A DNA stretch of 64,000 nt. It comes from Kordiimonas pumila. Lineage in GTDB: Bacteria > Pseudomonadota > Alphaproteobacteria > Sphingomonadales > Kordiimonadaceae. Under the pieces are notes generated by a model. That model did not search any database. It was not told the DNA's origin and saw only the letters and a program-made list of their open reading frames with translations. The translations under genes were made by a program, and so were the position numbers. How positions within the stretch are numbered: the stretch's first letter is position 1; each line of letters opens with the position of its first letter. The DNA lies in NCBI RefSeq assembly GCF_015240255.1, contig NZ_CP061205.1, positions 3,892,501 to 3,956,500 of the forward strand. Reading direction: 5' to 3'. Positions 1-64,000 of the stretch are shown in pieces.

Positions 1-1415
1 GCGGCGGACGCCATAGCGGCTGTGCCAGCACTTGCTGCACTGGCGGCACTGGCCCCAGAAGAGAAAGCCGCGAAGGCTGCGGACGCCCCTTCAAAAATAA
101 CTGAAGCGGTGCCTGCAAGCACAGCCGCCGGAAGCGCGCCGCCTGTGTCGCTGATAATCTTGCCCCGGTTTTTGCAGCAGTCCTTAAAGAGGGTTAAAAG
201 CCCGGCCTTCTGGCAGTCCATCCCGCGCCCGGTGAAGACCTGCACCTCGTCGAGGCAAGCACCTGACGCGTCCCTCTGACCATCATTTCCATAGGCGGCA
301 CGCGGGTTCTGTGTATCCTCAATCGGGAAACTGTTTGTATCAACGCAGAAGGTATCCGAGCAGCGGCTCACGCCGTCGCTCCCGACACGGCAGTCCTCCA
401 CCCCTTCAAGGGGGCATTCGTCAGGCAAAGGCTCGTCGCGGCATTCACCCGGCAGTGTCACCGTCGTGCACTCGCCTGGCACCGTCTGGCTCGTACAGGT
501 TCCCGGGATCACGATATCCCGGCAGTCCCCGGGAACAGCTTCATTGGTGCAAGCCCCCGGTATGGTTTCTGTGTGGCAGGCACCAGGCACTGTTTCTGTG
601 CGGCAGGTCCCCGCCTCTCGTACCGTCCGGCACGCGCCGGGTACGGTTTCAGTGCGACACTGACCCGGCACCACTTCGGTCCGGCAAATATCCGGCTGGG
701 GCACGCTCGTGCACACCCCCGGCACCCAGACGTTCCTGCAATTGACCTCGCTTGTCTGACTGGAGCAGGCCGCAAACTCCAGGCACTCTCTGCCGCGCCT
801 CGTGCATCCTGGTATCCGGCGCGAGCACACCCTCCCAGCCGCCGTACATTCTGAACCGTCAAAGGGGCAGATAAAAATGGTTCTCGTGTCGCACTGGCGT
901 TCATAGCTCCCTGGTGCGCACACTTCTTTTGGTGGCTGGGCCTCGCAGATACGCCGCGTCGTCGAAGGGTCACAGACGCGCCTTGTGGTATCAGGATCGC
1001 AGACCCTCACATCCCGGTCGGGATCACAGACCTCTCTCTCCGTATCCGGTTCACACACCTGCCGCGTGGTGTCCGGCTCGCATATACGGTTGATAATGTC
1101 GGGATCGCACTGACGGGTTGTTGTATCCGGCTCACAGGTCTCGATCACCTCATCCGGGGCGCAGCTTGTAACCTCGCTATCCGCTTCGCAGACCTGATGC
1201 ACGCGGTTCACAAGACACTCAGAAGCTGTCAGGGGGCAGACACCCTTATCACAGATGGCAATCTCGCCTTCGCCGTCATAGTCTCCGTCACTATTGAGGT
1301 CTATCCCGCAGTAAGAGCCGCCCTGGAGTTCCACGATGCTCTCAGCGCCCGCGAGGCTGTTCCAGACTAGAATAAAACAGAGACCTAGAGCGGCTGTTTG
1401 GTACCGGTTGTACAT
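1..1415 (-). CDS. TraN-like exported protein with two nonapeptide cysteine arrays (3' end outside window)
   Basis: The frame opens at an ATG at 1413-1415 and stays open to the window edge, about 471 residues, so the C-terminus is missing. A hydrophobic signal peptide occupies residues about 7-24. Cysteines then recur exactly every nine residues from Cys67 to Cys175 (units like CEPDTTRQV) and again from Cys226 to Cys334 (units like CRTETVPGA), twelve units in each array. After the arrays, around residues 386-408, comes an F-T-G...C...DCCK signature that I associate with the C-terminal part of TraN mating-pair stabilisation proteins, followed by an Ala/Ser-rich stretch. The start overlaps the end of the upstream TraN-like gene by 31 bp. 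The likely role is an exported, disulphide-rich outer-membrane protein that stabilises donor-recipient contact. The TraN assignment rests on the CC motif and operon position; the arrays themselves match no family I can name. Confidence 0.75.
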   Translation of the reverse strand, partial: MYNRYQTAALGLCFILVWNSLAGAESIVELQGGSYCGIDLNSDGDYDGEGEIAICDKGVCPLTASECLVNRVHQVCEADSEVTSCAPDEVIETCEPDTTTRQCDPDIINRICEPDTTRQVCEPDTEREVCDPDRDVRVCDPDTTRRVCDPSTTRRICEAQPPKEVCAPGSYERQCDTRTIFICPFDGSECTAAGRVCSRRIPGCTRRGRECLEFAACSSQTSEVNCRNVWVPGVCTSVPQPDICRTEVVPGQCRTETVPGACRTVREAGTCRTETVPGACHTETIPGACTNEAVPGDCRDIVIPGTCTSQTVPGECTTVTLPGECRDEPLPDECPLEGVEDCRVGSDGVSRCSDTFCVDTNSFPIEDTQNPRAAYGNDGQRDASGACLDEVQVFTGRGMDCQKAGLLTLFKDCCKNRGKIISDTGGALPAAVLAGTASVIFEGASAAFAAFSSGASAASAASAGTAAMASA

Positions 1416-3373
1416 ATCAAATCCTGACCTGCGAGCCGCATGGACTGCATGAGGGCCAGTGCCTGTGGAAACTCATTCAAGCATCCACATTCACTGACTA
1501 TGGTTTCGCCAGGACCGGCAGGACAAAGACCCGCCGCACAGTGATGATAGGTAAAGTGACCCGCTTCAGGGTCTGTGAGCAGATCACCGACCACCCCGGA
1601 CGATGACACCTCACTATCGGTTACAGACACACGTGTTTTACATATCTGCTGACACTCAGACACACCGTAGTCGCTATCAAAGGCATACCCCCTCGTGAGC
1701 GCTACTTTTGACCCGTCCTCCCCCAGTTGGATATCCGCAACCTGATCAACCGTCGAACCGCTGTAGATATGGGAAGCGCGGGTAAAATCAAACGTGAGAC
1801 CTCCCTCGTCTCCAATTTCACATTCATAGGTCCGCTCCCGCACAAACCATGGTTTGGTGAATGAGCGAGAACACTCGGCGCCGTACAGGGTCCGCGTCTC
1901 AGGAAGCGGTGTGAGGCCAGTCCGTCCCCTGTTTTTAAAAGTGTCGACGCCGTCAACCGTCTCCTCCAGAAACGCGCAGGCATCGTTTTCACTGTACGGT
2001 GCACATGTATTTTGTATGTCTTCCAGAAGATCGCAGCCAGACCTATAGCGGACCCGCCCCCTCAGTAACGCGCTGCCCTTACTTTTAACCGCTACCACCA
2101 TCTTGATCTGATTGAGCCCTTCCTTGAGATGCCCCGTGATATCTTTCATGATAGAGACGCTGTGTTGATCATTGATCTGGCAGTCCCCAGGCCTGTTGAC
2201 CCCGTCAAAGCCGCCCGTAGAGAAGACAAGCTCCCCGTTCACGCTCACCGCAATCTGGTCTTCGTAGAGGGCATCCAGAAGTGTTGCCTCCCTGATCCGG
2301 TCAAGATGACCAACCGCCCAGGTCACCTCCCGCGTGAAATAGTGGCACCCGCCTGAGACCCGGATATTATCATCTTCGCCGTCCCCGAGACGGAAGGTGA
2401 AACAGTCAGTTTCTCCGGCGCAGCTATCCTCAGCGTAGGGGGCCGCGGCGCTACTCCCTATAATATCCGGGCGCAGTATCTCTCTCAGGGTCACCTGCCG
2501 CTCAATCCTGCACATGTTTCTCTGGAAGCCATCAACTCCTTCTGAGGGAATATTCTCTAATAGGCTGAAGACAGGGTCGCTCGCGGCCGCCGCAAAGGCA
2601 TCACTTGAAATCTCCGCCGGATTATCCGCGTAAGCGTGCCCAGGCCTACTCACAGGCTCCGCGCAGGCGGCCATATCCTGCCCCGCGAGCCGGATCATAA
2701 AATCTTCCTTTTCGACGCTGCTGACCGCATAGCGAGGATCACGCTGCATCAAGGCACCCGCCACACCGCCCGCCAGATCGTCGAGGATGCTGCTCCTGTT
2801 CGTAAAGCCGAGCCCGTTTCCGCAAGACGCATTGAGGCAGTAACAGCCCGCAAGCGCGGAAAGGCTCGTGTCGGTGAGCGTCACTAAGCCTGCAGATGAA
2901 CTGCTCCAGGCATAAGAGCGACAGCCATTAAAGGTACCAAGCTCACAGCTGATAATACCATTAGCGCAGACGCCAGACACAGGAACGGGAACGCTGTAGC
3001 TCGCATCATAGGTCCCGTCAAAGTCGGTATCCTGCTTTAGTCTCACTGGTGACAGGTCACCTCCTGACCCGAGCGCAAAAAATACTTCGAGATAGTAGGA
3101 AGACCCTGGGCAGGATATCTGCTGGTTAAAGCGCTGACGGCCATCAAGGGTCGTAAAAGCTGTACCAGAGAGAAGCGGCGACGACAGATTCTGAGACACC
3201 GCATCAGCCCCTGCAAACCGGTCCCGGATGGCCGCATAAGTATCCGCCGCCTGATCTTTTAGGGTCGACTGCTCGTCCCCGTCCTTTGCCCACAGAGAGG
3301 AAGACCCGAGAAGACAGAGGCTGACTAGCGTGCCATACAAGCGATATAGTCGATGATCAGAATGCGGTGACAC
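1385..3373 (-). CDS. TraN-like large exported conjugation protein
   Basis: I chose the GTG at 3371-3373 (662 residues): it follows AGAAGGA by eight bases and is followed directly by a signal peptide ending near LWA-KDG. The frame is open further upstream inside traU, so a longer form cannot be excluded. The protein has many cysteines spread through it and no obvious membrane anchor, so it should be periplasmic or outer-membrane. The C-terminal stretch ECGCLNEFPQALALMQSMR and what follows resembles segments I recall from alphaproteobacterial TraN-like proteins. Its position directly after traU (17 bp overlap) fits traN. The following gene also has TraN character, so the classical TraN functions may be shared between two products or duplicated. 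The exact role is inferred from context. Confidence 0.65.
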   Translation of the reverse strand: MSPHSDHRLYRLYGTLVSLCLLGSSSLWAKDGDEQSTLKDQAADTYAAIRDRFAGADAVSQNLSSPLLSGTAFTTLDGRQRFNQQISCPGSSYYLEVFFALGSGGDLSPVRLKQDTDFDGTYDASYSVPVPVSGVCANGIISCELGTFNGCRSYAWSSSSAGLVTLTDTSLSALAGCYCLNASCGNGLGFTNRSSILDDLAGGVAGALMQRDPRYAVSSVEKEDFMIRLAGQDMAACAEPVSRPGHAYADNPAEISSDAFAAAASDPVFSLLENIPSEGVDGFQRNMCRIERQVTLREILRPDIIGSSAAAPYAEDSCAGETDCFTFRLGDGEDDNIRVSGGCHYFTREVTWAVGHLDRIREATLLDALYEDQIAVSVNGELVFSTGGFDGVNRPGDCQINDQHSVSIMKDITGHLKEGLNQIKMVVAVKSKGSALLRGRVRYRSGCDLLEDIQNTCAPYSENDACAFLEETVDGVDTFKNRGRTGLTPLPETRTLYGAECSRSFTKPWFVRERTYECEIGDEGGLTFDFTRASHIYSGSTVDQVADIQLGEDGSKVALTRGYAFDSDYGVSECQQICKTRVSVTDSEVSSSGVVGDLLTDPEAGHFTYHHCAAGLCPAGPGETIVSECGCLNEFPQALALMQSMRLAGQDLICTTGTKQPL

Positions 3374-4340
3374 AGCAATATTCCTTCTCAAACACTTGCC
3401 AGGCATAATTATCATGGTGCGGGGGATGCATCCGGCTCGTCCACAAGAGCCCCGTGCGGCCAATATTGACGCAGCTACTTTGCTTCACAGGCTTCATCAT
3501 CTGGAGTTTATAGAGGGACTTCTGCCAGATGGGCGCAAGCCGTTCGCCGCAGCCACTCCGCAAGCTATTTCTAAGGAGCCCGAGCCGCCCCATCATAAAG
3601 ATCTGCTTGGCCGCAATCGCCGCATTGGCTTCCACGATATCACCACTCGAAGACCGCCCCCCGAGTGGATAGGTGGATCCCCAGCCGCCCATGCACCAGA
3701 AAAGCGTATCAAGGGTTCCGCCCGTATGGCTCAAGCCCGCATCCGCGACACAGGCGAGCAAAGCCGCCGGGTTCCCAAACAGCACGGCTTCAGGGTTGAT
3801 GATGGCGCCGAGTATCTCATTCTGGTAGGTGGGCAACACTTCAGACATCATCGCCACATCAAACCCGCTCGTATCAAGGCACGGGATGTCTGTAAACAGA
3901 CCCAGCATGGCCCAAACGGGGGCGATATAATAATGCATCTGAGCAAAGGTGGTGGCCTGCCGGTGCGTGTTACGGCTGCCACCATGAAGCTGGCCCGTCC
4001 CCGGCAGAATGTCCACACCGAGGGGCATCATGCAGCCGGGGTTTTCAACGGTATCAATCCAGCGGTTCGGGGCCCAGAAGTTGATACGAATACCCGGTGT
4101 CGGAATTCCGAAGCTCCCCGGGCAAAAACAGATGGGCGACTTGGGGTTATCCGCATCGAGCGGTGTCTTGCTACCGATAGAGATCCCCGCAATCTGAATC
4201 GGAAAGATGCACGGCCAGTGAACCTTGGTGAGCGGATTGATGAAACCCTGGTCACAAGGGGATGCCTGCACGCGCATGCTGGCAAAGAAGGTAACCAGCG
4301 ACAGTCCAACAAGGAAGCAAAGACACGACCGCCTACCCAT
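3357..4340 (-). CDS. traU: TraU-like F-type conjugation protein
   Basis: The 327-residue protein is close to the size of F TraU (about 330). I take the ATG at 4338-4340, which overlaps the traW stop (ATGGGTAG), although the frame is open further upstream. A signal peptide (residues about 5-27, ending MRVQA-SPC) precedes a mature cysteine-rich protein with repeated CFCPG, NPGCMMPLG and WCMGGWG segments. TraU is a periplasmic protein needed for pilus assembly and DNA transfer in F-type systems and depends on disulphide bonds, which fits the thiol isomerase at the head of this operon. It lies between traW and the TraN-like genes, the usual F-type order. Confidence 0.88.
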   Translation of the reverse strand: MGRRSCLCFLVGLSLVTFFASMRVQASPCDQGFINPLTKVHWPCIFPIQIAGISIGSKTPLDADNPKSPICFCPGSFGIPTPGIRINFWAPNRWIDTVENPGCMMPLGVDILPGTGQLHGGSRNTHRQATTFAQMHYYIAPVWAMLGLFTDIPCLDTSGFDVAMMSEVLPTYQNEILGAIINPEAVLFGNPAALLACVADAGLSHTGGTLDTLFWCMGGWGSTYPLGGRSSSGDIVEANAAIAAKQIFMMGRLGLLRNSLRSGCGERLAPIWQKSLYKLQMMKPVKQSSCVNIGRTGLLWTSRMHPPHHDNYAWQVFEKEYCCVTAF

Positions 4341-5106
4341 CGTGCCTCTCCTTAGCATCCTCAGTCTCTTCTGCCCGCGCAGCGGCCTCCGGCGTGACCT
4401 CTTCGATGAACAGGGTCTTACCCTCCTGCCGGATAATGCTCGGCACATACTGAAGCTCGAAGCGCGTGCGGATCTGCTCCTCAAGCTTGAAGATCGCCGT
4501 CTTGCGCTGCCGTGACTCCGCAAGCGGGTTACCGCCGCTCAAGAGCACCATGTCGCCCTCAGTCCTCTCCTCAAGCGCCCAATCAAGAAGAGGCGCATCA
4601 ACCACAAACAGGCGGCTCGGGAGGGTCAGATACTCAAGGGGATTAAACCGGTACCCTTTCGGATAAAGAACCTTCCCCTCCGCATCTGCTATCTCAAAGG
4701 AAAGTGTGAAGAAGGGGATGAACGTGCGGGTGCGAGCGACCTCAGCGCGCGGAAGTTCAGGAGAAGCAAGCGCGGACCAGTCTTCCTCGTCCCCAAACAC
4801 GCCAGGGTCAAACGGCGTGGCCGCAACCGCCGCCTCAATCTCCTCAAGCGCATCCCGCTCGATCACCGGATATAGCCTTCCAATGATTTCGGTTTGCTTT
4901 GTGTCAGTGTCAGCAGCTGCACCGATCGGGATACTCCCCACACTGGCACTTAAAAGAATGGGGACTGCCAAACGGCCTGCCACGGTCCTGGCACAAGAGC
5001 AGCAGGCCATAAGCCAGTCCCCAAACCCGAACAGACCGCCTTCTGGGAGGGGGGTGGGCCACGGCCGGTTCGGTAACCTCGTCGCTATATCATGTGAGAT
5101 GTTCAT
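4333..5106 (-). CDS. traW: TraW-like F-type conjugation protein
   Basis: This 257-residue protein has an extended N-terminus with a hydrophobic export segment (about residues 42-64, ending GAAA-DTD). It continues with the typical TraW opening, GRLYPVIERDALEEIE. The C-terminal half contains a conserved RTFIPFF...YPKGYRFNPLEY region. TraW is a periplasmic pilus-assembly factor acting with TraU and TrbC. The start codon overlaps the traC stop as ATGA and the stop overlaps traU, so translation is coupled on both sides. The export signal lies further in than usual; a shorter form starting at Met33 (ahead of the hydrophobic segment) is possible. Confidence 0.85.
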   Translation of the reverse strand: MNISHDIATRLPNRPWPTPLPEGGLFGFGDWLMACCSCARTVAGRLAVPILLSASVGSIPIGAAADTDTKQTEIIGRLYPVIERDALEEIEAAVAATPFDPGVFGDEEDWSALASPELPRAEVARTRTFIPFFTLSFEIADAEGKVLYPKGYRFNPLEYLTLPSRLFVVDAPLLDWALEERTEGDMVLLSGGNPLAESRQRKTAIFKLEEQIRTRFELQYVPSIIRQEGKTLFIEEVTPEAAARAEETEDAKERHDG

Positions 5107-7628
5107 TCTGCGGCCCTCGCTTTTGGCCCCTCTAGCCGCCGCGCGAGGACGGCGCGGTCCTTCCCTTTCACGAGCGTATCGATCGCTTCCGCCGGGCTCT
5201 GGCCGATTGCAATCAGCTTCGAATAGCGGGCCACATCCTCGGCGGCACTCGTATTCATCCAGTAAGAGTGCGGATCCACGACAATCCGCGCCACCCCGGC
5301 ACCGAAGGCCGAACTGATAAACACTTCAGAATAGTTGGGTTTATTGTTGGTCACCGACTTCAGGAGATCGAGCGCGAACCCGTCATACTCGATGACTTTC
5401 TCTGCGGTAGCCTTCCCGTAGGTCTCACCCTGTAATAAAAACTTGGTGGCGGCATTATCCCAAATGACCCCGCCCACATCGCCGAAGGTTTTAAGGTCCA
5501 TCACCGACTGCACCACCACGCCGAACGATCCGCCATACTTTCGGGCGCGGCGGTAACCCGCCTCAATCACCGACTTGAAGTTGCTGGCCCGTCCCCCCGC
5601 CAGATTATCCTTCAGAAAAGCGGCCGCTTCCTCAAAAAGGATAAAGCTCGGGATAGAGCGGTCGCCGAGATAGAGATCCTGCGTCACCGCATTCATAATC
5701 TGCAGAACGATGACGCTGAAGAGCTGCGGAAACTGCCGGAGGCGTTCAAGCTCCAGAACCACATAGTCATCCCGTGAGATATCGAAGGTGCTTCTGCCAT
5801 TAAAATAGCGGCCATACTCTCCCTCGCTGCAAAAAGCCTGCAGGTTGAAGGCAAGGGCCTTTGCCTTCTCTGCGAGAAACTCGAGAGACCCAGTGTCACC
5901 GCTCTCAATATGGTTCGGAAAGACCGAGAGATACTCGCGTGCGGCATCAACACCGTCCTGAGCCCGGCCACTTTCCACCACCCAGCGGCTCGCGAGCCTG
6001 ATCAGATTGAGAGAATCCTCGTCAAGGTCTCGCCCCGATCCACTGGAGCACATAAGCGCCAGACACTCAGACGCGGTCTGGATCCCGAGTTGCCGCTCTT
6101 CCCTGTCCGCCCCCTTAAAATCAAACGGGTTGATACAGAGCGAAGCGTCCGCCCCCACATCAAGAAACCGTCCTCCCATCAGCGAGCAACTCTTCTGATA
6201 CGAATAGCCGATATCGATGATGCGGATCTTCGAGCCTTGCGCATAATATTCATTGGTCAGATTATTGAGGAAGAAGGACTTCCCGGCCCCGGATTCCGCC
6301 GCCACAATAAAGTTCTGATTATTGAGGTTCGGATGGAAGAGGTCATAGGTGATCATCTGCCCCTTGCGGCCAAAGAGCATGATGGCCGGTTGGCCCGCGC
6401 CCCGGTAATCCGCCTGGATCGGCACTAAAAGCGCCAGAGAATTTATCGGCGCCATAAAATCCCTATCAAGAAGGGTCAGGTTCTTGCCCTCATCATAGAA
6501 ACCGAACGGCAGGCTCATCAGAAACAGTGGCAAGGTCAGATAGCTCTCATCCTGCACGGCGAACCCCAGGTCTTCCCACATGCCTTTCGCCCGGCTGACG
6601 CTCTCGCGCACCTCGCCTTCAGAATATCCAAACACCCACATCACCGGCACATATCTGAGGATCTTCTCGCCAGACTCGAGCGCGTCCGTGAGCCACTGAA
6701 ACTCCTCAGTGCGTTTTTCTGTATCACGGGAGAATTTGGCACCGCCCTTCTGCGCCCCCACCACCTGGGCCTTGCGGTAAATCTCTGAGCGCGTGCTCCT
6801 GAAAAACACCGTGAGGGAAAACAGAAATGGTGACGGTATCTGACGGCTATCATCGGTAATCCCCATGATACCCCCAAACAGCCGGTTGATCTTCTCAGCC
6901 GTAATTTTTGAAGGGGTCGCAAGCGGCGTGAAACAGCGGCCATACTGCTTCCCAACCCGGGCCACACTGCCCTTAAAGGCATAGTCCGCGCCGCCTGAGA
7001 GTATCTGTTTCCTTATCGGCTTCCCGCTATCAACGGTCCCGTTCCGGCGCTCCCGCATATCGCTAAAGAGCCGCCGCAGCATGGCGACGAGCCCGGAAGG
7101 TCCACCAGCAGGTAAAGGGACGCAGCCAAACTTGCTGAGAGATTCCCGGATACCCGCAATCACATCGCGGTCAATGGGCGCCTTATCCTTGAGCGCCACG
7201 AAGAAACGGAAGTTACGGAGCGGAATACCTCGCATCTGTTTGACGCTGCTCTGGTTCTCTTTCCAGTAGCGGACACTTGCCGCAAGGTTATCCTTCACGA
7301 CCTGGCTGTCCCGGAGTTTGATGCTTTGGTAGTGATCAAAATAATCCCCCACATAAGGGTCGGCATAGAGGATAAACTGCATGATCGCTGACTTCGGTAA
7401 ATCCATACCGAGCAACCGCCTGATGGCTGTGAGCGCCTGCTCGCCCGCAAAAGCGACCGGTTGCACCTCCCAGAGGTAGCCGGTGGTCCCATCGGTCAGA
7501 TGGTAAAGACCCTCCCCCTCATCATAGGATTTATAGAGGAGATAATCCGAGAGGCGGTCCCGCGACAACATCTGCCGGTACCCGGAGCGGGTTCCGCCGC
7601 CCTCATCGCCGTATAGCCACGTGAACAT
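5103..7628 (-). CDS. traC: TraC-family conjugation ATPase (VirB4 type)
   Basis: This 841-residue protein matches the size of F TraC. The nucleotide-binding core is visible: a Walker A motif ESGAGKSFF near residue 447 and a Walker B-like segment FILFEEAAAFL near residue 664. The N-terminal part is the TraC/VirB4 non-catalytic region. TraC is the cytoplasmic, inner-membrane-associated ATPase that powers pilus assembly. It follows traV by four bases and overlaps traW by four, so it sits in the body of the operon. No missing key residue was seen. Confidence 0.93.
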   Translation of the reverse strand: MFTWLYGDEGGGTRSGYRQMLSRDRLSDYLLYKSYDEGEGLYHLTDGTTGYLWEVQPVAFAGEQALTAIRRLLGMDLPKSAIMQFILYADPYVGDYFDHYQSIKLRDSQVVKDNLAASVRYWKENQSSVKQMRGIPLRNFRFFVALKDKAPIDRDVIAGIRESLSKFGCVPLPAGGPSGLVAMLRRLFSDMRERRNGTVDSGKPIRKQILSGGADYAFKGSVARVGKQYGRCFTPLATPSKITAEKINRLFGGIMGITDDSRQIPSPFLFSLTVFFRSTRSEIYRKAQVVGAQKGGAKFSRDTEKRTEEFQWLTDALESGEKILRYVPVMWVFGYSEGEVRESVSRAKGMWEDLGFAVQDESYLTLPLFLMSLPFGFYDEGKNLTLLDRDFMAPINSLALLVPIQADYRGAGQPAIMLFGRKGQMITYDLFHPNLNNQNFIVAAESGAGKSFFLNNLTNEYYAQGSKIRIIDIGYSYQKSCSLMGGRFLDVGADASLCINPFDFKGADREERQLGIQTASECLALMCSSGSGRDLDEDSLNLIRLASRWVVESGRAQDGVDAAREYLSVFPNHIESGDTGSLEFLAEKAKALAFNLQAFCSEGEYGRYFNGRSTFDISRDDYVVLELERLRQFPQLFSVIVLQIMNAVTQDLYLGDRSIPSFILFEEAAAFLKDNLAGGRASNFKSVIEAGYRRARKYGGSFGVVVQSVMDLKTFGDVGGVIWDNAATKFLLQGETYGKATAEKVIEYDGFALDLLKSVTNNKPNYSEVFISSAFGAGVARIVVDPHSYWMNTSAAEDVARYSKLIAIGQSPAEAIDTLVKGKDRAVLARRLEGPKARAAE

Positions 7629-7632
7629 CAGA

Positions 7633-8166
7633 TCACTCCCTCTTCTTCTTATTGGAGGAGGCTGACGAAGGGTCGCCCTCAGACGGCAAGCGCACCAGAT
7701 CCTCCATCATGGGTGAGCTGCGATAGGGATGGACCGTCCCCTCAAGGACAAAGCGGGCTTCTTCCACCACCGAGAAAATATAGCGCGGCATATAGAGACG
7801 CTGGTCCCCGTCCCGTCTGTCCGTATGCGGCAGGATCAGGGTGCGTACAGTTTTCGCGGGCGCCACCATGGGGGTAACGGGACTCTCGATTAGCGCCTGC
7901 AATTCTTTGTAGACAGCCCCCTTATAGCCTTCATAAGAGCCACCCTGTCCGCTTATGTCACCTGCCTTCTCGCCGCTTTCACGTGGGGCAGCTGTATCCT
8001 CCATATTCTGAAGGGCATTCTGGTATGCGGTGCCCGGATGCTCGCAGCCCCCATGATCGCTGTTTTTGCAGCTGAAGCTGCTGTCATAGGAGGAGAAGGT
8101 GGATGAACAAGCGCCAAGAAAACAAACAAGGCCTGTCAGAGTGAGATATTTAGCCCTGCTCCACAT
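7633..8166 (-). CDS. traV: TraV-like outer-membrane lipoprotein
   Basis: This 177-residue protein opens with a lipoprotein signal peptide and a lipobox-like LGAC, placing the lipidated cysteine at residue 20. A second pair of cysteines (SCKNSDHGGC) follows at the position typical of TraV. The ribosome site GGAGG sits six bases before the ATG, inside the end of traB (17 bp overlap). TraV anchors the TraK/TraB core complex in the outer membrane, the VirB7 role. The remainder is low in hydrophobic segments, as expected of a periplasm-facing lipoprotein. Confidence 0.85.
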   Translation of the reverse strand: MWSRAKYLTLTGLVCFLGACSSTFSSYDSSFSCKNSDHGGCEHPGTAYQNALQNMEDTAAPRESGEKAGDISGQGGSYEGYKGAVYKELQALIESPVTPMVAPAKTVRTLILPHTDRRDGDQRLYMPRYIFSVVEEARFVLEGTVHPYRSSPMMEDLVRLPSEGDPSSASSNKKKRE

Positions 8167-9385
8167 CGCCGACCTCCCTGATGTTCAGCGTGACACCTTC
8201 CTGGATGACGAGCACAAACCGCTTGCCGGTTCCGACTTCGATCACCGGGGTAATGGTCTTCGCGAGATCAAGATAATAGTCCTTGAGACTACCTGCAGCG
8301 CCGCTCACACCGCTTCCGAGCCCTGCGACCGCAGCTTCCTTCGTACTGAAAACCTGGGTGGTTCCGAGCGGCGATACGCTCTGCGTCCCCGCCCCAGTCT
8401 CAACAACAGACCCGAAGCCCTCAAGGACACCCGCCGCAAAGGCCCGGCCAACAACGGCACCGTCCCGGGTCACCACATTGCCCGATAGGCCCTTCTTGCC
8501 GTCCGTATCAACAAAATAGCCCTTGATCGCTTCGTCAATGACTGTGCGTTCATTATAGTCGATACAGCTGAGAGAGACGGCGCGCACTTCCACACGTTCT
8601 TTCGCCAGCACCCCCATGGCGTTACCAACCACAAAGCAGCCCTGCAGGTTGGCGCGCACATGGTTCGGTAGCACCGCTGGCGCCTGTACCCGTGCTAGCA
8701 CCGGCTCCGGGTTAGACTGCGCCTCACCGCCCACCATGGAATCAACACCGGTCAAGAGAACAGCGTCCATAAAACCAACGGGCAAATAGATCGACTTGAG
8801 CGTTTTTTTTTGAGGTTCCGAGACGGGCACGGGTGCGATGCCCGCAATACCACCCCTGATGTGCCGAACCGCTGGTTCAAGCTCAGCGCCACGCACTGGT
8901 CCCGCCTGCATCTGGCTCCGGGTTAGGTCGGAGGCTAGCTCTGGCCTTTTCTCACTATGGATAACCGGCGGCGGATAGGCGGCACGCGCTTCCATGCTTG
9001 CGAGTTCATTCTTTGGCGCGAGGTCCGAGAGCGTTACCCCTTCTGCCTGACGGTCCGAAACAGCCTTCAGCGCTTGCCGCACGCTGACCATATCCTCGCC
9101 GATCTCTTTGAGGGTCGCTCCGAGCTCCGCGATGACAGTCGCTTGTGCCCGCTGTTCTGCGCGCACGCCCTCCCCGAGAGAATCTTCAAGAAGGCGGCTA
9201 TCAAGCGTGATGCTGCTCGCCGTATCCGGCACTCCGTCCTCACGCTTGTCACGACTGTCCCCCACATTTACAAGGACATAGAGAAGACAGCCGACACTGA
9301 GGACCGTAGAGCCCGTGACCAGTAAGCGTTTCTGCCTGCTTGTGAGCGCCTCAAACCGCGCGCGACCTCTATCAAACACGCTCAT
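8150..9385 (-). CDS. traB: TraB-like core-complex protein (VirB10 type)
   Basis: The 411-residue protein has one N-terminal membrane segment (residues about 19-42) after a short basic cytoplasmic tail, then a Glu/Arg-rich probably coiled-coil stretch, then a C-terminal TraB/VirB10 domain with conserved Gly-rich segments such as GNVVTRDGAVVGRAFAAG. TraB spans the periplasm and links the inner-membrane machinery to the TraK/TraV outer-membrane ring. The start overlaps the traK stop as ATGA and the end overlaps traV. Confidence 0.88.
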   Translation of the reverse strand: MSVFDRGRARFEALTSRQKRLLVTGSTVLSVGCLLYVLVNVGDSRDKREDGVPDTASSITLDSRLLEDSLGEGVRAEQRAQATVIAELGATLKEIGEDMVSVRQALKAVSDRQAEGVTLSDLAPKNELASMEARAAYPPPVIHSEKRPELASDLTRSQMQAGPVRGAELEPAVRHIRGGIAGIAPVPVSEPQKKTLKSIYLPVGFMDAVLLTGVDSMVGGEAQSNPEPVLARVQAPAVLPNHVRANLQGCFVVGNAMGVLAKERVEVRAVSLSCIDYNERTVIDEAIKGYFVDTDGKKGLSGNVVTRDGAVVGRAFAAGVLEGFGSVVETGAGTQSVSPLGTTQVFSTKEAAVAGLGSGVSGAAGSLKDYYLDLAKTITPVIEVGTGKRFVLVIQEGVTLNIREVGDVEQG

Positions 9386-10179
9386 GGGTATGCCCTCCCG
9401 TCTTCTCGCCGGTAGACAATGATCAGCCGCCCTACCTCGCCGGCCTTAAGCCTTTGTCGTTCTAAGGTGATGGCAAAGATGGACGCGCCAAAACGTGTGT
9501 GCATAAACATGGCTTCTTGGAGCGCAACATCAGCGCGTGCCCTCAGAAGAAATTCCCGCGCGCTATAAGCCGTCCCCTCGACCGTAACTGTCCGACGCAC
9601 CCGCACATCCACCTTTGGCTCCTGCAAGGGCGTATAGGGGTCAAACTGGTCTCTGACAGAAAAGGTCTGGGGTATATCGTCCCGGAGCATGCCGAGAGAG
9701 ATGGCGACAGCGCGTTCTTCCTCCGGGAGCGGACTGAAGAGCGCCATATTGACAGCAGCCTTGTCCCCGCTTCCCGGCACCAGAAATACAGTCTGGGCCA
9801 CCACATCCTGCGGGCTTACCAGAAGCGTATAGGTGACGCCGCCGCAGAAGATATAAAACTCGCTCCTAGCCGTCACATAGGATACCTCACCGCCAAACTC
9901 TTCATACTGAAACTTGATAAAAGCTTCTGTGCCAGCGTTTGAAACGAGGGCTCCCTTCTCTTCGCTATAGTGATAGCCACCGATCTTGCCCCCAAGGCAG
10001 ACAATCCGGTTCACATCCCTGTTAGAGAGCACAAGCTCCGCCGCTGTGTCAGGCAGAACGGTATGATGGGCACCCATGAGAGGCTTGGTCATCTCTGCCG
10101 CCGCCGGGATAGACAGATAAACAGCAAGCGGCGCAAACCCGGTAAGCTGAGCCATAATTCTAGTTTTCTGTCTGGACAT
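9382..10179 (-). CDS. traK: TraK-like secretin-type protein (VirB9 type)
   Basis: This 265-residue protein starts at an ATG preceded by a strong GGGAGGG ribosome site and overlaps the end of traE by 20 bp. A signal peptide ends around PAAA-EMT. The LSNRDVNRIVCLGG segment is a recognisable TraK signature; the C-terminal half has the expected beta-rich pattern. TraK forms the periplasmic/outer-membrane ring with TraV and TraB. A second in-frame ATG eight codons downstream would also keep the signal peptide. Confidence 0.86.
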   Translation of the reverse strand: MSRQKTRIMAQLTGFAPLAVYLSIPAAAEMTKPLMGAHHTVLPDTAAELVLSNRDVNRIVCLGGKIGGYHYSEEKGALVSNAGTEAFIKFQYEEFGGEVSYVTARSEFYIFCGGVTYTLLVSPQDVVAQTVFLVPGSGDKAAVNMALFSPLPEEERAVAISLGMLRDDIPQTFSVRDQFDPYTPLQEPKVDVRVRRTVTVEGTAYSAREFLLRARADVALQEAMFMHTRFGASIFAITLERQRLKAGEVGRLIIVYRREDGRAYP

Positions 10180-10786
10180 TCTTTCCCTCCCCGATACGGC
10201 TGTAGCCGATGCCGGTCAGCCAGAAACGGCCCTCCTCGACCAGATAGTCCATCTCCACAAACCCGGTGTCCTCAGTGCGGCTGCGACCAATGAACCTCAG
10301 GCGCTTCACAGGCACGCGGATGCGTCGCTCGCCAATCTCAAAGGGCGCTTCATAGCGAATGTGGGTCGCAAAGGTGATCTCCCGAAAGTCAGAGAGCTGA
10401 CCGACAAGCAAACGAAACTCTTCCCGGACCGCGCTGTAGCGAGACGGATGTACGAGCTTCAGCACCTCATCGAGCTGGAACTCAAGACTGCTCGACGTAT
10501 AGGTGCCCGTGAGCTGAACAATGTTGCGGGCGATCGCGATCAGATAGGTCTCACTCGGGGTATCACCGACCAGATAAAGCCCTTCGAGCGACTGACCAAA
10601 CGGCACCAGGATTGTCTTTTCCCTGTCAGAGAACATGATAAGCGTTCCCGCCACCGCGAGCGTCCCGACAAACGACAGGACCGCGACAAAGCGCAAAAGG
10701 CGGTTTTCTGCCCAGATGTTCGATCCCTCATCGGTAAAATACCTGAGGAACGGCTTATGTTTCTGAGGGGACGCTATCTCACTCAT
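10160..10786 (-). CDS. traE: TraE-like pilus assembly protein
   Basis: I take the ATG at 10784-10786 (208 residues), which overlaps the traL stop by eight bases (ATGAGTGA arrangement). One membrane segment lies near residues 32-52 after a basic start. The rest is periplasmic and has the length and pattern of TraE (188 residues in F). TraE is the VirB8-like inner-membrane component of the F-type pilus assembly complex. The longer upstream frame is antisense to nothing useful and overlaps traL, so it was not used. Confidence 0.85.
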   Translation of the reverse strand: MSEIASPQKHKPFLRYFTDEGSNIWAENRLLRFVAVLSFVGTLAVAGTLIMFSDREKTILVPFGQSLEGLYLVGDTPSETYLIAIARNIVQLTGTYTSSSLEFQLDEVLKLVHPSRYSAVREEFRLLVGQLSDFREITFATHIRYEAPFEIGERRIRVPVKRLRFIGRSRTEDTGFVEMDYLVEEGRFWLTGIGYSRIGEGKNVQTEN

Positions 10787-11045
10787 GGAAGGTCTCCGTA
10801 AACTGCGGCGGATAGCCTTTAAAGCCTCCAAACCCGGCCCGGTAAAACAGATGCCCGATATAGCCCCGTGGTTTGGAGCGCTTATAGGGGATGAAGACAA
10901 ACAGGCCGGCAATCAGATACAGAAAAGAAGAGCCCTGAAGGAGGAGCGACAGCACATAGCAGAGCGCCACCAGAACGAATTCCTGATCATCAAGACCAAT
11001 AATTCGCATCGGACGGTGGGGATATTGTGGCAGTCTGACTTCCAT
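10779..11045 (-). CDS. traL: TraL-like pilus assembly protein
   Basis: This 88-residue protein has TraL size (about 90). It contains a central hydrophobic pair of segments (about residues 20-55) flanked by a conserved N-terminal PxxPHRPMRIIGLDDQEF and a C-terminal basic YKRSKPRGYIGHLFYRAG region. TraL is the VirB3-like inner-membrane component. It sits between traA and traE, the standard F-type order. Confidence 0.86.
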   Translation of the reverse strand: MEVRLPQYPHRPMRIIGLDDQEFVLVALCYVLSLLLQGSSFLYLIAGLFVFIPYKRSKPRGYIGHLFYRAGFGGFKGYPPQFTETFHE

Positions 11046-11075
11046 GGGACTTTCCTCTAGCCTGATAGCTGCTGA

Positions 11076-11411
11076 TCAGATGGTGAAGCCAACACCGGTG
11101 ACGATGGAATCCCCTGCGACCATGGCAGTGGTACCGGCGAGGCCGCCAAGCCCCATGTACCAGTTGCGCTGGGCAAAGCCGTAAAGGCCAAAAATGATCG
11201 CGACCGTCGCGACCCCGAAACCAATCGGCCCCTGGATGCCCTGCTCCACAACGATGTCATAAAACTCATAGCCAAGATCCCCGGACGCAGGTGCCGTAAA
11301 GGCAAATGCCTTCGACCCAATTGCGGCCACAAGGAGACCGGCAATCGCCGTAATCCGTCTGTCCTCATAGCGGCCTGGCTTGGTAATTTTTACTGGTTGG
11401 TTGGTCATCAT
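11076..11411 (-). CDS. traA: TraA-like F-type propilin
   Basis: The 111-residue precursor has a long leader. A LepB-type cleavage after AFA at residue 37 would leave a 74-residue mature pilin with two hydrophobic segments separated by a short polar loop (FAQRNWYMG). This is the layout of the F pilin (70 residues mature). The product is the subunit of the conjugative pilus. It overlaps the stop of the dsbC-like gene by two bases and is separated from traL by 30 bp. Whether the N-terminus is acetylated or the pilin cyclised cannot be told; no traX or traQ is in view. Confidence 0.82.
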   Translation of the reverse strand: MMTNQPVKITKPGRYEDRRITAIAGLLVAAIGSKAFAFTAPASGDLGYEFYDIVVEQGIQGPIGFGVATVAIIFGLYGFAQRNWYMGLGGLAGTTAMVAGDSIVTGVGFTI

Positions 11412-12169
11412 CTGTCTCCCTGTTCGGATGTGGTCTCTAGGAATATTTCAAGCCGTGCCTGGTCAAAACCACGCACATACTCGCCGTCTATGGTGAGCGT
11501 CGGGGTTCCCCTGATACCAGCAGCCTTTGCAATTCTCATATGCTCTTCGAGGCGGGTTCGCCCCTCATCACAGCTCAAAAGCGTTTGGGGTTTACGGCGC
11601 TCGTAAATCTCTGAAAAACTCTCTTCTGGGTTTTCTGAACAAAGGATATGCTCAGCCAAGCCTTGCGCGCTCTTCGAATGCCCCACCGCGAAAATGATGC
11701 GGCGGCGGACCGGGCGGGCACCACCTTCCACTTTCTCCTCAAGAAAGGCATGCAGACGCTGGCAGTAACCACACTCAGGGTTTGAATATTCGGTGATCAG
11801 CGGTGCACCAATTGGACCAAACTCCAAAGCACTTGCAAAGTCGATGCTCGCCATGCGCTTCTCGGTGGCAGCTGTCAGGGCTGCGTCCGTCAGGTTGTTT
11901 CCGTCCGCATCCCACATCTCGCCGAAGAAAAGGACATTTGCAGCGGGTGCATAATAGATCATCTGCTCACCGGTATCGATCTGATACATTCCCTCAACGG
12001 GTGACGCCTCAAAGGACTGGAATGCGAAGTTCGAGAACGTCTGCTTGAGGTTTACTTCAGCTTCAGTCTTCGCCCTCTCCATGGCTTCCAAATCAAGATC
12101 AGGACCAGAGCCAGCCAGCACGGATGTGCTCATCATCATGGCCGTAACTATATTCTTCATACGTCTCAT
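11408..12169 (-). CDS. DsbC-like periplasmic thiol:disulphide isomerase, first gene of the tra operon
   Basis: This 253-residue protein has a signal peptide (residues about 4-20), an N-terminal DsbC-type domain and a thioredoxin-fold C-terminal domain with the active site CGYC and a cis-proline segment RGTPTL. DsbC-like enzymes reshuffle wrong disulphides in exported proteins. It heads the operon (ribosome site GGAGG before the ATG) and would serve the cysteine-rich TraU and the two TraN-like proteins encoded downstream. F itself encodes the related TrbB in the same role, so the association is known; placement before the pilin gene is characteristic of several alphaproteobacterial systems. 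Confidence 0.88.
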   Translation of the reverse strand: MRRMKNIVTAMMMSTSVLAGSGPDLDLEAMERAKTEAEVNLKQTFSNFAFQSFEASPVEGMYQIDTGEQMIYYAPAANVLFFGEMWDADGNNLTDAALTAATEKRMASIDFASALEFGPIGAPLITEYSNPECGYCQRLHAFLEEKVEGGARPVRRRIIFAVGHSKSAQGLAEHILCSENPEESFSEIYERRKPQTLLSCDEGRTRLEEHMRIAKAAGIRGTPTLTIDGEYVRGFDQARLEIFLETTSEQGDR

Positions 12170-12637
12170 ACATATCCTCCAGAATGCTCCAAAACGGAGC
12201 CTTAACAGCCGCTAAAAAGCCGTGTGTTTCTGAAGGACAGGATCATGACTTTAAGCAAAAACAGGAAGAAAAAGCTGTTGTCAGCATGGTTAACCACCCC
12301 TGGCCAACTATCGCTTTTTGGCCTTAACCACCTGAATTTAAGGCGCTTTATATAGGGGTGACTTGTGTGGGATATTTATGCTGAACTATCATCAGTAAAA
12401 CCATTGCGGGATAATTCGGTTGTAGCTGACAATGGCAAGAGGCCCAGCCTATACGCCTGAAATTTAAGCAGATTTACGAGTTTGAGGCTTAAGAGACTCG
12501 AATGATGCCCTCAAAGCCCAATAGGCATATATTGAATTTAGCCAGATTAGGCCCAATAATAGCTAAGCCGTTCAAACAATACGGGGCATCGGCGGATCAA
12601 AAGTCTGTATATTTTTGCTTTACTCATAGGGGGCAAA
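12170..12637. promoter_or_regulatory. Divergent intergenic region between tra operon and XRE gene
   Basis: About 470 bp without a gene. It must contain the promoter of the tra operon (leftward) and of the XRE gene (rightward, with ribosome site AGGGGG before its ATG). The octamer GCCCAATA occurs twice near 12519-12553, and GAATTTA-like words recur at about 12332, 12458 and 12534, which could be operator elements. I see no clean -35/-10 pair that I would commit to. Confidence 0.4.
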
Positions 12638-12886
12638 ATGACGTCACTTGGGAAAGTTATAGCCGAACTTAGAGAAGAAAAAGGCTATCAATCGAAATAT
12701 GTTGCCCTCACTGCTGGCATTAGCTGTGACCGATACAGTCGTATTGAGACAGGATCGGTGTTTCCGAGTGATGAAGAGCTTGTTGCTATTGCAGATGCTC
12801 TGGAAATAGATGTGAATGCGGTTGTTCGTAACTGGGAAACATACCTGTTATCAAAAGGCTCAAGTCGGTTGACCAAAATGATATAA
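12638..12886 (+). CDS. XRE-family helix-turn-helix regulator
   Basis: This 82-residue protein is essentially one XRE/Cro-type helix-turn-helix domain: IAELREEKGYQSKYVALTAG followed by SRIETGSVFPSDEELVAIADAL. It is divergent from the conjugation operon and is the obvious candidate repressor of it. There is no sensor or ligand domain, so control would be by dimerisation or partner proteins. The target is inferred from position only. Confidence 0.75.
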   Translation: MTSLGKVIAELREEKGYQSKYVALTAGISCDRYSRIETGSVFPSDEELVAIADALEIDVNAVVRNWETYLLSKGSSRLTKMI

Positions 12887-13129
12887 TCAGAAAATCTCAA
12901 AAAACAAACTAAACGTATATCACCCTCATTCCTTAAAATCCTCTCTTATGCAATCCCCAACGTTGATCTTATAGGACATGACAGGGAACAAAGTGGTAGT
13001 GTATACAATACTCTTGATAGTCTATTAGCAGTAAACATTGCATACGCGTGGTGTGCTCCCTTCAAATTGGACCAAAAATAATTAGAGTTTTTTGCTATAC
13101 TTTTTCAGGGCTGAGAAAGGAGCAAGAAG

Positions 13130-13330
13130 ATGAAAGCGTCACGATTTACGGATGCTCAGAAGGCATTTATTGTCAAGCAGGGTGAGGAAGGCACGCCCGT
13201 TGCTGAGATTTGTCGTCAGGCAGGTATTAGCCAAGCCACATACTTTAACTGGAAGAAGAAATACGCCGGGTTAATGCCCAGTGAGATGAAACGTCTTCGA
13301 GAGCTCGAGGAAGAGAATAATCGACTGAAG
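13130..13330 (+). pseudogene. IS3-family OrfA, truncated by IS481 insertion
   Basis: The N-terminal 67 codons of an IS3-family OrfA are intact, including the helix-turn-helix GTPVAEICRQAGISQATYFNWKKKY and the start of the leucine-zipper region EEENNRLK. The reading frame then runs straight into the terminal repeat of an IS481 element at 13331. The ribosome site AGGAG precedes the ATG. No matching OrfB follows on the other side, so the rest of this IS3 copy is gone. The original left end is probably just upstream, near 13059 (TGTGCTCCC), but its partner end is missing. Confidence 0.8.
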
Positions 13331-14320
13331 TGTAGGAATGTGCGACCTCGTGGGTCTCTTCATGTAACCTAGTTGCATGGAGGGTTTTACAATGACCAAT
13401 GATGAGAAAGAGATCAGGCGAAAGCTTGCGGTTCTTAAGCGGACTGAAGAAGTGGGCTCAGCTGCTAAAGCGTATAGATATTATGGCATTCCAAAGACAA
13501 CATACTTCAGATGGAAGAAAGCCTACCGGGCCCATGGTGAGCAGGGTTTAATCAACAAAAAGCAAATTGCTAAAAGGCATCCTAATCAAACGCCAGATGA
13601 AGTGGTCGAGAAAATACTTTACTTGCGTCAGAAGTATCACTTGGGGCCAATTCGGATCATGTGGTACATGGCCCGATATCACGATTTGCGGGTGTCTGAT
13701 GCTACAATCTCACGCGTGTTAAAGCGGCACGGTGTGAGCAGACTACCAAGGAATGTCGGTCGGCGTAAAATCCACACAAAGCGGTATCAAAAGCAGGTGC
13801 CTGGCCATCACATTCAAATGGATGTTAAGTTTCTGATATTCAAAGGAAAAGATGGCAAAAAGATCAAACGCTATCAATACACAGCAATAGACGATGCAAC
13901 ACGTGTACGGGCCTTGAAAATATACAAACGACATACGCAAAAAAGCGCCATCGATTTTGTAGACTATATCATCGACAAATTCCCATTCCGCATTCAACAG
14001 ATTAGGACAGACCGGGGGCATGAGTTCCAGTCTCAATTCCACTGGTATGTCGAAGACAAGGGTATCAGACACGTTTATATTAAAGCCAGAACACCGCAAC
14101 TCAATGGCAAGGTAGAACGCTCACATCGCTCAGACCAACAAGAGTTTTACCAACTTCTCTGCTATAAAGATGATGTCGACCTGGAGGCCAAACTGGCTGA
14201 ATGGGAAGCCTTTTATAACTTTGCAAGACCACATGGTGCTCATGGCGGAAAAGCACCCTATGAAAAGCTATTATGAACAAATGAAGAGTCCCGCAAGCGA
14301 GTGGCTATTACATTTCTACG
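13331..14320 (+). mobile_element. IS481-family insertion sequence inserted in IS3 orfA
   Basis: The element is bounded by imperfect terminal inverted repeats. The left end begins TGTAGGAATGT and the right end, read on the opposite strand, begins CGTAGAAATGT; the similarity resumes with GGGNCTCTTCAT after a short offset. It contains one transposase gene and is about 990 bp, a normal size for IS481. No target-site duplication could be recognised. A 5'-deleted relative is present at 25876-26140. Confidence 0.78.
13392..14276 (+). CDS. IS481-family transposase
   Basis: I take the second in-frame ATG (13392), which follows GGAGGG; this gives 294 residues. An N-terminal helix-turn-helix (AAKAYRYYGIPKTTYFRWKK) is followed by a DDE integrase core: QMDVKF (first Asp), RTDRGHEF (second Asp) and GKVERSHR (Glu). 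The gene looks intact, so the element may be active. The C-terminal end (KAPYEKLL) differs from that of the second copy (KTPYESLREKLQ), so the two copies are related but not identical. Confidence 0.9.
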   Translation: MTNDEKEIRRKLAVLKRTEEVGSAAKAYRYYGIPKTTYFRWKKAYRAHGEQGLINKKQIAKRHPNQTPDEVVEKILYLRQKYHLGPIRIMWYMARYHDLRVSDATISRVLKRHGVSRLPRNVGRRKIHTKRYQKQVPGHHIQMDVKFLIFKGKDGKKIKRYQYTAIDDATRVRALKIYKRHTQKSAIDFVDYIIDKFPFRIQQIRTDRGHEFQSQFHWYVEDKGIRHVYIKARTPQLNGKVERSHRSDQQEFYQLLCYKDDVDLEAKLAEWEAFYNFARPHGAHGGKAPYEKLL

Positions 14321-14342
14321 TTAATATTAAGTGGTGTGCACT

Positions 14343-16352
14343 TTATAAAGCCAAACTTGTCCCTATTAGGCCGAAGGCTATTGCCACATATAAAAGAGTA
14401 GCACAGCTCAGCATTCGCATAATATTCCAAGCGCAAACAAGCCCTTTTCGCCACCCTTTAAATACAGCAAAAGCAGCACACATATACCACACAGACATAA
14501 GAGCAGCTAAAGGGAACACTATAAAACTGAGGATCTGTAGCACACGTATCCACGGGTCTAGCGCTGATGTAAATGAAAACTCACTCACTATCCAACCGAT
14601 AGTTCCCAGCCATCCCAACATAAGTAAAACAGCCCCAGCAATGCTGCCCTGCATCCATAAACGCCTTGGCAGTCTTAAGTCATTTATTGCGGGTTTACTA
14701 GCATACCAGCGACGTAAAAGTGCCCCAATCGGTTGAAGCAGCAGTGCTAACAGGAGAACTCCTATAGAGAGTAGCAGCAAGGGGTTAATCCAACCTGCAC
14801 TACGCCATACGGGAACCGGTAGAAAAGCGCCGATTGGTGCAGTATCACCGTAACTCCACATTGTAACCTTCCCATCAACGACTTTAGCACCAAGCAAGGT
14901 GGTACCACCAACTTCTCTCCAGAGAAACGGTTCAACTTCTTCGAACTGCTTTAATTGTCCATTTTCACCCACTATCGCCGATGCAGTAATCCGCCCAGAA
15001 TCATCAACTGTCACAACAGACTGAGTGACAAGATCAAGCAGTGATGCATACCCAACCTGCCATCGCTGGGCACTGCTGTAACGGCCAGCTATCAACATTC
15101 CATCACGATGCGCTGTATCTGGCACAGCGTTATCTCTGCCGATAGACCCGGGAAAGTAACGGTCTGCAAAGCCATTCAAAAGATCAGTACGAATAGCGCG
15201 GCTACCATCATCTCGCCCCACACTGTTAAACGATACAAAAATACCAACATTATCGTCTAGAAACAACTGCACTGCACTGTGAAAAAAACGTGTGTCGCCA
15301 TCATGCCCAATAATGCGGTGCCCATTTCGGTTCATAGAATAAAAACCAAGCTGCATACGGTTTAGTTTTGAGTTTATAGTGGTAAATGGGCTATCATGCA
15401 TCATTCGAGCAGTTTCAGGCTTCAGAATACGCACACCACGATATTCTCCACCCTGAAGATGCGCGATCATGAATTTCGCCATATCCGGCCCCGTCATTGC
15501 CGCACTTCCCGCAGGCGCCGGAAACATTTCATAAGCTTTTGGAGATGATGATGCGAGGCCGTATCCACGCGACATGCTGATCTGCAGTGCAGGTGGCAGG
15601 GGCTGGCGAAAGCTGGCATGGCTCATACTAAGTGGATGAAAAACATGATCCTCAACATAATCTTCAAACGATTGCCCTGAAACACGTTGCACTATGTATC
15701 CAGCAAGGGCCGCTCCATAATTAGAGTAAGATGGTACCTGACCAGGCTTATAGACACGTGGAGGCATTTCATTTTTGAGAAATTCACCAAGCGCCATTCG
15801 CCCCGCAGGATCAAATAGAAGTAGGTCTTTAAGCTGCTCCTGAAAACCTGGCGTATGTGTCATGAGGTTGCGCATTGTGATTGGTTCTTCGTTAAAAGGG
15901 GGGATCTTAAAATCCAGATACGTGTTGATGTCATGGTCAAGGTCAATAGTACCCCGTTCAACCTGTTGCATCACAGCGGTCCATGTTATGAGCTTTGACG
16001 TCGAACCTGGGCGAAACAATGTGGTTTCAGCATCTACCTTTAACCCTGCAGCAATATCGGCATAGCCATAACCACGCTGGGTCAAAATCAAGCCATCCTT
16101 AACGATAACCACAATAGCCCCAGCCACATCGCTACGTTTAATTCTTGAGGGCACGAAACCATCGAGCCAAACATCCACATCCATCTTGATCAGTTTGGGA
16201 TTTTCTATATGAGTAGGTATCTCATCTGTTGATGCCCCCAAAATCGCTTGATCAGAGGCAAGTGCCGGGGGTGTTGTAAACTCAGCTGTTTCTGCATTAC
16301 AGCCAAACCCAAGTAGCCCGCAAAGAATAGCCGTAGTTACCAATTTACACAT
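14343..16352 (-). CDS. Exported serine hydrolase (beta-lactamase / penicillin-binding fold) with C-terminal membrane domain
   Basis: This 669-residue protein has a signal peptide and then a class C beta-lactamase-type catalytic domain: S117-T-S-K120 (nucleophile and base) and Y209-S-N211. The family includes D-alanyl-D-alanine carboxypeptidases, D-aminopeptidases and esterases, so the substrate is open; the neighbourhood argues for peptides or D-amino-acid derivatives. The last 160 residues carry about four hydrophobic segments, so the catalytic domain is probably tethered on the periplasmic face of the inner membrane. It is a close paralogue of the gene at 27903-29864, with the same domain order. 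A regulon-type tandem element lies upstream at about 16464-16523. The 3' end is only 22 bp from the IS481 end. Confidence 0.85.
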   Translation of the reverse strand: MCKLVTTAILCGLLGFGCNAETAEFTTPPALASDQAILGASTDEIPTHIENPKLIKMDVDVWLDGFVPSRIKRSDVAGAIVVIVKDGLILTQRGYGYADIAAGLKVDAETTLFRPGSTSKLITWTAVMQQVERGTIDLDHDINTYLDFKIPPFNEEPITMRNLMTHTPGFQEQLKDLLLFDPAGRMALGEFLKNEMPPRVYKPGQVPSYSNYGAALAGYIVQRVSGQSFEDYVEDHVFHPLSMSHASFRQPLPPALQISMSRGYGLASSSPKAYEMFPAPAGSAAMTGPDMAKFMIAHLQGGEYRGVRILKPETARMMHDSPFTTINSKLNRMQLGFYSMNRNGHRIIGHDGDTRFFHSAVQLFLDDNVGIFVSFNSVGRDDGSRAIRTDLLNGFADRYFPGSIGRDNAVPDTAHRDGMLIAGRYSSAQRWQVGYASLLDLVTQSVVTVDDSGRITASAIVGENGQLKQFEEVEPFLWREVGGTTLLGAKVVDGKVTMWSYGDTAPIGAFLPVPVWRSAGWINPLLLLSIGVLLLALLLQPIGALLRRWYASKPAINDLRLPRRLWMQGSIAGAVLLMLGWLGTIGWIVSEFSFTSALDPWIRVLQILSFIVFPLAALMSVWYMCAAFAVFKGWRKGLVCAWNIMRMLSCATLLYVAIAFGLIGTSLAL

Positions 16353-16463
16353 ATTACCTTACCTGCCCTATCAAAATAGCCGTCAAGGCAAGTATAAATA
16401 CCACCTGCAAAACGACTGATGTATAAACACCTAAATTGATGATGCTTTGAAATGTAGCGTAAA

Positions 16464-16523
16464 TTTTTCTATTTTGAAATATATTTTCTTATTTAATAAT
16501 ATAATTTCATTTCTGAGAATTTT
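16464..16523. promoter_or_regulatory. Putative operator region A (TTTTC-N6-GAAA family)
   Basis: The 316 bp between the two hydrolase genes contain no gene. A very AT-rich segment has TTTTC (16465-16469), six bases, GAAA (16476-16479), then another TTTTC (16484-16488), and further on TTTC-N8-GAATTTT (16505-16523). The arrangement resembles the elements at 30052, 36596 and 38952. It is the weakest of the four, with one spacer of six and no clean second partner. Confidence 0.45.
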
Positions 16524-16668
16524 GCCTCTTGGTTGAGGCTCGATATTTCCAAGGCCTACTTGCTTTCAGCTAGGTCATGTTCAAATGTAATAACCCATAA
16601 AAAGTGCCCTAGCCCAAAGGACTAAGGCAATTTGCGGCAGTTGCAGTGTCTTACGCCACCTTAAGTAT

Positions 16669-18603
16669 CTATCTGGCGGTTACATCTTGGTTACCGGTCA
16701 AGACAGGTAGCTCCAGATGAGACGGAAACTGGACGGAGCGATAAATATCATGCTCGGCAGTCTTAAAGTCTTTTTCCGTGGCGCGGTAAATATCCATAAA
16801 TTGCTGCGGGTTGCGGTCGTATGCTGGGAACCAGCTACTATGAACCTGCACCATAATCCGGTGCCCCTTTTTAAAAGTATGGAACTTATCCCAGATATTG
16901 AACGAAATAGGGGTCACTTTGCCCGGCTTAAGTGGTTTTGGGTCACTCATGCTTTCACGGTATTTAGCGCGCATAACTTCAACACCAACCAGCATCTGAT
17001 AATCACCCATTTTTACCTTTTGATGTTCAATCTCAACATCGGGCGCATCGCCAGGGTACACATCAATCAGTTTCACAAAATAGTCTGCGTCTGTCCCTGT
17101 TGTCGATACAAATAGACTAGCAAGAATAGGCCCTGCAATGGTGATGTCCTCCTCTAAAACATCGGTACGGTATGTCAGAACATCAGGTCGCGTAGACACT
17201 TGGCGCTGGTCTTCTATCATCCAGTCATGGCCCGGCGCTGTGATAATCTCGGTTGAAAAAGGTACAGGCTTTGCCGGGTCATTCACATATTTATCAAATG
17301 CTTTTTTGCTTTTATCGGCAGGTTTATTGAACGACAGCTTGCCGCCTTCCTGAAAATACAGGTTTTTAACTTTACTGGCTTTAGGCGGCCACTGGTCAAA
17401 CCTGTGCCACTCATTGTTACCGGTTTCAAATACAATTGCCTCAGCCGGGTTCCAGTCCCCTTTGCCTTTCAGGTTATATTCAAAGAACGGGAACACAATG
17501 TTCTTCTGATAATATTCAGAGGTTTTTGAACCAAACTGAATATCCCCAAGATATGAACCATCCATAGTAAGCCAGCCGCCATGACGCCACGGTCCAACAA
17601 CAAGTGTACTTTTGTTGCCCGGCGTGGTTTTTTCTATCTCGTTATAAATAGAGATCGGGCCGTAAAAATCTTCTGCATCAAACCAGCCTGCCACATTTAA
17701 AATGGAATGGTTGATGTTTTTCATGTGCGGCAAAGCCACCTGATCTTTCCAGAACTTGTCATAGTTAGGATGGTCGATAAAATCATTCCATGCAGGAATG
17801 GCGCCGCCGAAATATTTTTCATTCAGTTCTGATGTTGGTCCTGCATTCAAAAAGAACTCATAGCCCCATGGGGTTCCATAATCAAAAGGCTTGGCCAGCT
17901 CGGTGGTTAGTTCATCACGCTTGCGTGCTGCAAAGTTCATCCAGCTAAAGCTATACATCAGCCGGAAAGCACCATTATGGTGCCAGTCATCGCCAACAAA
18001 CATATCAGACGGTGAGGCTTGCGGAGATGAAGCAACAAGCGCCGGGTGCGCATCCACCATACCCATTACGGTTGTCCAGCCGGGATATGAAATGCCCCAC
18101 TGGCCTACCTTGCCGTTATTGCCTTCTATATTATGCAGCAACCATTCAATGGTATCATAGTTATCTGTACTGGCATCAATAGCGACCGGATCATCCTTGT
18201 TGTCACGAATGCTGCGAATAACCTTAAAGTCGCCTTCTGACTTATAGGTGCCGCGCAGGTCCTGCAAAACAATGATATACCCCGACTTCAGGAAATCAAC
18301 CGACGGTGCCATGCGCATAACAGGCGGAAAATCATCACCGTAAGCCTTAATGGAATAGGGTGTTCTGAACAAAAGAATAGGATAGTCTTTTGAACGGTCC
18401 TTTGGCCGGTAGACCGCAGTAAACATCTTTTTGCCATCACGCATGGGGATAGAATATTCCGCCTTATCGTAGTGCGCTTTAACATCATAGCTTTCACTGG
18501 TATCTGCTTGTACCTGTGGCTGCAAAGAAATGATGAGTATTATGGTCACCATCATTTTCGTGTAGTCACGCAATTTTGTTAGGAAGCAAAATTTCTCAGT
18601 CAT
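16669..18603 (-). CDS. CocE/NonD-family hydrolase (S15 X-Pro dipeptidyl-peptidase type)
   Basis: I start at the ATG at 18601-18603 (644 residues). An export signal (about residues 16-34, ending VQA-DTS) precedes an alpha/beta-hydrolase domain. The nucleophile lies in GQWGISYPG, serine near residue 172; the acid is probably in AGWFDAEDFYG and the histidine in GPWRHGGWL. A C-terminal jelly-roll domain follows. The family covers cocaine esterase, glutaryl-7-ACA acylase, alpha-amino-acid ester hydrolases and X-Pro dipeptidyl-peptidases. Given its neighbours, an exported peptidase or N-acyl/ester hydrolase is likely, but the exact reaction is unknown. Confidence 0.85.
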   Translation of the reverse strand: MTEKFCFLTKLRDYTKMMVTIILIISLQPQVQADTSESYDVKAHYDKAEYSIPMRDGKKMFTAVYRPKDRSKDYPILLFRTPYSIKAYGDDFPPVMRMAPSVDFLKSGYIIVLQDLRGTYKSEGDFKVIRSIRDNKDDPVAIDASTDNYDTIEWLLHNIEGNNGKVGQWGISYPGWTTVMGMVDAHPALVASSPQASPSDMFVGDDWHHNGAFRLMYSFSWMNFAARKRDELTTELAKPFDYGTPWGYEFFLNAGPTSELNEKYFGGAIPAWNDFIDHPNYDKFWKDQVALPHMKNINHSILNVAGWFDAEDFYGPISIYNEIEKTTPGNKSTLVVGPWRHGGWLTMDGSYLGDIQFGSKTSEYYQKNIVFPFFEYNLKGKGDWNPAEAIVFETGNNEWHRFDQWPPKASKVKNLYFQEGGKLSFNKPADKSKKAFDKYVNDPAKPVPFSTEIITAPGHDWMIEDQRQVSTRPDVLTYRTDVLEEDITIAGPILASLFVSTTGTDADYFVKLIDVYPGDAPDVEIEHQKVKMGDYQMLVGVEVMRAKYRESMSDPKPLKPGKVTPISFNIWDKFHTFKKGHRIMVQVHSSWFPAYDRNPQQFMDIYRATEKDFKTAEHDIYRSVQFPSHLELPVLTGNQDVTAR

Positions 18604-18654
18604 CAATTTTCTCCAGGTAGAATTTATACCTTGACGCGTCTAACAAGACACTGA

Positions 18655-18697
18655 ATGTAGGGCCACTCGACTACGGGTGGCGTGGCCCTACATTTTT
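18655..18697. terminator. Strong hairpin between receptor and hydrolase genes
   Basis: A perfect 12-bp inverted repeat (ATGTAGGGCCAC at 18655-18666 with GTGGCCCTACAT at 18682-18693) encloses a 15-base loop and is followed by TTTTT on the plus strand. It lies between the receptor stop and the hydrolase start, both on the minus strand. On that strand the tail is only TTC, so it could act as a weak terminator/attenuator limiting read-through into the hydrolase, or as an mRNA-protecting hairpin. Confidence 0.6.
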
Positions 18698-18730
18698 AAT
18701 TCAGCTCAGAGTCTACCTATAATAATGGAT

Positions 18731-21310
18731 TTAAAAATCTACCGTTAAGCGGGCACCATAGGTTCTTGGTAAAGCTGAATACCCAGAGGCTCGAGCCGGT
18801 GCAGTTGGATCACCTTCTTTATTCAGGAAATGCTCTGTATTCGCCAAATTACTGCCATAAAACTGCAAAGACCAGTGTGCATCACTTGGGAAATAGGTAA
18901 TTGATGCATTAACAAGGCCGAAGCCTTTTTGCTCATAAAGAGGCCCTCTGCCCGACCGAAATGTCATAAGACTTTGGTATGTTACACTGCCAACCAGTTC
19001 AAGTGAACCAGTTTCACCAACGGGAACAACATAATTGCTGATCAGGCTAATCTTATGTTTTGGTGACCGTTCGAGCGGTTGGCCGTCTAAATTCGTTTGC
19101 ACACCGTCAGGGTTCTCTAGCGTGATCGATTCTGGAAGAACCGTCAAATAATCGCTATATTGAGCATTCAAATAAGCATATGTACCAAATAATGTCCATG
19201 CATCCAGTGGTTTCAAGGTTGCTTCAAGTTCTAGGCCAGATATCTTGGCTGCTGCTGCATTTACCAAACGCAACGATGAAATACTTAAACCTACACGCCT
19301 TTGAAGGTCGGTGTAATCTGCATAAAAAGCAGTTACATTGAAGTTAGCGCGCCCGTCCAAAAGTGACGTTTTTAGGCCCGCTTCATAATTCCAAACAGTT
19401 TCAGGGTTGAAACCGACCAGATCAGTGCTAAGAGAAGCAAAACCACCACTTTTAAATCCCTTAGCTACGAGAGCATATAATAAAGTGTCTTCGGATACCT
19501 TATAATCTATCGAGAAACTTGGTGTTACAGAATTCCAAGAATTTTCCCGCAGAGGGCTGCTAAATAACGATATGACACCCGCACCCGCATCAAGCAAAAT
19601 ATCGTTACTCAACTCTCTATGTTCGTTGCTGTAACGGATACCACTGTTAATGTTGAGCCTATCAGTCAGCGCATAACTTAATTCCCCATAAACTGCCCAA
19701 GCCCTAGAACTGCCGCTAGCAGGGAGAAATACATCCACGCCAGGGGACGAGTCCGTAAGATCCTGACCAGTTTTTTCAGAGAGGAAGTTCCCACCAAACA
19801 GGTAATTTACTTTGGAATCGCCAGCGTTACGTGCATAAATTTCTTGGCTAAAGGTGCGAGCTGTTTCAGCAAGTGCTACATGTGATTGAAAGAGCGTTGT
19901 TGCATCATCATCTGTGAATATGGATGTTTTTGTGTCCCTGTACGCCGTGATTGAAGTTACATCAACGATACCGTTTACTAACCAGTTTACAGTAGCGGAT
20001 ACCCCAAACAAGTCACGATTATCAAACGTGTCAACTAAATCACTATTAACGGCAGCTTGAAACTTTCCAGTTGGTAAAATTGCTCCGGTACCGCCATCTC
20101 CCAAAGATAGAACTTGGTCCAAGGGAAAGCCCTGACGCTGATGATAGTAATCGCCCGCCAAAGTTAACTCTAGGTTATCGCTTGCCTTAAAAAGCAACTT
20201 ACCCCGATATGATTGGTAATTTTCATCACCGCCTTCCCCAGCACCCGTACCTACATTGGTTATATAACCATCGCGCCTAGAAGCTGATGCCGACACTCGG
20301 AATAAGACTTTGTCTTCAACCAAAGGACCACTAATCATTGCGCTACCCTGAATATGGTCGAGATTTCCCATCTCGGCAGTAACCACCCCGGTGAATGTTT
20401 CTGATGGTGCCTTAGTTACGAAACTAATAACGCCGCCAGTAGCATTACGACCATAAACCGTTCCCTGAGGCCCACGTAATACTTCTACTCTTTCAATATC
20501 AGCGAAGGGAATTTGGTTGCTGGTCTGACGTGATAAATAAACACCATCAACGTATGTTGCGACAGAAGCGTCAGCCGATATACTTAATAAATCGCTTGAT
20601 ATACCTCTGATCGCGTATGTGCCGCCCAAGTTTGTGGAAGCTGTCAGGCCCGGCGTAAAAGCGGCAAGATCAGCTGTATTCCTAATGACTGAACGCTCTA
20701 GAAAGGCATTTGAAAATGCGGAAATAGCCGCTGGTGTATCTTGCAGCAAGGTATCTCGCTTTGTGCCTGTTACGACAATTTCATCCATGGAAAATGCATT
20801 TGCGTTATCAGTATTTGCCTCTTGTCCATGAACACTACTAACACCAGCAACACCAAAAAATAATGCTGATATGCTGGCTAGTAGCCCCTTTTTGCGATCC
20901 CTAATTGATTTACTCTTCATAAGTCTCTCCCTGTTTTGCGCATCTGCGCTTTGGCCTTGGGCTATAAAAATAGCGCCACTCTGTGTTAGGCCGCCAGAAA
21001 GACCAGTACCCTCAAGCATTTGTGAGAGTGCATGGGGTAGGCTAAAAGTGCCGCGGATAGCGTTTGTGTGCTTACCCGAAACACCTTCGGCAGGGATAAT
21101 AATAGACTTGCCCGTAATACGGGCTAGCGTCATCAAAGCAACATCCATATCGGATGAAGGGATAATCAACTCATATGTTGCAGTCGCTTTCTTCACCTCA
21201 TCAGCATCAACATTCACTGACAAAAATAAAGTACACAAAACTACAAGATATTTTACGAGCAGTACCCCTTTGCCTTGTCCTCTCCCTGATTGCCACTCAA
21301 TTCTGTTCAT
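18731..21310 (-). CDS. TonB-dependent receptor with N-terminal STN signalling domain (FecA type)
   Basis: The 859-residue protein begins with a signal peptide (residues about 18-37), then an STN (secretin/TonB N-terminal) domain at about 45-118, a TonB-box-like DEIVVTGTK near 176, a plug domain (RGPQGTVYGRNATGGVI) and a 22-strand-type barrel ending in F. Together with the ECF sigma factor and FecR-type anti-sigma upstream it forms a trans-envelope signalling receptor. The ligand is unknown; the peptidase neighbourhood suggests peptides rather than a siderophore. Oddity: residues 131-163 are a second, complete signal-peptide-like stretch starting at Met131, and that Met has its own ribosome site (GGGAGAG). 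This suggests a fusion of an STN module to a formerly separate receptor. Confidence 0.9.
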   Translation of the reverse strand: MNRIEWQSGRGQGKGVLLVKYLVVLCTLFLSVNVDADEVKKATATYELIIPSSDMDVALMTLARITGKSIIIPAEGVSGKHTNAIRGTFSLPHALSQMLEGTGLSGGLTQSGAIFIAQGQSADAQNRERLMKSKSIRDRKKGLLASISALFFGVAGVSSVHGQEANTDNANAFSMDEIVVTGTKRDTLLQDTPAAISAFSNAFLERSVIRNTADLAAFTPGLTASTNLGGTYAIRGISSDLLSISADASVATYVDGVYLSRQTSNQIPFADIERVEVLRGPQGTVYGRNATGGVISFVTKAPSETFTGVVTAEMGNLDHIQGSAMISGPLVEDKVLFRVSASASRRDGYITNVGTGAGEGGDENYQSYRGKLLFKASDNLELTLAGDYYHQRQGFPLDQVLSLGDGGTGAILPTGKFQAAVNSDLVDTFDNRDLFGVSATVNWLVNGIVDVTSITAYRDTKTSIFTDDDATTLFQSHVALAETARTFSQEIYARNAGDSKVNYLFGGNFLSEKTGQDLTDSSPGVDVFLPASGSSRAWAVYGELSYALTDRLNINSGIRYSNEHRELSNDILLDAGAGVISLFSSPLRENSWNSVTPSFSIDYKVSEDTLLYALVAKGFKSGGFASLSTDLVGFNPETVWNYEAGLKTSLLDGRANFNVTAFYADYTDLQRRVGLSISSLRLVNAAAAKISGLELEATLKPLDAWTLFGTYAYLNAQYSDYLTVLPESITLENPDGVQTNLDGQPLERSPKHKISLISNYVVPVGETGSLELVGSVTYQSLMTFRSGRGPLYEQKGFGLVNASITYFPSDAHWSLQFYGSNLANTEHFLNKEGDPTAPARASGYSALPRTYGARLTVDF

Positions 21311-21387
21311 TATTCGAACGACCTATTTTAAGAGAGGAACTCAAAGAGAAAACCCGCAAAGAAATATTGTGTGTTTTTTTATATCCA

Positions 21388-22482
21388 TCAATACAACGCC
21401 TCAGAAGCCGCTGTTCGGGGCACAAGATAGACTAGGTCTGGAGACACGCGATCTGCTTTTACGTCGAGCGCCCCTTCAATTCCTTCAAGCATGATATCAA
21501 CGTCACCAATGTCAAGAATCCCTGTAATTACCTGATGCTTTAGCGATTCATTACCAATCTGAATCTCCACTGTTGTGTAACGTGCTACTTCATCAACAAC
21601 TGATTGGAGTTCCCGCTCATAAAAAATAAGCTGGCCTTGCTCCCATGATAGACGCTCTGCCACTTCCTGACTTGAAATAAACTGCTTGGCCACCCCAGAA
21701 GTACGTGTAATTTCACCCACCTGCCCAGACATGATCACAACAGGTTCCAGTGTAGCTTTTTTTATAGAGCCTTTGTCTTCTGTAGTATGTATTAACTCAG
21801 AAGTGTCAGGCCTTTCCTGAAGTTCAATAGCACCTTCCGCTACTGTGACGCTAACTTTATTGCCTTCTACACGAACAGAAAATTTAGTACCGATAGATCG
21901 AATAACCCCATCTGAAGCATAGACATAAAAGGGCCTCCTTTTATCATGTGCAACATTAAAGATTGCTTCTCCGGAAACGAGTCTTATTATTCTCTCATCT
22001 GCAAAAAATTGCTGTTCAATAATACTATTTGTATTCAATATAAAATTCGAGCCATCGCTCAATTCGACACGCCTCGTTTCCCCAATATTCGTTGAAAAAT
22101 ATCCAATTTCAGAGCTTGGCATATAAAACAAATAACCCAGAAATGCGCAAAAAAAAGCAATGCAAATGAGAGGAATATATTGCACCCTATATGCCACAGG
22201 AGCCAATGTAGAAAAAAGCCTACCCAGCCTTTGGCCTCTAAGCCCGGCCTCTGATGGGAACGCTAATCCAAGCTTGCTTAATGGCTCATCCAAGCTATAC
22301 CACATTGAGGCCAGTGACTTAATTTCTTCACTATTTTTTGGGTTTTCTGCCAACCACTTTGTAAACGCTCGGCGCTCCTCATGTGTCAAGGCACCACGAT
22401 CAAGTTTTGCCAACCAGTCTGAAGCTTGTAGCTTACCCTCATTGCTTATTCTAAAGGAAACAACCTCTTCTTTATCAGCCAT
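21388..22482 (-). CDS. FecR-type anti-sigma / signal-relay protein
   Basis: This 364-residue protein has an N-terminal cytoplasmic DUF4880-like region (DWLAKLDRGALTHEERRAFTKWLAENP), one membrane segment near residues 104-121, a FecR domain (LSDGSNFILNTNS; RPFYVYASDGVIRSIGTKFSV) and a C-terminal STN-like domain. It would pass the signal from the STN domain of the neighbouring receptor to the ECF sigma factor. The start overlaps the sigma-factor stop (ATGGCTGA), so the two are translationally coupled. Confidence 0.9.
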   Translation of the reverse strand: MADKEEVVSFRISNEGKLQASDWLAKLDRGALTHEERRAFTKWLAENPKNSEEIKSLASMWYSLDEPLSKLGLAFPSEAGLRGQRLGRLFSTLAPVAYRVQYIPLICIAFFCAFLGYLFYMPSSEIGYFSTNIGETRRVELSDGSNFILNTNSIIEQQFFADERIIRLVSGEAIFNVAHDKRRPFYVYASDGVIRSIGTKFSVRVEGNKVSVTVAEGAIELQERPDTSELIHTTEDKGSIKKATLEPVVIMSGQVGEITRTSGVAKQFISSQEVAERLSWEQGQLIFYERELQSVVDEVARYTTVEIQIGNESLKHQVITGILDIGDVDIMLEGIEGALDVKADRVSPDLVYLVPRTAASEALY

Positions 22483-23068
22483 GAGGGCCTCCTTTATCGT
22501 CCTGGCGTCTGGAGGATAAATGTATTTCGCTTTTTCCAGAAGTAGCAGATATTATTTTTTCCACGCCGTAGCCTTTACCTGACATCACATCTTGACACCG
22601 TTTAATTCCCTGCGCAAAATACTTCTCAACCGAACTAATGGAAACACCTAATTTTTTTGCAATTTCCTTATGAGAAAAACCATAAACCCGCCGCAGTAAA
22701 ATTGCTCTTTGATGCGTTTTGGGCAATCCTTCCATAGCCTCCCAAAACGCAGCCAAGGTTTGCTTATGCTGCATCACTTCATCTGCTAAAGGAGCCTCGG
22801 ATTCTTGAAGAGCTTCGTCTATCTCACCCTGAATCTCTCGAGACCTCCGTTGATGTTCTTCCAAAACCATATTACGTGAGACAGTATATAAATAACTTTT
22901 GGGAAACACTAATGGCGTTTTCTCATGGGCAGCGATCGCACGCACGATTGTTTCCTGCAAAATATCATCAATATCTTCCGGCTTAACGGACATTCTCAAT
23001 AAAGTACGTACCAACACCTCCCTGTAACTCAGGAATGTTTTAATAATGCTATCGTGCATTTTTGACAT
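22475..23068 (-). CDS. ECF-family RNA polymerase sigma factor (FecI-like)
   Basis: I use the ATG at 23066-23068 (197 residues). Region 2 is visible at about residues 10-75 (EDIDDILQETIVRAI) and region 4 with its helix-turn-helix at about 120-170 (HQRAILLRRVYGFSHKEIAKKLGVSISSVEKYFAQG). It should direct transcription of the receptor gene and perhaps the downstream hydrolases when released by the FecR-type protein. The upstream 220 bp up to the IS end hold no gene. Confidence 0.9.
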   Translation of the reverse strand: MSKMHDSIIKTFLSYREVLVRTLLRMSVKPEDIDDILQETIVRAIAAHEKTPLVFPKSYLYTVSRNMVLEEHQRRSREIQGEIDEALQESEAPLADEVMQHKQTLAAFWEAMEGLPKTHQRAILLRRVYGFSHKEIAKKLGVSISSVEKYFAQGIKRCQDVMSGKGYGVEKIISATSGKSEIHLSSRRQDDKGGPHG

Positions 23069-23287
23069 GACACTACTCTTTTGCAAATATATTATACGCC
23101 TTATTAAATAATGAGAGTGTTCACAGGTCAAAAGCCTCAATAAAAAATTGAAACTCTATAATAATAGCTCCACGATGCTTATATTAAATGTGCAGATTTT
23201 AAGATTCTGCATACTCTCTTCCCAGTGCTTTTTAAGCGAGCCGCAGAAGCAAGCATAAATCCCGCATTTAACAAGAATGGTGTATAA

Positions 23288-24163
23288 TGGACTTGTCTTA
23301 AAAAAGTGGACACGACCATGCTCTTAAGCGGCTAGTTTCTCATACGCCATTGGGCTGATGTTGCCAAGGGTCGAATGCCTTCGTTTCCGGTTATAGAAGT
23401 TCATGATGTACTCATTGATGGTCCTTTCTGCCTGTTCACGGCTTTCAAACTTCACACGCCATACCAGTTCCGCCTTCAAGGTCTTGAAGAAGGCTTCCAC
23501 GACAGCATTGTGTCTCCGCTTCGCATCGTCAGCTTCGCAAACATAGCAATTGCCCTTACCGGACATTGACGACAAGATACCGTGTTGTTTGAGTGTCATC
23601 TGATATTCTGTCGCCACATATTGGCTGCCACGGTCTGAATGATGGATCAGGCCTGGCTCTGGCTGCCTGAGGGCAATTGCCATCTTCAGGGCCTGAAGCG
23701 CCAAGTCCTGCTTCATGCGGTCATTCATGTGCCAACCCACAATACGTCGGCTGTAGAGGTCCATCACGACAGCCAGGTAAGTCCAACCCCGGATGGTGGC
23801 GATATAGGATAGGTCAACGACCCATTTCTCATTGGGCTTGTCGGCAGTGAAGTCCTGTTCTAGCAGATTGGGTGCATAGCCGAAGGATGGTGCGAGTCCA
23901 CGGCGCTGATACCGCTTCTTGCGGCTACGGATAGCCTGGATGCCATTCTCCCGATCAAGCGGCCAATCCGGGGACGGCCCTTTCAAGCTCGGCCCTGATA
24001 TGGGCTAAGAGCATCATGTCTTCCCTGGGTAAACCGCTGGTCAGCGCAAGCTTTACTGCTTCACGCATGAAGTCTGCTGAATGTCTCTTGTGGACCATAT
24101 ATTCCGACAATCAGTATTCCTAAATCTGTTGAAGGCCGTGTCCACTTTTTTTATACAAGTCCA
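23288..24163 (-). mobile_element. Internally deleted IS3-family insertion sequence
   Basis: Nearly identical inverted repeats of about 29 bp mark both ends: TGGACTTGTCTTAAAAAAG at 23288 and, on the other strand, TGGACTTGTATAAAAAAG from 24163. The total of 876 bp is too short for a full IS3 element. On the minus strand a short OrfA start (HSADFMREAVKLALTSGLPRE) is joined directly to an OrfB internal segment (MMLLAHIRAE), so the middle is missing. No target duplication is evident. Confidence 0.82.
23324..23986 (-). pseudogene. IS3-family OrfB transposase, N-terminally deleted and interrupted by a 30-bp insertion
   Basis: About 220 residues of an IS3 OrfB integrase core remain: WVVDLSYI (first Asp), HHSDRGSQY (second Asp) and NAVVEAFF (Glu). 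The usual GNCYDNAVVE motif reads GNCYVCEADDAKRRHNAVVE because 30 bases (23512-23541) are inserted in frame. This stretches the normal D35E spacing by ten residues and probably kills catalysis. The N-terminal half of OrfB is also deleted. Confidence 0.85.
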
Positions 24164-24168
24164 CTGAT

Positions 24169-24345
24169 GTAGAGTTGGACACTCGGAGGCAGAAGCTTGT
24201 GGGTACTCAGGCTCGCAATACTCTGGCGATAGCAGAAGCTGAGGCAAAAGCCGAAGAAATGAAGCTGAACCCTTATACTACTATGCCACCACAGGCTCTA
24301 GTCGGCCTACAGCTTCACGTTGCCCGCCGCCCTACAAACCACCAA
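24169..24345 (+). pseudogene. C-terminal fragment of a possible SPFH/band-7-like protein
   Basis: An open frame without start runs from the IS3 end to a TAG at about 24343-24345. The peptide has an Ala/Glu-rich helix (AIAEAEAKAEEMKL) followed by NPYTTMPPQALVGLQLHVA, a pattern I associate with the tails of SPFH-domain proteins. It overlaps the 3' end of the permease on the other strand. The rest of the gene is not visible on the other side of the IS. Weak call; it may be fortuitous. Confidence 0.3.
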
Positions 24346-25613
24346 TAGACGACACCTAATATTGCCCAAGCGCCCAAAAGGGCATAAGGGCGCCAGTCCG
24401 CGGTAGCGCCGAGGCCCATCATCAGCACCGAACAAAAGACGCCGGCAGCACTTACATAGATCAAAGGGCGTCGCTTCATGCCAAAACCAGAACTTAAATG
24501 TAGTTCGGGCTGGCGACGTAACAAGAGGATTGAAGCAAAGCAATTTGCGCCATATTTGAGCATTGTCGGCAAATTAGCAGCGAGAAAGAGAAACAACAGT
24601 TCATCGGGGAGTAACAAGCAAGCAATGGAAAAAAGGTACGCAACAAGAAGCGCAATATGAGGTGTCCCGAACCGGGCATTTAATTTCCCAAGTGATTGGG
24701 GCAGAGCCCCATCCCGCCCCATTGCAAAAAGGAACCGCGCAAAGATCATCATCAGAGCATTCATCGCCGCAGTAATTGACAGTAAGGCTGTCATGAGAAT
24801 GAGTGGCCCGGTCCAATTCCCGAGAGCTTGGCCTGCATCCCCAACTGGAGCATAACTAACTGCAGTCACAGGTGCACCAAGAACACCCACTGTTACTAAA
24901 AATGTGCCAAGATAAATTAAGAACGCAATTGTCGACGCTATGGCAAGCCCTTTGGCAATCACTTTTCCTCTGTTTCGTATCTCTTCCCCAGCTTCTGCCG
25001 CACTCTCGATGCCAGTAAAAAGACCAACAAGCAAAGGAATAGCAGCCCCTATACCAAGGAGGCCAGCAGGCGCAAAGGGCACTAAATTCGCGCTCTCGAT
25101 CTGAGGCAGGCCATACGCGATAAAGCAAGTAAGTGCTATCAGCTTCAACACGACAAGTACCCGCGCCACACGCCCGACAAAACCACCACCAAAAAAATTA
25201 AGGATCAATGGCAACGTCAGCATGATAAGTACGACAGGCAAATACGGGACATCTACCAGTCGCTGGAGGTAACCCGTAAATACAGTTGCCATGATGTAAA
25301 GACCACCAGCACATCCGATGATACGAAGCCACCCTATGAGGAAACCAACGAGAGGATGGATAAAAAGCGTCGGCCATACATAAGAGGCACCAGTCCGAGG
25401 TACAGCTATTGTCATGAATGCATATACAATAGCAAATAAGACCATCGGCACCGCCGCGCAGCCAAGCGCGATGAGCATTGCCGGCCCCGCCACGCCGGCA
25501 GCAGGCGCAACAACCGAAAATATTGAAACGCCAATAGCAGCGCTTAAACCAATAGCACAGATATCAGCCAATCCGAGGTCTTGGCGTAGCTTTGCTTTAT
25601 TATCTGACATCAT
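24315..25613 (-). CDS. APC-family amino acid permease
   Basis: This 432-residue protein has about twelve hydrophobic segments. The N-terminal AIGLSAAIGVSIFSV is the APC substrate/Na-site glycine-rich loop, and TGIESAAEAGEEIRNRGKVI is the conserved segment of this superfamily. It should import amino acids or small amines across the inner membrane. Its start overlaps the stop of the carboxypeptidase remnant (ATGATG), so it was the last gene of the peptidase operon and is now partly separated from its promoter by the IS481 remnant. Confidence 0.88.
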   Translation of the reverse strand: MMSDNKAKLRQDLGLADICAIGLSAAIGVSIFSVVAPAAGVAGPAMLIALGCAAVPMVLFAIVYAFMTIAVPRTGASYVWPTLFIHPLVGFLIGWLRIIGCAGGLYIMATVFTGYLQRLVDVPYLPVVLIMLTLPLILNFFGGGFVGRVARVLVVLKLIALTCFIAYGLPQIESANLVPFAPAGLLGIGAAIPLLVGLFTGIESAAEAGEEIRNRGKVIAKGLAIASTIAFLIYLGTFLVTVGVLGAPVTAVSYAPVGDAGQALGNWTGPLILMTALLSITAAMNALMMIFARFLFAMGRDGALPQSLGKLNARFGTPHIALLVAYLFSIACLLLPDELLFLFLAANLPTMLKYGANCFASILLLRRQPELHLSSGFGMKRRPLIYVSAAGVFCSVLMMGLGATADWRPYALLGAWAILGVVYWWFVGRRAT

Positions 25614-25875
25614 TGGTCTCCACTGATGAATGCGCGCAGGTCTGACGACAATGTCGAGAGCGCTTTTTTACTTACAAATATCATATGGCCTGCGGGATAA
25701 TCGTGTGCGGTAATCCGCTCTAATGGCAGGCCGCCATGCGTATAATTTCGTTTTACAGAAAGAGGTGCGGCCATCAGGTCATAGTGTCCTGATCCGAAAA
25801 ACAGACGCATTCCAGAGTTGTCACGCATCGCGGTGGCCACATAAGGCGTCACATCATGATACGTCTGCTGTACAT
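25610..25875 (-). pseudogene. S10 serine carboxypeptidase, C-terminal remnant
   Basis: About 88 codons remain, from SYNVQQTYHDVTP to ISGDQ. They match the C-terminal end of S10 (carboxypeptidase Y-type) enzymes: GSGHYDL carries the catalytic Asp region and AGHMIFV the catalytic His, followed by the usual LRAFI ending. The catalytic Ser part is absent because the frame is cut at 25876 by an IS481 end. The remnant still leads into the permease start. Confidence 0.75.
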
Positions 25876-26140
25876 TGTAGGAATGTACGACCTCGTGGGA
25901 CATCTCGTGGATTTATTGTAGCTTTTCCCTCAAAGATTCATAGGGTGTTTTCCCGCCATGTGCCCCGTGAGGCCTGGCGAAGTTATAGAAGGCCTCCCAT
26001 TCCGCCAGTTTTGTCTCCAGGTCCACGTCATCTTTGTAACTCATTAGCTGGTAAAACTCTTGCTGATCGGACCGGTGTGATCGTTCGACCTTGCCATTAA
26101 GCTGAGGCGTCCGTGCCTTGATATAGACATGACGAATGCC
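25876..26140 (-). mobile_element. IS481 remnant (3' part of transposase and one terminal repeat)
   Basis: One end begins TGTAGGAATGTACGACC, nearly identical to the left end of the 13331 copy. The C-terminal 75 or so codons of the transposase follow on the minus strand (GIRHVYIKARTPQLNGKVERSHR to REKLQ), then homology stops at about 26140. The 5' two thirds and the other end are gone. The 26141-26238 stretch to the next gene holds nothing I recognise. Confidence 0.82.
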
Positions 26141-26238
26141 AAGGTTAAAGAGCTGATGCCAGACGACTAAGCAGGAATGGTGCAAGGCAGCTTTCCAAGC
26201 CCCGCCCCCTGACACCACCCAAAGTGACAACACTCGGT

Positions 26239-27846
26239 TTATTCTACTTTCCTGAAGTCTAGATCCTGAAAATCAAAGCTGAAATCGGTGGCGGGCGACA
26301 CCGCGCGCATGGTCATGCCCACCGCCTTACCATCGAAGCCTTGCTCAAATCGTACATAGGCATCTGCATCCAGACTCCGGTCTTTCCAACGTACGATAAA
26401 AATATTCCCGCTATACGGCGTAAGAGGGCCTTCAAGATTTTTGGTCCGGCTGAATTTCAAGATGAGTTTATCGCCCTGCAATTTGACAGTCGCATCACCG
26501 CGCCATGCATCGGTGTATGTCCCTGCATAGGAACTGAGCGGCAGCGTTGGCAGGCCTGCCCTTTCTGTTACCTTGGCGGCTTCAGTTTCGACCTCTGCGG
26601 CATTTGCCGCACGCTGAGCCATCATGGCCTGAGCAATCCCTACCCAATCTCGTCCCTCTTGGCCGAGATAAGCATCAAGGATCTGTCCGCCCACAGATTC
26701 CATCGCCGCACCATTTTGCTGATTGGTGAAAACAAGCACACCCAGGCCAAGGTCGGGCACTATACTGACCCATGTTACTGTACCAAGAACACCGCCGGTA
26801 TGATGCACACGCATCTGGCCATGCGCATCACTCAAATTCCAACCGAGCCCGTAACCAGAAAAATGTGTTCCGTACATGGTTTCAAGCAAAGGGGTTTTCG
26901 GCGTAGGCGTAACAACATCCCACATTTCTGCACTGCGCGCCGCGCTGAAAAGTTGCTTACCGTTTAATGTTTCTCCGTGCCCAATTTGGGCTTCCAGCCA
27001 TTTAGACATGCCGGTAATATTGCAGTTTATTGTCCCTGCCGGGCCGATTGCTCTCATGTCCATCACCGGAACCACATGCACTTTGCTGTCAATCACGACA
27101 TGCGGAGCCGCAACATTGCCCTTGTTTGTAATGAGATCATAACGGGCCGAACAATCAGACATCTGTAGGGGCTTGAAAATACGCTCTGTTATAAAGTCTT
27201 CCCAAGATTGCCCCGTCACCGCCGGAATAATTTGCCCCGCGACCATATAAAGCAGATTGTCATAATCATATTTGTCACGAAAACTAGAGACCGGCTTCAA
27301 GTATCTCAAACCATGCATAATCTCATCACGGCTCATGTCTGTGGCTGGAAAAAACATCAGGTCGCCAGCACCCTTACCTAGGCCACTGCGGTGCGTTAAT
27401 AGGTCCCGAACAGTAAATTCCTGTGTCACATAAGAATCATACATCTTAAATTGTGGAAGATGGTCAATAACCTTGTCATCCCAACGCAGTTTTCCTTCAT
27501 CCACGAGAATGGCGAGTGCCGCCGCTGTGAATGCTTTTGTATTAGAGCCAATCTGGAAAATCGTATCGGCATTTACTTGATCTGATTTTCCATCTTCACG
27601 GACACCGTAGCCCTTCGCGAAGACCAATTTACCATCCTTAACGATACCGACCGCCATACCCGGAACCTGGAAAGCTGCCATCGCTCGGGCCACCGTGTTA
27701 TCGATTTTATCAACTGTAATCGGCATCACAGGTGTCGTCTCGGCCGGGCCTGTCGGCACGGCCTGCGCCCAGACAGGTGAAATTCCTGAACAAAGCGCGA
27801 GCGCAAAGACCGTGGCGGTCGAAAACAGTGTATGGATATGCTTCAT
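26239..27846 (-). CDS. Exported serine hydrolase (beta-lactamase fold) with C-terminal DUF3471-like domain
   Basis: Starting at the ATG at 27844-27846, preceded by AAAGGA, gives 535 residues with a signal peptide ending PVWA-QAV. The catalytic domain has S101-N-T-K104; the second motif reads YDN rather than YSN. A small beta-barrel-like C-terminal domain (YAGTYTDAWRGDATV...) is of the DUF3471 type. It is soluble, unlike its two relatives with membrane tails. A D-aminopeptidase, esterase or carboxypeptidase activity is plausible; the substrate cannot be read from sequence. It is 56 bp downstream of the next serine hydrolase and likely co-transcribed. Confidence 0.86.
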   Translation of the reverse strand: MKHIHTLFSTATVFALALCSGISPVWAQAVPTGPAETTPVMPITVDKIDNTVARAMAAFQVPGMAVGIVKDGKLVFAKGYGVREDGKSDQVNADTIFQIGSNTKAFTAAALAILVDEGKLRWDDKVIDHLPQFKMYDSYVTQEFTVRDLLTHRSGLGKGAGDLMFFPATDMSRDEIMHGLRYLKPVSSFRDKYDYDNLLYMVAGQIIPAVTGQSWEDFITERIFKPLQMSDCSARYDLITNKGNVAAPHVVIDSKVHVVPVMDMRAIGPAGTINCNITGMSKWLEAQIGHGETLNGKQLFSAARSAEMWDVVTPTPKTPLLETMYGTHFSGYGLGWNLSDAHGQMRVHHTGGVLGTVTWVSIVPDLGLGVLVFTNQQNGAAMESVGGQILDAYLGQEGRDWVGIAQAMMAQRAANAAEVETEAAKVTERAGLPTLPLSSYAGTYTDAWRGDATVKLQGDKLILKFSRTKNLEGPLTPYSGNIFIVRWKDRSLDADAYVRFEQGFDGKAVGMTMRAVSPATDFSFDFQDLDFRKVE

Positions 27847-27902
27847 GATTGTCCTTTCTCTGAGCAATATTGGCTCTCGCCTATTCCAATGATTAAGCAT
27901 CT

Positions 27903-29864
27903 TCAAAATTTGGTGCCGACACCGATAAGGTGAAAGTTGAGTGTAACCCAGAGAATAACCAGTGCAGCGATAACCAGTAGGGTAGAAGACAGTTTTGGGA
28001 CCCAAGTCGTAGGGCGCTTCCACGTTCTGATCAGATTCCAAATTGCCGCAATCGGTAGCCCGATAAAGGTGATATTACTGAGAAAACGGCACAGCCAGAT
28101 AGGCCAATCAGCAGTACCCATTGCTGCGACCTCCACTGTAAATACCAGTGCCCATGTCAGGAATGTAACGACCGTAAGCCCAGACAGAGCGAGAACAGCA
28201 CGGTAAGCACTGTGGTCCCTACCCACGAGGCCAAGGGACGCACCGAACCGGCGCCGGACAAGCGCAGACACTGGCCAATACAAGGCTGCAACAGCAACAA
28301 CAAATAGCGCCGTCAGGAACAAAGGCATAAGCCATGATGCATCTCGGTACCAAGGCATACGGTCTAATACTATAAACGGTGATATCTCGTTAATGCTCCA
28401 ACGAACAACCTTACCGTCCTCAACAAGAGCAGCCAAACGCTCATGGCCATAGGCATCCTGCCAAACAAACGGAGCGACTTCGATCCATTTCTTAGGCGGC
28501 CCTGAAAAAATTGCCGGTAGCACGGGGCGCCCGTCCTGATCGAGGCCAACCTGATATTGGTCCAGAAAGTTGGCGATATCCATGAAGGTGGTAAATTGGC
28601 TGCGGCTGCTAAAATAGTTACCCGCCAGCATTTTTGCATGTTCCTTCGCTGTGGGGAGCTCCACAAGTGGCTGCGCGCTTTCTTTCGGGAAATAGCGGTC
28701 AGCAAACTGCTCAAAGAGCGCTTGACGAATAAGGGCCACCGCCCCATCTGCGCCAGCACTATTCATTTCGATCATCAACCCGAGATTCTTCTCGGGGAAC
28801 AACCACATGTAACCATGGAAATTGATAAGGTCTCCGCCATGTGCGATTGCGGTAACACCGTTGATCTGTTGTTCATAAAAACCGAGTGCCATGTGGTTAA
28901 GACCCGGGATTGCACCATAAGCTGGTGCATGCATGGTCTTTGCCGTTTCAGGCGCCAGCAAACCTGCTCCTTTGTTCAAATGAGCAATCATGAATTTAGC
29001 GCCGTCACTGCCTGTCATCGACAGCGAGCCTGCTGGTGGAACGGAGATCAGTTCGAAGGGCATCGGATCAACTGAAGCCTTCGGATACCCCTTTGCCATC
29101 AACGGCTGGAGCTCTGCAGGCAAGGGCTGCCGGAAACTCGAATGGTCCATACCAAGGGGTTGGAATATTTTCTGCTCGATATAAGCATCAAAGGACAGGC
29201 CCGACACTCGTTCCACAATATACCCCGCCAAGGCTGTCGCATAATTGGAATAAGCAGGGGTTGTGCCTGGCTCAAAAACCCGTTGCGGCAACAATTTTTT
29301 TACAACATCGCCCAACGGTTCAACATCTCCGCTAAAACTGAACCCGCCCTTAAATGCATCTTCAAAACCCGGCGTATGTGTCAAGATGTGGCGCAGCGTA
29401 AGCGGCTTGTCGTGAAAGGCGGGAATCTTGAAATCAAGATACTTGTTAACGTCAGTGTCCAGATCCAGCTTACCCTGTTCAACGAGCTGCATCACTGCTG
29501 TCCAAGTAAAGAGCTTCGATGTTGATCCCACACGGAACAAGGTTTTTTCTGGGTCGACTTTCTGGCGTGCGGCCATATCGGCATAACCATACCCACGCTG
29601 CGTCAATATTTCACCGTCCTTGGTGACAACAACAACAGCACCGGCGACATCGCCTTGCTTGATCGCATAAGGAATAAAGCCGTCAAGCCAAGCATCTGCG
29701 TCCGTTTTTGTTAACGCGTGTGCACCTTGCAAAGCGGCTTCAACTTTAGGGGCCAAGGGCTGCTCAAGCGCCGCCAGCGGCAGGGGTTGTGTATCCTGCA
29801 TGGCCGCAGAAGCACCGCCCATAACCAATAGACCAAGACAAACCATTACTATAAAATTGCGCAC
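27903..29864 (-). CDS. Exported serine hydrolase with C-terminal membrane domain, paralogue of 14343-16352
   Basis: The start is a GTG preceded by GGAGG five bases away (653 residues). A signal peptide ends ASA-AMQ. The catalytic motifs are S114-T-S-K117 and YSNYATALAGYI. The last 150 residues contain about four membrane segments. Domain order and sequence closely parallel the 14343-16352 protein. It is the first gene of a leftward unit with the DUF3471 hydrolase, the broken S10 carboxypeptidase and the permease, and the tandem element at 30052-30088 lies about 190 bp upstream. Confidence 0.85.
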   Translation of the reverse strand: MRNFIVMVCLGLLVMGGASAAMQDTQPLPLAALEQPLAPKVEAALQGAHALTKTDADAWLDGFIPYAIKQGDVAGAVVVVTKDGEILTQRGYGYADMAARQKVDPEKTLFRVGSTSKLFTWTAVMQLVEQGKLDLDTDVNKYLDFKIPAFHDKPLTLRHILTHTPGFEDAFKGGFSFSGDVEPLGDVVKKLLPQRVFEPGTTPAYSNYATALAGYIVERVSGLSFDAYIEQKIFQPLGMDHSSFRQPLPAELQPLMAKGYPKASVDPMPFELISVPPAGSLSMTGSDGAKFMIAHLNKGAGLLAPETAKTMHAPAYGAIPGLNHMALGFYEQQINGVTAIAHGGDLINFHGYMWLFPEKNLGLMIEMNSAGADGAVALIRQALFEQFADRYFPKESAQPLVELPTAKEHAKMLAGNYFSSRSQFTTFMDIANFLDQYQVGLDQDGRPVLPAIFSGPPKKWIEVAPFVWQDAYGHERLAALVEDGKVVRWSINEISPFIVLDRMPWYRDASWLMPLFLTALFVVAVAALYWPVSALVRRRFGASLGLVGRDHSAYRAVLALSGLTVVTFLTWALVFTVEVAAMGTADWPIWLCRFLSNITFIGLPIAAIWNLIRTWKRPTTWVPKLSSTLLVIAALVILWVTLNFHLIGVGTKF

Positions 29865-30051
29865 TCTAACCTCCGTCTGTTGTCGGAACAGGCATATCGG
29901 TCATTTTGTGCCGATACTGCACAGCTCGCATCTAAGACAGCTTGATCGGGCAAGAGACACACAAACCTGTATCCGCCTAATGCCAAAATGCGCTGTCCTT
30001 ATTGTTATTTCCCTTTCGGGCCTCGTATTTTCAGGAGTATATGATAAAAAG

Positions 30052-30088
30052 TTCTAAAAGGGAATAATTTTCTATTGAAGAAAATATA
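30052..30088. promoter_or_regulatory. Putative operator region B (tandem TTC-N7-GAA element)
   Basis: The 29865-30185 gap contains no gene. The sequence shows TTC (30052-30054), seven bases, GAATAATTTTC (30062-30072), seven bases, GAAAATATA (30080-30088). The TTTTC-N7-GAAAA part is a clean inverted repeat. The same layout recurs at 38952. It is placed upstream of the serine-hydrolase/permease operon. Confidence 0.55.
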
Positions 30089-30185
30089 TATCTAAAGCCC
30101 TATCCGATCAAATTCAATGTCACGGCCAGCCATTCTGCGCCTGTTGGTTAAGCTGCCGCGAAGAGCTAGAGCTTGTGCCGAGCAA

Positions 30186-31334
30186 TTATCCGAGAGCGGC
30201 GAAAAGTGTGACACCAATGAAGTTGGCAATAGCATACCCGCAAACCCCCAAAAGAACGGCCGGCGCAACAAGGTCTGATCGCCCCTTCCCCGCCGCTAAA
30301 GCAGCCGCACTTGCAGGGCCCGCCGCGCACGCATTGGACGCAATAACCACTTCCATCAGTGGTATTTTCAAGAGCCGACTACCTACAAATATCATCCCTG
30401 CATGACAGATCAGGATACAGGCCGCATACATCAGCACCACAAAGGCTTTATCAACGAGTGCCGTGATATCGGCGCTGATGCCAATGGCCGCGAAAAAGAG
30501 ATACATAAAAAGTAACCCAATTTCATAATCGCCTTTCAGGGCTTTGAGCTGTTTGGGGAAAAAGTTTGCGACAGCGATTGTAAATGCCGTTGAAAACATA
30601 ATTGTAAAATTACCAAGCCCAAACCAGTTCGCCGTAACATTACTAAAGAAGCAAATAACCAATGCCAGCCCAAGCGCAAAAGCAATATGCTGCAAGTTCA
30701 GGACTACCCCTCCCATTTCAGTGCCATCTACAGGCATTCCAGACGAGGGGCGTTTTTCCACTATTGCCGAAACACCAAAAAGTTTCTGAAACACCATGAT
30801 TGAGGGCACAGCAGCCAGAAAAGACAGATAGAGCACCCCTGCCACATTATCGGCCGCAATGCTGGCGACAGCCAATGATGGCTGTAGCTGCAAAGACTGG
30901 ATCACCGCAGCCATATTCATCGACCCGCCAATATAGGTCGCGGTAAATACCCCAGCCAATTTGGGCCCGTCCGGTCCAAGGGGCAATAATGCATACCCAA
31001 TGACAGCGCCGACAATCGTGCCGACAGCACCAATCAAAAACGCCACCCCCATGCCTTTTGTTTCCTCAACAATACGGCGCAAATCCGCCTTCAAAAGCAA
31101 AAGCGGAATGGCAAGCGGCACAAGATAAGCCCAAACAACATTATAGACCGGCGCGCTTTTAGGCAGGACACCAAGGTTTGACAGAGCCATGGAAAACAAA
31201 AGAATACTGGCTGCGCCAGAAATATTGCGCCCAACCCGTGTTTTTTCAATCCAGAACCCTGCAGCTGCGATCAAACACAGGGCGCCCAGCAACATAAAGT
31301 CTGCATCCTGCGCAATCAGCGCATGATCACTCAT
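30186..31334 (-). CDS. DUF819-family integral membrane protein
   Basis: This 382-residue protein has about ten to eleven hydrophobic segments with Gly-rich turns (GAVGTIVGAVIGYAL; YIGGSMNMAAV) and a conserved C-terminal SNACAAGPASAAALAAGKG, typical of DUF819 (YjcL-like). The function of the family is not established; a transporter is likely. It follows the dipeptide epimerase gene by 95 bp in the same direction, so a dipeptide or amino-acid carrier is a reasonable inference. Confidence 0.8.
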   Translation of the reverse strand: MSDHALIAQDADFMLLGALCLIAAAGFWIEKTRVGRNISGAASILLFSMALSNLGVLPKSAPVYNVVWAYLVPLAIPLLLLKADLRRIVEETKGMGVAFLIGAVGTIVGAVIGYALLPLGPDGPKLAGVFTATYIGGSMNMAAVIQSLQLQPSLAVASIAADNVAGVLYLSFLAAVPSIMVFQKLFGVSAIVEKRPSSGMPVDGTEMGGVVLNLQHIAFALGLALVICFFSNVTANWFGLGNFTIMFSTAFTIAVANFFPKQLKALKGDYEIGLLFMYLFFAAIGISADITALVDKAFVVLMYAACILICHAGMIFVGSRLLKIPLMEVVIASNACAAGPASAAALAAGKGRSDLVAPAVLLGVCGYAIANFIGVTLFAALG

Positions 31335-31429
31335 AGTAAAACCCTCTTATCTGTATAATGAGATGTCATTTGAGGCCGTCCAGCCTTTTGCCGACACCCT
31401 AAAATGGCTACTTTATTTGAGCGAAATGC

Positions 31430-32407
31430 CTATCCCCACAAATCTTTTGTTGGCAGGCCAACGACGCCGCCGTCCCCATATTCCAGCGCATTATCAATGT
31501 CCTTAGTCAGAAATACCGGCCCATCGATATCGACAAATTGACAGTATTGACCCAGCACATAAGCTGGCGCCATCGACAGCGACGACCCAGACATATTACC
31601 CACCATCAAACCCTTGCCATCCCGTTTTGCCAGCTTCACAAGCTCAAGCCCTTCCGTCAGGCCTCCACACTTATCCAGCTTGATATTAATGACATCATAG
31701 CGCCTTGCCGCGGTTTCATATTCCGCAAGGCTCAAACAGGATTCGTCAGCGCCAAGCGGTACATCTGATATATAATCTTCAAGGTCTTCATCAGCGCCCC
31801 TAGGCAGAGGTTGCTCAATCATGGCAACACCCAGCTTTTTCATAACAGGGGCATATTCTTTCAGTTCATCAAAGCTCCAGCCCTGATTAACGTCGATAAT
31901 AAGCTTGGCCTCTGGCCGGGCGGCTCGGACAGCCGCAAGACGCGTAACCGGATCATCCCCACTCAATTTAACCTTAAGATTTGGGTATTTTGCGAGCCCC
32001 ACAGCTGCTGCTGCCATTTCTTTTGGCCCATCAATACCCAGCGTTGCCACTGACGTTAGAATATGAGGGGTTACCCCCAAAAGCCCCCAGATAGATTTGC
32101 CCGCACGCTTTGCTTCCAAATCCCACATGGCACAATCAAGCGCATTTCGCGCACCTCCTGCTGGTAGAAAATCTTGGATATCAGCGCGGGTCGTCTTTGG
32201 ACCAATTTTATCAGCAATATTAGCCAGCTGCGCAGTCATGCCGTCCGGCATATCGTCAGTATAATAAACACCAACGCCCTCGCCGCGCCCCTGAAACACA
32301 CCATCACAAAGCGTTACACGCACAGTATCCGCTACTGTAAAAGTATAGCCGGTGATAGTGAACGCAAACCTGAAAGGAAACGGGATTCTCTCTATCTTAA
32401 TCTTCAT
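31430..32407 (-). CDS. Dipeptide epimerase (enolase superfamily, L-Ala-D/L-Glu epimerase type)
   Basis: All landmarks of the muconate-lactonising subgroup are present in 325 residues: the KxK base K145-V-K147, metal ligands D172 (IDVNQGW), E198 (IEQPLP) and D221 (GADES), and the opposite base K243 in NIKLDKCGG. These enzymes epimerise the alpha-carbon of one residue in a dipeptide. The substrate within the family varies, so Ala-Glu specificity is not assured. It fits a pathway that processes peptides with D-residues, for example from peptidoglycan. Confidence 0.87.
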   Translation of the reverse strand: MKIKIERIPFPFRFAFTITGYTFTVADTVRVTLCDGVFQGRGEGVGVYYTDDMPDGMTAQLANIADKIGPKTTRADIQDFLPAGGARNALDCAMWDLEAKRAGKSIWGLLGVTPHILTSVATLGIDGPKEMAAAAVGLAKYPNLKVKLSGDDPVTRLAAVRAARPEAKLIIDVNQGWSFDELKEYAPVMKKLGVAMIEQPLPRGADEDLEDYISDVPLGADESCLSLAEYETAARRYDVINIKLDKCGGLTEGLELVKLAKRDGKGLMVGNMSGSSLSMAPAYVLGQYCQFVDIDGPVFLTKDIDNALEYGDGGVVGLPTKDLWG

Positions 32408-32579
32408 GTATCAAAACTCATTTTATTCAGCATTCAAGGAAACCAACCCTCAGGATGACTGTTATTTTGTGTGCCGTTTATATTTTGGTGCCCGCATACA
32501 AGTGCAGGTTCCAGCCCAAGGACGGGCCTGACAATCAAGGTGCCGACATTAACCCCGGCACAGCAGCGTTTCAGAGAGC

Positions 32580-32613
32580 ACCATGCCCCAAAGGAAAACC
32601 TTCAGGGCATGGT
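32580..32613 (-). terminator. Hairpin after the second TonB receptor gene
   Basis: ACCATGCCC and GGGCATGGT form a nine-bp stem with an inner AAGG/CCTT extension and TTTT loop, seven bases past the receptor stop. The downstream tail on the minus strand is GCTCTC rather than a T-run, so this is a processing or partial-termination hairpin rather than a textbook terminator. The gap to the epimerase gene is about 210 bp and holds nothing else I see. Confidence 0.5.
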
Positions 32614-32620
32614 CCTTTAA

Positions 32621-34855
32621 CTAGAAGTCGACGTTGAAATTCACGCCGATTGTACGGGGCCGTTCAAAGACCCCCGTTGATGTTCCGCCTACAGAAACAG
32701 CATAGTCCGTACGGCCAATAAGCGAACGGGTATTAAAGAGGTTATTTGCATAGAGACCAATTGACAGATTATCTTTCGAAATTGAAAAGTTCATATCCGC
32801 AACAAGTCGACTGTCATTTTGGGATGGACGAGAAAAATACTCTTCTCCCGCTGGGTTAGAAAAGGCTGTTTCAAATTCACCCACATACCGAAGGCCACCG
32901 CCAATATTGGCCATCCACTCGGATGCGACATCAAAGCCATAATCCGCCTGAACAGACCATGTCCATTTTGGCACATTCGGAACCAAGTCACCTTCTGCAC
33001 CACCAAACAGTGGCTCATCAGCGTTCAAGGTGCTTTTCGAATAAGCGAAATTGGTGCTCATTGTAAAGTTGGCAACAGGCCGGATAATGAAGGCACCTTC
33101 AAATCCGTGACCGCTCACACCGTCCGCCGCGTTACCACCGACGGAAACACCGTTTATGCTAACTGCGGTTTGAAATTTTGACCAATCAATTTTCCATAAT
33201 GCCAAGTCGTAGCTGAACATATTATCGGCCAATGACCCTTTTGCACCAATCTCATAACTCCAAACAGAATCTGATTCCATGAAGGGTGGGGCAAGATTAT
33301 CCCCTGTAATAGGATCAACTGCCGGCAAGGAACTTGAACGAGGGCGGTATCCGCTCGCAACACGTGTATAAATTGATATTTCCTCTGCGGGGCGATACCG
33401 CGCTGAAAACAAATAAGTATCCACGGTACTGTTAGAAGAGGGAAGTATCTCATTTGATTCCCCCACCAAAACGCCCGATCCACCCGCAACAAGATCTACA
33501 CTGTTGTGACTTAGTCGCATCCCTGCAGTCACATCAAAATTATCGGAGATATAATAAGTTACATCAGCGAAAGCCGCATATTCCTCGTACTTAGACGGAA
33601 AGCCAACATTAGCAAGATTCAAGGCAGGTGTCGCTTGAAGCGATTGGAAATTCTCAGTATCTTCATTAGTGTAATAAAGACCTGCAATCCATTCAAATGC
33701 CCCCATACGCTCAGATGTCAAACGCACTTCCTGGACATATTTTTTTGAACTGGCCGCACTGGTAAAATCAACCGCTGTTGTGGTCCCAGGTGCCCGTCCG
33801 TCAAGCAGGTCTGCCAAATCAGCAAAAAGAGCCGTATAGTCATTAACGCCGGCGACTTCATATTTCACATAACTTGTTGTGGAAGAAGCCTCCCCCCATC
33901 CCAAATCATAACTAATTGAGCCGGTTGCAATTTCATAATCGATAGAATTATCACCAACCGCATCAATGGTTGCATAGTCACCAACCAGCCCTTCATCCGT
34001 CGTTGGGCCAGCAAGATAAACAGCGCCCAACAATGGGTAGTCCGTTTTCTGCTTAAGATACTTTAACCGGATCTCTAATGCTTCGGTTGGCTTAAAGATC
34101 ACATCCGCGGCGTAACCATAAACCTCAGCACCATCTACATCTTCTGTCACATCACCTGTGCCAAGGTCGGCATAATCAACATACCCACCAATGTCACGGT
34201 AGAAGCTAGACAGTGTCAAACCCAGCTTGCCTTCAACTATTGGCATGCTCACACGCCCGTTATAGGTCTGGCTCCATTCACCATCCTTTGTCGTAGAGGC
34301 ATCAGCACCAGCAGACGCCCTGAACTCCTCCAATGCAGGATCACGGGATATATAACGCATCATCCCGCCAACAGACGTCGCGCCGTAAAGCGTGCCTTGC
34401 GGGCCCTTAATAATCTCGATCCGTTCGATATCCATCAGCATGGCATCAAAGAAAACACTGCTGCCCTTTGCAAAGCCAGTACTTGTGGACACTGGCGTGT
34501 CATCAAGATAAACACCAAAAACAGGAGTTTCCTGTGATTGCGACACACCACGAGCCGTAACACTGCCTTGACCAATAACACCTTGATCCGAGTATGAAAC
34601 GCCTGCCGTATAATCAAAAATAGCGCCAACACCCTTAAAGCCCTTAACCGTAAAGTCACTTGGGTCTATAGCTGTTACCGCTGCGGGAACATCCTGCAGG
34701 TTTTGTTCACGGCGACCTGCCGTTACGACAATTTCTTCAAACACAAAGTCATTACCTGAACCAGTGCTTTGTGCATAAAGCGCTGGTGCACTGGTTATGG
34801 CTATTGATGACACTGCCCCTAGCAGTGCGTATTTACGCATAATGTTCTTTGACAT
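32621..34855 (-). CDS. TonB-dependent outer-membrane receptor
   Basis: The ATG at 34853-34855 follows GGAGG and gives 744 residues. A signal peptide ends LYA-QST; a TonB-box-like EEIVVTAGRREQ, the plug motif KGPQGTLYGATSVGGMM and a barrel ending in F follow. There is no STN domain, so it transports without sigma-factor signalling. It is the second gene after the D-aminoacylase in a leftward unit, which suggests uptake of an N-acylated or D-residue-containing compound. Oligopeptide or glycan ligands cannot be excluded. Confidence 0.9.
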   Translation of the reverse strand: MSKNIMRKYALLGAVSSIAITSAPALYAQSTGSGNDFVFEEIVVTAGRREQNLQDVPAAVTAIDPSDFTVKGFKGVGAIFDYTAGVSYSDQGVIGQGSVTARGVSQSQETPVFGVYLDDTPVSTSTGFAKGSSVFFDAMLMDIERIEIIKGPQGTLYGATSVGGMMRYISRDPALEEFRASAGADASTTKDGEWSQTYNGRVSMPIVEGKLGLTLSSFYRDIGGYVDYADLGTGDVTEDVDGAEVYGYAADVIFKPTEALEIRLKYLKQKTDYPLLGAVYLAGPTTDEGLVGDYATIDAVGDNSIDYEIATGSISYDLGWGEASSTTSYVKYEVAGVNDYTALFADLADLLDGRAPGTTTAVDFTSAASSKKYVQEVRLTSERMGAFEWIAGLYYTNEDTENFQSLQATPALNLANVGFPSKYEEYAAFADVTYYISDNFDVTAGMRLSHNSVDLVAGGSGVLVGESNEILPSSNSTVDTYLFSARYRPAEEISIYTRVASGYRPRSSSLPAVDPITGDNLAPPFMESDSVWSYEIGAKGSLADNMFSYDLALWKIDWSKFQTAVSINGVSVGGNAADGVSGHGFEGAFIIRPVANFTMSTNFAYSKSTLNADEPLFGGAEGDLVPNVPKWTWSVQADYGFDVASEWMANIGGGLRYVGEFETAFSNPAGEEYFSRPSQNDSRLVADMNFSISKDNLSIGLYANNLFNTRSLIGRTDYAVSVGGTSTGVFERPRTIGVNFNVDF

Positions 34856-34899
34856 TATTTCCTCCCTCATGTGGTTTTCAGTTGGTGTAATATTGATAG

Positions 34900-36513
34900 T
34901 CACGGGCAATCGTTTGCAGGTGGGTTTTTCACAAGGCCTCTACCAGAAAGAATTCCTGTCGGTTCCCCATTTTCTAGTTCAATTTTCCCATTAACAATCA
35001 CATGCTGAACGCCTGTGGAAAGTAATGTGGATTCCTTATAGGTAGCGATCGGCTGATATGATTTTGTGTCGATAACGACAATGTCTGCAAAGTATCCTGG
35101 CTTAAGATAGCCACGGCCCTTAAGGCCTAAAGTATCTGCAACGAACCCGCTTGATCTATGAACAAATTGCTCTGGTGTAAGGGTTTTTTCACCTACAACA
35201 TAGTTGGTCCACAGTCTCGGATAACTGGCATATCCACGTGGGTGCCCACCGTCTGCGCCCCCATCACTTGACGTCATGACCCAAGGCTCTGGCATAACTT
35301 TTTTAATATCTGTTTCCTCCATCACAAACACCGCAATAGAGACCTCTGCGCTATGCTTTAGGATACGAATACTGGCATCAACTGCATCCACGGCCCACAT
35401 GGCGGCTATATCCGAAAGAAACATGCCCACAATTTCAGGCTGTGCGGGCACGTCACTAATCATGATTTTATCAGCCAGCCTGTATACCAGCGCGCTATCT
35501 GCCTTAATTTTTGCGACATCCGCAGCGTTTTCAAAGCGCTTCAACATCGCATTTCGGCCACCGTCCTGAACCCACCGCGGCATTGCAACCGAGACAAGCC
35601 CGGTATTTGCGGCAGACCAAGGATATTGATCCGCGGTTACGGCTTGGCCATTTGCGCGTGCCTCTTCAATAAGGCTAATAAGCTGGCCAATAGTTTCGCC
35701 GCTTGGGTCAGACAGCCCGGTTACCTTGATATGTGCGATATGAAGAGGGGCGCCACTTTCTTCACCAATCCGAATGGCTTCTTTCAAAGATTTATAGACA
35801 CCGACTGAGCTATTCCCTTCATCCCTTTGGTGAGTATCGTAAATACCGCCACGTTTTCCTGCCTCTTTCGCTAATGCGATCACCTCGTTAATTGATGCAT
35901 AGCTTTGGGGTGCATAGAAAAGGCCTGTAGAAAAACCCAGTGCTCCGTCACACATGCCGTTAGCCACCAGTTCTTTCATTTTCTGTAATTCATCCGGGGT
36001 TGGGGATTTATCATACTCCCCCAAGACACTCATTCTAACAGGGCCAAACCCAACATAACTGGCAAAATTCTGGCCAACACCTTGACGTTCGGCTGTGGCC
36101 CTTTGCTCTTTGATAGCAAGGCTCCCTGAGCCATCAACACCGATGATGCTTGTAGTAACACCCTGCTTAAGTTGCCTCAGGACTAACCTATCCTGAGGGG
36201 AATCGGACGCAATCTCAGGGTCAATATGTGTATGGGGATCAACAAAACCCGGTGCGACCATCATACCTGTTGCATCAAGCGTTTTTACTGCTTTCAAATG
36301 AGCTGCCGACGCATTTCCGATAAAAACTATTTTATCATCCACTATGCCTATATCTGTAATTTTTGATGGCTCAAGGTCACCTGTGAAAACAGCACCGCCT
36401 GAGATAAGCAAGTCTAGTTTTTGAGTTTCCTCTGCCCAGCCCGAAGAACTGAAACAGCCCACACCCAAAAGAACTAAACCTGTAAATTTTCTCGCCAGTC
36501 GATTTCTATTCAT
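34900..36513 (-). CDS. N-acyl-D-amino-acid deacylase-type amidohydrolase, exported
   Basis: I start at the ATG at 36511-36513 (537 residues). A signal peptide ends GWA-EET. The amidohydrolase metal site is visible: DPHTHID (HxH), later histidines THQRDEG and HIAHIKV, and SSDGGADGGHPRGYASY near the C-terminus carrying the catalytic Asp. This is the D-aminoacylase/dihydroorotase-like subgroup, which removes N-acyl groups from D-amino acids. The export signal places the reaction in the periplasm. It heads the unit containing the TonB receptor and probably the epimerase; the tandem element at 36596-36629 lies about 85 bp upstream. Confidence 0.88.
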   Translation of the reverse strand: MNRNRLARKFTGLVLLGVGCFSSSGWAEETQKLDLLISGGAVFTGDLEPSKITDIGIVDDKIVFIGNASAAHLKAVKTLDATGMMVAPGFVDPHTHIDPEIASDSPQDRLVLRQLKQGVTTSIIGVDGSGSLAIKEQRATAERQGVGQNFASYVGFGPVRMSVLGEYDKSPTPDELQKMKELVANGMCDGALGFSTGLFYAPQSYASINEVIALAKEAGKRGGIYDTHQRDEGNSSVGVYKSLKEAIRIGEESGAPLHIAHIKVTGLSDPSGETIGQLISLIEEARANGQAVTADQYPWSAANTGLVSVAMPRWVQDGGRNAMLKRFENAADVAKIKADSALVYRLADKIMISDVPAQPEIVGMFLSDIAAMWAVDAVDASIRILKHSAEVSIAVFVMEETDIKKVMPEPWVMTSSDGGADGGHPRGYASYPRLWTNYVVGEKTLTPEQFVHRSSGFVADTLGLKGRGYLKPGYFADIVVIDTKSYQPIATYKESTLLSTGVQHVIVNGKIELENGEPTGILSGRGLVKNPPANDCP

Positions 36514-36595
36514 GAGGCCCAACCTTGCATGTGGAAATGAATGTCCCTGATCCGCCGCCGACGCGATTGGGTCAGAAATCTTATAATATAAAATA

Positions 36596-36629
36596 TTTCT
36601 TTATGTGCAAGTTTTTCTTTTTAGAAAAA
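36596..36629. promoter_or_regulatory. Putative operator region C (tandem TTC/GAA element)
   Basis: On the plus strand: TTTC (36596-36599), seven bases, GCAAGTTTTTC (36607-36617), six bases, GAAAAA (36624-36629). The TTTTTC-N6-GAAAAA part is a perfect inverted repeat. It lies upstream of the aminoacylase gene and downstream of the XRE-cupin gene. The remaining 36630-36879 stretch contains no convincing gene; GCCTTC...GAAGGC near 36821-36845 can form a small hairpin. Confidence 0.55.
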
Positions 36630-36879
36630 TTATTAGCGTCATGAGAATAAAATAGTGAGGGATGAATATTAAGGCACCAGCTTGGCCTTCATTAAAAACA
36701 CTCATCTTCCATCCGCCATGCCTTCCAGAAGCAGTTGCAAGGCAATTACCGGGGTGCAGGGCGGAGAGGGGCAACAAGAGCAGATGCACAGACAGGGCCA
36801 CACGCATGGCTGGGTACGGACATGCGGCCTTCACATTTGCGAAGGCATTAAAAATGTCGCTTATAGGTACCTATTAAAT

Positions 36880-37569
36880 TTATGATGACGTTTTGGTGCG
36901 TCGCTTGGTTTTGCCCGCTTCGGCCGTATCTACCTGCAGGGTTTTGTTGCCAAAAAAATTACCCCCGTCAGAACCCGTGGTCGTGCAAATGGAGAGGATA
37001 CGGCACGGCTCATCACCCACGGCAATATAAGCGTGGCGCATGCTGCTATCAAAATAAATTGAATCGCCCACTTCAAGTTTTGCGGGTGTATAGATTTCAG
37101 TATGGAGCTCCAGCGTTCCCTGAAGAACATAAACAAATTCCTCACCCGGGTGGCTGAAAAATTCACCATATTTTGTAATATCTTTTTGAAATACTTCGCC
37201 AAAGATTGGCGCGAGCTTTTTATACAGTAACTCACTCGCCAGATACAGATAATTGCCCTGTGCGGTTTCAATGGCACGCCCCTCGCTCGCCCGAGTAATA
37301 CTCCGGCGCGTGGCGCCGTCCACGCGTGGCATCAGATCATTTGGCGCCGCGAATAGCTCCGAAATATCCACATCAAGGGCCTCACTTACAAGAATAAGCT
37401 TGTCAAAGGTCAATGCTATTTTGTCATTTTCTAGTTTGGAAATACTGGACAGAGGCAGGCCCGTTTTCAGACTGACATCCGCAATTGTCATGCCTTTTTT
37501 TTTTCTGAGCGCTTTGAGGGTAGCGCCAGGCCTAGTAAGCATGCGGCCTTTTCTATTGTTTTCAGTCAT
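36880..37569 (-). CDS. XRE-family regulator with cupin sensor domain
   Basis: The 229-residue protein has a helix-turn-helix at about residues 15-70 (LRKKKGMTIADVSLKTGLPLSSISKLENDK) and a C-terminal cupin at about 130-205 (HPGEEFVYVLQGTLELH; VGDSIYFDSSMRHAYIAVGD). This architecture is common in regulators of amine and amino-acid catabolism, where the cupin binds the effector. It lies in the middle of the D-amino-acid block and is the best candidate to bind the tandem elements at 16464, 30052, 36596 and 38952. Its own upstream region has a weaker match (TTTC-N7-GTAAAA near 37642), compatible with autoregulation. Confidence 0.85.
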   Translation of the reverse strand: MTENNRKGRMLTRPGATLKALRKKKGMTIADVSLKTGLPLSSISKLENDKIALTFDKLILVSEALDVDISELFAAPNDLMPRVDGATRRSITRASEGRAIETAQGNYLYLASELLYKKLAPIFGEVFQKDITKYGEFFSHPGEEFVYVLQGTLELHTEIYTPAKLEVGDSIYFDSSMRHAYIAVGDEPCRILSICTTTGSDGGNFFGNKTLQVDTAEAGKTKRRTKTSS

Positions 37570-37742
37570 ATTTTCCCCCTGTTATCTGGTTCCAAACTGC
37601 AAATTCAAATGCCGCCTGATAGCACACATCGCACCCATAAATTTCAAATATAGTAAAACTTCAACCCTTTTATGACATTGGTACTCGGAATAATCTATCG
37701 TCAAATAAGCAGAAAAGAGGCTGGCTACAGTGGGTGGTCCGG

Positions 37743-38843
37743 TCAATCCGCCTCTGGATGAAGCACCCGCCAAAGCCCAACCGTCACGAGGGGCGCTAGG
37801 AAAATAGCCAAAAATACATAAGCAAGGAAGCTGTAACCCTGAGCAATCAGGGCAACCAAGCCAAAATGTCCGGCAACAAAAATGGACAAAACCAAGACCG
37901 TGAGCGTTATGCCAAGGCGTGCAAACTTTGAAAGATCTCGGGTCGTTTTTTCATGATACGACTTAGCAATACGTTCGTTAATTGCATGCACGCCGCCAAC
38001 CCCACTTTCAAGAAGAGCCGCAAAAATCATCGCCTGAAATATATACCTAAATACAGGCATATTCAGGCGGTCCAGCAAAAAGTCGGAAGGGAGCCGTTCG
38101 TTACCGATTTCAGGATAGAAAGCGACCATAGCAATAAAAAACAGGATGGCGGGCACCATAGCGAGCGGCCCTGCAATCAGCCCTGCTTGTACAGCGTCCT
38201 TCTTACTGCGCATATGCCGAATGATCGGCAATATTGTTACTGCGCCAACAACATTATACCCGGCGTATGTCATGCCACCCAAGGCCCAGCCGTCTGTGCT
38301 TGGCTGACCCTCAAAAGCCATTGCAATCTGGTGCCCGAAACTGCTGACCGAAAGCACAATAAAAACCGCATACGTCACATACAGAAAATATGAGACATAT
38401 TTGAAAAGATGCTCGACCGAGTCATTCCCAAACATGGCAAACATTGTGATTGAGCCCATAAGCAGCAGCGCGCCCAAAAGGGTCGGCCAATTAAATAAGG
38501 CGCTACCAATTTCCCCTGCCGCAGCGGCAAACACAGCAAGCGTGACCATCAGAGCGAGAAAGTATGCCGCCTCAAATAAGGGCCATAAGGGCCCAAGGAG
38601 CTTTTTAAAAAACGAGCGATAATCATAACTATTTGTTTGGTGCGCGAATGAAAAAGTCACCGCGCAGATACAGCTCCAGATTAACATGGCAAGCACGAGA
38701 CCATAAAGTCCACCCAAAGGGCCACTGCCAAGAAAGAATGTTACAAGCTCGCGGCCTGTCGCATATCCCCCTCCAATAACGACGGCTTTAAAAGCAAGGC
38801 CCGGCAATATGATGCGCCGGAACCAATCTGATTCTGTTTTCAT
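37743..38843 (-). CDS. YkvI-like multi-pass membrane protein, possible transporter
   Basis: This 366-residue protein has about ten hydrophobic segments. The opening LPGLAFKAVVIGGGYATGRELVTFF, with an early Gly-rich unwound stretch, is typical of YkvI-like proteins and resembles the first helix of APC-fold transporters. The substrate is unknown. It is divergent from the oxidoreductase gene at 39054 and shares with it the intergenic region containing operator-like element D, so it probably serves the same pathway. Confidence 0.75.
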   Translation of the reverse strand: MKTESDWFRRIILPGLAFKAVVIGGGYATGRELVTFFLGSGPLGGLYGLVLAMLIWSCICAVTFSFAHQTNSYDYRSFFKKLLGPLWPLFEAAYFLALMVTLAVFAAAAGEIGSALFNWPTLLGALLLMGSITMFAMFGNDSVEHLFKYVSYFLYVTYAVFIVLSVSSFGHQIAMAFEGQPSTDGWALGGMTYAGYNVVGAVTILPIIRHMRSKKDAVQAGLIAGPLAMVPAILFFIAMVAFYPEIGNERLPSDFLLDRLNMPVFRYIFQAMIFAALLESGVGGVHAINERIAKSYHEKTTRDLSKFARLGITLTVLVLSIFVAGHFGLVALIAQGYSFLAYVFLAIFLAPLVTVGLWRVLHPEAD

Positions 38844-38951
38844 AATTTGATCAATGCTTAATACTCGGTGTTATCGAAAAGACGCGAAATGAGGGTCGCC
38901 CTTATATTTTCCCATATCATTTACACAGGCCAGCATTGATAGCAAAATATA

Positions 38952-38990
38952 TTTCTTAAATTGAATAATTTTCTAATATGGAATATTTTC
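38952..38990. promoter_or_regulatory. Putative operator region D (tandem TTC-N7-GAA element)
   Basis: TTTC (38952-38955), seven bases, GAATAATTTTC (38963-38973), seven bases, GAATATTTTC (38981-38990). The first two thirds copy the layout of element B base for base in the conserved words. It lies between the divergent YkvI-like gene and the oxidoreductase gene, 64-100 bp before the latter's ATG. Confidence 0.58.
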
Positions 38991-39053
38991 TTTATTGCAG
39001 ACCACAATCATGATAGATCATGACCAACACTTAAAAAATATTACAGAGAAAAT

Positions 39054-42000
39054 ATGACAGAGATTTTCCCCATATCACTGAATGACAAATATCGCTTGGA
39101 AGGTGACCGTGCGTTACTGAACGGGTGCCAAGCCCTCGTTCGCTTACCCCTACTTCAGCGTGCGCTGGACCAGCGTAAAGGCCTCAATACAGCAGGTTAC
39201 ATTAGCGGCTACAGAGGGTCACCGCTTGGGGGATATGATGTTGAACTATGGAAAGCCTCCGCTGAGCTTGAACAGAACAATATCATTTTTCAACCCGCCG
39301 TGAATGAAGACCTTGCCCTTACTGCAGTGTTTGGGACCCAACAACTAGATTTCATTCCCGACAAAACTGTCGATGGCGTATTTTCCTTCTGGTACGGTAA
39401 AGGGCCGGGCGTTGATCGTTCCGGTGACGCTATCAAACACGCTAATTTGCACGGCACCTCTTCCCGTGGGGGCGTTGTTCTCTTGTACGGTGATGATCAT
39501 ACTGGAAAATCATCTACGACAGCGCACCAAAGCGATTTAACTTTAGCAAGCTGGGGCGTACCGACGCTGTATCCATCATCCGTCGATGAGATACTAGAAA
39601 TGGGGTTAGCTGCGGTTGCCATGTCCCGCTATACCGGACTTCTGGTTGGCTTGAAGTTAGTTAATGAAACGGTTGAAACCACCTCTGTGCTGGATCTTTC
39701 CTTACCTGAAGACCCAATTGTACCAGATTATCCTTTGCCAGAAGACGGCGTAAATATCCGGCAGGAAGTTCAGGCATTGCAACAGCAAGATGCCCGGATT
39801 ACCCGTTCCAAATTGCCCATGGCTCAGGCTTTTTCTCATGCAAATAACCTCGATCGCATCACTTTTGGGGCAGAGAGCCCCCGCTTCCTGATAGCGACAA
39901 CAGGCAAGGCATACACAGATGTCCTCGAGGCGATCTCGCAACTGAGCATTGATGAGCCCACTGCCAAAAGTTTGGGCATTGGGGTTTACAAGATTGCCCT
40001 GATTTTCCCGTTGGACCCTGCGGGGCTGGCTGAAGCCTCCCGCGCGGCAGAGGAAATCTTCTTTGTCGAGGAGAAGCGGGCTCATGCAGAAACTCAGGCA
40101 AAAACGCTCTTATTCAATCAAGAAAAAAGACCCCGTATCACGGGCAAAGCAGATGCTGCTGGCCTTCCTTTGCTACCTGCAGACTTCGGCCTTGACCCTA
40201 TCACTGTTGCTGTTGCCATTGCAGCACGTTTAAGCGCGGCCATGCCGGACATCGAAGCGCTACATCCTGGTTTTAAGGGCCGAGTTATCGAGCTCCGCTC
40301 GTTACTTGCTTCAAAAAATGTAAAAATTCCCCCAGCAGTAAGGCGCCCAGCTTTTTGCCCGGGCTGCCCGCACAATACATCCACCAAGGTGCCCGCGGGG
40401 TCCGTTGGATCAACTGGTATCGGATGCCACGGCATGGTTATGTTCCAACCTGAGCGCAGTCCTATGATAATGGGGCACATGGGGGCGGAAGGGGCCAACT
40501 GGATTGGCCTTTCGAACTTTACCGAAACCAAGCATATTTTCCAAAACTTAGGGGATGGTACCTATAATCATTCCGGATCATTAGCCATTCGGGCCGCAGT
40601 GCAGGCATCAACAAATATCACTTATAAAATTTTATATAATGATGCTGTCGCCATGACAGGGGGCCAGCCCGTTGAGGGCGGCCTAACCGTGTCACAGATT
40701 GTGCAACAGGTTCAGGCTGAAGGTGTTACCTCGGTAACTGTTTTATCTGAAAATCCTGACCGCTTCAGCAAGGAACCACTGCCCACAGGAACGACGCTCA
40801 GACATAGGGACGATCTGGATCTGGTGCAAAAGGCACTGCGCCAACAAATCGGCGTTAGCATTTTAATATATGATCAGGTCTGCGCTGCTGAAAAACGGCG
40901 ACGACGCAAGACTGGCCTGTTTGATGACCCTGATAAACGAATTTATATCAATTCGCATGTCTGCGAAGGGTGCGGCGACTGTTCCTTGCAGTCTAACTGC
41001 TTGGCCATCCAGCCACTAGAAACCGAGATTGGCCGAAAAAGGAAAATTGACCAGTCCGCTTGCAACAAAGATTTCTCATGCATCAAGGGGTTTTGCCCGT
41101 CCTTTGTCGCCCTAGAGGGTGCCCGCATTCGCAAGTCTGCTGGCAAAAAAAATGCTGCCGACGTCACCCCCCCAGCACTTCGGGACTTAGGAAACGGTTT
41201 TGATATGGTTCTCGCCGGTATCGGCGGCACGGGCGTCGTAACCATTGGGGCAATTCTTGCTATGGCGGCTCGCATAGAGGGCCTTGATGCACATGTCTTT
41301 GACATGACAGGGCTAAGCCAAAAAGGCGGCGCTGTCTTTAGCCACCTACGGCTAAGGCCAAAAGGCGGCGCCCTAGTACCAGCCCGTGTGGGTGCGGGTG
41401 ATGCGGACATGATCCTTGCGTGTGACATGGTCGCTGCCGTGCACCCAGAAGTTCTATCTACAGTTTCAAAGAAAACACTGGTTGTTGGGAATAACAATAT
41501 AGCAGCAACAGCCAATTTTCAGCAAAATCGGGATCAAAGTGTCTCACCTACAATGCTTGAAGAAAACCTTTCTCAGGCGGCGGGTACAAAACCATTCATG
41601 ATCCCTGCAAACAAAATCGCTCTAGATGCATGTGGCGATACAATTTTTGCAAATATTGTTGCCCTTGGGGTTGCTTGGCAGTCAGGAAAAATCCCGCTTT
41701 CCCTGGCATCAATCAATGAAGCAATCAAATTAAACGGCCGGTCAGTCGAAGCTAATCAAAGAGCATTCAATGCAGGACGAGGGGCCTTTAACGCAGTAGT
41801 AACCGATGAGCCGCTTCCCCTGGCACTGAATGAATTCATTGCCAACAGGGTTAATGATCTCACTGCCTTTTGGAATGAAGCCTATGCCGAGCGCTACGCC
41901 TCCTTAATGGCAACCGTCCTTAGCGCGACCGAGGGTGCCGAAGGTGGTGACTTTAGATGGGCAGTCGCCCGCTCAGCCTATAAATTAATGGCTTACAAAG

Positions 42001-42455
42001 ACGAGTATGAAGTTGCGCGGCTATATACTGATAAGCGGTTTTTGGCTGATTTAAATCAACAGTTTGACACTATAAAAAGCATCAAGCTCCACCTTTCCCC
42101 GCCGCTCTTGGCCCGCATTAACCCAGCAACTGGGCACCCCCGCAAAATTGCTGTGGGCGGATGGATTTTACCTGTATTTCGATGTTTGGCAAAATTACGC
42201 GGCCTGCGTGAAGGGCCCTTTGATATTTTCTCGCTTTCAAGTGAACGACGCCTAGAGCGTGCGCTACGTGATACTTATATCCGTACGATCGAAGCCCTGT
42301 TGCCAAGCCTTGCAAACGAAAAACCGGAAGATGCACTTGATATGGCGCGCGCGCCAATGAATGTGAGAGGGTTTGGTCATGTGAAAAAGCCACATGCAGA
42401 AGCTCTCTTGATCAAGTTAAATGAAAAGCTCCAAAGCCTGCAATGCCCCCGCTAG
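39054..42455 (+). CDS. Fused indolepyruvate:ferredoxin oxidoreductase (IorA/IorB type)
   Basis: The 1133-residue protein joins all parts in one chain. The N-terminal TPP/2-oxoacid region (GYISGYRGSPLGGYD) is followed by a TPP-binding domain near residues 436-560 (CPGCPHNTSTKVP; GIGCHGM; MGAEGANWIG). Ferredoxin-type cysteines lie near 639 (CEGCGDCSLQSNC) and around 670 (CNKDFSCIKGFCPSF), and a gamma domain near 720-900 (GIGGTGVVTIGA; DMTGLSQKGGAV). It oxidatively decarboxylates aryl-pyruvates to aryl-acetyl-CoA, passing electrons to ferredoxin. Placed 52 bp before a D-amino-acid dehydrogenase gene, it would take the 2-oxo acids that enzyme produces. Confidence 0.92.
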   Translation: MTEIFPISLNDKYRLEGDRALLNGCQALVRLPLLQRALDQRKGLNTAGYISGYRGSPLGGYDVELWKASAELEQNNIIFQPAVNEDLALTAVFGTQQLDFIPDKTVDGVFSFWYGKGPGVDRSGDAIKHANLHGTSSRGGVVLLYGDDHTGKSSTTAHQSDLTLASWGVPTLYPSSVDEILEMGLAAVAMSRYTGLLVGLKLVNETVETTSVLDLSLPEDPIVPDYPLPEDGVNIRQEVQALQQQDARITRSKLPMAQAFSHANNLDRITFGAESPRFLIATTGKAYTDVLEAISQLSIDEPTAKSLGIGVYKIALIFPLDPAGLAEASRAAEEIFFVEEKRAHAETQAKTLLFNQEKRPRITGKADAAGLPLLPADFGLDPITVAVAIAARLSAAMPDIEALHPGFKGRVIELRSLLASKNVKIPPAVRRPAFCPGCPHNTSTKVPAGSVGSTGIGCHGMVMFQPERSPMIMGHMGAEGANWIGLSNFTETKHIFQNLGDGTYNHSGSLAIRAAVQASTNITYKILYNDAVAMTGGQPVEGGLTVSQIVQQVQAEGVTSVTVLSENPDRFSKEPLPTGTTLRHRDDLDLVQKALRQQIGVSILIYDQVCAAEKRRRRKTGLFDDPDKRIYINSHVCEGCGDCSLQSNCLAIQPLETEIGRKRKIDQSACNKDFSCIKGFCPSFVALEGARIRKSAGKKNAADVTPPALRDLGNGFDMVLAGIGGTGVVTIGAILAMAARIEGLDAHVFDMTGLSQKGGAVFSHLRLRPKGGALVPARVGAGDADMILACDMVAAVHPEVLSTVSKKTLVVGNNNIAATANFQQNRDQSVSPTMLEENLSQAAGTKPFMIPANKIALDACGDTIFANIVALGVAWQSGKIPLSLASINEAIKLNGRSVEANQRAFNAGRGAFNAVVTDEPLPLALNEFIANRVNDLTAFWNEAYAERYASLMATVLSATEGAEGGDFRWAVARSAYKLMAYKDEYEVARLYTDKRFLADLNQQFDTIKSIKLHLSPPLLARINPATGHPRKIAVGGWILPVFRCLAKLRGLREGPFDIFSLSSERRLERALRDTYIRTIEALLPSLANEKPEDALDMARAPMNVRGFGHVKKPHAEALLIKLNEKLQSLQCPR

Positions 42456-42507
42456 GTGTGATGTTGACAGTCTATGGTTTGAATTTTGTGATTTATTAGG
42501 ATGCGTT

Positions 42508-43677
42508 ATGATTTCTGAGTATGATTTTGTGGTTATCGGTGGTGGAATTGCCGGTGTTTCTGTTGCAGCACAGCTGTCTGAGAAAAGCTCAGTCAGGTTA
42601 CTAGAGATGGAAGATCAACCCGGATACCATTCAACAGGGCGCTCTGCCGCTCTCTTTATTGAATCCTATGGCAACAACATGGTGCGGGCCCTGACAAGAG
42701 CCAGCCGTAAGGCTTTTTATAATCCACCGGAAAACTTTACTGCCGTTCAGTTGGTAAAACCGCGTCAAATTTTAATCACCGCCAGTCCGGGAAAAGCAGA
42801 ATTATTAGACACGTTTAAAGAGACATTAGAAGCAGATGATATAGTCGAATATAAATCACCTGAAGAAGCCGCTGCTCTTTGCCCTATCCTAAAAGCTGAA
42901 AAATTTGCAGGGGCCCTCTTAAACAGCACACCTGCGGATATAGAAGTGCATGAACTGCAGCAAGCTTATCTGCGAATATTGAAAAAAAATGACGGGGTTA
43001 TCTCACTGCAAAGCCACATTTTGGATATTCAGCGTGATCAAGGTGGATGGGCTATAACCATGCCCACCAATGAGGTTATCCGCACGAGCATGGTCATTAA
43101 TGCGGCGGGTGCGTGGGCTGGCGAGCTTGGCATGAAGGTGGGCGCTTTTGATATTGGCCTTCACCCATTAAAGCGCAGTGCATGTCTTGTGAACGCCCCA
43201 ACCGGGTTCGACATAAATGCATGGCCCATGGTAGCGGACGTAGAAGAAGAATTCTACATTAAGCCTGACGCAGGTATGTTGTTGATTTCACCTTCCGATG
43301 AAACCTTAACCAAACCATGTGATGCACAACCAGATGAATTAGATATTGCAATCGCTATTGATCGGATTGAGCAAGTAACCACCCTACAAATACGGCGGAT
43401 CGCGCATAAATGGGCTGGTTTACGTTCATTTGTTGCTGATTCATCGCCAGTGGTTGGGTTTGACCCTATCCAGCCCGGCTTCTTTTGGCTGGCAGCACTT
43501 GGTGGCTTTGGGGTTCAAACAGCACCCGCACTCAGTAAAGTTGCCGCATCGCTTGCACAAGGTAACCCGCTTGATTCTGAACTGCTAGATTTTGGCATAG
43601 ACGTAGCCTCAATCGCGCCCGGAAGGACGTATCAACCCTTATCAGACACCCCTACGATTGGTGTTGCTCGGTTATAA
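42508..43677 (+). CDS. FAD-dependent D-amino-acid dehydrogenase, DauA-like
   Basis: I start at the ATG at 42508, preceded by AGGA (389 residues). The Rossmann FAD motif GGGIAGVSVA opens the protein. PGYHSTGRSAA, SYGNNMVRALTRASRKAFYNPP, the EEEFYIKPDAGMLL region and WAGLRSFVAD closely follow what I recall of Pseudomonas DauA (D-arginine dehydrogenase, about 375 residues, broad for D-amino acids), including the His in YHST near the flavin. It would oxidise D-amino acids to 2-oxo acids and ammonia. It follows the oxidoreductase gene directly and likely shares its mRNA. Substrate range is inferred. Confidence 0.85.
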   Translation: MISEYDFVVIGGGIAGVSVAAQLSEKSSVRLLEMEDQPGYHSTGRSAALFIESYGNNMVRALTRASRKAFYNPPENFTAVQLVKPRQILITASPGKAELLDTFKETLEADDIVEYKSPEEAAALCPILKAEKFAGALLNSTPADIEVHELQQAYLRILKKNDGVISLQSHILDIQRDQGGWAITMPTNEVIRTSMVINAAGAWAGELGMKVGAFDIGLHPLKRSACLVNAPTGFDINAWPMVADVEEEFYIKPDAGMLLISPSDETLTKPCDAQPDELDIAIAIDRIEQVTTLQIRRIAHKWAGLRSFVADSSPVVGFDPIQPGFFWLAALGGFGVQTAPALSKVAASLAQGNPLDSELLDFGIDVASIAPGRTYQPLSDTPTIGVARL

Positions 43678-43755
43678 GTACTATTTGCTACATATAAGAA
43701 TGGCCAGTTTAATGGCGGATATCAGGCTTCGGCCCCAATATAGTACCGACAAACC

Positions 43756-43893
43756 CTATCCCACCGCCCTTACACCCACTTGCGGTCCCATGCGCCTGTA
43801 AGCGAGGGCTTCGGGTGTGTCAACGGTGTCGCTGCCTGCAAGGTCTGCGATGGTGCTGACAACCGGTAATGACCCACCGCTTGTGCATTCAGC
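43756..43893 (-). pseudogene. ComM/YifB-like Mg-chelatase protein, C-terminal remnant
   Basis: On the minus strand the peptide STIADLAGSDTVDTPEALAYRR ends at a TAG at 43756-43758 and strongly resembles the last helical segment of ComM/YifB AAA proteins (RTIADLAGSD...EALSYR). Just upstream, NAQAVGHYRL in another frame looks like the preceding segment, so there is a frameshift or small deletion. The rest of the gene is absent. Confidence 0.55.
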
Positions 43894-44029
43894 GTGCTAG
43901 CATTTTGGTTTGGCTGCCGACCGTGCGCCTTGCCTCTTCCGCGAGACCTGAATCCGGCGCGCAACAGCAGCAGAGCTTTATCCTATACGCCCCACGACAA
44001 TTGGGGAACATATCCTCAGGAGGCGTATA

Positions 44030-44360
44030 AAACTGGAACTATCACGGGCAGACTTTACTTACCAGAAGGTGATTGGGTGGGACTGGTTCTATCTATCGAC
44101 TGTGACGGATGACTACAGTCGCTATATCGTTTGCTGGAAGCTTTGCATCAACATATCCTCAAAGGACGCTGCCGATACACTGCAGAAAATACAGGGCTGG
44201 ATCAGGCTGAAGTAGAGACCAAGGCTGCCCAGCGACAATGGTTCGAGTTATGTATCCTCCAGCTTTGCAGGCTTACTGGAAGAGTACGACATTGAGCACA
44301 CCCGTGGCAAGCCATACCACACAGAGACGCAGAACAAGGTCGAGCTAGCACCAGTCACTG
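44030..44360 (+). pseudogene. IS3-type transposase remnant with stop and frameshift
   Basis: The plus strand encodes DFTYQKVIGWDWFYLSTV then TDDYSRYIVCWKLC, a DDE integrase core with its first Asp, until a TAG near 44214. In a shifted frame it resumes as RLPSDNGSSYVS (second Asp) and RGKPYHTETQNKVE (Glu). All three catalytic residues are recognisable but the gene is broken. It is a different subgroup from the other IS3 copies in the window. Confidence 0.75.
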
Positions 44361-44441
44361 AAGAACCGCATCTTGAGCTTGTAATTTTAAATGATTCTAC
44401 TGTTTTGATGTCTTAATAGATGTCTTGAGTGGTTAACGTCC

Positions 44442-44453
44442 CAATATGGGACA
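44442..44453. other. Inverted-repeat word flanking the integrase (left copy)
   Basis: CAATATGGGACA at 44442-44453 is the exact reverse complement of TGTCCCATATTG at 46068-46079 upstream of the integrase. The left copy sits inside a 15-base near-palindrome, GTCCCAATATGGGAC. The pair could be integrase arm-type or excisionase sites. Confidence 0.4.
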
Positions 44454-44560
44454 TTAAAAAATCTACGCATCTAAGGGGCATATTGCGCTTCGCCTGACTA
44501 AGCAGTAGAGCGTCGCCAGTAAAGTAGAGAGCACGTAAGGTATTAATTTTGTTGAATCTT

Positions 44561-44630
44561 TGGTAGCGGAGGAGGGATTCGAACCCCCGGCACATGGATT
44601 ATGATTCCACTGCTCTAACAAACTGAGCAA
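44561..44630 (-). tRNA. Partial tRNA-Met(CAT), 3' remnant (probable attachment site)
   Basis: Read on the minus strand, the segment has the D-arm (GCTCAG...GAGC), an anticodon arm with CAT in the loop, a T-arm with TTCGAAT and a 3' acceptor strand CTCCGCT-A-CCA. The 5' acceptor strand that should be AGCGGAG is replaced by unrelated sequence (CACCAAA), so the gene is incomplete. The integrase stop codon is 27 bp away on the broken side. This is the signature of an attachment site of an element integrated in a tRNA gene. Confidence 0.8.
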
Positions 44631-44656
44631 TTTGGTGACATACAATGATTTACCCC

Positions 44657-46039
44657 TCAACCAAAAATATCCTTTGGATATGGGTGAACAATCTTCAACA
44701 GTTGCTCCTGCCTGAACTTCATGGAGCCGCCATCACCATACTTGGGCCGCGTGTTCTTATGCCCCATCATCAAACACCGGAAGTCATAATCTAACCCCGC
44801 CTCCAGCATCCGCTTTTCAAACGAATGCCTGAAGGAATAGATAATATGGCTATCTGTCGGAAAGAGCTTATGGATACGAAACTCTTTCATAAGCAACTGT
44901 GACAAGGCATCTCCCTTGTCTCTGTATCTGGGGAAGCCATGAGGTGCCCGCTTCATGGCCTCAAGGGAAACCCCCACCAGCGGGATTTTACGGGTAGAGG
45001 ACTGTGTTTTGATCTCCACACCAGCACGCGGACGGATATCAAGGTATGGGACCTCTGCATCCAGGATAATATTTTCAGGTAATAGGTTTGCTACCTCAGA
45101 AGGGCGGCACCCTGTCTCTATGAGTGTATAGACAATATAAAGCGCTTCCTTATTGAGGTCACCAAGTGCACCACGCTTAAGTATTTTGCTGCGCACCCAA
45201 TCATCTTCAAAAGGGGGAACCTCTGTCGGGCTTGTGTTCTTGAAGGATAGAAGACGGAAAGGGTTGTCCCGTGTTTCCTGGCCAATATAGTTAAAATATT
45301 CCCGACACAGGGTTCTCATATTCCCAAGATCACGGTTAGCTGTGTTCGCCTTTAAGGGCTTTTGTCCGTCTGTGGGTAGCAATCTTTCTGCCCACCAATT
45401 ATAATAGGCTTGTGCATCACTTCTAGTAATTTCCAGAATTGGCTTGTTACCACATAGACCCACAAAATAATTAATCGCTCGCTGCTTGCTTTTTTTCCAA
45501 CTTTTCTTCTGCTTGGGAGATTTGTTCAGAAGATCACCAACAGCAATGGTATCACAGTATAGATCAAAGGCCTCCAGCACTGTTAGCGTAGGTTCATCAA
45601 TACCGCCCAAGAGCGCATCCGCTTCCGCCTGATGGACCCGACCAGGCTGGATACCACTCGCCTGCGTCACCACCTTCACACGGTCCACCAGTTCACCCAC
45701 ATCAGCCGTCTGAACCAGTTGCATAGCAGGGCTATAGATAAACCCGTGTGCGAGGGCACGCGAGCATGCCGCCTGATATTTCCGATCCAGCACCCCTCTG
45801 ACCTGTGCTAACTGCTCGGCACTCGCAGTCTCATCGTTATTAAAAGCCACCGCGGCCCAATAATCATTGTCCGCCTGCTCCAGGGCATCCCTTCGCAAGC
45901 GAGCAATCTCACGCGAATCTGTGCCTAAGGACTGCTTGATGATATCCCGCTCATCATAAGCGCGGTATTTCTCTGGCACCCTTCTTTTATAGTACCAGCG
46001 GTCACCTCGAAGCATCAAATACCTATCTGGCTTAGCCAT
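44657..46039 (-). CDS. Tyrosine-type site-specific integrase
   Basis: I prefer the ATG at 46037-46039 (460 residues); the longer frame would run through the repeated TGTGTCCCA words. The catalytic domain shows the first Arg in ETGCRPSEV, then YSFRHSFEKRM (Arg-His), MGHKN (His) and the nucleophilic Tyr probably in RPKYGDGG. A SAM-like core-binding domain precedes it (residues about 150-270). It should integrate and excise the element that used one of the flanking tRNA ends; the nearer candidate is the tRNA-Met remnant 27 bp past its stop. Confidence 0.9.
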   Translation of the reverse strand: MAKPDRYLMLRGDRWYYKRRVPEKYRAYDERDIIKQSLGTDSREIARLRRDALEQADNDYWAAVAFNNDETASAEQLAQVRGVLDRKYQAACSRALAHGFIYSPAMQLVQTADVGELVDRVKVVTQASGIQPGRVHQAEADALLGGIDEPTLTVLEAFDLYCDTIAVGDLLNKSPKQKKSWKKSKQRAINYFVGLCGNKPILEITRSDAQAYYNWWAERLLPTDGQKPLKANTANRDLGNMRTLCREYFNYIGQETRDNPFRLLSFKNTSPTEVPPFEDDWVRSKILKRGALGDLNKEALYIVYTLIETGCRPSEVANLLPENIILDAEVPYLDIRPRAGVEIKTQSSTRKIPLVGVSLEAMKRAPHGFPRYRDKGDALSQLLMKEFRIHKLFPTDSHIIYSFRHSFEKRMLEAGLDYDFRCLMMGHKNTRPKYGDGGSMKFRQEQLLKIVHPYPKDIFG

Positions 46040-46054
46040 GGTATCACTCTCATT

Positions 46055-46079
46055 TGTGTCCCAAATGTGTCCCATATTG
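46055..46079. other. Direct repeats and inverted-repeat word upstream of the integrase
   Basis: Two direct copies of TGTGTCCCAWAT lie at 46055-46066 and 46066-46077. The second extends to TGTCCCATATTG (46068-46079), which recurs inverted at 44442-44453. They sit just before the preferred integrase start and may be binding sites for the integrase or a regulator. Confidence 0.4.
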
Positions 46080-46174
46080 TGTACCAATTTTGAGAAAAGT
46101 CAAGAAGAGGCAAAGCCACGATTTCACATAACCCTTGTAAATCAATGCCTTATAAATATATAAAGGAGGAAAAG

Positions 46175-46219
46175 TGGTGCACCGGGAAGGATTCGAACCC
46201 TCGGCCCCCAGATTCGTAG
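46175..46219 (-). tRNA. Partial tRNA-Arg(ACG), 3' remnant (probable attachment site)
   Basis: On the minus strand the sequence starts exactly at an anticodon loop CTACGAA, continues with the 3' anticodon stem TCTGG, a T-arm with TTCGAAT, and ends CCGGTGC-A-CCA. The 5' half of the tRNA is replaced by AT-rich sequence. A boundary at the anticodon loop is the classic crossover position for tyrosine recombinases. The remaining 140 bp to the next gene are AT-rich with nothing else recognised. Confidence 0.78.
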
Positions 46220-46359
46220 TATGATAATCAAGATTATAACTTATTGAAATAAAAATATATTCTTAAAATAATTCTGTGTATGTGTATAAAAATGTGTACA
46301 CTTAGAGCTTTCACACTTTAAAGTAAAACGCACTGTAAGCCTCGCTACGCACCATCTCA

Positions 46360-47775
46360 ATGATTCGCCCAACTACAGGCATAATTGCTAGCCCCCGAGA
46401 GATGTACTGGATCAATCCGCACATTGTTTTATGCCTAGCATTGCGCTATCATATTTTTGGGAGCTACTTTGAAGGGTCTGGTGCCGTGCGATTTATCTAT
46501 TTACTACTTTTAATATCACCCCTGCCCTTTGCAAGTGCTCGTCCTGTGTGGCAATATTTCTGGGTTGTCTTTATCGGGTTTTCTGGAATTATCTATGCGA
46601 TACGCTGGAAGTCACTGAATGGCGTCAAGCTTCCCAAAGTTTTTTACTTTCCGGTCGGCGCAACACTATTCCTTATTTCTTGGGGTATTCTACAAGTTCA
46701 ACTTAGGTGGTCAGTAACACCTCAACATACAATCACAACAATACTTTATTTCTCCTCACACTTAGTGTGGTTTTTCCTAATTTTCAAAAACTTCAAACGG
46801 CAATCCGATGTGCCAAAGTTCATACTGATGATTAGTTTGATTGTAACAGCTTACTGTGTGTATGGCCTCATTGTGTATTTTTCGGGGAATGGCTATGTGT
46901 TATGGTACGAGAGGCAGGCATCTTTTGGAGCATTAACATCTACTTTTGTAAACAGAAACAGTTTTGCCGCATATGCCGGTATTGGTGTTCAATGCATGCT
47001 GGCCTATATGCTCTGGACATACACACACAAGACAGAAATGCATGTAACTATAAAAGACAAAATCATTCAGTTTCTCACCCAAGACCTAACAAAAAATGTT
47101 ATGATTGCACTTTCGCTCATTATACTTCTGTCTGGCCTTTTTCTGACAGCCTCGCGTGCAGGAATTATGACCAGTCTGGCTGGTTCTTTACTCTTAATTA
47201 TGCTTTCAACCTTAAAAGCCACACCTAACCCCTCCGATGTCACAAAACGCAATAAGCATTACTTTTTTATAGCTAGCCTGACAGCCCTTGCGCTCCTCAC
47301 TTTTAATCTAAGCGGCGAACTTTTCAGTAACAGAATGAACACATTGAATTATAATGATATGCGGTTCCTAGCGTATCCTATTATGATGGACACCATTGCA
47401 GAAAACCCCATAAAAGGCATTGGCATCGGCACTTTTGTTGAGTATTTCTCTCAATACCGGCCCGAAGAGATGCCTCGGTATTTCAATAAGGGCCATAATG
47501 ATGTTCTTGAAATTATCATGACCGCAGGACTTTTTGCAGGAGGACTTTTTATCCTGTCTTTCCTATTCATTACGATATGGATGTTTTACAGTGCCTTTAA
47601 AAGTGTAGAGCATAAAATTTTCCTATTCCTTGGGGGTACAGTATCGATTCAGATGGGCCTTCACTCCCTTGTGGATTTTCCTCTCCAAATGCCAGCTATT
47701 TCCTACTTCTTCACCAGCATACTGGCAGCCTGCGCATTTATACTGGCTCGGGAACGCTCTAAACGCCCACTATAA
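46360..47775 (+). CDS. O-antigen ligase / Wzy-like polymerase family membrane protein
   Basis: The 471-residue protein has about eleven to twelve membrane segments and a large periplasmic loop. FVNRNSFAAYAGIG, TASRAGIMTSL and GHNDVLEIIM are the conserved points of the O-antigen ligase (PF04932-type) family. Members transfer or polymerise undecaprenyl-linked glycans in the periplasm. It is the only rightward gene of the glycan block; the separate Wzy-like gene at 54142 suggests this one is the ligase or a second polymerase. Start codon choice is uncertain, with another ATG 14 codons in. Confidence 0.8.
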   Translation: MIRPTTGIIASPREMYWINPHIVLCLALRYHIFGSYFEGSGAVRFIYLLLLISPLPFASARPVWQYFWVVFIGFSGIIYAIRWKSLNGVKLPKVFYFPVGATLFLISWGILQVQLRWSVTPQHTITTILYFSSHLVWFFLIFKNFKRQSDVPKFILMISLIVTAYCVYGLIVYFSGNGYVLWYERQASFGALTSTFVNRNSFAAYAGIGVQCMLAYMLWTYTHKTEMHVTIKDKIIQFLTQDLTKNVMIALSLIILLSGLFLTASRAGIMTSLAGSLLLIMLSTLKATPNPSDVTKRNKHYFFIASLTALALLTFNLSGELFSNRMNTLNYNDMRFLAYPIMMDTIAENPIKGIGIGTFVEYFSQYRPEEMPRYFNKGHNDVLEIIMTAGLFAGGLFILSFLFITIWMFYSAFKSVEHKIFLFLGGTVSIQMGLHSLVDFPLQMPAISYFFTSILAACAFILARERSKRPL

Positions 47776-47786
47776 ACGGCACTACT

Positions 47787-48143
47787 TTTGAAACCCTCTA
47801 TAAATGGGGGTATTACCAGACCATCAAGACGCAATCGGGCACCCACCGCGCAACAAGCCGCTATCGCAACAAGGCAAACCTGCCAGCTAAGCTGCAATTT
47901 ATCATCTACAAGACCAAGCATGGCTGCCATGATGGTACAGACACTCACCCCAACCATGCGTGAACTGGCATCAAATAAATAGTGATTCAGGAGCATGAAT
48001 ACAGAAAGGACACCAAGCATGAGCGCCCCAACGAGCGGCGCTGGTAACTTATGGATTTTATGACCCTCTTTATCAGGGTCGTCCATAACGCCAAGAAGTT
48101 CACCGAAATAACGAGCATTTAGCGCAATGGCTAGTACCGTCAT
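47787..48143 (-). pseudogene. WecA/MraY-type sugar-phosphate transferase, N-terminal fragment
   Basis: About 119 codons match the start of polyprenyl-phosphate HexNAc-1-phosphate transferases: MDDPDKEGHKIHKLPAPLVGA is the conserved cytoplasmic loop and GLVDDKLQLSW carries the DD pair. The frame continues only into sequence antisense to the ligase gene end, so four fifths of the normal length is missing. It cannot be a working initiating transferase. The 48144-48237 gap holds nothing else. Confidence 0.7.
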
Positions 48144-48237
48144 AATACCGAGTAAGCTATAATCAGGCTCATAGAATATCTCTAAACTTTATGCAATTTA
48201 CATCTATATACACAAAAATCAGGCCATTATCAGTATG

Positions 48238-49212
48238 TTAATAATCTCTTAAACTAGAAAGCTTTTGAGAAAGAAACCAATTGTAGACACTTTTAATGCC
48301 CTCCTCCAACTCAATAGATGCCGCCCAGCCCAACCGCGCTAATCGACTGACATCCATCAGCTTTCGCATCGTACCATCTGGCTTAGATGTATCAAACTTC
48401 AAATTACCTTTAAAGTTGGTAACACGAGCCACAGTTTCAGCGAGTTCCCGAATAGTCACATCTGTTCCACTACCCACATTTATATGGCTACACATTGGTT
48501 TGGTTTCTCTTGAATAGGCCTCATAGTCCAAGTCGAGCACAAATAGTGATGCGGCTGCCATGTCGTCCACATGTAAAAACTCTCGCTTTGGTTTCCCTGA
48601 GCCCCAGATAATTACCTCATCTCGCCCTTCCTGTACTGCTTCATGAAAACGCCGGATCAACGCCGGAAGAACATGTGAGTTCTCAGAGTGAAAATTGTCG
48701 CCCGGACCATAAAGGTTGGTCGGCATAACCGAACGGAAGTCTGTTCCATGTTGCCTATTATAGCTCTCACCAAGTTTAATGCCTGCAATTTTAGCTATTG
48801 CATATGGTTCATTCGTTGGTTCCAAGATACCGGTCAGAAGCACATCTTCACTCATAGGCTGGCTTGCCTGCTTAGGATAAATACAAGAAGAGCCCAACTG
48901 AAGTAACTTTTTCACTCCCGCTTTATATGCCGCGTGGATGACATTGCACTCTATAATCAGATTATCATAAATAAAATCAGCTGGATACGTATTGTTAGCA
49001 TGAATACCTCCAACTTTAGCAGCCGCCAGAATCACTACATCAGGCTTCTCTTGAGCCATGAAAGCATGAACCTTCACCTGATCTCTAAGGTCAAGTTCCG
49101 TAGAAGGCCGCGTAATCAACTCCAGAGCTTCTCCTGCTTTTTTACGAGCTTCAAGCAGTCGTAGAATCGCCCCGCCGACCATTCCATGATGGCCTGCGAC
49201 ATAAACCCTCAT
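48238..49212 (-). CDS. fcl: GDP-L-fucose synthase
   Basis: This 324-residue short-chain dehydrogenase starts with [10 protein letters not shown] and has the catalytic YAIAKIAG (Tyr-x3-Lys) plus SSCIYPK and NLYGPGDNF, all typical of Fcl/WcaG. It converts GDP-4-keto-6-deoxy-D-mannose to GDP-L-fucose with NADPH. The start overlaps the gmd stop (TGATG), so the two consecutive pathway steps are coupled. L-fucose, or a sugar derived from the same intermediate, should occur in the glycan. Confidence 0.94.
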
Positions 49213-50333
49213 CACCCATTCTCCAAAGGCACAGGCAGTTCAAGCCCATGCTCTTTCAGAAGGGCATAACGTTTGGCAGCTTTGAGGTCGTCAGCCACCA
49301 TCTCGGCGCACATCTGGCGCGCAGTAATTTCTGCTTCCCAGCCAAGCTTAGCCTTTGCTTTCGTGGAGTCTCCCAGCAGAGTTTCAACCTCTGCTGGGCG
49401 AAAATATAGAGGATCAATCCGCATAATCACATCACCACACTTAACTTTTGGTGCATTATCACCTTCTACTGCTGTTACAGTTGCAACCTCATCAACACCT
49501 TCACCAGAAAACACTAATGTTATTCCAAGCTCTGCAGCTGTCCATATGATAAATTGTCGAACCGAATACTGCACACCAGTAGCAATTACAAAATCCTCGG
49601 CTTCCTCTTGCTGGAGCATCATCCATTGCATACGCACATAATCTTTAGCATGTCCCCAATCACGCAAGGCATTGATATTACCCATGAAGATGCACCTTTC
49701 TAACCCCTGAGCAATATTAGCAAGACCACGTGTAATTTTACGTGTTACAAATGTTTCACCACGACGGGGGCTTTCGTGGTTAAAGAGGATGCCGTTACAG
49801 GCATACATTCCGTATGCCTCTCGGTAATTTACTGTAATCCAATAAGAATACAGCTTTGCCACTGCATAAGGCGAGCGAGGATGAAAGGGAGTTTTCTCCG
49901 TTTGCGGAGTCTCCTGCACAAGGCCATATAGCTCTGAAGTTGATGCTTGATAAAATCTTGTCTTCTTTTCCAAACCCAGAAAGCGAATAGCCTCTAACAT
50001 ACGAAGAGTACCAACACCGTCCGTATCAGCGGTGTACTCGGGGGCTTCAAAACTCACGGCCACATGCGACTGCGCCCCAAGATTATACACTTCGTCAGGC
50101 TCTACCTTACTGATGATGCGGGTGAGGTTAGAAGTGTCTGTTAAGTCCCCATAGTGCAGTTTAAGTTGTTGGCTTGATGTGTGAGGGTCTTGATAAATAT
50201 GGTCAATCCTCTGCGTATTGAACAGGGAAGCACGACGCTTGATACCATGAACTTCATACCCTTTAGCAAGGAGTAACTCTGCCAGATACGACCCGTCCTG
50301 ACCAGTAACCCCTGTGATCAAAGCTTTTTTCAT
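49212..50333 (-). CDS. gmd: GDP-mannose 4,6-dehydratase
   Basis: The 373-residue protein has the NAD motif [21 protein letters not shown] with the active-site Thr/Glu, and [10 protein letters not shown] (Tyr-x3-Lys). These identify Gmd with high certainty. It makes GDP-4-keto-6-deoxy-D-mannose, the substrate of the following fcl product. The C-terminal region ([18 protein letters not shown]) is complete. Confidence 0.95.
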
Positions 50334-50342
50334 AACAACACA

Positions 50343-51101
50343 TTAACCTTTGTTTATAAATTGCCCAAGCTTGGACAAGTTCTTTCTTATCAACGCCCCG
50401 GTGCCCCCCATACCATTAGAGCGTAAAGCGTGGTAATCCTCCTGGCTTTTCTGGATAATGTGCTTCAGGGACCGATTACTTACCCCCCCAACTCTCATTT
50501 TAACCATAACGCGGGGCAAATATGCCATGCGTATTCCACCATGCCCCATGTACCGTAGCATCGCATCGTAATCTGCCGCTATACGATAAGACGTATCATA
50601 GAGACCAAATTTTTCAAACACTTCACGTCTTAAATAAACAGTAGGATGGGGCGGCATCCAACCCTTTCTGAGCCTTTGGGGATTGTAAGGTCCTGATGTC
50701 CAGTGCCGGATTACTCGGTTGGTATTATCAGCAGCAACATACTGGAGGTCGCCATACACACCATCAACGTCTGGGTTTCCTAATATTTTTGCAACATCTT
50801 CAATAATATCATCAGCTGCAAAAATATCATCAGAATGCATAAGTCCTATAACATCCCCTGATGCACGTTTAATTCCTCTATTAATAGCATCATAAATGCC
50901 TTTATCAGAACAACTCTGAATATTCGTTTTTGAGTTTGCTTTGCCGTTTATAATATCAATTGTACCATCCGTTGAGCCACCATCTTGGATAACATGATCA
51001 ATGCTATGATTATATGTCTGTGACTGAACCGTCTCTAACGCCTCACCAATAGTATTTACTCGATTAAAAGCTGCCGTTATGATGGAGATTTGAATAGACA
51101 T
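50343..51101 (-). CDS. Glycosyltransferase family 2 (WcaA-like)
   Basis: I start at the ATG at 51099-51101, just before SIQISIITAAFNR (252 residues); the open frame extends upstream into the carbamoyltransferase gene. The GT-A fold is shown by the nucleotide-binding start, QDGGSTDGT and the metal-binding LMHSDDIFA (DxD-like). It adds one sugar to the growing lipid-linked repeat at the cytoplasmic face. Being next to gmd/fcl it may use GDP-fucose, but this is a guess. Confidence 0.86.
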   Translation of the reverse strand: MSIQISIITAAFNRVNTIGEALETVQSQTYNHSIDHVIQDGGSTDGTIDIINGKANSKTNIQSCSDKGIYDAINRGIKRASGDVIGLMHSDDIFAADDIIEDVAKILGNPDVDGVYGDLQYVAADNTNRVIRHWTSGPYNPQRLRKGWMPPHPTVYLRREVFEKFGLYDTSYRIAADYDAMLRYMGHGGIRMAYLPRVMVKMRVGGVSNRSLKHIIQKSQEDYHALRSNGMGGTGALIRKNLSKLGQFINKG

Positions 51102-51136
51102 AATTAGTACCAAAGCTAATAGGCAAACAAACGAAC

Positions 51137-52900
51137 TTAACGTATTTCTCGAGTATATGTAGGTTTCCATAGAATGGACGTCCCCAATACTAGAACATCC
51201 ATATCTGTGCGGTCAAAGCATGCTATTGCTTGTTCTGGGGTATCTACGACTGGTTCGTTTTCATTAAAGCTTGTATTTAAAACGATTCCATACCCAGTCC
51301 TATCTTTCAACGCCCTAATAAGCTTATAGTATTTTGGATTGTTTTCTTCATCGACACTTTGCAGCCGCCCTGTGCCATCTACATGAGTTACAGCAGGAAA
51401 CAGCTCACGCCACTCTGGCTTAAATTTTACCACGTGCATCATAAATGGACTTTCTATATCCTGTTCAAAGAAACGACCAACCTCTTCCCTAAGAACAGAG
51501 GGGGCAAAAGGCCGAAAAGATTCACGCTTCTTAATTTTCTTGTTAATAGTGTCCTTCATACCCTTAATAGCAGGGTTCGCTAATATTGATCGATTTCCCA
51601 ACGCCCGAGGGCCCCACTCACTTCTACCTTGGTACCAGCCCAAAACTGCCCCTTTAGCAATATAATCCGCTGAAATACTAATTGCCTCATCATCATTTTG
51701 ACACTCATATACCTGATACCCTGAAGCTTCAGCTGCCTTGGATATCCGTGCTTGCGAATACTCAGGGCCCCAGAATCCATGTTTCATGTGGAAACGCTCC
51801 GCACGACCAAGCCCCATATGCCAGCATGCATAAGCGGCACCAATAGCGGTACCATCATCAGAAGCAGCACACTGCAAGTACATTTTATCAATATCAAAGT
51901 CGCGATACATGCGAGCATTCATAACACCATTAAGAGCACACCCTCCAGCCATTGACAAGTTTTTAAGTGGTACATGTTTCTCCAATGTTTTTAGGCAGTT
52001 AGATGCAGCGCGTTCAAAATGCACTTGGGTTGATTTTGCAATATTCTTCTCACGTTGACTAATTTCCAATTGCCTATCTCTTTGATCGCCTAAAAGCCTA
52101 ACCACTTTTTCAGAGAACAAGCGGCCAAGCTTCATCTGCCCATCATCTCCCAATTGCGCCTCACTCAAAGCACGATGAATCGTGAAATAGCTACGATCCA
52201 GCCTGAACCAGTCCAAATTTTCAATAGACACAATTTTATGCATTTCTTCAGCAAAAGTGTCTTCTCCATATGGGGCCAAGCCCATAACCTTATATTCTTC
52301 GCCGAACAAATCAAACCCAATCAATTGGCACATCGCCGAGTAAAAGTGCCCCAATGAGTCCGGCACACGAACACGATCTAATATCTTAATTTCAGGGCCT
52401 TCGCACCTAGCTGCCATTGCTGATGCAAAATCACCGGACCCGTCATAAGAGAAGCCTGCTGAACCATCAAAGCCTGAGAGGTAATATGCACTAGCAATAT
52501 GAGCGAGGTGATGTTCTACATTATAGATTTTGTATTTCATCTTAGCCGGGTCTTCATCGCAAATATAAGGCAAACTTTTGAGCGTAATTGCCGTTTCTTT
52601 TTGTCTGTTTAAAAAACGTGCCGCGGCCTCAACACCTACCTTGGGATTCGACAAGGCATAAGCGACTTTTGACTTAATATTCGCCCCAGACGCGTGTGCG
52701 AGGGCTATATGAGTAATGTCGGCCAATTTGATCCCTGCATCTTGCAAAAGCCAACGGATTGCATTTTCAGGGAACGCCATCGTATGCTTGTTACGCGCAC
52801 CAAGCCGCTCTTCGGCCACCGCCCCATGCAGTTTACCATCTATGACAAGGCACGCTGAAGAATCTGGGTGGAAGGCATTAAGGCCTAGAATTGCTGACAT
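51137..52900 (-). CDS. NodU/CmcH-family carbamoyltransferase
   Basis: The 587-residue protein has the N-terminal Kae1-like domain of this family (GLNAFHPDSSACLVIDG; VEHHLAHIASAYYLSGFDG with metal-binding His) and a C-terminal domain with WGPRALGNRSILANP. These enzymes carbamoylate hydroxyls using carbamoyl phosphate, with ATP in the case of TobZ. In a glycan cluster it should decorate a sugar of the repeat unit. It overlaps the upstream extension of the GT2 frame but not its chosen start. Confidence 0.9.
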   Translation of the reverse strand: MSAILGLNAFHPDSSACLVIDGKLHGAVAEERLGARNKHTMAFPENAIRWLLQDAGIKLADITHIALAHASGANIKSKVAYALSNPKVGVEAAARFLNRQKETAITLKSLPYICDEDPAKMKYKIYNVEHHLAHIASAYYLSGFDGSAGFSYDGSGDFASAMAARCEGPEIKILDRVRVPDSLGHFYSAMCQLIGFDLFGEEYKVMGLAPYGEDTFAEEMHKIVSIENLDWFRLDRSYFTIHRALSEAQLGDDGQMKLGRLFSEKVVRLLGDQRDRQLEISQREKNIAKSTQVHFERAASNCLKTLEKHVPLKNLSMAGGCALNGVMNARMYRDFDIDKMYLQCAASDDGTAIGAAYACWHMGLGRAERFHMKHGFWGPEYSQARISKAAEASGYQVYECQNDDEAISISADYIAKGAVLGWYQGRSEWGPRALGNRSILANPAIKGMKDTINKKIKKRESFRPFAPSVLREEVGRFFEQDIESPFMMHVVKFKPEWRELFPAVTHVDGTGRLQSVDEENNPKYYKLIRALKDRTGYGIVLNTSFNENEPVVDTPEQAIACFDRTDMDVLVLGTSILWKPTYTREIR

Positions 52901-52977
52901 TTCATATCCTTTAAAATTAAAAATACATACAGGACATATTCGGAACGATTATCATTATGTAGTACGATAATAACCCC

Positions 52978-54129
52978 TTAGTATCTTTCAAGAACTTGTT
53001 GATATGCTATCATGGTCGCCTTGGCAATATTATCTGGTGAAAACGATCTTATTGCAATTTCACGAGCTTGCTTACCACACTTCTCGCGCAGGTAGGCATC
53101 GCTTGCAAGCTGTGTAATTTTCTCCGCCATTGTTTCATGATCTCCGACCGGCATTATGAAACCGGCCTTGCCGTCCAGCACATGGCGGGCAACATCACCT
53201 ACATTGGTTGACACAACGGGCTTAGCCATCGCCATCGCCTCCCATACGGCCACCGGGGATGACTCTGCGTTGGAGCTGCAAACATATATGTCGCAGCGCC
53301 GCAAGATAGCCCGAACATCATCGCGGGCACCACAAAACTGAATAGATCCGGCGTCAAGTTCGCCCGCTAACCGCTTGAGACGTTCTAAGTAGACCTGCTG
53401 GCCCTTACTTATTTGGCCGATGACCAGGAAACGTACTGTTTTAGTCGCTGAGGCCTTGTGCAGTAATGCGGCCGCGCGGATCAAGGTTTCCAACCCCTTT
53501 ACAGGGCTTACGTTTGCAATTGTTCCGATGACCAGCTCGTTACCCAGACTTTCCAGAAATTCCTGATCTTCGGTAGTGTCAATTTGTGCGGACGGAGAGA
53601 AGTATTCCGGATCGACAAGGGATGATATTATGTGCCCAGGCTTACCCTGAGGGTATAAGTCCCGGTAATAGTCATACGATCGGTGCGAGGCGAAAATAAA
53701 GCCGCTCGCCAGGCTTGAGGCAAACCTAAACAGCCACCGGACAAAGCCAGGGGCAAAGGTGTCATTCAGGTGCCATACAACAGGTGTGCCAGTAAGCCGT
53801 GCGGCAATGACCCCTTTATACTGCCAACTTCCGCCAGATGCATGCACAAGATCAACCTTCTTGCGTTGCAAGAACCAAGCTAGGTGTATAATCTCAAATG
53901 GAGATAGCAACAGATAGCCAATAGCTGGAAACAATTCTTTCGTGAGCCTAGAAAGAGGAAGTTGGCGATAGGAAATATTATGCTGCTCACAAAGTGTGCT
54001 GAAGGCATCCGAGTTTGCTTTTGGCATGACGATGAGCGTATCAATATCTCGAATTGCCGCAGCCACACGCACCATTCGAATTTGCGGGCCACCTACCTTA
54101 CCTTCTTCAATGATATTCGCGACGCGCAT
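52978..54129 (-). CDS. Glycosyltransferase family 4
   Basis: Starting at the ATG at 54127-54129 (GGAG eight bases before) gives 383 residues. Two Rossmann-like halves are visible: the acceptor half with EEGKVGGPQIR and HASGGSW, and the nucleotide-sugar half with ISPVKGLETLIRAA and CSSNAESSPVAVWEAMAMAKP (the GT-B EX7E region). It is a retaining GT-B enzyme of the GT4 type acting on the lipid-linked oligosaccharide. Confidence 0.88.
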   Translation of the reverse strand: MRVANIIEEGKVGGPQIRMVRVAAAIRDIDTLIVMPKANSDAFSTLCEQHNISYRQLPLSRLTKELFPAIGYLLLSPFEIIHLAWFLQRKKVDLVHASGGSWQYKGVIAARLTGTPVVWHLNDTFAPGFVRWLFRFASSLASGFIFASHRSYDYYRDLYPQGKPGHIISSLVDPEYFSPSAQIDTTEDQEFLESLGNELVIGTIANVSPVKGLETLIRAAALLHKASATKTVRFLVIGQISKGQQVYLERLKRLAGELDAGSIQFCGARDDVRAILRRCDIYVCSSNAESSPVAVWEAMAMAKPVVSTNVGDVARHVLDGKAGFIMPVGDHETMAEKITQLASDAYLREKCGKQAREIAIRSFSPDNIAKATMIAYQQVLERY

Positions 54130-54141
54130 GCTGGACAACTC

Positions 54142-55383
54142 CTATTTAGCAGCATATTGGCGGAAGAAGGCAACGCGTATAATGCTGTGAAGAATAATTA
54201 TGGTCACGGTCAATTTGATCAAAGCTATTGGTGAATACCAGAGAGTCGTGGAAAGAGTTAACACAAAACCAGCTGCAAGCATTGAAGCAAGTGTACCACC
54301 TGACACCGAAATAGTCCGAAGGTATGCATCACAACGTTTACAAATATAGCCCAAAATCACCCCTCCCAAGATGACCCCTACAGTACCAAAGTTCCAGTAT
54401 AATGTATTTGCTAGATGCATCCCACCATTATACTGATAGCCGTAGTCTTGATAGATTTCACTCTCATAGCGACCATCTAACCACCATACAATCGGAACCT
54501 TATCCAAGTTATTTAAATCACCACTATTAATCAAGTCAATTACTCCCATGGATCCAACGAAAACATTAGAAGCCCCTCCCGGTAAAGAGAAGAAAGTATT
54601 TATGTTATCGATGCCCCCATTAGATAAATAGTTAAAAACTCCAACTGTACGAGAAATGCCGACAAACCAAAGAAGGAAAGCAGCTATCGCCAATCCAAGC
54701 ATTTGGCGTATAGTAAAATGTGTATTGCCCATTGAGTACACTAGTATGATAATGACACTTATTGTGAGCGTTCGCCTTGACATGAGAAATGATAATGCAA
54801 TGATCAGAAGATACATTATCAAAATTGCCCGTCTGCGCTTATCCCCGCGTACATAATTCAAAAATACAGCGGCAAAGATGTTAAAAATTTGATGCACTGT
54901 TGAGCTGAAAAGCTGATCTTCACTCTTAATTGTGCCGTAATCATTAAAAAGTATGGTGTGAGCCTCTAGAAATTTGAATAAAAGAGAGAAAATTATAATG
55001 AAAAGTACCGTAGTGCTAGTTAAGGTAAACTTGATCTTTTGCTGATTACCTATTTTAACAAGTGCGCTTGCAAAGTGAGAGCCTATATAAAAAGCAGAAC
55101 AAAAAATACTTATTAAAATAACTGCAGCGACCTTTAGTACAGGTCTAGCTTGAAGGTCATAATTTAACATCGTAAAGTAATCGAAGCCCAATAAGCTTGA
55201 TAGCCATGGCGTTAACATAGGAAATGCAGCTAAACCGAGTGCTACACCCACAAGGTCCAGCCTGAAATATAATAACTGACGAATTATAATCCAAGTAAAA
55301 AACAATATAGGCAACACAGTTAAAGCTTGATAGCCTACCACTTTTTGGCCCCAAACAGCAACTTCGTATATCAAACTGTTCAT
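54142..55383 (-). CDS. wzy: Wzy-like O-antigen/EPS polymerase
   Basis: This 413-residue protein has about eleven hydrophobic segments and one long periplasmic loop (about residues 265-325, with WWLDGRYESEIYQDYGYQYNGG). Sequence conservation is low, as is usual for Wzy; the call rests on topology, the loop and its place next to Wzx and glycosyltransferases. It would join repeat units at the periplasmic face. Codon usage is visibly AT-rich. Confidence 0.72.
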   Translation of the reverse strand: MNSLIYEVAVWGQKVVGYQALTVLPILFFTWIIIRQLLYFRLDLVGVALGLAAFPMLTPWLSSLLGFDYFTMLNYDLQARPVLKVAAVILISIFCSAFYIGSHFASALVKIGNQQKIKFTLTSTTVLFIIIFSLLFKFLEAHTILFNDYGTIKSEDQLFSSTVHQIFNIFAAVFLNYVRGDKRRRAILIMYLLIIALSFLMSRRTLTISVIIILVYSMGNTHFTIRQMLGLAIAAFLLWFVGISRTVGVFNYLSNGGIDNINTFFSLPGGASNVFVGSMGVIDLINSGDLNNLDKVPIVWWLDGRYESEIYQDYGYQYNGGMHLANTLYWNFGTVGVILGGVILGYICKRCDAYLRTISVSGGTLASMLAAGFVLTLSTTLWYSPIALIKLTVTIIILHSIIRVAFFRQYAAK

Positions 55384-55387
55384 CTAA

Positions 55388-56662
55388 TTACTCACCTAGA
55401 TGACTTGCACGTGCAAAAATTGTGAATATGCGTGTTACAGAAATTATCGCATAAACGATTGTGAACCCGATAGCTCCAAATAACATTGCAAAAAGTGGAA
55501 AAAGAATTAAGCCAAGCCCAAGAAAAGCTAAATTGATTTTCATTGCCGATCTCTCTAAGCCCCCTAAACTTATCAACATGCAGTATGGAAAGAAAATTAC
55601 CACGACGAAATTTGCTATTGCCATAAGTCTAAGATAGGGCGCTGACTCAATGTAGCCATCACCTAAAAAGGTTAAACTAATCTCAGGGAAAAAAGTAAAA
55701 ACCATAAGAGGAGGAAAAGCTATAAGGCCACCCAAAAGCATAGATAGCCTCATTGTCTTTCTTAAAGCTAGAAAATCAGCTTTAGTAATCTGATGAACAA
55801 TTTGAGCCCCAATAAAAGAATTTATTACCACTCCGGGAAAACTTACAATTACTGCAAGTCGCTCTGCTGCACGAAGAAGACCTAACTGTGTATTGTCAAT
55901 GAAAGGAGCCGCTATTACAAAAGCCCCGCTCTGTAACAAGAAAGTTGACAACGCCACAAGCATAAGATCCAAGTCACCGCTCCACGAAGCTTTATTTGCT
56001 ACTCGCTTATTGGCTTCAGGAACAGTTCTGTTAGTGAGTAATAATTTGGCCACTATCGAAACAAACCCTAGTGCAGCAATAAAACATACCAATATGTTAA
56101 CACTAGAATTCATCCAATCTAAAATTAGCAAGCTGGCAATAATAATACCTGCCGCGGCCGAGACACCTCCAATTTCAAAGAACGGTGACACCCAAGGTAA
56201 CCCCAAGCCTTTAAAGTAGCCGGAAACTAATGCAAGCCAAGTAAACATTGGCAATGCTACGGCAAAGGCGACACCACTACCAGGCAAGGCCTCCCCAAAT
56301 AAAGTCGTGGTTAATAGCAAAGAACCAATAATTGACAATATTAAAGTTGGCCAGAGACACTTTCTAAGTGCAAATTGAAGGTAACTAAGGGTGCAGATAT
56401 GGCTTCCACTAGTAATGTTCTGCGCAATTACTCGAATAAGCACAAAGTCAAGGCCTCGCCTTGACACTATTGAAAACGCCCCCAGCAGACTGATAAAAAG
56501 TGCAAATTGACCTAATACTGAAGGACTGCTAGTATGGGCAATTAAAAATGTAAGTACTGAGCTCCCAAGGGCAGCAATGACACGCGTAGCAAAGGTTATG
56601 ATCAAACGTACAACTTGCCCAGCATCATAGTTAAGTAAACGTTTTACTAAGTCTGTATTCAT
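55388..56662 (-). CDS. wzx: Wzx-type flippase (MOP superfamily)
   Basis: The 424-residue protein has about twelve membrane segments in the MATE/MOP arrangement, with an N-terminal cytoplasmic amphipathic start and the typical polar residues in the first helices. It moves undecaprenyl-PP-linked repeat units to the periplasmic side. It overlaps the acyltransferase gene by four bases (ATGA) and ends four bases before wzy. Confidence 0.82.
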   Translation of the reverse strand: MNTDLVKRLLNYDAGQVVRLIITFATRVIAALGSSVLTFLIAHTSSPSVLGQFALFISLLGAFSIVSRRGLDFVLIRVIAQNITSGSHICTLSYLQFALRKCLWPTLILSIIGSLLLTTTLFGEALPGSGVAFAVALPMFTWLALVSGYFKGLGLPWVSPFFEIGGVSAAAGIIIASLLILDWMNSSVNILVCFIAALGFVSIVAKLLLTNRTVPEANKRVANKASWSGDLDLMLVALSTFLLQSGAFVIAAPFIDNTQLGLLRAAERLAVIVSFPGVVINSFIGAQIVHQITKADFLALRKTMRLSMLLGGLIAFPPLMVFTFFPEISLTFLGDGYIESAPYLRLMAIANFVVVIFFPYCMLISLGGLERSAMKINLAFLGLGLILFPLFAMLFGAIGFTIVYAIISVTRIFTIFARASHLGE

Positions 56663-57321
56663 GGTTTACCGTTGTATTCAGGGGGCTGATGCGACTGCGG
56701 AAGATACAACCGCTCAAAATAAGCAGCGTTCCTTGGCAATTTTTTAATAATCGTTGCAGGAACACCCCCAATAAGAACATACCTTTCTGAGAATCTTTTC
56801 GTAACCACAGCCCCCATCCCCACAAACGTATGATTTGATATATAAGCGCCGGGTACAAACCTTGATGCTGAACCTATGTAGCACCAATCCTCTATAATAA
56901 TAGAGCTTATATCATTTAGGTTTTCTGGTGTAATTCCATGTGTGAAAAACTGTGAGGACCGACCCGCTATAATTGAGTTAGCACCAATTGCGATGTTTCC
57001 TGAGGCTTCAAAAAAATGGAGCACACTAATTGAACTATTGCTGCCAAGGCGAAATGTCCCATGTTGAGCGCCAGTGATCCAGTTTAGTGCACTTATCCGA
57101 GAACCTGATTTTAATTCTATTTTCTTTAAACGCCAAATAAGATTAAAATGCCCTATATAAACATCATCTTCCATTACAAGATTATCTACACACACTAATG
57201 AAAACCCTATTCGACAGCGCCTGCCTATTTTATGCCCCAGTAACCGCAAAAGGAAAATTTTAAGACAGCTCGGTAGCAGCAATAAAAAAAAATATAACAA
57301 TGTGTACATAACAAGTATCAT
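56659..57321 (-). CDS. Left-handed beta-helix (hexapeptide) acyltransferase
   Basis: This 220-residue protein starts with a hydrophobic segment (residues about 4-24), followed by irregular hexapeptide repeats such as DVYIGHFN, NIAIGANSIIAGRSS and NHTFVGMGAVVTKRF, the last with the common terminal motif. Such proteins acetylate or otherwise acylate sugars. The acyl donor and target are unknown. The membrane anchor is less usual for cytoplasmic hexapeptide transferases. Confidence 0.8.
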   Translation of the reverse strand: MILVMYTLLYFFLLLLPSCLKIFLLRLLGHKIGRRCRIGFSLVCVDNLVMEDDVYIGHFNLIWRLKKIELKSGSRISALNWITGAQHGTFRLGSNSSISVLHFFEASGNIAIGANSIIAGRSSQFFTHGITPENLNDISSIIIEDWCYIGSASRFVPGAYISNHTFVGMGAVVTKRFSERYVLIGGVPATIIKKLPRNAAYFERLYLPQSHQPPEYNGKP

Positions 57322-57392
57322 ATAAATAGATCGCTTTTCTTGCCTACAAAGCTTAGCAGTCAGGTAAAGATTAGAAATAACAAGCGTTTAAG

Positions 57393-58109
57393 CTATGGCT
57401 TTTTTATAAAAACAAACAAATTTCCACTCACAAACGCTGGCAAGAACCTGTGAATGGCAGATAGGGCTATATAAATAATCTTGCTACCAAAATAATACGC
57501 AGGATCGCTTCTGAAAATAAACGATCTACTCTCCCAATCGGCGAAAGTATTATGTATATCGGTCAAGGTGTTCATCTTGTATTTGGTTGGGAAGACATCA
57601 ATCTCCTTCCTATTGGGCTGAACTCTACTGAGAAAAGCAGTATGGAATTTATTTTTGATTAGGGATGCACAGATCGCAACATATGAGTATTTATGAGGTG
57701 TTCTTGCACAGAACCAACCACCACTTTTCAAACATAGATCTATTTGTTTTGAAAAAGAGTTTCTGTCGTCAATATGCTCTAGAACGTAATCCGTTATTAT
57801 TATATCTATCGAATTAGGGGGAATAGCAAGTTCACCACCTTTTATAAGTATTTGTTCATCACTTGCACGGTTATTGAGAACAACCTCATCAATATCGGCA
57901 GCTATTACTTTATGCACTTTCCCCTTTATTAAGCGAACAGATCGACGAGTTTCACATATATCGTCCTCATACCATGCTGCCCTGCCTGCTCCTAAGTCCA
58001 AAACCGTATAGCTGCTATCAAGCAACGAGTTAACTCGTAAATAAAAGTCAATTGTTCCATCATTCTTGGTAAAGCTACCAACCATATTATCCGCAGGATT
58101 AAATTCCAT
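57393..58109 (-). CDS. Class I SAM-dependent methyltransferase
   Basis: This 238-residue protein has the SAM-binding motif VLDLGAGRAAW near residue 37 and the acidic position AADIDEVV, then DIIITDYVLEHIDD, the post-motif typical of Methyltransf_11-type enzymes. It could methylate a sugar of the glycan or a lipid intermediate. It is preceded by a 112-bp gap without features, and followed by 71 bp. Confidence 0.8.
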   Translation of the reverse strand: MEFNPADNMVGSFTKNDGTIDFYLRVNSLLDSSYTVLDLGAGRAAWYEDDICETRRSVRLIKGKVHKVIAADIDEVVLNNRASDEQILIKGGELAIPPNSIDIIITDYVLEHIDDRNSFSKQIDLCLKSGGWFCARTPHKYSYVAICASLIKNKFHTAFLSRVQPNRKEIDVFPTKYKMNTLTDIHNTFADWESRSFIFRSDPAYYFGSKIIYIALSAIHRFLPAFVSGNLFVFIKKP

Positions 58110-58221
58110 TCTTCTTTCTTTCTAGCTTCAATATTCGACTAAAACAACAGAACCCATATCAATAATTAGCCCAAACTTGATACACAATCAGCTGTTCAAA
58201 TAAGAGCGAATTATAGTTTAG

Positions 58222-59253
58222 TTAATTCAAAACTCCACGTTCCACCAAATATCTCGCCAACTCATCTTTATTCATTGATGCCTCATGGGCTGAATTGTAG
58301 GGCCGGTCTGGTTGCGGTTGACAGGTCACACCGCTGTACTTTGGTGTGGAGGTGTCAGAAAAGGCAGACAGGGTCATGAAGAAATCGTCATACTCATAGG
58401 TACGCCTAACTTCTTCGTCATTCATTAGCTCCTCATACATTTTTTCTCCGGGCTTTGCGCCGATCTCGATAATTTCAATATTCTGGTCACTCGCAAGGTG
58501 GTCTCGCATCACATGGGCGATATCCTCAATGCGAGCAACCGGCATTTTGGTCACCATCACCTCACCACCCTTGGCCAACCAAACAGATTCAAGCACCAAC
58601 GCTGCAGCTTCTTCAAGCGTCATGATAAAGCGGGTCATCTGCCTGTCAGTCAGGGTGATCGGGCCGCCACCCTCGATCTGACGGCGAAATAGAGGCACCA
58701 CCGACCCGCGCGAGCCAAGCACATTCCCAAATCTCGTTGACGCAAAGATAGTACCGCTGTTGCGCGCCTGGATTTCGAGCCCCTTTGCCGTAGTCTCCGC
58801 CGCCGCTGTCATCAGCCGTTCGCCCATCAATTTCGATGTGCCCATCACATTGGTCGGGTTCACCGCCTTGTCGGAGGAGGTGAAAATCACCCGCTCTACA
58901 CCATTGGCCTGAGCGGCATCAATAACATTCTGCGTACCCAGAATGTTTGTGGCAATTGCTTGCGCCGGGCTGTCCTCACAGAGGACAACATGCTTAAGCG
59001 CAGCAGCATGAAGCACAATATCCACGCCCCGCATACGCAGCTTCAGCGCTTCCCGGTCTCGAACATCTGCCAAGTGGCCAGACACCTTGTCTCTCCCACG
59101 GTACTGCTCTATCTGAAAAAATAGCTCGGTTTCATTATTATCTAGGCACACAACATGTGCTGCAGAACTGTCAACCAGCTGACGCACCAGTTCCGCACCT
59201 ACTGTACCACAAGAGCCGGTCACGAGTACTGTTTTATCCTTAAACTTTTCCAT
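58222..59253 (-). CDS. FlaA1/CapD-like UDP-sugar 4,6-dehydratase
   Basis: The ATG at 59251-59253 follows GGAG and gives 343 residues; the reading frame further up has only a TTG. The NAD motif VTGSCGTVGAEL and the catalytic SSDKAVNPTNVMGTSK (Lys with Met/Ser in place of the usual Tyr) are typical of the soluble FlaA1/PseB/CapD group, which make UDP-4-keto-6-deoxy-HexNAc from UDP-GlcNAc. It starts five bases after the SqdB-like stop. Confidence 0.86.
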   Translation of the reverse strand: MEKFKDKTVLVTGSCGTVGAELVRQLVDSSAAHVVCLDNNETELFFQIEQYRGRDKVSGHLADVRDREALKLRMRGVDIVLHAAALKHVVLCEDSPAQAIATNILGTQNVIDAAQANGVERVIFTSSDKAVNPTNVMGTSKLMGERLMTAAAETTAKGLEIQARNSGTIFASTRFGNVLGSRGSVVPLFRRQIEGGGPITLTDRQMTRFIMTLEEAAALVLESVWLAKGGEVMVTKMPVARIEDIAHVMRDHLASDQNIEIIEIGAKPGEKMYEELMNDEEVRRTYEYDDFFMTLSAFSDTSTPKYSGVTCQPQPDRPYNSAHEASMNKDELARYLVERGVLN

Positions 59254-59258
59254 CAAAC

Positions 59259-60407
59259 CTAACTCCAACGCACGCGCGGCATAATACGGCTCTCGACGAT
59301 ACGATCACGGTTCTCAATAATGCGTTCCAGCATTGAGCCTAAGACAGCCTCAGTCATGTAATGAGGCTGCAGGCCCAGTTCCATAAGGCCGGAATGAGCA
59401 GGGTTATAATAATGTTCTTCCTTTTCCTTGCGCGGGTTGGGAATCGACTTTATTTCAACATTCAACCCCATCTGATTACCTGCGGCCCTCACACGCTCTG
59501 CAAGCTCCGTCACCGTGAATGTCTCGGTCAACTGGTTGAATATACGAAGCTCACCTTCTTCAGCGGGCTTCTCTGCTGCCAAACGAACGCACTGCAACGT
59601 ATCGCGCAGGTTGAGATAGCCGCGCGTCTGGCCGCCGCCGCCATAAACAGTCAAAGGAACACCAGCCACAGCCTGAACCAAAAATCGGTTTACCACAGTT
59701 CCAAAAATATCATCATAATGAAAATTAGGGCAAAGCCTTGGATCTAGGTCGGCCGCGCTGGTTGAGATGCCATACACTGGCCCCTGCATCAAGTCTGTAA
59801 CCCTAAGACCATAAGTGCGTACATAGAACCACAAGAGGTCTGTATCCAACACTTTGGTGGTATGATACAGTGAACCCGCTGCCCTCGGGAAGAGGAACTT
59901 GTCTTTTCGTCCTTTATGCTCAATATCGATCCAGCCCTCCTCAATATCGATATTGGGGGTGCCATACTCGCCCATTGTTCCCAGCTTTACAATGTGAGCA
60001 TCGGGCGCCAGTTCCTTCACTGCCCAAATGCAGTTGAAGGTAACATCCAAGTTGTTTTGAAAAGTCTGCCTAGCCTCACGAAATCCCCGCATCGAATAGG
60101 GTGCAGAGGGTTGTTCTGCATAATGTACAATAGTATCAGGGGCCGTATCCCGAACCACCTCGAACATAAAGTCTGGATCGGCCAGGTCACCAATGCATAC
60201 ATTAATTTTTTTTCCGGTTACGCCTTCGAAAATCGAGGCTCTTTCCCTTAAGTTCGGGGCGACGAGAAGTGCGTCGCTCTCGGTCGCCTCCGCAATATTT
60301 CGACGTAAATAGTTATCTACAACGGTCACATTATAGCCTGCCGCGGCAAAATCCATAGAGGTTGGCCAGCCCAGATAACCGTCCCCCCCAAGTATCAATA
60401 CTTTCAT
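59259..60407 (-). CDS. UDP-sulfoquinovose synthase-like (SqdB/SQD1 family) protein
   Basis: The 382-residue protein has the SQD1-type NAD motif GGDGYLGWPTS, YAEQPSAPYSM, and KLGTMGEYGTPNIDIEEG with Thr144, then Tyr181 and Lys185 in LYHTTK. These correspond to the Thr-Tyr-Lys triad of plant SQD1 (145/182/186). SqdB/SQD1 converts UDP-glucose and sulphite to UDP-sulfoquinovose. Here no sulfolipid glycosyltransferase is adjacent and the gene is embedded in a glycan cluster, so it may supply a sulfosugar, or a related 4-keto sugar, for the polysaccharide. Confidence 0.85.
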   Translation of the reverse strand: MKVLILGGDGYLGWPTSMDFAAAGYNVTVVDNYLRRNIAEATESDALLVAPNLRERASIFEGVTGKKINVCIGDLADPDFMFEVVRDTAPDTIVHYAEQPSAPYSMRGFREARQTFQNNLDVTFNCIWAVKELAPDAHIVKLGTMGEYGTPNIDIEEGWIDIEHKGRKDKFLFPRAAGSLYHTTKVLDTDLLWFYVRTYGLRVTDLMQGPVYGISTSAADLDPRLCPNFHYDDIFGTVVNRFLVQAVAGVPLTVYGGGGQTRGYLNLRDTLQCVRLAAEKPAEEGELRIFNQLTETFTVTELAERVRAAGNQMGLNVEIKSIPNPRKEKEEHYYNPAHSGLMELGLQPHYMTEAVLGSMLERIIENRDRIVESRIMPRVRWS

Positions 60408-60438
60408 ATCTTTGTTTCCCTGATTAAAATCTCACTAA

Positions 60439-61428
60439 TTAATTCGCCTCAAGTGCAAGAAAATAGCGGATCGTCCGGCGCAAGCCTTCCTCAAGCGAAA
60501 CCTGTGCCTTCCACCCCAAGCGCTTATATGCTTTTTCAGTATCCGAAAAATTGCGTGTAACATCGCCGTCCCGCTTGGGTCCAAAATACGTCGAGGGCAC
60601 TATTATATTTTCCTGCTGCATCGCCGCAAACAGTTTTTCCACCATTTCTGAAAGCATAGTTTCCTGCGCGGTCGCAATCTGGAACGTCTCGCCCCCCACC
60701 TCCGGTATGAGGCCGGCCAGAACGACAGCATCAACGAGATCCGAGATGTGTATAAAATCCCGAGTTTGGGTGCCGTCGCCGTATATCTCCAAAGTTTCAC
60801 CTGCCAGCGCTTTTTTGATAAACTTCGCAATAACAGACTGTTTATGCCCCGAGCCTTCACCGTAAACATTTCCAAACCGCAAAATCGCAGTCTCAATACC
60901 AAAGCAGTGAAAATATGCTGAGCAATACCCTTCACCTGCCAGCTTAGAAGCACCATAAGGAGATGCCGGATGCGGGGCCATCTCTTCATGCAGAGGCGGT
61001 ACCTGAACGCCCAACGGTGCACCTGAAGATGCGAATACAAAGCGCCCTACGCCTACTTTTCGGCATGCCTCAAGCATATTGAGCGTTCCCATCACATTCG
61101 TGCGGCAATCACTCACCGGATCATCAACTGAAGGTCCAACACCCGTATTGGCCGCCAAATGGACAACGACATCAGCATCCTGAGCGGCTTGAACTGTAGT
61201 ATCCTTATCAAGAATATCACCTTCAATAAGTTGAACATCATTAGTCCATGATTTTGAATCAGCGATCAAAGAAAGCTCACGATAAGTTGTTACTTGGCGC
61301 AGGTCATTTCGCGTTCCCACACATAAATTGTCCAGTACGCGGATATTGTGCCCACCTTCTGACAACAATCTTGAGAGCAGAGCCCGTCCAATGAAGCCGC
61401 ACCCTCCCGTAATTAGCCAGTTCACCAT
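60439..61428 (-). CDS. NAD-dependent nucleotide-sugar epimerase (GalE-like)
   Basis: The ATG at 61426-61428 starts right at MVNWLITGGCGFIG (329 residues). SSGAPLG and PYGASK (Tyr-x3-Lys) give the catalytic site, and RFGNVYGEGSGHKQSVIAKFI the substrate loop. The family includes UDP-glucose/UDP-GlcNAc 4-epimerases and related dehydratases; the precise sugar is not fixed. The normal catalytic Ser/Thr position is occupied as SSGA. Confidence 0.85.
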   Translation of the reverse strand: MVNWLITGGCGFIGRALLSRLLSEGGHNIRVLDNLCVGTRNDLRQVTTYRELSLIADSKSWTNDVQLIEGDILDKDTTVQAAQDADVVVHLAANTGVGPSVDDPVSDCRTNVMGTLNMLEACRKVGVGRFVFASSGAPLGVQVPPLHEEMAPHPASPYGASKLAGEGYCSAYFHCFGIETAILRFGNVYGEGSGHKQSVIAKFIKKALAGETLEIYGDGTQTRDFIHISDLVDAVVLAGLIPEVGGETFQIATAQETMLSEMVEKLFAAMQQENIIVPSTYFGPKRDGDVTRNFSDTEKAYKRLGWKAQVSLEEGLRRTIRYFLALEAN

Positions 61429-61441
61429 ATCATTTCGTCTC

Positions 61442-61657
61442 TTACTTGTTGCCATTCCAGACAAAGCATCCATCCAAACCAAGGTGTATTCCACATTCTG
61501 TTTTGTCCGGCATATGCAACCATCGGCCCGCCCGCATACCTTCATCAAAAGTGGCAGGACGCGCACAAGAGGCAAACCGATAGAGCAATAACATGCGACT
61601 TCCAAGAGGTGGTGCCAATACCTTGTCACAGCCACCTACTGACCAACCACTACCCAT
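61442..61657 (-). CDS. Small cysteine-containing hypothetical protein
   Basis: An ATG at 61655-61657 overlaps the MarR stop codon (ATGGGTAG) and opens a 71-residue frame ending 13 bp before the epimerase start. The peptide has four cysteines (GGCDK, ASCARP, TECGI, DGCFVW) and no membrane segment or known motif. The coupled start and tight packing favour a real gene; composition alone does not prove it. I do not recognise the family. Confidence 0.42.
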   Translation of the reverse strand: MGSGWSVGGCDKVLAPPLGSRMLLLYRFASCARPATFDEGMRAGRWLHMPDKTECGIHLGLDGCFVWNGNK

Positions 61658-62042
61658 GTGAACTTCCCTTTGAAACCGCATTCGAGTGACTTGCATAGCC
61701 TACCTCTTGTGAAATTTCATGGCGCAGCTCATCAATCTCCACTTTGAGAGCGTGATACTCCTCTAGCTTTCGTTCAAGAAAGTGTTGCGTAATGGCCGCT
61801 TTCTCAGCAAGACCTTTCGGTGTTAAAATATAGGAATAGCGCCTTTTATCTTGAGTTGAGCTAAAGTTTCCCAGTTTTACAAAACCTTTCTTAACTAAGG
61901 CATTCAGGACGTAATGCGCGCCGCCAACGCTAACCCCAACAGCGTCTGCTAAATCACGCTGAGACATTTCAGGGTTTTCATTGAGCAAGTGAAGGATACG
62001 AAAATGCACCTCCTCTTGCATTCTACTCCGCTGACTAGTCAC
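61650..62042 (-). CDS. EPS-associated MarR-family transcriptional regulator
   Basis: I prefer the GTG at 62040-62042, which gives the N-terminus expected for this small family (TSQRSRMQEEVHFRIL), 130 residues. The winged helix is NPEMSQRDLADAVGVSVGGAHYVLNALVKKGFVKLGNF followed by YILTPKGLAEKA; a C-terminal coiled coil (about residues 85-120) ends it. Such regulators stand at the head of EPS clusters in many proteobacteria. The palindrome at 62117-62132 upstream is its probable operator. An ATG seven codons later and an ATG 17 codons earlier are alternatives. Confidence 0.85.
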   Translation of the reverse strand: MTSQRSRMQEEVHFRILHLLNENPEMSQRDLADAVGVSVGGAHYVLNALVKKGFVKLGNFSSTQDKRRYSYILTPKGLAEKAAITQHFLERKLEEYHALKVEIDELRHEISQEVGYASHSNAVSKGSSHG

Positions 62043-62116
62043 TAAACAACCGCCTTTAGCTACTTCATAGCCCGAGTAACTGCCACTCAACATAAAATAA
62101 TCTGAGAAACTCTAAT

Positions 62117-62137
62117 TGTTCAATAATGAACATTATA
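62117..62137 (-). promoter_or_regulatory. Palindrome and -10 box upstream of the EPS regulator
   Basis: TGTTCA-ATAA-TGAACA (62117-62132) is a perfect inverted repeat. On the minus strand TATAAT (62132-62137) directly precedes it, so a repressor bound there would cover the transcription start. It lies about 75 bp before the regulator start. No good -35 was found. Confidence 0.6.
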
Positions 62138-62221
62138 TATACATCAACACTTAAAAAGCAATTTATTAAATCGTGGTCAGTACAGAGGCCGAACTGATAA
62201 CCCCTTTCCTAATTTGAATTG

Positions 62222-63217
62222 TCATTCATCTTCACCCAATTCGCAACCTTGTACATCACCTGCACTGACAATCATTTTAAAGTGTTCAGAAATCTCAGGT
62301 TCATTGCGCTCTATATAATCTCGAATAGCCGCATTATCCATGAGCTTTACAAGGTAGCCTTTCGCCCCAATCAAATTAAGAAGGGTAGAACCATAATTCT
62401 GTTCAGCATCTTTATATCTGTCCTGAACCTGACTCATTTCCTTTTCTAGCCTTATCAACTGTTCAACAGGTGCTTTTTTAGGAACAGCCTGCCTTTTTTT
62501 AACATCCGTCCTTTTTTCAGGTGGTGTCGCTTTCAGCAGGGCATCAGCATGCGCTACTGTGATAGAATTGCTGGAAACCATAAGCTCTACCGCCTCCACT
62601 TGCCTCGCAGATTTCATATTACGCAGTATACGCGAAACTTCTGGTGTAAACTGTTGATCCTTCAGGAGGTCTATGGCTTTAGGGGCAATACCATCCAACA
62701 AACTTATACGTTTATGGATTGAACTCAAATTGACATTGAACGCACGTGCAAGTCGCTCTTTACTAACCCCCCGGTCAAGCGCCCTACGGATCATATAATG
62801 TTCTTGGATAGTCGATAAACGATTGATCCGATGATTATATGTATAAGTCTCATCATCTTTTGCTAATAAGCAAGGCGCTTCTTGATAATTTAGCTCTTTC
62901 AAAGCCAACACACGCAAATGGCCATCAAGTATCATAAAATCTGATGTTTCAACTTCAGATCTGATCACAGACAAGGGTTCTATCAGCCCAATTTCATGAA
63001 TGGAGGACACTATCTGCCTATATTTACGTGTTGTCATAATACCATCCGGCATACGCTTACTTTGCATCAATTTCCCTAGGGGTATCTGATAGGTATCCAA
63101 ATCAAAACCAAGCATAGTATTCAGCGGTGCCGTTGGATATTCAAGCTTCCCCTCACCTTCTTCATGAATCGGATAAATTCCTGGATACATTGGGGCTACT
63201 TTATTGTCTTTTGGCAT
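62222..63217 (-). CDS. ParB/RepB-like partition protein
   Basis: This 331-residue protein has a ParB N-terminal domain (RQIVSSIHEIGLIEPLSVIR; FMILDGHLRVLALKELN), a central helix-turn-helix (GVSKERLARAFNVNLSSIHKRISLL) and a C-terminal RepB-like region with a coiled coil at about 250-285. It should bind a centromere-like site for partition, or act as a nucleoid-binding regulator. Its start overlaps the end of the next ParB-like gene by 22 bp. No ParA is visible in the window. Confidence 0.85.
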   Translation of the reverse strand: MPKDNKVAPMYPGIYPIHEEGEGKLEYPTAPLNTMLGFDLDTYQIPLGKLMQSKRMPDGIMTTRKYRQIVSSIHEIGLIEPLSVIRSEVETSDFMILDGHLRVLALKELNYQEAPCLLAKDDETYTYNHRINRLSTIQEHYMIRRALDRGVSKERLARAFNVNLSSIHKRISLLDGIAPKAIDLLKDQQFTPEVSRILRNMKSARQVEAVELMVSSNSITVAHADALLKATPPEKRTDVKKRQAVPKKAPVEQLIRLEKEMSQVQDRYKDAEQNYGSTLLNLIGAKGYLVKLMDNAAIRDYIERNEPEISEHFKMIVSAGDVQGCELGEDE

Positions 63218-64000
63218 GATGTTTCTCCCTGTTGACCACTACCTATCCGCGCAGACAAATATTTGGGCAAAGTCACCAGATTTTCCGCTCTTAGAAGGGT
63301 TATAAAATTTTCATCTGCAAAGAGCTTCCTCAACCCTTCAACCATCAGCAGAAGTTGTCGACTAACATGCTCAGCCTGCAACACCATTTTATGTTGCCGA
63401 TCCACCTCTTTCTGATAAGTACGAACCAAGCTGTAACTTGTAGTCGGTGGCTCAATACGGTCACTATGCGGAGAGCCCGGGCCATGCTGGGCTCTTTTTT
63501 CAACAAGCCTTTTAGCCTCAATGAACTGCTTCCCTTTGAGTTGTCCTCTTTCATAGGCTTCTTGAAGCATATCTCCCAAATTATGGTCACCTACTTTTGT
63601 ACGTGCAATTTCCAGCGCAATCGTCAAGGGAATCGATCCACGCTGAACACCTTCAATCAGTCGTTCTTCTCCTTGCTCAAGCAAGAACACTATATCGGTC
63701 ACATACTTGCTGGATAGTCCCGTTTTTTCGACTATCTCATCGGCAGTATACCCTGCTTTCCGCAACCCTTTTATATCAGCTAATATCTCCAGTGGCCTAT
63801 GGCCTCGGCGGGCAATATTTTCAGCCAGACTCATAATAAGTGCGTCTTCATCACTCACATTAATAATCAAGGCCGGGATATGTGTTTCACCTAATATACG
63901 AAACGCATTAAGCCGCCCCTCGCCACACACCAGTTTAAAAGAAAAATCATGACCCTCGTCAGTGCATTCAGAAACAGTGATAGGCTTTTTGAGGCCTATT
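63196..64000 (-). CDS. Second ParB/RepB-like partition protein (5' end outside window)
   Basis: The frame is open to the window edge (about 267 residues visible), beginning IGLKKPITVSECTDEGHDF. It contains the ParB-domain signature LVCGEGRLNAFRILGE and SLAENIARRGHRPLEILADI, then a helix-turn-helix YTADEIVEKTGLSSKYVTDIVFLLEQG and a basic C-terminal helix region. It is distinct from the protein encoded downstream, so two ParB-like proteins are made in tandem, translationally overlapped. Confidence 0.85.
   Translation of the reverse strand, partial: IGLKKPITVSECTDEGHDFSFKLVCGEGRLNAFRILGETHIPALIINVSDEDALIMSLAENIARRGHRPLEILADIKGLRKAGYTADEIVEKTGLSSKYVTDIVFLLEQGEERLIEGVQRGSIPLTIALEIARTKVGDHNLGDMLQEAYERGQLKGKQFIEAKRLVEKRAQHGPGSPHSDRIEPPTTSYSLVRTYQKEVDRQHKMVLQAEHVSRQLLLMVEGLRKLFADENFITLLRAENLVTLPKYLSARIGSGQQGETSCQKTIK

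Follow-up and report, generated by a model that had tools for sequence, protein, structure and literature searches.

The DNA analysed here (the window) is a stretch of 64,000 nucleotides from Kordiimonas pumila (contig NZ_CP061205.1, positions 3,892,501 to 3,956,500), and one end of it carries part of an F-type conjugation operon on the minus strand. The gene order is traE, traK, traB, traV, traC, traW, traU, a gene of 692 codons, traN, trbC, an S26 peptidase gene, traF, traH and traG. Leaving traN aside, the following genes of the operon and its head are found in the window:

1385..3463, minus strand: gene for a 692-residue protein directly upstream of traN (open reading frame)
3357..4523, minus strand: traU (Pfam TraU, 1.6e-91)
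4333..5106, minus strand: traW (NCBIfam TraW, 1.1e-17, under its equivalog cut-off)
5103..7628, minus strand: traC (Pfam TraC_F_IV, 1.8e-63)
7633..8166, minus strand: traV (Pfam TraV, 7.8e-24)
8150..10912, minus strand: traB, traK and traE (Pfam TrbI, TraK_N/TraK_C and TraE)
11408..12169, minus strand: gene for a DsbC-like disulfide isomerase near the operon head (Pfam DsbC_N, 2e-13; CGYC motif)

The 692-residue protein gave no Pfam or NCBIfam match at E-values up to 1. Its homologue in an Aeromonas plasmid, likewise encoded upstream of traN, shares 30% identity with it over 671 columns; the protein may be a second TraN-like partner. In the part of PMC11315126 available to us, TraF of F is without the CXXC that TrbB has there, whereas the TraF of the Kordiimonas operon carries a CGYC motif. 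Beyond traG, on the strand opposite to the tra operon, a TrwB_AAD_bind coupling protein and a TrwC relaxase are encoded (locus L205, 13029-17918, plus strand); with these two genes so near the operon, the element may be able to transfer itself.

Several other genes lie in the surroundings. Near the relaxase and outside the window, L205 encodes a protein with three Multiubiquitin (PF14452) stretches (962-1768, minus strand; 3.7e-30). Directly upstream of the tra operon head are two transposase-like open reading frames (window 13130-14276, plus strand), the second with an rve integrase core. A RepB/ParB plasmid-partitioning gene is present at 62222-63217 (minus strand), on what is a single 4.04-Mb contig, and may mark an integrated plasmid. 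The region 14343-34909 encodes two proteins of the Pfam Beta-lactamase family, an X-Pro dipeptidyl-peptidase, TonB receptors, an amino-acid permease and a muconate-lactonizing-enzyme-like protein, which together look like a peptide-use cluster.

The full 618-residue product of traN was compared with family profiles. It scores 79.5 bits against Pfam F_T4SS_TraN (curated cut-off 23; E-value 3.8e-22), and the best of the NCBIfam TraN models matches at 1.9e-34, although the NCBIfam cut-offs are not reached (NF009019, 119.1 bits against a cut-off of 518). Judged by these profiles, the protein is a member of the TraN family that stands outside the subfamilies named by NCBIfam. An earlier sequence-only reading of the window had called the protein TraN-like and suggested a comparison with TraN profiles; the Pfam score and the F-type tra operon around the gene bear this out. 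At least 20 cysteines are given as a criterion for TraN in the available excerpts of PMC9246713, and the full-length Kordiimonas protein has 50. Its parts lie as follows:

3..1415, minus strand: the part of traN in the window, residues 1-471 of 618, with the gene end beyond the window (open reading frame; Pfam F_T4SS_TraN)
1344..1415, minus strand: probable signal peptide, residues 1-24, judged by eye from the sequence
1218..1343, minus strand: N-terminal part of the base, residues 25-66, with a D-x-N-x-D-G-D-Y-D-G-E-G-E loop between C36 and C55
891..1217, minus strand: arm 1, C67-C175, 13 cysteines, consensus C-[DE]-P-D-T-T-R-R-V
921..947, minus strand: proline unit of arm 1, CEAQPPKEV, residues 157-165, opposite the PQPD unit of arm 2 in the base-anchored register
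741..890, minus strand: turn between the arms, residues 176-225, with C183-C217, C190-C211 and C197-C204 at i+j = 400-401
687..713, minus strand: proline unit of arm 2, CTSVPQPDI, residues 235-243
414..740, minus strand: arm 2, C226-C334, 13 cysteines, consensus C-R-x-[VE]-T-V-P-G-x
3..413, minus strand: C-terminal part of the base in the window, residues 335-471

Two arms of regularly spaced cysteines thus lie between the two parts of the base. In arm 1 the spacing is exactly nine residues with no slip, and the same holds, again with zero slips, for arm 2. When the 471-residue sequence was shuffled 20,000 times, the longest nine-spaced run of cysteines was seven, seen once. The ladders described by the sequence-only reading are therefore present and exceed what shuffling yields. 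Its count of 13 cysteines per array stands, with one small correction for arm 2: C217 also lies nine residues ahead of C226 and brings the raw run to 14.

The same reading had raised the doubt that the region might be a misassembled low-complexity tract, and had proposed a repeat search. At a score of 30, Tandem Repeats Finder (TRF) reported no array across the ladder region, its sole row within window positions 1-6000 being 28-53. Mean DNA identity among the 27-base units is 45% in arm 1 and 53% in arm 2; with units this diverged and no TRF array, the ladders appear to be maintained at the protein level. These results, together with the ladders found in three other genomes, speak against a misassembled or simple tandem tract.

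The ladder proteins number four: that of the window and those of Eilatimonas milleporae, Kordiimonas aquimaris and an uncultured Kordiimonas. All come from one family and hence are not independent. The C-terminal 282 residues of the window TraN are 61-65% identical to those of its three ladder homologues. The D-x-N-x-D-G-D-Y-D-G-E-G-E loop of the base is conserved in all four and occurs in looser form in the ladder-less TraN of a second family (f5); we take it to resemble an EF-hand calcium loop, and the calcium reading is putative. In the three other ladder loci, genes similar in size to the 692-codon gene occupy the position upstream of traN.

A profile of the base (A1) matched four of 29 genomes of the family, the window's included. 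At E ≤ 1e-30 it matched 21 of 396 genomes in the order and three of 385 in the class; the sequences of the two class matches other than the window (L162 and L163) lie outside the proteins compared. Among the order loci read, nine-residue ladders are found only in the four family members. A TraN match was obtained in 21 of 398 genomes and, when proteins from 12 of these 21 were examined, only the window's had the ladder. This patchy spread fits a mobile element. When the ladder region alone was searched against plasmids (tblastn, E-values up to 1e-3, low-complexity filter on), no match was obtained. In viral_contigs, profile A1 gave 120 stretches with no relative among them, and the Eilatimonas TraN gave one, which is not related. 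A DNA pattern for eight nine-spaced cysteines gave at least 120 stretches in the same collection, with nothing TraN-like among the matches listed; the 65 open-reading-frame rows from them with runs of at least seven were judged by eye to be low-complexity or out-of-frame repeats. A different route to a longer TraN is seen at L176, where a cysteine module with a spacing of about 7-18-9-9-9-7-9-9 occurs three times consecutively.

The arms are separate in the chain and built from different units, so that a matched length would need an explanation. Raw nine-spaced runs in arm 1 and arm 2 are 13 and 14 cysteines in the window protein, 13 each in Eilatimonas, 19 each in K. aquimaris, and 11 and 12 in the uncultured Kordiimonas. 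Counted from the base, the arms are equal in each protein (13/13, 13/13, 19/19 and 11/11); this equality depends on placing the extra cysteine in the turn in the two proteins whose raw counts differ by one. With that assignment the extra cysteine (C217 in the window protein, C188 in the uncultured Kordiimonas) sits in the turn, one residue off the mirror position of C183 and C164, respectively. Counting units in homologues, as the sequence-only reading had suggested, thus reveals a number that varies, from 11 to 19 rungs, with the arms matched within one in raw counts in all four proteins.

If the arms face each other, their cysteines are expected to mirror about a single point. In the window protein every one of the 34 cysteines of residues 60-342, turn included, has a partner at i+j = 401±1. 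Under exact matching, no register gives more cysteine-cysteine pairs than the base-anchored one, which leads in three proteins (15 against 13, 14 against 12 and 19 against 18) and ties in the fourth. When a tolerance of one residue is allowed and the base cysteines are added, other registers tie in three proteins, and in K. aquimaris register 500 (22 pairs) exceeds 483 (20 pairs). The register, as read from cysteines alone, is not certain.

Facing units in such a structure might be expected to change together. Each arm-1 unit k was paired with the facing arm-2 unit k in the base-anchored register, and the distances between units were compared by a Mantel test; the unit tallies of the arms comprise 52 units from the four ladder proteins. 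The pooled correlation is 0.50 (permutation p = 0.0002) for 48 units, the base-most rung being dropped because its sequence is nearly fixed, and 0.53 with that rung included. For the four proteins taken singly it is 0.50, 0.73, 0.39 and 0.58. Shifting the arms by one to three rungs in either direction gives -0.10 to 0.15, and circular shifts of up to four rungs and the parallel order give at most 0.20 (all units). None of 5000 order-preserving rearrangements reached the observed value; for the uncultured Kordiimonas alone, one of 17 order-preserving controls ties. Leaving out the proline units gives 0.36 for the pooled set (p = 0.0018) and 0.23 for K. aquimaris by itself (p = 0.12); taking away three base-proximal rungs as well gives a pooled 0.27 (p = 0.018) and 0.08 for K. 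aquimaris. These results show, at the level of unit sequence, that facing units co-vary specifically at the antiparallel register.

Proline-rich units illustrate the pairing. QPP in arm 1 stands opposite PQPD in arm 2 at unit 11 of both the window protein and Eilatimonas, QPP and QPD stand opposite PQPD at units 8 and 9 of the uncultured Kordiimonas, and GQP stands opposite PPP at unit 7 of K. aquimaris, a match made by eye and missed by the strict rule. Unpartnered prolines occur in the base-most arm-2 unit of all four proteins and in unit 5 of the uncultured Kordiimonas. Two further pairings were seen post hoc: the sole RD unit of the window protein faces its sole RE unit, and two identical TRRR units of Eilatimonas face two identical WET units. 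The charges of facing units score 17 for complementarity, where shuffled rungs average 8.0 (p = 0.026). However, the score rises to 23 at a two-residue offset and is -5 for the uncultured Kordiimonas alone, so the charges do not fix the register and are given little weight. Mutual information between single positions has no peak on facing positions (mean z 1.40 for facing positions, 1.30 for others).

The sequence-only reading had also proposed a structure prediction, and two AlphaFold2 (AF2) models were examined. Confidence is low in both: model 1 (window protein, four sequences) has a mean pLDDT of 54.8 and a pTM of 0.19, with ten-residue blocks of the arms at about 40 to 82, and model 2 (K. 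aquimaris) has a mean pLDDT of 54.4 and a pTM of 0.19, with blocks at 31 to 84. Most units of model 1 consist of a six-residue strand followed by a three-residue gap, the cysteine ending the strands of arm 1 and starting those of arm 2. The sequence of strand and non-strand positions in arm 1 is mirrored without exception (116 of 116) about i+j = 353, which is 401 in residue numbers, and the strands at the turn are 146-158 and 194-207 (model numbering). In model 2 the lower arm mirrors at 67 of 67 positions about 423, or 483 in residue numbers, the register with the top exact cysteine count in K. aquimaris and one fixed before the model was made; the upper half mirrors about 405, two rungs away. 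This mirrored pattern points, with low confidence, to strand pairing across the arms, and separate stacked ladders are not favoured by it. Foldseek with model 1 returned no match at E ≤ 0.001; a phage collar protein and pore-forming proteins came top, at E-values of 0.69 and above, and with model 2 it returned nothing at E ≤ 10. These fold matches are given no weight. Among PDB sequences, the TraN protein had no match at E-values up to 1 and the ladder profile had three chance-level rows only (0.8-1.1).

Taken together, the evidence favours an arrangement in which Cys67-175 lie opposite Cys334-226 in one antiparallel two-stranded ladder. A cystine ladder is known from theta-defensins, where the rungs link two facing strands. 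Those are cyclic peptides of 18 residues, whereas the Kordiimonas TraN would have 13 predicted rungs in line; it is encoded by an ordinary open reading frame of 618 codons, with nothing to indicate the backbone cyclisation of theta-defensins, and no kinship is claimed. A cystine-ladder-like module of algal HAP2 has parallel disulfide rungs, with three bonds in a 37-residue loop (PMC6327110, available part).

Among conjugation proteins, the closest comparison is with F-like TraN (Pfam PF06986; F, pKpQIL and R100-1; TraN-short), which shares the C-terminal domain, the place in the operon, the richness in cysteine and the plan of a variable part on a conserved base. According to the excerpts available, known TraN consists of a base and a tip that contacts an outer-membrane protein of the recipient (PMC9246713, PMC13104618, PMC10516633). 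Models of F-like TraN place the 22 conserved cysteines in the base and show an extended beta domain and a beta-sandwich tip (PMC9246713 and PMC10516633, in part), and the published AlphaFold models permit all cysteines to be in disulfides (PMC9246713, in part). The Kordiimonas TraN differs in having two strictly nine-spaced, length-matched arms where, in those excerpts, F-like TraN has its extended beta domain and tip. TraN-medium, TraN-long and TraN-V (IncA/C, IncH, A. baumannii) likewise differ in how large the part borne by the base is and how it is shaped (PMC13104618, in part); in the main text of that source the terms cysteine and disulf are absent, and no ladder was found described in the available part. 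Nor was a description of a TraN cysteine ladder found in open-licence PubMed Central, preprints aside, among the matches listed.

In the TraN proteins encoded by plasmids of Aeromonas, Enterobacter, E. coli, Buttiauxella and Citrobacter (WP_216980374.1 and relatives), the base shows 38-43% identity over the C-terminal part. Like the ladder TraN, those of Aeromonas, Enterobacter, E. coli and Buttiauxella have a base of this type and cysteine-rich stretches flanking a middle part, although their units are C-12-C-11 and not nine residues. Five related long-armed plasmid TraN proteins have a cysteine mirror of 10 or 11 pairs, which 2, 2, 10, 14 and 16 of 300 shuffles reach; for two Citrobacter proteins the mirror symmetry is not above chance (267 and 248 of 300 shuffles reach it). 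Mirrored cysteine arms in the plasmid TraN of Gammaproteobacteria are a lead, not a result. In nine of nine plasmid stretches examined, the gene upstream of traN is annotated TraN.

The ladder-less f5 family was taken to be Sphingomonadaceae, because TraN of Sphingobium and Novosphingobium plasmids matches the base at 40-44%. Its TraN frames are about 380-515 residues long and in most rows have the base cysteines of the ladder TraN (C-19-C-10-C-7-C ... C-8-C-(9 or 11)-C-5-C), a short loop replacing the arms. At the position of the arms, 15 of 20 order loci (L019-L038) have C-7-C, about nine residues, and C-8-C. The comparison reads as if the arms grew from a short hairpin.

The explanation that we regard as probable is a length-variable cystine-ladder stalk in the TraN of an F-type conjugation system, formed by a single lengthened hairpin. 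The gene product would be TraN, the outer-membrane mating-pair-stabilisation protein of such a system in Kordiimonas, in which the hairpin between the two halves of the base has been lengthened: arm 1 would run outward, the chain would turn near residue 200, and arm 2 would return antiparallel. Each nine-residue unit would comprise a six-residue strand and a three-residue bend with a proline. Unit k would face unit k, and the facing cysteines would form 13 cross-strand disulfide rungs, a single extra rung lying at the foot (C60-C342) and another three in the direction of the apex. The rise per residue of a fully extended strand is 0.33 nm, so that the stapled stalk would measure at most about 35 nm over 12 intervals (12 x 9 x 0.33 nm), the bends making it shorter, and that of K. 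aquimaris about 53 nm when fully extended. The stalk would hold the apex off the donor surface, most likely allowing it to reach the recipient through the recipient's surface coat. Rungs would be gained or lost on both arms jointly, which would make stalk length evolvable (11, 13, 13 and 19). With so many cysteines to pair correctly, folding help would be needed, and the DsbC-like isomerase and the CGYC-containing TraF of the operon may provide it. From the patterns above we infer disulfide formation, stalk length, contact with the recipient and function.

Other explanations account for part of these observations. The sequence-only reading had envisaged a stacked, disulfide-bonded rod, and each ladder could indeed be a rod of its own, a beta-solenoid or meander with disulfides between stacked neighbours within an arm; the strict nine-residue period with one cysteine per unit is what is expected of a stacked repeat. 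Nine residues are, however, short for a solenoid turn. Moreover, rods of this kind predict two unrelated ladders, but the counts match within one in all four proteins, facing units co-vary at the antiparallel register, and the strand limits in the AF2 models mirror across the arms. We consider stacking within each arm improbable, and of the earlier proposal it is the disulfide-bonded projecting structure that stands as likely, its recipient-binding tip being putative. Alternatively, a ladder could span the arms and do some other job, such as spacing at the pilus exit, anchoring in the donor's own surface layer, or sensing redox state or force. The arms are separated by only about 50 residues, fewer than Table 1 of PMC13104618 (part available) gives for the tips of IncA/C and IncH TraN, which leaves some room for this view. 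Yet the TraN proteins of IncF, IncA/C, IncH and A. baumannii plasmids rely on a tip at the distal end and on outer-membrane proteins of the recipient (PMC13104618 and PMC9246713, in part), and the window protein retains both the TraN base and the operon position, so that a different job is conceivable but unlikely.

The nine-residue period, together with the acidic D-P-D of arm 1, also recalls the nonapeptide calcium-binding beta-roll of RTX proteins, or a metal-binding array of cysteines. However, the GGxGxDxUx repeat of the beta-roll is missing, with zero GGxGxD in the 618 residues, and the period is instead carried by cysteine. Such a reading would leave the matched arms and the covariation unexplained, and we give it very little credence. 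Least credible is neutral low-complexity expansion or an artefact of assembly. The number of units does differ between genomes, as expansion would have it, but the units have diverged in DNA while keeping the frame and the place of the cysteine, no tandem repeat was detected, and three further genomes have ladders with matched arm lengths.

With the lengthened-hairpin stalk as the preferred reading, the traN gene is ordinary, and it is the protein, with its matched, length-variable disulfide ladder, that is probably unusual. Somewhat more speculatively, with doubt slightly outweighing conviction, TraN stalks may form a new structural class, an open-ended cross-linked beta-ribbon to which one rung is added on both arms at once, so that evolution would set the reach of conjugation rung by rung. 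Proline pairs would then be matched hinges, and stalk length would act as an inherited ruler suited to how thick the surface coats of donor and recipient are; the Gammaproteobacterial arms with other units would be independent versions.

Which recipients a conjugation machine can hold is influenced by TraN, an effect that published work attributes to the tip. Should this tip be carried by a stapled ribbon whose length varies by the rung, reach would be a second, countable variable, readable by counting cysteines. The matched arms also suggest that covariation among the repeats of single chains, here in four sequences only, can reveal how a repeat protein pairs internally. As a material, a cystine ladder of 13 to 19 rungs would be unusual, and the DsbC-like protein of the operon is a candidate folding partner for it.
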